Shown here one piece after another: positions 1 to 17,021 of a stretch of DNA of 17,021 nucleotides (position 1 is its first letter; each line of letters starts with the position of its first letter). The notes beneath the pieces are model-generated. The model was not told where the DNA came from, did no database searches, and saw only the letters and a program-made list of their open reading frames with translations. The translations under genes and the position numbers were made by a program. Origin of the DNA: an uncultured Lysobacter sp. Its GTDB lineage: Bacteria; Pseudomonadota; Gammaproteobacteria; Xanthomonadales; Xanthomonadaceae. The stretch is taken from the NCBI GenBank assembly GCA_902805755.1, contig CADCUA010000231.1, positions 1-17,021 on the forward strand, in the 5' to 3' direction.

Positions 1-8
1 AGGACCAT
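1..8 (-). CDS. Start of a leftward gene, probably the RND efflux permease (partial)
   Basis: Only the first codons are inside the window: on the minus strand an ATG at 8-6 is followed by GTC and CT, reading Met-Val-Leu if the next base is any base after CT. A GAGG ribosome-binding motif sits about 6 bases upstream of this ATG (complement of 16-19). The gene follows the periplasmic adaptor on the same strand after about 110 bp, which is the usual adaptor-then-permease order of RND operons, and a Met-Val-Leu start is common in such permeases. The identity is an inference from position, RBS and three residues; nothing further can be seen. Confidence 0.35.
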
Positions 9-25
9 GGGTGGCCTCGTGGGCA

Positions 26-48
26 GCGCCGGTTCCGGGAACCGGCGC
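26..48. repeat. Perfect 11-bp inverted repeat in the adaptor-permease gap
   Basis: Arms GCGCCGGTTCC (26-36) and GGAACCGGCGC (38-48) are exact reverse complements around one base; in RNA this would fold as a 9-bp GC-rich stem with a 5-base loop. It lies between the adaptor stop codon and the putative next start codon. There is no T-tract on either side, so it is unlikely to be a classical terminator. It may stabilise the 3' end of the adaptor transcript, lower readthrough into the permease, or bind a protein. Confidence 0.6.
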
Positions 49-118
49 CGCGGTGCAACGAAAGGAAGGCGGAGCCGTGCTGGCGCCGGGACATGCGCTT
101 TTCAGCGCACGGGTATGG

Positions 119-1264
119 CTAGCCGGCGGCCGGTGCCGCGGGCCGCGCCGTTGCCGCCGGCGCAGCACCGGCGCTGTCAGACGGTTGGGTAGGCAGCGGC
201 TTGACCGGAACTCCGTCGCGCATCATCGGCTTCGCCTGTCCGGCCGTGATCACGACGTCGCCCGCCTTGAGGCCTTCAGTCACCTGCACGAAGCCGGGCA
301 CGCGCGTGCCGGTCTTGATCGGGGCGCGCTTGGCCTTGCCATCGACGATGGTGTAGACGAAACGCGTGTCGCCGTCCTGCATCAGCGCCTGTTCGGGCAC
401 GAGCAGCGCATCGGCGCTGCCGGTGCCGGTGTCGAGCCGCAGCTGCGCGAACTGGCCCGGGCGCAAGCGCGCATCGGGATTGGGAATCTGTGCACGCAGC
501 TTCGCGCTGCGGCTCGCCGGATCGATCACCGGATCGATCGCGACGACCTTACCGCCGAACACATCGCCCGGGAACGCATCAACCGTCACCTGGATCGCCT
601 GGCCGTTGCGCAGCTGCGCGAGTACGTTTTCCGGCACGCTGAAATCGACTTCGATCGGGTCCATGCGCACCAGCGTGACCAGCTCCTGCCCGGCGCTGAC
701 GACCTCACCGATGCTGACGTTGCGCAGCCCGACCTGCCCCGAGAACGGCGCACGCAGCGTCATCTTCTCGAGCGCGGTACGCGCAGACGCCGCACGCGCC
801 TGATCGACGCCGAACGCGGCGCGTGCGCGATCGTAGTCGGCCTGCGCGATCAGCTTCTCGTTCGACAGCTGCCCTGCCCGTGTCGCGGCGCGGCGGCTGT
901 TCTCCAGATTCGCCTGCGCCTCGTTCAGGCTCGCGCGGGCCATGCTGGCGTCGAGCGTAAACAGCGGCTGCCCGGCCGCGACACGTCCGCCCTCGGTGAA
1001 ATGGATGCGCTCGATGCGCCCGGATACTTCAGGGCGCATGACGACTGATTCGTCCGCGCGCAGGCTGCCGACGGTCTGCAGCCCACCGGCCAGTGTGCGC
1101 GGCGCGAGCGTTACGGCTTCGACAGGCAGTTGCATGCCTCCCGGCGGGCCACCGGGAGGGCCACCTGGCGCGCCCTTGCCGGCTTGATCCGAGCCGTCGC
1201 TGCAGGCGGCAAGCGTGACCAGGACAGCGGTGAGGAGTCCGGAAACCAGCAAGGGACGGCGCAT
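119..1264 (-). CDS. Efflux RND transporter periplasmic adaptor subunit (MexA/AcrA family lipoprotein)
   Basis: This 381-residue protein would link an inner-membrane RND pump to an outer-membrane channel. Residues 1-21 form a lipoprotein signal peptide with lipobox LAAC, so Cys21 is the probable lipidated residue. A Gly/Pro-rich spacer follows (31-43). The adaptor domains come next: a lipoyl-like half at 66-105, an alpha-hairpin at about 106-168, the second lipoyl half beginning near LRAPFSGQVG (170-179), a beta-barrel at about 200-285, and a membrane-proximal domain to about 355. The C-terminus is Ala/Pro-rich. I chose the ATG at 1264 because it begins the signal peptide and has a GAGG motif about 10 bases upstream; the longer open frame adds 41 residues without homology. 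The substrate cannot be read from the sequence. Family assignment is firm. Confidence 0.93.
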   Translation of the reverse strand: MRRPLLVSGLLTAVLVTLAACSDGSDQAGKGAPGGPPGGPPGGMQLPVEAVTLAPRTLAGGLQTVGSLRADESVVMRPEVSGRIERIHFTEGGRVAAGQPLFTLDASMARASLNEAQANLENSRRAATRAGQLSNEKLIAQADYDRARAAFGVDQARAASARTALEKMTLRAPFSGQVGLRNVSIGEVVSAGQELVTLVRMDPIEVDFSVPENVLAQLRNGQAIQVTVDAFPGDVFGGKVVAIDPVIDPASRSAKLRAQIPNPDARLRPGQFAQLRLDTGTGSADALLVPEQALMQDGDTRFVYTIVDGKAKRAPIKTGTRVPGFVQVTEGLKAGDVVITAGQAKPMMRDGVPVKPLPTQPSDSAGAAPAATARPAAPAAG

Positions 1265-1411
1265 CGGGCGGAGCCTCGTAAATTCTGTACCCGCCAGTTT
1301 AGTGTTATTCGGCGCCCATCCCTGTGCCGGAAGTCCCGGGTAGTGCGCCCGCCAGAAGCGGTAAACCCGTATGCGTGCGCGACTCAACAGGCAAGCGCCA
1401 GGTGCCGGAAT

Positions 1412-1455
1412 GCTGACGGGTGGTTATTTCGACCGGATGACTCCCGACCGTCAGC
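1412..1455. repeat. Interrupted 8-bp inverted repeat downstream of bioD and upstream of the efflux adaptor
   Basis: GCTGACGG (1412-1419) and CCGTCAGC (1448-1455) are exact reverse complements separated by 28 bases. They lie in the 229-bp gap (1265-1493) between the bioD stop and the adaptor start; both genes run leftward. The gap has no T-rich terminator and I found no convincing sigma-70 promoter in it. The repeat may be a pair of half-sites for an efflux regulator or a long-loop RNA stem. Support is only the symmetry. Confidence 0.35.
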
Positions 1456-1493
1456 GTGCATCCCTCGACTCCGACCCGACCGCGCACAGCGCC

Positions 1494-2162
1494 CTAAGTC
1501 GGCAGCCGCAGACCCGCCGCGAGCTCACGCGCATCAGGCCGCGCCCGGTGCGGCAGGCGCCCCCAGCACGGAACCGGCAGGCGCTGCTGCAGCATGTGGA
1601 AGTTGTCATCCGCGCGCGCCATCGCGGGGTCCACGTCGCTGGCGATCCAGCCGATCAGTCGCGCGCCGTCGGCAGCGATCGCCCGCGCGGTCAGGCGCGC
1701 GTGGTTGATGCAGCCCAGCCGCAGGCCCACCACCAGCACCACCGGCAGATCAAGCGCGCGCACCAGGTCGATCTGGTCCAGCGTGGCCGATAGCGGCGCG
1801 GCCCAGCCGCCGACGCCTTCGACGACGACGCACTCCGCACTCGCGCGCAGGCGTGCATAGGCCTCGAGCATGGGACCCAGCTCGACCGCGACACCGGCGT
1901 CGGCCGCGGCCAGCTCTGGCGCCAGCGGCTGCGGCAGCGCGAACGGATTGACGTCCTCGTAGGCCGGCGTCGATGTGCTCGCCGCCTGCAGGGCCAGCGC
2001 GTCTTCATTGCGCCAGCCCTGCACCGTGCGCTCGCAGCCACTGGCCACCGGCTTCATTCCCACCGCGCGGTGGCCGGCCATGCGCAGCGCATGCAGCAAA
2101 CTGGCGCTGGCGAGGGTCTTGCCGGCCCCGGTATCGGTGCCGGTCACGAAGCAGCTGTGCAT
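1494..2162 (-). CDS. bioD: ATP-dependent dethiobiotin synthetase BioD
   Basis: BioD forms the ureido ring of dethiobiotin from 7,8-diaminononanoate, CO2 and ATP, the penultimate step of biotin synthesis in the cytosol. The 222-residue protein starts with the P-loop VTGTDTGAGKT (6-16). It carries the family segment GMKPVASG with its substrate/ATP-contacting lysine, and VEGVGGWAAPLS, which matches the VEGAGGW.PL motif of the family. Length is normal (E. coli about 225). The ATG at 2162 directly precedes the first beta strand and has GGGAG about 5-6 bases upstream; the open frame continues a further 50 codons without family similarity. It stands alone here, without bioA/B/F/C/H, divergent from the methionine sulfoxide reductase gene. 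No defect seen. Confidence 0.95.
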   Translation of the reverse strand: MHSCFVTGTDTGAGKTLASASLLHALRMAGHRAVGMKPVASGCERTVQGWRNEDALALQAASTSTPAYEDVNPFALPQPLAPELAAADAGVAVELGPMLEAYARLRASAECVVVEGVGGWAAPLSATLDQIDLVRALDLPVVLVVGLRLGCINHARLTARAIAADGARLIGWIASDVDPAMARADDNFHMLQQRLPVPCWGRLPHRARPDARELAAGLRLPT

Positions 2163-2193
2163 GGATCTCCCATCCGGATTGCAAACGGCCGCC

Positions 2194-2222
2194 ATCCTAA
2201 GGCGCGAAGGCGCCGCTGTTAC
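2194..2222 (-). promoter_or_regulatory. Candidate bioD promoter
   Basis: On the minus strand GTAACA (2222-2217) and TAGGAT (2199-2194) are separated by exactly 17 bases, each matching the sigma-70 hexamers at four of six positions. Transcription would start near 2187 and give a leader of about 25 bases that contains the bioD GGGAG site. The -35 element overlaps the extended -10 proposed for the opposite gene. Called by eye. Confidence 0.35.
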
Positions 2223-2225
2223 ACT
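2217..2225 (+). promoter_or_regulatory. Candidate extended -10 element placing a leaderless start on the sulfoxide reductase gene
   Basis: TGTTACACT reads as an extended -10 (TGn followed by TACACT). Its last base is only 6 bases before the ATG at 2232, so transcription would begin at or next to the A of the start codon. No Shine-Dalgarno sequence precedes this ATG, which agrees with a leaderless mRNA. No good -35 is found at 17 bp, which is tolerable for extended -10 promoters. Confidence 0.4.
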
Positions 2226-2231
2226 CGCGCG

Positions 2232-2717
2232 ATGTTTGCCACCCAGACCCTCGAAGGCTCCAAGACGGAGCAATACGCGCAGTTGCTTGAACAGGCCCGC
2301 GCCCTTTTCCACGGTGAACGCGACCGCATCGCGAACGCCGCCAACCTTTCAGCGCTGCTCTACCACGCGCTGCCGTCGCTGAACTGGGCGGGTTTCTATT
2401 TCTTCGACGGCACTGAACTCGTGGTCGGGCCGTTCCAGGGCCTGCCCGCGTGTGTACGCATCCCGCTGGACAAGGGTGTCTGCGGCGCGGCCGCGACGAC
2501 GCGGCAGACGCAGCGCATCGCCGATGTGCACGCGTTTCCCGGTCATATCGCCTGCGACTCGGCCTCGAACTCCGAAGTCGTCATCCCGCTGATCGCATCC
2601 GACGGCCGCCTGATCGGCGTGCTGGACCTCGACAGCCCTGAACTGGATCGCTTCGACGCGGACGACCAGCGCGGGCTTGAAGCGATCGCGCACGCATTTG
2701 TGGAGACCGTGGCATGA
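2232..2717 (+). CDS. msrC: Free methionine-(R)-sulfoxide reductase, GAF-fold (fRMsr / MsrC, YebR-like)
   Basis: The enzyme reduces free methionine-(R)-sulfoxide to methionine in the cytosol using cysteine thiols recycled by thioredoxin, as part of oxidative damage repair. The 161-residue protein is a single GAF domain. It carries all family hallmarks: the segment GPFQGLPACVRIP with Cys74, the GVCGAA motif with Cys84, and HIACDSASNSE with Cys108; these three correspond to the conserved cysteines of the yeast and E. coli enzymes. The C-terminal part (IGVLDLDSPELDRFDADD) is also typical. I chose the ATG at 2232 because the family begins there; upstream codons are out of keeping and overlap the divergent bioD promoter region. 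The next gene overlaps by 4 bp, so the two are probably co-transcribed. Confidence 0.93.
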   Translation: MFATQTLEGSKTEQYAQLLEQARALFHGERDRIANAANLSALLYHALPSLNWAGFYFFDGTELVVGPFQGLPACVRIPLDKGVCGAAATTRQTQRIADVHAFPGHIACDSASNSEVVIPLIASDGRLIGVLDLDSPELDRFDADDQRGLEAIAHAFVETVA

Positions 2718-3073
2718 GCACCGAAAAACTGCGCAATATCGGCCCGAAATCGGCCGCGTGGTTGCGCCAGGTCGGTCTGCGTACGCATGAGGATGTCGCG
2801 GCGCTCGGCACGGTCGAGGCATTCATGCGCGTCAAGCGCGCGGGCTTCAAGCCGACCTTGAATCTGCTGTATTCAATCGAAGGCGCGCTGCTTGGCTGCC
2901 ATTGGCAGGAGGTGCCTGATGCCCGCCGGGTGCAACTGGTCGCCGAAGCCGAAGCCGCGATCGCGCAGCTGCCAGCGCCACGCCACAAGCCCGCGGCTGG
3001 GCCGGTAACCACGACGCACCACGAGGCGCCGGTCGAGATGGAATTTGAAGAGCGGCTGTTCGACGAACAATAG
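2714..3073 (+). CDS. TfoX/Sxy family C-terminal-domain protein
   Basis: This 119-residue protein matches only the C-terminal domain of TfoX/Sxy. Residues 1-80 contain the typical LRNIGPKSAAWLRQVG start, a helix-hairpin-helix-like segment, and the GFKPTLNLLYSIEGALLG segment. The TfoX N-terminal domain is absent. Residues 85-119 are a variable, acidic tail. Full-length TfoX promotes natural competence gene expression with CRP; the role of isolated C-terminal-domain proteins is not established, so a competence role should not be assumed. Its ATG overlaps the preceding stop codon (ATGA), and a GGAG site lies about 8 bases upstream inside the preceding gene. It converges with the large kinase gene; the 91-bp gap between them has a short GC-rich inverted repeat but no T-tract. 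Confidence 0.85.
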   Translation: MSTEKLRNIGPKSAAWLRQVGLRTHEDVAALGTVEAFMRVKRAGFKPTLNLLYSIEGALLGCHWQEVPDARRVQLVAEAEAAIAQLPAPRHKPAAGPVTTTHHEAPVEMEFEERLFDEQ

Positions 3074-3164
3074 CGGGGCTGCTGCAGCCTTGGCCCCGGC
3101 GAATGCGGCGCCAGCCTGAAACAACGTAGCGCTGCGCTGCTCCCGTCGCGCCGGAGATCGAGCC

Positions 3165-6100
3165 CTATCGCGCGCCGTCGGCTGCATCCTGCGACTGCAC
3201 CAGACTCGTCACGATCTCCAGCAGGCTCGCAGGGTCCACAGGCTTGGCGATGTGCTGCTGGAAACCTGACTGCAGTGCGCGGATCCGGTCCTGGGCGCGC
3301 GCATATGCAGTCACCGCGATCGCGGGCACCTCGCGGTTCGCGGGAACATTGCCCGCACGCACGCGACGAATGAGCTCGTAGCCGTCCGCGCCCGGCATGC
3401 CGATGTCGCTGACCAGCAGATCGAACGGTGCCTGGGCCAGCACCGCAAGCGCTTCGTCCACCGATCCCGCCGGCGCGACCCGGGCGCCGGTGCCTTCAAG
3501 CAGGCGCTGCATCATCAGGCGCGCATCCGCATCGTCATCCACGACCAGAAGGTGCTTGCCGACCAGCCGGCCGGACACTGCCAGCGGCTCGGACGCGCGT
3601 GGCTCACCCGGACGTTGCGCGCCCGCCGGCAATGGCAGCAGAACCGTAAATGTCGCGCCCTGCCCGGCGCCGGCACTGTCGGCCAGCACGCTGCCGCCAT
3701 GCAGTTCCGCAAGCCTTCGCACGATCGACAGCCCGAGCCCGAGGCCGCCGTGGCGTCGGACAATCGACGCATCGGCCTGGCGGAAACGGTCGAACACATA
3801 CGGCAGGAACTCGGGGTCGATGCCTTCGCCGCTGTCGCGCACGCTGATGCGCAGGTCCGATCGCTGCTGTGCAAGCTGCACCGCGATGCGGCCGCCGCGC
3901 GGAGTGAACTTCACCGCGTTGCTCAACAGGTTCCACATCACCTGCTGCAGGCGGTTCGGGTCAGCCTGGATCGTGACCGCCGCGGCCGGCTCGATCTCCA
4001 GGTCGATTGCAATCTGCTTGGCCTGAGCGGCAGGCAGCGCCGTTTCGACCGCGCTGCGCACCAGCGCATCGAGCGACACCGGCTGCACCTCGAGCGTGAC
4101 CTTGCCGGAGATGATCGAACTCATGTCCAGCAGGTCCTGGATGATCTGCGCCTGCGCGCGCGCATTGCGTTCGATCACGTCGATCCCCTGCGCAAGTTCG
4201 CCGCTGAGTTCGTGCTTCAGGCGCAGGATCGAGACCCAGCCGAGGATCGCGTTCAGTGGCGACCGCAACTCGTGGCTCAAGGTCGCGAGGAACTCGTCCT
4301 TCATGCGGCTGGCATGCTCGGCCGCGCCGCGCGCCTGCTGTTCGGCGTCCAGTGATTGCCGCAGCCGCTGGTCGAGCTGGTGCTTCTCGATGACGATGCC
4401 GGCCAGGTGCGTGCCCAGTCGCGACAGTTCCATGTCGCGCTCACCCGGTACGCGCGGCTGCCGGTAGTACAGCGCAAGCGTGCCGAGCACGCGCCCGTCG
4501 CTGCCAATGATGGGATTGGACGTGCAGGCAGCCAGGCCGTGCGCGGCAACGAGTTCGCGTGCACTCGCCCAGCGTGGATCCGAGCCCAGGTCCGCGCAGA
4601 TGATCGTGCGGCGCTCGAATGCCGCGGCGCCGCACGCGCCGACGTCGGCGGCGATGGGCAGATTATTCGACGCCCTGCGGTACTCGTCAGGCAGGCTGGG
4701 CGCCGCGCCGTCCAGCAGTTGGCGACCGTCATCGGACGCAAGCAGGATCGAACACAGCATGCCGTCGGCGGATTGCGACTCCAGGCGCCGCACCAGCGTG
4801 TCCAGCACGTCCGGCAAGGGCGATCCGGTTGCGATCAGTTCAAGCACGCGTTTTTCGGCCGCAAGCGCCTCTTCCACCTGCTTGCGCTCGGTGATGTCGA
4901 TGACCGAACCGACATAGCCGATCAACTCGCCGCGCACACCCCGCCGTGGCGAGGCGCTGTCGACGCACCAGCGATAGCTGCCGTCCATGCGACGCAGGCG
5001 GTATTCGACCACGAAGCCGGCGGGCTGCTCGTGGTCGCCAATAAAGGCCGCGTGCGCGCGTGCGTAATCATCCGCATGCACCGCCTGCATCCAGCCGGCG
5101 CCCAGGGCCTGATCGAGCGACTGCCCGGTGAATTCGCACCAGCGCTGGTTGACGTACTGGCAACGTCCGTCGGCGTCCGTCAGCCAGATCATCACCGGTG
5201 CGCTGTCCGACAACATGCGGAAGCGCGCTTCGCTTTCAGCCAGGGATGATTCGAACTCCACGCGCTCGCTGATGTCGGTATGCACGCCTACCCATTCGCG
5301 GGCGCCGCCCTGCACCTCTCCCTGCAGCGGCGCGGCGCGCACCGAACATACGCGGTAGCTGCCGTCACGCCTGCGCAACCGGTGCCGCATCACCAGCATG
5401 CGCTGCGCGGACACCGAGGCATGCCACTGCTCCAGCGTGGAGGCGGCATCGTCCGGATGCACCGCATCCATCCAGCCATACCCGCGGTACTGCTCGAATG
5501 TCTGCCCGGTGAATGCCGCCCAGCCGGGCTGTTCGGTGACGAACTCGCCGGTCGCGGTGCAGGTCCAGAAGATATTGCTCGTCGCTTCCACGGCGGCGCG
5601 GAAGCGGCGCTCGCTCCAGCGCAACTCGCGCTCCACGCGTGCGCGCTCGATGGATTCCCAGCAGCGGTGCGCGACATGCACCACCAGGTCCACTTCGCGA
5701 TCGGTCCACGTGCGTGGCGTGGCCTGGTGCACAGCCATGGCCGCAACGAAACGCCCGGCCTTGAGCACCGGTACGCATACCACGGCCTGGAGTTGTATCA
5801 GGCGGTAAGCGGTCGTATCGCCAATCGGAGGCTGGTGCGTATCGACGTCATCGACGCGGTATACGTGCCCCGCGCGCATCAGCTGCAGGACTTCGTGCCC
5901 GAATGCGGTGAATGTGTAGCGCCCCACGATGCTCGGCACGCCACGCGTGTAATCGCCGGTGAGGTTGAACGTGTCCTCGTCGGCTTCCACATCCGCATAC
6001 GCGCAGCGGTCCGCATCGAGATGCTCGCCAAGCAGGCGCGCACAGGTGCGCGTGATCTCGGCCGCATCCGTCAACGGACGCACCGCATCGTCGAGTTGGA

Positions 6101-7019
6101 CGAAGAAGCGGTCGCGCGCTTCCGTCCGGCGCCGCTCGGTCATGTCGATGGCGTGACCAAGCACGCCATTGACCCGGCCGTCGGGTCCGAACATCGGTTG
6201 GTAGATGAAGTCGAGGTAGCGCGTCTCGAACACGCCCATGGCACGGCGCAGGCGCACCGGCACGTCCTGCCCGGTGAACGGCTCGGCGGTCTGCACCACG
6301 CGATCGAGCAGGCTGATGACGCCCTGCTCGGCGACTTCCGGAACGGCCTCGGCCACCGTCATGCCGGTCGGGTCGCGGCCACCGATCAGCTCGATGTAAC
6401 GCTGGTTCGCGTATTCGAACTGGTAATCCGGTGTGCGCACCAGCGCCATGCAGACCGGCGACCGTGCGAATACTTCGGAAAGCTGTGAGCGCTCGTAGGC
6501 CAGTTGTTCCAGCAGGCGGTCACGCTCGCGCTCGATGCGTATGCGCGGGGTTTCCTCGGTGCATGCGCAGAACAGGCCGCCGATACCGCCGCGCCCATCC
6601 GGGATCGGGCTGTAGGACCAGGTGAAATAGGTTTCCTCGGCAAAACCATTACGCTCCATCACCAGCAGCACGCGCTCGTTCCAGGTGGCCTCGCCGCGCG
6701 TCATCACCGCATCGGCCTGGCGGCCGATCACGTCCCAGATCTCGCTCCAGACCTCGGGCGCGGGCCGTCCGAATGCATCGGGGTGGCGCTGTCCCAGAAT
6801 GGGAATGTAGGCGTCGTTGTAGAAGTTGATGAGCTGCTCGCCCCACCAGACGAACATGGGGAAACGCGAGTTCATGCAGATGCCGAGCGCGGCGCGCAGT
6901 GCCTCCGGCCAGGCGTCCACCGGCCCCAGCGGCGAGGCCGACCAGTCCGTCTGCATCAGCCGCGCTGCAGTTTCCGATCGGCTCGGCAGGATGCGGTACA
7001 GCGGATTGCGCTCCGACAC
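3165..7019 (-). CDS. Large soluble hybrid sensor histidine kinase (PAS-PAS-GAF-PAS-PAS-GAF-HisKA-HATPase-REC)
   Basis: Numbered from the GTG at 7019 (1284 residues). Order of domains: N-terminal PAS-like sensor (about 12-155, with the SETAARLMQTDWSASPLGP entry segment); PAS 178-300; GAF 305-460; PAS 470-590; PAS 596-714; GAF 720-880; HisKA 903-968 with phospho-acceptor His916 in LSHELRSPLN; HATPase 1014-1132 with Asn1034, DSGEGI and GLGLGLS boxes; receiver 1155-1275 with acidic Asp1161-1163, phospho-acceptor Asp1205, Thr1237 and Lys1259. No membrane segment or signal peptide is present, so it is cytoplasmic. The GTG has GGGAG 6 bases upstream; an in-frame TTG at 7037 is possible but has a poorer site. 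It follows the diguanylate cyclase on the same strand after about 160 bp. All kinase and receiver catalytic residues are intact. The signal is unknown; the GAFs show no obvious cofactor motif. Confidence 0.93.
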   Translation of the reverse strand: MSERNPLYRILPSRSETAARLMQTDWSASPLGPVDAWPEALRAALGICMNSRFPMFVWWGEQLINFYNDAYIPILGQRHPDAFGRPAPEVWSEIWDVIGRQADAVMTRGEATWNERVLLVMERNGFAEETYFTWSYSPIPDGRGGIGGLFCACTEETPRIRIERERDRLLEQLAYERSQLSEVFARSPVCMALVRTPDYQFEYANQRYIELIGGRDPTGMTVAEAVPEVAEQGVISLLDRVVQTAEPFTGQDVPVRLRRAMGVFETRYLDFIYQPMFGPDGRVNGVLGHAIDMTERRRTEARDRFFVQLDDAVRPLTDAAEITRTCARLLGEHLDADRCAYADVEADEDTFNLTGDYTRGVPSIVGRYTFTAFGHEVLQLMRAGHVYRVDDVDTHQPPIGDTTAYRLIQLQAVVCVPVLKAGRFVAAMAVHQATPRTWTDREVDLVVHVAHRCWESIERARVERELRWSERRFRAAVEATSNIFWTCTATGEFVTEQPGWAAFTGQTFEQYRGYGWMDAVHPDDAASTLEQWHASVSAQRMLVMRHRLRRRDGSYRVCSVRAAPLQGEVQGGAREWVGVHTDISERVEFESSLAESEARFRMLSDSAPVMIWLTDADGRCQYVNQRWCEFTGQSLDQALGAGWMQAVHADDYARAHAAFIGDHEQPAGFVVEYRLRRMDGSYRWCVDSASPRRGVRGELIGYVGSVIDITERKQVEEALAAEKRVLELIATGSPLPDVLDTLVRRLESQSADGMLCSILLASDDGRQLLDGAAPSLPDEYRRASNNLPIAADVGACGAAAFERRTIICADLGSDPRWASARELVAAHGLAACTSNPIIGSDGRVLGTLALYYRQPRVPGERDMELSRLGTHLAGIVIEKHQLDQRLRQSLDAEQQARGAAEHASRMKDEFLATLSHELRSPLNAILGWVSILRLKHELSGELAQGIDVIERNARAQAQIIQDLLDMSSIISGKVTLEVQPVSLDALVRSAVETALPAAQAKQIAIDLEIEPAAAVTIQADPNRLQQVMWNLLSNAVKFTPRGGRIAVQLAQQRSDLRISVRDSGEGIDPEFLPYVFDRFRQADASIVRRHGGLGLGLSIVRRLAELHGGSVLADSAGAGQGATFTVLLPLPAGAQRPGEPRASEPLAVSGRLVGKHLLVVDDDADARLMMQRLLEGTGARVAPAGSVDEALAVLAQAPFDLLVSDIGMPGADGYELIRRVRAGNVPANREVPAIAVTAYARAQDRIRALQSGFQQHIAKPVDPASLLEIVTSLVQSQDAADGAR

Positions 7020-7149
7020 GCAGGGCTCCCTGTTCAATCATTGCATCCCGGGCTGCGACCCGGTCCGAAGCCGGCAAGCGCGAGCAGGACGCGGCAGTGC
7101 CTGCCGGTTGCGGCGCCGCCAGGAATGAGATCTCCAGGCAGCTTAGCGT

Positions 7150-7170
7150 GCGCCCGTGACGGCCGGGCGC
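7150..7170. repeat. Perfect 7-bp GC stem-loop just after the diguanylate cyclase
   Basis: GCGCCCG (7150-7156) and CGGGCGC (7164-7170) are exact reverse complements around a 7-base loop, 12 bases past the cyclase stop codon and about 130 bases before the large kinase start on the same strand. No T-run follows on the minus strand, so it is at best an attenuator or a 3'-end stabilising stem that could let the two genes be expressed at different levels. Confidence 0.4.
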
Positions 7171-7181
7171 GGTGGTGCGGT

Positions 7182-8381
7182 TCAGGCCACGATGTCGGAC
7201 AGCTTCGGATGCACCAGCAGTTTCACGCGATTGCGCCCGTCCTGCTTGGCCTGGTAAAGCGCGTTGTCGGCCGCGCGCAACAGGTCTGCACTCGACTGGA
7301 ACGCGGCCGGTGCCATCAGCGCGATGCCGACGCTCACGGTGAGCACGCGGTGGCTGCTGCCGGCGTGCTCCACCGCCAGGGCTTCGACCGCCTCGCGCAG
7401 TTGTTCGCCCAGCGCGGGCAGGTCCTCGGCCTGCATGCGATACCAGATCAGTGCGAATTCCTCGCCGCCGTAGCGCGCAGCCAGATCCATCGGACGGCGC
7501 GCCTGCTGCGCAATCACGCCGGCAACGGCGCGCAGCGCGGTGTCGCCCTGTGCGTGCCCGTAGCGATCGTTGTAGCGCTTGAACTGGTCGACGTCGATCA
7601 TCGCCACGGCCAGTTCCGCACCTTCGCGCGAGGCCTGCCGCCAGGTGCGGTCCAGATGGCTGTTGAGCACGCGGCGGTTGTACAGGCCGGTCATGCTGTC
7701 GCGTTCGGCCAGGTCGTTGAGCATGCCCTGCATGAGGAACGCGGTGCGCGAGCCGTACTCGATGAAGTAGCCGCCGTACGCGCCGACCGCATTCGCCGTG
7801 CACATGAAGATGATCTGGTACAGCCGCGCCTGCGGGTCGGGCTGCAGCGCGAACTCCATCGCGACAAATGCAATGAGCGTGGTGATGTTCACGATGAGCG
7901 CGCGCCACCAGCTCAGGCATGCGATCAGGTAGATGAAAAGCACGACGAGCAGCAGGCCTTCGTACGGAAGCGCATAGCCGCGAAGCAGCGCGGCGCCGAC
8001 CACCGCAACCGTGCCCAGGCCGGTGATGAGCGATGCCACGAAGATCGAGCGCTGCAGGTAACGCCGCCACACGAAGGAATGGCTGGTCAGCAGCACGATG
8101 GCGAACGCAGGCATGATCAGGCCCAGGCGGATGCCCGCTGTCCACCGGGCGACATCGGCCGGGAGCGTGGCAAGGTCGATCACGACGAACGCGCCGAACA
8201 GCGCAAACGCGAGGTACGTGGCCCAGCGCACGCGCATCAGATTCATGCTGTCGTTGAAGCGACGGAAATCACGCTCCAGCGGCCGCTCGAACCTGAGGCC
8301 GCGATAGCCGCGCTCGAACGCGCGACGGTATCGCGACGGTCCGGTAGCGCTCAGGACATCCGGGTTATCAAGATGCAGCAT
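7182..8381 (-). CDS. Membrane-bound diguanylate cyclase (GGDEF) with six transmembrane segments
   Basis: The enzyme makes cyclic di-GMP from two GTP at the inner membrane. The 399-residue protein has a basic N-terminal region (1-52) and six hydrophobic helices (about 54-72, 83-99, 111-132, 140-157, 159-178, 188-207). The GGDEF domain spans about 215-390: the metal-binding aspartate in MIDVDQFK (263), the active GGEEF at 305-309, and a canonical RxxD inhibitory site (Arg296-Asp299) five residues before it. It is therefore predicted to be active and product-inhibited. The ATG at 8381 has GGAG 4-5 bases upstream; the adjacent upstream TTG is too close to that site. It is divergent from the four-gene phosphotransfer operon and upstream of the large kinase on the same strand, so one of these kinases may govern it. 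No EAL domain is present. Confidence 0.95.
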   Translation of the reverse strand: MLHLDNPDVLSATGPSRYRRAFERGYRGLRFERPLERDFRRFNDSMNLMRVRWATYLAFALFGAFVVIDLATLPADVARWTAGIRLGLIMPAFAIVLLTSHSFVWRRYLQRSIFVASLITGLGTVAVVGAALLRGYALPYEGLLLVVLFIYLIACLSWWRALIVNITTLIAFVAMEFALQPDPQARLYQIIFMCTANAVGAYGGYFIEYGSRTAFLMQGMLNDLAERDSMTGLYNRRVLNSHLDRTWRQASREGAELAVAMIDVDQFKRYNDRYGHAQGDTALRAVAGVIAQQARRPMDLAARYGGEEFALIWYRMQAEDLPALGEQLREAVEALAVEHAGSSHRVLTVSVGIALMAPAAFQSSADLLRAADNALYQAKQDGRNRVKLLVHPKLSDIVA

Positions 8382-8574
8382 CAAGCTCCGACCATGAGGT
8401 GTAACGGTGCCAGTCCAGTGACCAGAAGCTGTATCGCCAAGCCCTGCAGCGATTACCGCAAGGACTGCCCCGGTTTTCCAGCATACGGCGCGGCAGCGGC
8501 AGCTTGTGCGAACCGTGGCAGCGCGGCCATCGTTATCCGTGCGGCGTGATCGTGCTGTTCCCGCCCGACGCGGC

Positions 8575-8592
8575 CACGCATGATGATGCGTG
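8575..8592. promoter_or_regulatory. Inverted repeat, candidate operator in the divergent region
   Basis: CACGCAT (8575-8581), spacer GATG, ATGCGTG (8586-8592) is an exact 7-bp inverted repeat, 24 bases upstream of the TTGACA hexamer at 8617. Its size and symmetry suit a dimeric DNA-binding regulator placed between two divergent promoters. I do not recognise the motif, and no regulator gene is present in the window. Confidence 0.35.
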
Positions 8593-8724
8593 TCACTCCG
8601 CGCTCACGGTTGGCTTTTGACAGTAAGAGCATTCGACAGCCGGTTCCATGAGCCGGACGGCATACGAGGTCGACCCCATTCTCTATCCGACGCCCCCGCC
8701 CGTGCCGCACCAGCCGCTGGTTGA

Positions 8725-8755
8725 CCCCGGCCGCCCCGCCAGCGGGCGCCCGGGG
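8725..8755 (+). promoter_or_regulatory. Hairpin enclosing the ribosome-binding region of the CHASE3 kinase
   Basis: CCCCGGCCGCCC (8725-8736) pairs with GGGCGCCCGGGG (8744-8755) over 11 of 12 positions around a 7-base loop. The only purine-rich candidate Shine-Dalgarno, GGGG at 8752-8755, is inside the 3' arm, 5 bases before the ATG at 8761. An in-frame TGA at 8722-8724 shows that the reading frame cannot start further upstream. The fold would hide the ribosome-binding site of the first gene of the operon. Confidence 0.5.
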
Positions 8756-8760
8756 CCTGG

Positions 8761-10263
8761 ATGCCCGTGACCGGGCACACCGCATCGCTGGCACGCGCGG
8801 TCGACCACGCCAACCGCCCGCTGGCGATCGCCACGTTCATCTCCGCGCTGGTACTCCTGCTGTCGGGGGTGCTTACGTACCGCGCGTTGCGCGCGAATGA
8901 CGAAGCGAATGGCTGGGTCGCGCACACCTATGAAGTCATCGCGCACCTCGAGGCGGTACGCGCGACCGTTACCTCGGCCGAAACCGCCGAGCGCGCCTAC
9001 CTGCTGGTCGGCGACCCTGCACAACTCGCGAGCTTCCGACACTTCAAGCGGCAGATCCCCGCGCGGCTGGCCGAACTGCGTCGACTGACGTCCGACAACC
9101 CGGCACAGCAGGCGCGGCTGGACTCCCTGCAACGCGCCGTGGCAATCCGGCTGGCCAGCCTGGACCGCGCAATCGCGATGCAGAGCAGCGGCGACCCCGC
9201 TGGCGCGGTGGCAATCGTGCGCAATTCCGGTCTGCGCCTCATGGAGCAGGTACGTACCGAGTTCAGCGCGATGCGTGACGCCGAACAGCGGCTGCTGAAG
9301 ATCCGTGTTGCGCAGGCGCGCTCGGCGACGCAGCTCGGCGCCGGGGCGACGTTCGGCACCAGCATCCTCGCCACCGCGCTGCTGGCGGCGCTGTATCTGC
9401 TGTCATCGCGCCATGCCTCGCGCCTTGCGCGCGAGCAGCGGGAATTGCTTGATTCGCGGGAACAGACACGCGCCAAGGCCATGGAGCTGCAGGCGGCCAA
9501 CGCCCAGCTGCAGCACGCGGCCGAGGTCCTGGAACAGCGCGTCAGCGAGCGCACCGCCGCACTCGGCGAGGCGAATGCGGAACTCGAGGGCTTTGCGCGC
9601 ACGGTCGCACACGACCTGCGCGCGCCGCTGCGCAACATCCAGGGCTACGCGACCGCGTTGCTGGAAGACGAGGCGCCGCGCATGAGCGCGGATGGCCAGG
9701 ACTACACGAACCGCTTGGCAGCCAGTGCCGGCCGGCTGGATGGCATGATCACCGACCTTCTCGCATACAGCCGTATGGCACGCGCCAGCCTGCACCTGGA
9801 GCGTGTGGACCCGGCTGCGGTGGTGGACGAGGTGCTGCAGGATCTGGTCGCCGACATCGAATCGACGCGTGCGACGGTCGAGGTGGCCGGGCCGCTGCCG
9901 GCCGTGCTCGCACACCGCGCGACGCTGGCACAGGTGCTTGCGAATCTGCTCTCGAACGCATTCAAGTTCGTGCTGCCCGGCGATGCACCGTACGTCGCGG
10001 TGGAGGCCACACGCCAAGGGGACATGGTTATCCTGTCGGTCACCGACCGCGGCATCGGCATCGCGGCAGAACACCACGAGCGCATCTTCGACGTGTTCGA
10101 ACGTCTGCACGGCCAGGAGCAGTACCCGGGCACCGGCATCGGCCTTGCGATCGTGCGCAAGGGCGTGGAGCGAATGGGCGGACAGATCACCGTGCACAGC
10201 CCCTTCGGACGCGGCGGCTCGCGCTTCGAGATCCGGCTGCCGGCCGCTGGAGCCTCGCCATGA
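8761..10263 (+). CDS. CHASE3-domain sensor histidine kinase (phytochrome-type kinase core)
   Basis: This 500-residue inner-membrane kinase has a transmembrane helix at about 21-41, a CHASE3-like periplasmic sensor (about 45-185, with ERAYLLVGDPA typical of CHASE3), and a second membrane helix at about 193-215. A coiled coil (220-272) follows instead of a clear HAMP. HisKA has His284 in VAHDLRAPLRNIQGY. HATPase has Asn399, DRGIGI (429-434) and GTGIGLA (457-463). The RLHGQEQYPGTGIG lid is typical of kinases related to cyanobacterial Cph1, though no bilin-binding GAF is present. CHASE3 ligands are unknown. The next gene, a single-domain regulator, overlaps by 4 bp, matching the usual Cph1-type kinase/Rcp1-type regulator pairing, so it is the likely cognate partner. 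The start is fixed by the upstream in-frame stop at 8722; a GTG at 8767 is an alternative. Confidence 0.92.
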   Translation: MPVTGHTASLARAVDHANRPLAIATFISALVLLLSGVLTYRALRANDEANGWVAHTYEVIAHLEAVRATVTSAETAERAYLLVGDPAQLASFRHFKRQIPARLAELRRLTSDNPAQQARLDSLQRAVAIRLASLDRAIAMQSSGDPAGAVAIVRNSGLRLMEQVRTEFSAMRDAEQRLLKIRVAQARSATQLGAGATFGTSILATALLAALYLLSSRHASRLAREQRELLDSREQTRAKAMELQAANAQLQHAAEVLEQRVSERTAALGEANAELEGFARTVAHDLRAPLRNIQGYATALLEDEAPRMSADGQDYTNRLAASAGRLDGMITDLLAYSRMARASLHLERVDPAAVVDEVLQDLVADIESTRATVEVAGPLPAVLAHRATLAQVLANLLSNAFKFVLPGDAPYVAVEATRQGDMVILSVTDRGIGIAAEHHERIFDVFERLHGQEQYPGTGIGLAIVRKGVERMGGQITVHSPFGRGGSRFEIRLPAAGASP

Positions 10264-10757
10264 ACGCGCAGCTGCCGACCGTGCTGCTCGCCGAGGACAA
10301 TCCGGACGACCGCTTCCTGATCGAACGTGCGATCCGCCGCTCGCGCCAGGCCGTGTCACTGCAGGTCGTGGGCGACGGTGCGCAGGCGATCGACTATCTC
10401 GCCGGCAATGCCCCGTTCCACGATCGCACCCGGCATCCGCCACCGCGACTCGTGCTGCTGGACTGGAAACTGTCCAGGCGCAGCGGGCTGGAAGTGCTGC
10501 AGTGGGTCCGGTCGCGCTCGCACCTGGACGGCCTGCCGGTCGTGGTGCTGAGCGCATCGGGCGAGCGCGAGGACGTATGCCAGGCGCTGGGGGCACGCGC
10601 GAACTCCTACCTGCAGAAGCCCGGCAGCTCCAGCGACCTGCTTGAACGCATGGACGCGACGCTGACCTACTGGTTGCAGCACAATCTCGGCCCCGCTGCC
10701 CTGGCCGGACCGCACGAACCCGCCGATGACGTCGCTCCGACTGCTGCTGCTCGATGA
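10260..10757 (+). CDS. Single-domain response regulator, Rcp1-type
   Basis: This 165-residue protein is a lone receiver domain with no output domain. Acidic pocket Glu12-Asp13, phospho-acceptor Asp68 in LVLLDWKL, Ser98 in the switch position, and Lys120-Pro121 are all present. The insertion between beta-2 and beta-3 (HDRTRHPPPR) is typical of Rcp1-like partners of phytochrome-type kinases. Residues 135-165 are a variable tail. The ATG overlaps the kinase stop (ATGA) and has GGAG 7 bases upstream. It is probably phosphorylated by the preceding CHASE3 kinase and acts by protein contact, perhaps with the following kinases. It carries the DNPDDR motif shared by the N-terminal receivers of the next two genes. 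Confidence 0.93.
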   Translation: MNAQLPTVLLAEDNPDDRFLIERAIRRSRQAVSLQVVGDGAQAIDYLAGNAPFHDRTRHPPPRLVLLDWKLSRRSGLEVLQWVRSRSHLDGLPVVVLSASGEREDVCQALGARANSYLQKPGSSSDLLERMDATLTYWLQHNLGPAALAGPHEPADDVAPTAAAR

Positions 10758-12240
10758 CAACCCTGACGACCGCCTGCTCGCCTTGCGCGAGTTGCGCCGG
10801 CAGTTCGAAACAGTGGACGTCACCGAGGTGAACGACCGCGAGGGCTTCGAGGCGGCGCTGGAACAGCCCGCGTTCGATATCGTCATCACCGATTACCAGA
10901 TGCAGTGGACCACGGGCATGGAGGTGCTGCAGCGGGTCAAGACGCGCTGGCCGCGCATGCCGGTGATCATGTTCACCGCAACCGGCACGCAGGAAATCGC
11001 CGTGCAGGCGATGAAGTCGGGCCTGGACGATTACGTCATCAAGAGTCCGCGCCACTACCTGCGCCTGTCGGTCGCCGTGCGCAGCTGCCTGGACCGAAAC
11101 GAAGTGCGGCTGCGCGCGGTGCGTTCGGAGACGCGCCTGCAGGCGCTGCTGGAGCACGCGCGCATGGGGCTGTTCCGGCTGTCGCTGGACGGCACCTTGC
11201 TGGATGCGAACCGTTCGATGCGCAATGTGCTTGCACTGGACGAAACCGCTGCGCTCGACGACGCCCGTCATCCGCTGCTCGACGCCGCGCGCGAACTTGC
11301 CGCGGGCCTTGCCGCACGTGGCGACACCGCCGAGCGCGAGGTCGTGGCGCCATGCGACCCGACGCGCGGTGACTGCTATTACGCACTCAAGGTCGTGCGC
11401 GTTCCGGTCAACGGCCATGACGCGATTGATGGACTCGTCGACGACACAACCTCGCTGCGCCACGCCGACCTCGCGTTGCATGCGCTGAACCGTGACCTCG
11501 AGCGCCGCGTCGAACAGCGCACGCAGCAGTTGCAGGACGCGAACGAGACGCTGGAAGCGTTCGCCTATTCGGTCTCCCATGATCTGCGCGAACCGGTGCG
11601 CACGCTGCAGGGCTACGCCCGTGCATTGCATGAGGATTTCAACGCCGGGCGGCTGGACGATGCACCGCTGTTCCTCGAACGCATGGCGGACGTGGCCGGC
11701 CGCGTCGAAGGCATGGTGACCGACCTGCTTGCCTATTCCACGCTCTCGCGCGCCGAACTCGCGCGCACCGGGGTGCGTCTGGAGGAAATCGTCGACGAGG
11801 CCTGTGGCTATCTGGCTTACGACACCTCATTCCAGCAGGCACGCGTGACGCGCGAGGGCGAGCCGTGGCCGGCCGTTCGCGCACACGCCGGCACGCTGGG
11901 GCAGGTGCTGGTGAACCTGCTGTCGAACGCCGCGAAGTTCATCGCCGCGGACACGCGCGCCGAGATCACCCTCGCCGCGCGTCGCGAAGGCGACCGCGTG
12001 CGCATGGAGGTCCGCGACAACGGCATCGGCATCGCCGAGCGCGACCATGCGCGCATCTTCGAGGTGTTCCAGCGCCTGCACGGGCAGGAACGTTATCCCG
12101 GCACCGGCATCGGCCTCGCGCTCGCACGCAAGGGCGTCGAGCGCATGGACGGCGCGATGGGCGTGGTGTCGGAAGCGGGTGCGGGCGCGAGGTTCTGGTT
12201 CGAATTACCGGCGACCGACGAAGCCGGAGCGATCACATGA
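10726..12240 (+). CDS. REC-PAS histidine kinase (receiver at the N-terminus, phytochrome-type core)
   Basis: This 504-residue soluble protein starts with a receiver (3-125): Asp10-Asp11, phospho-acceptor Asp56 in VITDYQMQW, Thr84 and Lys106. A degenerate PAS (about 138-245) and a short coiled coil (245-275) follow. HisKA has His285 in VSHDLREPVRTLQGY. HATPase has Asn401, DNGIGI (431-436) and GTGIGLA. The lid RLHGQERYPGTGIG is nearly identical to that of the CHASE3 kinase, indicating paralogy. The receiver in front of the kinase suggests that kinase activity is set by phosphorylation from elsewhere. Its ATG lies 32 bp inside the preceding gene with no visible Shine-Dalgarno, pointing to translational coupling. 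After the conserved Lys the sequence is Lys-Ser-Pro rather than Lys-Pro. No membrane segment. Confidence 0.92.
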   Translation: MTSLRLLLLDDNPDDRLLALRELRRQFETVDVTEVNDREGFEAALEQPAFDIVITDYQMQWTTGMEVLQRVKTRWPRMPVIMFTATGTQEIAVQAMKSGLDDYVIKSPRHYLRLSVAVRSCLDRNEVRLRAVRSETRLQALLEHARMGLFRLSLDGTLLDANRSMRNVLALDETAALDDARHPLLDAARELAAGLAARGDTAEREVVAPCDPTRGDCYYALKVVRVPVNGHDAIDGLVDDTTSLRHADLALHALNRDLERRVEQRTQQLQDANETLEAFAYSVSHDLREPVRTLQGYARALHEDFNAGRLDDAPLFLERMADVAGRVEGMVTDLLAYSTLSRAELARTGVRLEEIVDEACGYLAYDTSFQQARVTREGEPWPAVRAHAGTLGQVLVNLLSNAAKFIAADTRAEITLAARREGDRVRMEVRDNGIGIAERDHARIFEVFQRLHGQERYPGTGIGLALARKGVERMDGAMGVVSEAGAGARFWFELPATDEAGAIT

Positions 12241-14162
12241 CGCGCCCGCTCATGTTGCTGCTGGTGGACGACAACCCCGACGACCGCATGCTCGTCGTGC
12301 GCGAGGTCCGCAAGGTACTGCCGGACGCGCATGTGGACGAGGCCGCTGACGAGGCCACGCTGGTTGAATGGATCGAAGCCGGTCGCGAGTGGGACGTGGC
12401 GGTGACGGACTATCAGCTGCGCTGGTCGACCGGCATGGACGTATTCCATCGGCTGCAGGCGACGCGCCCGGGCCTGCCGGTGATCATGTTCACCGCCAGC
12501 GGCAGCGAGGAGCTGGCGGTCGACGCGCTCAAGCAGGGCGTGGACGATTACATCACCAAGACGCCCAAGCATTACGGCCGCGTGCCTTACGCCGTGCAGG
12601 CCGCTGCCGAGCGCCGGCGGCGACAGCAGGTCGCGGCCGCTGCCGAATCCGCGCGCGAGCAGAGCGATACGCTGCTCAAGCTCGCGCTGGAGGCGGCGGC
12701 GATGGAGACCTGGGAATACGACATCGCCGCGCGCCAGCTCACGCTGCACGGCCGTTCGCCGCGCCTGTCCGGCGGCGTGCGCCGCGAGCTGTCGGCCGAT
12801 GCGCTGCTGCAGGCAATGGCGCCTGCCGACATTGAAGCAGTGCGCGCGCAGTTCCGCGCGTCGGCTGATTCGAATCAGCGCTTCGAACGCGAATTCCGTA
12901 TGCACATCCGCAATGACCTGCGCTGGTTGCGTGCGGCCGGACTGCCCGACGGCCGTGGACGCGTGGTCGGCGTGGTGGAAGACATCACCGCGCGCAAACG
13001 CGCGGAGGAGTCGCTGCACGAAGCGGATCGCCGGAAGGACCAGTTCATCGCCACGCTCGCGCACGAACTTCGCAACCCGCTCGCACCGATCCGTTATGCC
13101 GTGCGCCTGCTCGAAACGGGAACGGACGCGGCGCAGATCGAACACGCACGCACGGTGATCGAGCGCCAGGCCGCGATGATGGCGGGCCTGCTGGACCAGC
13201 TGCTGGACCTGCGACGCATCGCGCACGGGCATTTCGCCCTGGCGCGCGCTGCCGTGGACCTGCGCGCGGTCGCACGCAACGCATTCGAGGATGCAGGGGC
13301 GTTGGCTCACGCCAGTTCGCACCGGTTGTCGCTGTCGATGCCCGATGGGCCCGTGCTGGTCGACGGTGACGCGATGCGCCTGAAACAGGTGCTGGACAAC
13401 CTGGTGCAGAACGCCCTCAAGTTCACGCCCGCCGGTGGTGCGATCGAAATCGCGGTGGAGGATCGCGCGGATGGCGCACTCGTGCGCATCACCGACACTG
13501 GCGTCGGCATCGCACCCGAGATGCTCGACAAGGTGTTCGAGCCGCTTGTGCAGGTCAATGCGGGGCCATCGGCCGCAACACGCGGTGGCCTGGGCCTGGG
13601 CCTTGCGGTGGCGCGCCAACTGGTCGAGTTGCATGGCGGCCGCATCGCCGCCAGCAGCCCGGGGCTTGGCCGGGGCACGACGTTCGCCATTCAACTGCCG
13701 CGCTTTGAAGCACAGACCGATGTCGACGCCAACGGGCCCACCGTCGTCCCGCCCCCCGCTCCTGCACCGGCGGATACGCACACACAGCCGACCTCCGCAT
13801 TGCGCGTGCTGATCGCCGACGACCAACCCGATGCCGCCGAAAGCCTGGGCATGGTGCTGGAACTGGAAGGACACGAAGTACGCATCGCGTTCGACGGCGC
13901 ACAGGCATGCGAGATCGCGCAGCAGTGGCAACCGGACGTCATGGTGCTCGACATCGGCATGCCGCAGATGGGCGGTGACGAAGTGGCCCGCTGGGTGCGG
14001 GCGCAGCCGTGGGGGAATGGAGTTTGGCTGGTGGCTGTCACCGGCTGGGGACGGGACGAGGACCGCCTGCAGCTGCAGAACGCGGGTTTCGACCTGCACC
14101 TGGTGAAGCCGGTGGAGGTCTCGCGTCTGCTCGTCGCCGTGCGCCCGCAAACCACCGGCTAG
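12237..14162 (+). CDS. REC-PAS-HisKA-HATPase-REC hybrid histidine kinase
   Basis: This 641-residue soluble hybrid kinase has, in order: receiver 1 (3-125; Asp11-Asp12, phospho-acceptor Asp58 in VTDYQLRW, Thr86, Lys108), a linker helix, a PAS/PAC-like region (about 145-255, ending VVGVVEDITARKRAEE), HisKA with His276 in LAHELRNPLAPIR, HATPase with Asn392, DTGVGI (420-425) and GLGLGLA (451-457), a Pro-rich linker (500-518), and receiver 2 (521-638; phospho-acceptor Asp572 in VLDIGMP, Thr602, Lys624-Pro625). The kinase core is of the ordinary hybrid type, unlike the two upstream kinases, while receiver 1 is a close relative of the receiver in the preceding gene. The ATG overlaps the previous stop by 4 bp with GGAG 7 bases upstream. 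The terminal receiver would normally pass phosphate to an HPt protein, and none is encoded here. The strong terminator follows. Confidence 0.93.
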   Translation: MTRPLMLLLVDDNPDDRMLVVREVRKVLPDAHVDEAADEATLVEWIEAGREWDVAVTDYQLRWSTGMDVFHRLQATRPGLPVIMFTASGSEELAVDALKQGVDDYITKTPKHYGRVPYAVQAAAERRRRQQVAAAAESAREQSDTLLKLALEAAAMETWEYDIAARQLTLHGRSPRLSGGVRRELSADALLQAMAPADIEAVRAQFRASADSNQRFEREFRMHIRNDLRWLRAAGLPDGRGRVVGVVEDITARKRAEESLHEADRRKDQFIATLAHELRNPLAPIRYAVRLLETGTDAAQIEHARTVIERQAAMMAGLLDQLLDLRRIAHGHFALARAAVDLRAVARNAFEDAGALAHASSHRLSLSMPDGPVLVDGDAMRLKQVLDNLVQNALKFTPAGGAIEIAVEDRADGALVRITDTGVGIAPEMLDKVFEPLVQVNAGPSAATRGGLGLGLAVARQLVELHGGRIAASSPGLGRGTTFAIQLPRFEAQTDVDANGPTVVPPPAPAPADTHTQPTSALRVLIADDQPDAAESLGMVLELEGHEVRIAFDGAQACEIAQQWQPDVMVLDIGMPQMGGDEVARWVRAQPWGNGVWLVAVTGWGRDEDRLQLQNAGFDLHLVKPVEVSRLLVAVRPQTTG

Positions 14163-14198
14163 CGGCATCCAACCCGGTACACGACAGTCCGAAAAGAA

Positions 14199-14223
14199 AA
14201 AACCCGGGCAAGACCCGGGTTTT
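14199..14223. terminator. Bidirectional Rho-independent terminator between the kinase operon and glmS
   Basis: AAAACCCGGG (14199-14208) and CCCGGGTTTT (14214-14223) form a perfect 10-bp stem with a 5-base loop. Four T residues end the plus-strand copy, and the run of A residues before it (from 14192) supplies a longer U-tract for the minus strand. It lies between convergent genes, 37 bp after the hybrid kinase stop and 47 bp after the glmS stop in the other direction, so it probably ends both transcripts. Confidence 0.92.
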
Positions 14224-14269
14224 CATGACAAGGCCCGTGATACATGGGCCCTGCAGACGTGTCGCCGCG

Positions 14270-16099
14270 TTATTCCACCGTGACCGACTTCGCCAGGTTG
14301 CGTGGCTTGTCGACATCGGTGCCGCGTGCGAGCGCGACGTGGTACGCCAGCAGCTGCACCGGGATCGTGTGCATGATCGGCGACAGCGCGCCGACATGGC
14401 GCGGCGCGCGGATCACGTGCACGCCTTCGGATTCGCCAAACTGGCTGTCCTCGTCGGTGAACACGAACAGCTGGCCGCCGCGCGCGCGCACTTCCTGCAT
14501 GTTCGACTTCACTTTCTCCAGCAGGCTGTCGTTCGGCGCGATCACCACCACCGGCATTGCCTCATCAACCAGCGCCAACGGGCCGTGCTTCAGCTCACCT
14601 GCCGGGTAGGCCTCGGCGTGGATGTAGGAGATTTCCTTGAGCTTGAGCGCGCCTTCGAGCGCGATCGGGTAATGCACGCCGCGGCCGAGGAACAGCGCGT
14701 GGTTCTTCGGCGAGAACTTGTCCGCCCAGGCCTTGATCTGCGGCTCCAGGTTCAGCGCGTGCTGGATGCTGCCCGGCAGCTGGCGCAGGCAGTCCAGGTA
14801 CGAGGCTTCGCCTTCGGCATCGAGCTTGCCGCGCAGCTTCGCCAGCGTGCAGGTCAGCGTGAACAGTGCGACGAGCTGAGTGGTGAATGCCTTGGTCGAC
14901 GCCACGCCGATCTCGGCGCCGGCGCGCGTGTAGTACACCAGCCGGCTTGCGCGCGGTATCGCGCTCTCGGGCACGTTGCAGATCGACAGCGTCTTGTCGT
15001 GGCCCAGCGACTTCGCGTATTTCAGCGCTTCCATCGTGTCCAGCGTTTCGCCCGACTGCGAGATCGTCACGATCAGCTGCTTCGGGTTCGCGACCGCAGC
15101 CCGGTAGCGGTATTCGCTCGCGATTTCGACCGTGCACGGAATGCCGGCGATCTGCTCGATCCAGTAACGCGCGGTCATGCCGGCGTAGTAGCTCGTGCCG
15201 CAGGCGAGGATCTGCACGCCCTCGACGTCACTCAGCACGGCTTCGGCGTTCTTGCCGAACAGCTCGGCGCTGAATGCACCATTGTCCATTACCGCCTCGA
15301 TCGTGTCGGCGATCGCGCGCGGCTGCTCGTGGATTTCCTTCTGCATGAAGTGGCGATACGGACCCAGCTCCAGCGACGCTAGCGAGACGTCGGACATGTG
15401 TGTCTCGCGCTCGATCGCTTCGCCGTCACCGTTGAACACGCGCACCGATTCGCGGGTCAGGTCCGCGGTGTCACCTTCTTCCAGGAAGATCACCTTGCGC
15501 GTGGACTGGATGATCGCCGACACGTCGCTGGCGATGAAGTTCTCGCCTTCGCCGATGCCGATCAGCAGCGGGCAGCCCATGCGCGCGGCCACCATGCGGT
15601 TCGGCTCCTTGCGGCTGACCACGGCCAGCGCGTACGCGCCATGCAGCTCCTTCACCGCGCTCTGCACCGCGCCCAGCAGGTCCTGGCCCTGCTTGAGGTG
15701 CGAGTGGATCAGGTGCGCGATGACCTCGGTATCGGTCTGCGATTCGAACTCGTAGCCCATCGCGCGCAGCTTCTCGCGCTGCTGCTCGTGGTTTTCGATG
15801 ATGCCGTTGTGCACCAGCGCCACGCCGTGGCTGCAATGCGGGTGCGCGTTCGCCTCGGTCACGCCGCCATGGGTGGCCCAGCGTGTGTGGCCGATGCCGA
15901 CCTGCGAATTGAAGCCCTCGCTCTGCGCGGCGGCCTCCATCTCCGACACGCGCCCGGTGCGGCGCACGCGGCGGATGTCCTTGTCATCAAGCACGGCGAT
16001 GCCGGCCGAATCGTAACCGCGGTATTCAAGCCGCTTGAGACCGTCGATCAGGACGGGAACCACATCGCGATCCGCGATCGCGCCAACGATGCCGCACAT
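14270..16099 (-). CDS. glmS: Glutamine-fructose-6-phosphate aminotransferase (isomerizing)
   Basis: GlmS makes glucosamine-6-phosphate from fructose-6-phosphate and glutamine, the first committed step to UDP-GlcNAc for peptidoglycan and LPS. At 609 residues it equals E. coli GlmS. After Met removal the N-terminal Cys2 (MCGIVGA) is the glutaminase nucleophile; GHTRWATHG (70-78) and the HNG at 97-99 complete the glutaminase site. Two SIS domains follow, with [18 protein letters not shown] and LFLGRG signatures. The C-terminus [13 protein letters not shown] is the invariant tail with the Schiff-base region lysine (604). The ATG at 16099 is required by Cys2 and has GGAG 8 bases upstream; the open frame continues 95 codons further but is not coding. 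glmU is not adjacent here. It is divergent from the HlyD-type gene. Confidence 0.98.
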
Positions 16100-16126
16100 G
16101 AAGCGTGCTCCTGCTGATGAGCGTTT

Positions 16127-16177
16127 AGTGTAGCTGTCCGCCCTGTCCGGACGGACACCCTCTTGTCCGGATGGACG
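16127..16177 (-). promoter_or_regulatory. glmS upstream region: candidate -10 and repeated TGTCCG operator
   Basis: On the minus strand TACACT (16132-16127) is a candidate -10 that would start transcription about 20 bases before the glmS ATG; the position 17 bp upstream does not resemble a -35. Three TGTCCG copies begin at 16135, 16144 and 16164. The middle one is a perfect inverted repeat TGTCCG-GA-CGGACA (16144-16157) covering the -35 position. The third, TGTCCGGATGGACG (16164-16177), is an imperfect copy exactly 20 bp away, about two helical turns on the same face. This looks like a regulator-binding array; the regulator is unknown. Confidence 0.45.
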
Positions 16178-16233
16178 CTTTTTCCGGGCGGCAACGGCCA
16201 CAAAATCAAACACTTGTAATTGGCACGAGTTGT

Positions 16234-16262
16234 GCTGTGTACAGCTTGCAGGCAATCGCCTG
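16234..16262 (+). repeat. Two short inverted repeats in the leader of the HlyD-type gene
   Basis: GCTGTGTACAGC (16234-16245; 5-bp arms around GT) and CAGGCAATCGCCTG (16249-16262; 5-bp arms around AATC) lie side by side 20-48 bases before the ATG at 16282, downstream of an AT-rich patch (16201-16220) that is the most promoter-like stretch of the gap. They may be an operator or 5' leader stems. No clear -35/-10 pair could be placed; TTGGCA at 16220-16225 is the best -35 candidate. Confidence 0.35.
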
Positions 16263-16281
16263 TGCGACTCGAGCCCGTTGC

Positions 16282-17021
16282 ATGCGCATTCCCGACACCT
16301 CCGGCCAGGACCGCCCGGTCGCCGCCACGCCCACCGCACGCCGTCGCCCCTGGTTGCTGGCCGGTATCGGTGGCGTCGCGGCACTGCTGCTGGTGGCCTG
16401 GCTGCTGGTGGGCTGGAGCGCCGGCTCGCGTTCGGTGTCCATCGACCGCCTGCGCGTCGCCGAGGTCACGCGCGGCACGCTCGTTCGCGACGCATCGGTG
16501 AACGGGCGCGTGGTCGCCGCGGTCAGCCCGACGCTCTACGCGCCAGTGCCTGCCACCGTGGTGTTCGAGAAGAAGGCCGGCGACATCGTCCGCAAGGGCG
16601 ACGTACTCGCCCGGCTGGTCTCGCCGGAGCTCGAAAGCGAGCTCGCGCGTGAGCGTTCCTCGCTGCAGCAACTCGAATCGGAGACCGGCAGCACGCGTAT
16701 CGCCGCGGCGCGCAGCCGCCTGGATGCAAAGCGCGAGGCCGATGAGGCCGCGATCGCGCTGCAGGCCGCGCAACGCGACCTGGAACGCACCGAGCGCGGA
16801 TTCAAGGGCGGCGCGCTCGCCGAGATCGATTTCCTGCGGGCGCAGGATGCGCTGAAGTCCGCACAGATCCGCCATCGCAACGCGCTGCGCGCCTCGCAAC
16901 TGAGCGGCGAAAGCGCCGGCTTCAGCGTGCAGACCAGCGCCGAGCAGGCCCAGCGCCAGCGCCTGGTCGTGGCCGAGATGCAGCGCCGCGTCGATGAACT
17001 GAACGTTCGTGCGCCGATCGC
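16282..17021 (+). CDS. HlyD-family efflux periplasmic adaptor subunit (membrane fusion protein), 3' end cut by the window
   Basis: 246 codons are visible. A basic cytoplasmic N-terminus (1-23) precedes one transmembrane helix (about 24-44), so the protein is membrane-anchored rather than a lipoprotein, unlike the adaptor at 119-1264. Residues 75-111 are the first lipoyl half ([14 protein letters not shown]), 112-235 a long alpha-helical hairpin rich in Glu, Arg and Ala, and NVRAPI (241-246) is the entry to the second lipoyl half. Such adaptors work with ABC-type (MacB-like) or RND exporters, and the partner should lie just past the window. The ATG has only a weak GAG upstream; an in-frame GTG at 16237 is possible. 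Its substrate cannot be read. Confidence 0.85.

What the first reader, a model, noticed from the sequence alone, without database searches (positions are those of the whole stretch)
8761..14162. Four-gene stacked phosphotransfer operon with receivers feeding kinases and no output domain
Seen: CHASE3 kinase, lone receiver, REC-PAS-kinase and REC-PAS-kinase-REC are encoded in one direction with overlaps of 4, 32 and 4 bp and end at one terminator. Every phospho-acceptor His and Asp is intact (His284, Asp68, Asp56, His285, Asp58, His276, Asp572). Known: phytochrome-type kinases usually pair with one Rcp1-type regulator. Inference: the lone receiver or shared kinases phosphorylate the N-terminal receivers of the next two kinases, making a cascade that integrates a periplasmic CHASE3 signal with PAS inputs. 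No DNA-binding, enzymatic or HPt domain is encoded, so the exit of the relay is unknown.
Basis: partly seen in the sequence, partly recalled or inferred. Interest (0 to 1): 0.7.

Follow-up and report, generated by a model that had tools for sequence, protein, structure and literature searches.

The report
Receiver-gated kinase operon, four genes
This is a real, patchily distributed four-gene bacterial signalling operon in which one membrane kinase probably talks to three receivers at once, two of them gating further kinases; the parts are of a known kind, but the combination and its missing output are little studied.

Summary
In detail: CHASE3-kinase, lone receiver, REC-PAS-kinase and REC-PAS-kinase-REC lie on one strand with overlaps of 4, 32 and 4 bp, and the seven named His/Asp acceptors are present. 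It is no accident of one genome: the four-gene order recurs in Caldimonas tepidiphila, the same four parts on a Gloeothece plasmid, and three of the four (no lone receiver at the locus) in the congener G003. Related operons with the same first positions are common in the order, their third gene carrying a kinase or a GGDEF/EAL module; in two a sigma-54 regulator follows. The lone receiver and the next gene's N-terminal receiver share the docking helix alpha-1 operon by operon, the rest of the domains does not. I favour a broadcast over a linear chain: kinase 1 (perhaps also kinase 3) phosphorylates the lone receiver and both N-terminal receivers, gating kinases 3 and 4; kinase 4 feeds its own C-terminal receiver. 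By known chemistry a lone receiver does not phosphorylate other receivers. Close precedents: BphP1-AgR-ExsG-ExsF, LvrA-LvrB, CheA3-CheS3. New variant of a known kind; phosphate flow and exit are untested.

The parts
8761..10263 (+). Gene 1 (P1, 500 aa): membrane sensor kinase, CHASE3 (res. 49-184), HisKA with His284, HATPase_c; kinase core closest to bacteriophytochrome (Cph1-class) kinases
10260..10757 (+). Gene 2 (P2, 165 aa): lone receiver, Rcp1/bacteriophytochrome-regulator type, Asp68
10726..12240 (+). Gene 3 (P3, 504 aa): Rec-controlled kinase, REC (Asp56)-PAS-DHp (His285)-HATPase_c
12237..14162 (+). Gene 4 (P4, 641 aa): REC (Asp58)-weak PAS-HisKA (His276)-HATPase_c-REC (Asp572), a hybrid kinase with an extra N-terminal receiver
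10726..10757 (+). 32-bp overlap of genes 2 and 3; 4-bp overlaps at 10260-10263 and 12237-12240
14198..14224 (.). terminator-like hairpin between the convergent operon and glmS; scored on the minus strand only

Best explanation
A branched, receiver-gated kinase network. Step 1 (inferred): the membrane kinase P1 senses a periplasmic cue through CHASE3 and autophosphorylates at His284. Step 2 (inferred from docking helices and relatives): P1 phosphorylates three receivers with a common docking helix: the lone receiver P2 (Asp68), the N-terminal receiver of P3 (Asp56) and that of P4 (Asp58). Step 3 (inferred by analogy with LvrB and ExsG): receiver phosphorylation switches kinases P3 and P4 on or off through the helix that runs from the receiver into the PAS and signalling helix. 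Step 4 (inferred, weakest): P3, of the same kinase class as P1, acts back on the same receivers, so that a periplasmic and a cytosolic PAS input converge; P4, of another class, passes phosphate to its own C-terminal receiver (Asp572) and from there to a phosphotransfer protein or regulator encoded elsewhere. P2 is a side branch (diffusible output, sink or feedback), not an obligate link. Shown by sequence: the anatomy, the conservation and the shared docking helix. Not shown: any phosphotransfer, the sign of the gating, and the exit.
For: Same unit elsewhere: Caldimonas tepidiphila carries all four in order (P1 56%, P2 54%, P3 69%, P4 58% identity); a Gloeothece plasmid has CHASE3-PAS-HK, REC-PAS-HK, REC, REC-PAS-HK-REC; the kinase cores of genes 1, 3 and 4 from window, G003 and Caldimonas each form a supported clade (99/98, 100/100, 100/99), i.e. 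joint inheritance. Shared docking helix: alpha-1 of P2 is NPDDRFLIERAIRR, P3-REC NPDDRLLALRELRR, P4-REC1 NPDDRMLVVREVRK, P4-REC2 QPDAAESLGMVLEL; by alpha-1, P4-REC1 and P3-REC rank 1 and 2 of 37 against P2, though by the rest of the domain they rank 32 and 13 of 37. Over 28 operons the alpha-1 of the lone receiver matches that of the next gene's receiver in the same operon (z 5.3; 24 after thinning, z 4.5), the rest of the domain does not (z -1.2, -0.9), and the twelve strongest of 101 sliding windows all overlap alpha-1; with three loci that one search had left out (L091, L094, L100) z is 5.7 for 31. P1 and P3 have R-G-Y at +7/+11/+12 from His, P4 A-Y-A. Relatives with a readable output at the third position: REC-...-EAL in 3 of 20 regions, GGDEF as well in the two scanned by Pfam; a sigma-54 regulator as fourth gene in L161 and L168. 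Precedents: BphP1 to AgR and ExsG-REC; LvrA to LvrB-Rec; CheA3 to CheS3-REC1 (abstract and headings).
Against: No phosphotransfer was measured. The alpha-1 signal comes largely from the contrast between two operon classes; inside a class it is weak: thinned, p 0.11 (14 xanthomonad-type) and 0.20 (8 cyanobacterial); unthinned, with near-copies, p 0.016 (18) and 0.033 (11). On the kinase side I see no matching change: the sensor kinases have R at +7 in both classes, mostly with G at +11 and F, Y or L at +12, while the receivers' alpha-1 differ; so kinase-receiver co-variation is not shown, and R-G-Y is a class feature. Of the positions named in the PDB titles of rewired HK853 (+8, +11, +15 from His260), P1 and P3 agree in two of three. 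P3-REC and P4-REC1 are each other's nearest receivers over the whole domain too, so that pair is no independent evidence. In the first test of five, lone against gene-3 receiver gave p 0.024 (11 loci; rest 0.59); gene-3 against gene-4 receiver 0.042, but the rest of the domain 0.028; lone against gene-4 receiver 0.15, rest 0.023. Alpha-1 serves other functions as well. In NT-26 the Rec-kinase ExsG does not act on the lone receiver AgR, against convergence of P1 and P3 on P2.
Confidence: 0.5

Rival explanations
1. Linear kinase chain: P1 phosphorylates only P3-REC, which switches kinase P3, which phosphorylates P4-REC1, which switches kinase P4.
For: Gene order, intact receivers on P3 and P4; LvrA-LvrB precedent; G003 keeps P1, P3, P4 without P2 at the locus.
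Against: P2, P3-REC and P4-REC1 share alpha-1 and P1 and P3 are of one kinase class, which predicts cross-talk rather than order; Gloeothece and other loci shuffle the order or lack parts.
Confidence: 0.17
2. Phosphorelay in which the DHp His of P3 or P4 works as an HPt: phosphate moves P1 His to receiver to DHp His to next receiver.
For: Loci with two transmitters and several receivers are common, and in RedCDEF and TodST the second transmitter takes phosphate this way (PMC3018481 passages).
Against: P3 and P4 keep HisKA and HATPase_c domains above the Pfam cut-offs, so they look like active kinases; no direct test.
Confidence: 0.14
3. P1-P2 is the functional pair with P2 as a diffusible output or phosphate sink; P3 and P4 are separate hybrid kinases merely co-transcribed.
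For: P1 core and P2 match bacteriophytochrome kinases and their regulators in PDB; 19 of 20 hand-picked relatives have a lone receiver right after the kinase.
Confidence: 0.14
4. Chance juxtaposition of unrelated two-component genes.
For: Only 2 of 395 family genomes have gene 3.
Against: Same order in Caldimonas, same parts in Gloeothece and other cyanobacteria, supported joint clades.
Confidence: 0.02

Closest known systems
BphP1-AgR-ExsG-ExsF cluster, Rhizobium sp. NT-26 (PMC3899027; passages and section 8 read)
   Same: Four-gene cluster: a bacteriophytochrome kinase phosphorylates a lone receiver and the N-terminal receiver of a second kinase; branched.
   Different: ExsG is an HWE kinase with a plain REC-kinase layout and does not act on AgR; the fourth protein is a plain receiver, not a hybrid kinase; the sensor is a phytochrome, not CHASE3.
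LvrA-LvrB-LvrC, Leptospira; Rec-controlled kinases (PMC13269768; abstract, passages, discussion read)
   Same: N-terminal receiver as the input of a kinase; P3 matches LvrB by whole-sequence E 9.6e-19 (best stretch its REC, 4-142, though no single stretch passed 1e-8) and its model matches LvrB chains at Foldseek ranks 2-7 (TM only 0.28, so domain order rather than pose).
   Different: LvrB has no PAS; a known anti-sigma output LvrC exists.
CheA3-CheS3-CheY3, Rhodospirillum centenum (PMC3868531; abstract and outline only)
   Same: One kinase phosphorylates a receiver of another kinase, which acts on a lone receiver.
   Different: Chemotaxis-type CheA kinase; the lone receiver is reached through the second kinase only.
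Cph1-Rcp1 / bacteriophytochrome-response regulator pairs
   Same: Kinase cores of P1 and P3 hit bacteriophytochromes; P2 hits 6xvu, RphyB and Rcp1.
   Different: No phytochrome sensor here, and extra receiver-gated kinases.

Membership tests
Rec-controlled histidine kinase (Rec-HK; LvrB, ExsG, PhcR) - gene 3 | N-terminal REC with intact acceptor Asp, followed by DHp and CA in one chain | tested here: met
   Asp56 and His285 invariant in the 40 aligned members
Rec-controlled histidine kinase (Rec-HK; LvrB, ExsG, PhcR) - gene 3 | helical linker from REC to kinase | tested here: met
   model helices 112-144 and 242-306 with a PAS between; LvrB itself has Rec-DHp-CA without PAS
Rec-controlled histidine kinase (Rec-HK; LvrB, ExsG, PhcR) - gene 3 | REC phosphorylation changes kinase activity | not testable with these tools
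   needs biochemistry; LvrB is activated, ExsG inhibited
Rcp1-type lone receiver - gene 2 | single REC domain, closest solved relatives are phytochrome response regulators | tested here: met
   6xvu E 4.8e-21, 4zyl RphyB 3.4e-20, 1i3c Rcp1 2e-15
Rcp1-type lone receiver - gene 2 | encoded with and phosphorylated by a Cph1-class kinase | tested here: inconclusive
   adjacency to such a kinase met; phosphorylation not tested
Bacterial phytochrome - gene 1 | PAS-GAF-PHY photosensory module | tested here: not met
   only CHASE3 before the kinase core in Pfam; it shares the kinase class, not the sensor
Classical phosphorelay | HPt domain in the operon | tested here: not met
   no Hpt match on the window contig C231; 10 matches elsewhere in G000
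BphP1-AgR-ExsG-ExsF type branched cluster | kinase + lone receiver + Rec-kinase adjacent | tested here: met
BphP1-AgR-ExsG-ExsF type branched cluster | sensor kinase phosphorylates both the lone receiver and the Rec-kinase's receiver | not testable with these tools
   only indirect support from alpha-1

The most novel reading that the evidence does not exclude
One docking helix is shared across the receivers of an operon so that a single membrane kinase broadcasts to a lone receiver and to gates on two further kinases; this 'broadcast cassette' recurs in two phyla and moves between orders as a unit, with kinase, c-di-GMP and (one gene further on) sigma-54 outputs exchanged behind a constant front half. 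In the window the output slots are both filled by kinases, making a kinase-gating network encoded in one operon.
Probability: 0.38. Interest if true: 0.6.

Novelty: new variant of a known kind. Interest (0 to 1): 0.42.

Why it matters
Rec-controlled kinases are called frequent but of largely unknown regulation (PMC13269768 abstract), and naming what phosphorylates their receivers is hard. These operons point to candidate upstream kinases for a set of them, and give a cheap test: receivers of one operon should share alpha-1. If right, it shows how bacteria integrate several inputs through gates on kinases rather than through a straight relay.

Tried and rejected
Rejected: a relay through the lone receiver (chemistry, recalled; gene 2 absent from the operon in G003). 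Rejected: chance clustering. Not accepted as an output: the divergent diguanylate cyclase (7182-8384, -), which has no REC in Pfam and no tblastn match in the 19 kb around the G003 operon.

Led nowhere: searches for gene 3 in wider samples found few orthologues: class, 369 genomes (own and four others at E<=1e-60; one of the four matches residues 4-497 at 34%, three match the kinase part only), phylum, 398 (only the own genome at E<=1e-80), Caldimonas family 379 and order 240 (only Caldimonas). Massilia-type clusters could not be fetched; their gene 3-gene 4 linkage is inferred only from equal contig lengths in two listings, the 120 best of 3827 and the 120 best of 1895 hits, compared by eye. 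Searches of the open-licence paper library showed me no description of the CHASE3-kinase/lone receiver/Rec-kinase operon in their listings; most subscription papers are not held. The McvR paper (PMC8995066; abstract and passages) concerns a Xanthomonas single-domain regulator; I could not link it to this operon. TciKR (PMC12826045, passages) has a REC-anti-sigma regulator, not this layout.

Selection and dropped rows: the 20 regions were hand-picked from the kinases listed, those whose match begins at query residue 218 or later. Of the 28 loci L011-L038 (kinase plus about 1.5 kb each side), 16 have no receiver gene beside them, all of a family whose match begins at 126-133; 11 have one, and L024 is an HK-REC-HK protein. 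The background receivers are 33 taken from the 30 best-scoring of 65 matches in the genome. One search left out L100 (lone receiver 0.7 kb off on the other strand, poor alpha-1 match), L091 and L094 (near-copies of L093), and the second flanking receivers of L092 and L093; one search put L100, L091, L094 back. Of 14 cyanobacterial-class genomes with a match, G1562 (kinase part only) was not mapped. Domain maps use small HMMs that I built from Pfam-located domains, not Pfam itself, and some ORF starts are too long.
Full report
WHAT IS THERE. Four open frames on the plus strand, 8761-10263, 10260-10757, 10726-12240 and 12237-14162, overlap by 4, 32 and 4 bp. Pfam assigns CHASE3-HisKA-HATPase (P1), REC (P2), REC-HisKA-HATPase (P3) and REC-HisKA-HATPase-REC (P4). 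The seven named His and Asp residues are in place. A PAS in P3 is sub-threshold in Pfam (E 0.0093), but 32 of 40 family members hit PAS_8 at E<=0.01, and the AlphaFold model (mean pLDDT 88.6, pTM 0.52, 40 sequences) shows a PAS-like unit at 147-240 between two long helices. The relative placement of domains in that model is not reliable at this pTM. The hairpin at 14198-14224 was scored on the minus strand only.

WHERE IT LIVES. Equal contig length (1,586,696) links G003 to Cognatilysobacter bugurensis, so the window is inferred to be from that genus (Lysobacteraceae). Gene 3 at E<=1e-75 is in 2 of 395 genomes of the family, the window and G003. The operon lies at different places in these two: in G003 glmS is followed by an orthologue (60% over 1284 residues) of the window's 1290-aa kinase, with no operon gene between, while the operon is on another contig. 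None of the six congeners whose glmS downstream region I fetched, G003 among them, carries the operon there (G002 had no glmS match, and the G007 region is only 8.6 kb). Caldimonas tepidiphila (Burkholderiales) has all four genes in order at 54-69% identity; ten N lie between its genes 1 and 2, so that junction is not exact. Kinase cores of genes 1, 3 and 4 from the three genomes form supported clades of their own. Patchy presence, different sites and joint ancestry suggest horizontal movement of the cassette; this is inference.

WIDER FAMILY. In the class of Pelatocladus (cyanobacteria), 14 of 126 genomes have a gene-3 match at E<=1e-65, Pelatocladus included. I mapped 13 regions from 12 of these with Pelatocladus and a Gloeothece plasmid, 15 loci in all; G1562, with a match to the kinase part only, was left out. 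A lone receiver is the neighbour of REC-PAS-HK in 10 of 15; L100 has one about 0.7 kb away on the other strand; L089, L090, L096 and L101 have none adjacent. A REC...HK-REC gene lies downstream on the same strand in 5 (L070, L090, L097, L098, L100), a REC-HK in 2 more (L067, L096), and on the other strand in L101. A sensor kinase, lone receiver, REC-PAS-HK and REC-PAS-HK-REC occur together in L070 and L098 (there with a PAS sensor and two CRP-like genes between), and in L067 without the C-terminal receiver. The Gloeothece plasmid encodes CHASE3-PAS-HK, REC-PAS-HK, REC, REC-PAS-HK-REC. L. korlensis also lists a P2 homologue on that contig length; C. bugurensis is not among the 120 listed of 203.

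In the window's own order a related layout is common. Of 20 hand-picked kinase regions, 19 have a lone receiver next to the kinase and 17 then have a receiver-headed gene: REC-HK or REC-HK-REC in 10, a split REC / HK-REC in L166, REC...EAL in 3 (two scanned by Pfam also have PAS, GAF and GGDEF), and a short or partial receiver with no further domain found in L171, L172 and L174. L169, counted in the 10, holds a second module with REC-PAS-HK-REC. L173 has no third receiver gene, L175 is cut by the contig end, and L176 is a different protein (HK-REC-HK). L161 and L168 continue with an NtrC-type sigma-54 regulator; L159 has a gene of similar length not scanned by Pfam. L161 has overlaps of 4, 23 and 4 bp. 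So the front half is constant and the back half is exchanged.

WHO TALKS TO WHOM. Specificity of kinase-receiver docking is known to lie in receiver helix alpha-1 and in the DHp helices (established knowledge, recalled; PDB titles name rewired positions in HK853/RR468). P2, P3-REC and P4-REC1 are 57-64% identical in 14 alpha-1 positions, though P2 is only 28% and 22% identical to the two elsewhere; against 37 receivers they rank 2 and 1 by alpha-1 but 13 and 32 by the rest, and P4-REC2 ranks 23 by alpha-1. P3-REC and P4-REC1 are each other's nearest over the whole domain, so that pair adds little. Across 28 operons the lone receiver and the next gene's receiver match in alpha-1 within the operon (z 5.29; thinned to 24, z 4.50) and not in the rest (z -1.20; -0.91); the twelve strongest of 101 sliding windows start between -8 and +3 of alpha-1. 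Putting back three omitted loci gives z 5.66 for 31, rest -1.49. The limits: much of the signal lies between two operon classes; inside a class it is p 0.11 and 0.20 thinned, 0.016 and 0.033 unthinned. Kinases P1 and P3 have R-G-Y at +7/+11/+12 from His (positions recalled from EnvZ work), P4 A-Y-A; but R at +7, mostly with G at +11 and F, Y or L at +12, is shared by the sensor kinases of both operon classes, so the kinase side shows no matching change. The tree puts sensor and REC-PAS kinases in one supported clade (99/99) apart from P4-type kinases.

NATURAL DELETION. In G003 gene 1 ends 78 bp before gene 3 and nothing resembling gene 2 is translated in the gap. Whether gene 2 moved elsewhere was not tested. 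With Caldimonas and L. korlensis both having it, loss from the operon is the simplest reading, so the lone receiver is unlikely to be an obligate intermediate.

MECHANISM. Phospho-Asp to Asp transfer between receivers is not known to me, so the lone receiver should not phosphorylate the others. The published four-protein cluster of Rhizobium NT-26 is the best guide: BphP1 phosphorylates AgR (lone receiver) and ExsG-REC, phosphorylation inhibits ExsG, and ExsG passes phosphate to ExsF but not to AgR (passages and section 8 read). LvrB shows the opposite sign, activation (abstract, passages and discussion read). The sign in P3 is therefore open. A rival in which DHp works as an HPt has precedents too (PMC3018481, passages).

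EXIT. No HPt or output domain is in the operon. The genome holds 10 Hpt matches, none on the window contig C231, and 63 receivers over the Pfam cut-off, the operon's own included; the genome is 82% complete. P4-REC2 to an unlinked HPt is the likeliest exit, by analogy only. In relatives the exit is visible as GGDEF/EAL proteins or sigma-54 regulators.

VERDICT.

Noticed in passing
window 3165-7037 (-): A 1290-aa hybrid kinase with several PAS and GAF domains and a C-terminal receiver lies near the operon on the other strand; in G003 its 60% orthologue sits downstream of glmS.
   Followed up: partly
window 7182-8384 (-): GGDEF protein without a receiver in Pfam, divergent to the operon with 376 bp between; no match around the G003 operon.
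   Followed up: partly
L068 5650-9228: REC-PAS-HK followed by REC-PAS-GGDEF-EAL: a receiver-gated kinase beside a receiver-headed c-di-GMP enzyme.
   Followed up: partly
L161 2658-7843 and L168 2131-7653: CHASE3-kinase, lone receiver, REC-kinase, sigma-54 NtrC-type regulator in a row: the same front half with a DNA-binding exit.
   Followed up: partly
L067 8498-10277 and L098 8519-10435: Two CRP-like regulators sit between the sensor kinase and the lone receiver in two cyanobacterial loci; possible outputs.
   Followed up: no
third genes of L157-L163, L168, L169 (6733-8298), L170: The REC-kinases of this order use an H-box HDLRN-(I/T/L)-LQP unlike that of P3; in L161 Pfam finds HATPase_c but no HisKA.
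   Followed up: no
L091-L094: REC-PAS-HK genes flanked on both sides by lone receivers on the opposite strand, in four cyanobacterial-class genomes.
   Followed up: no
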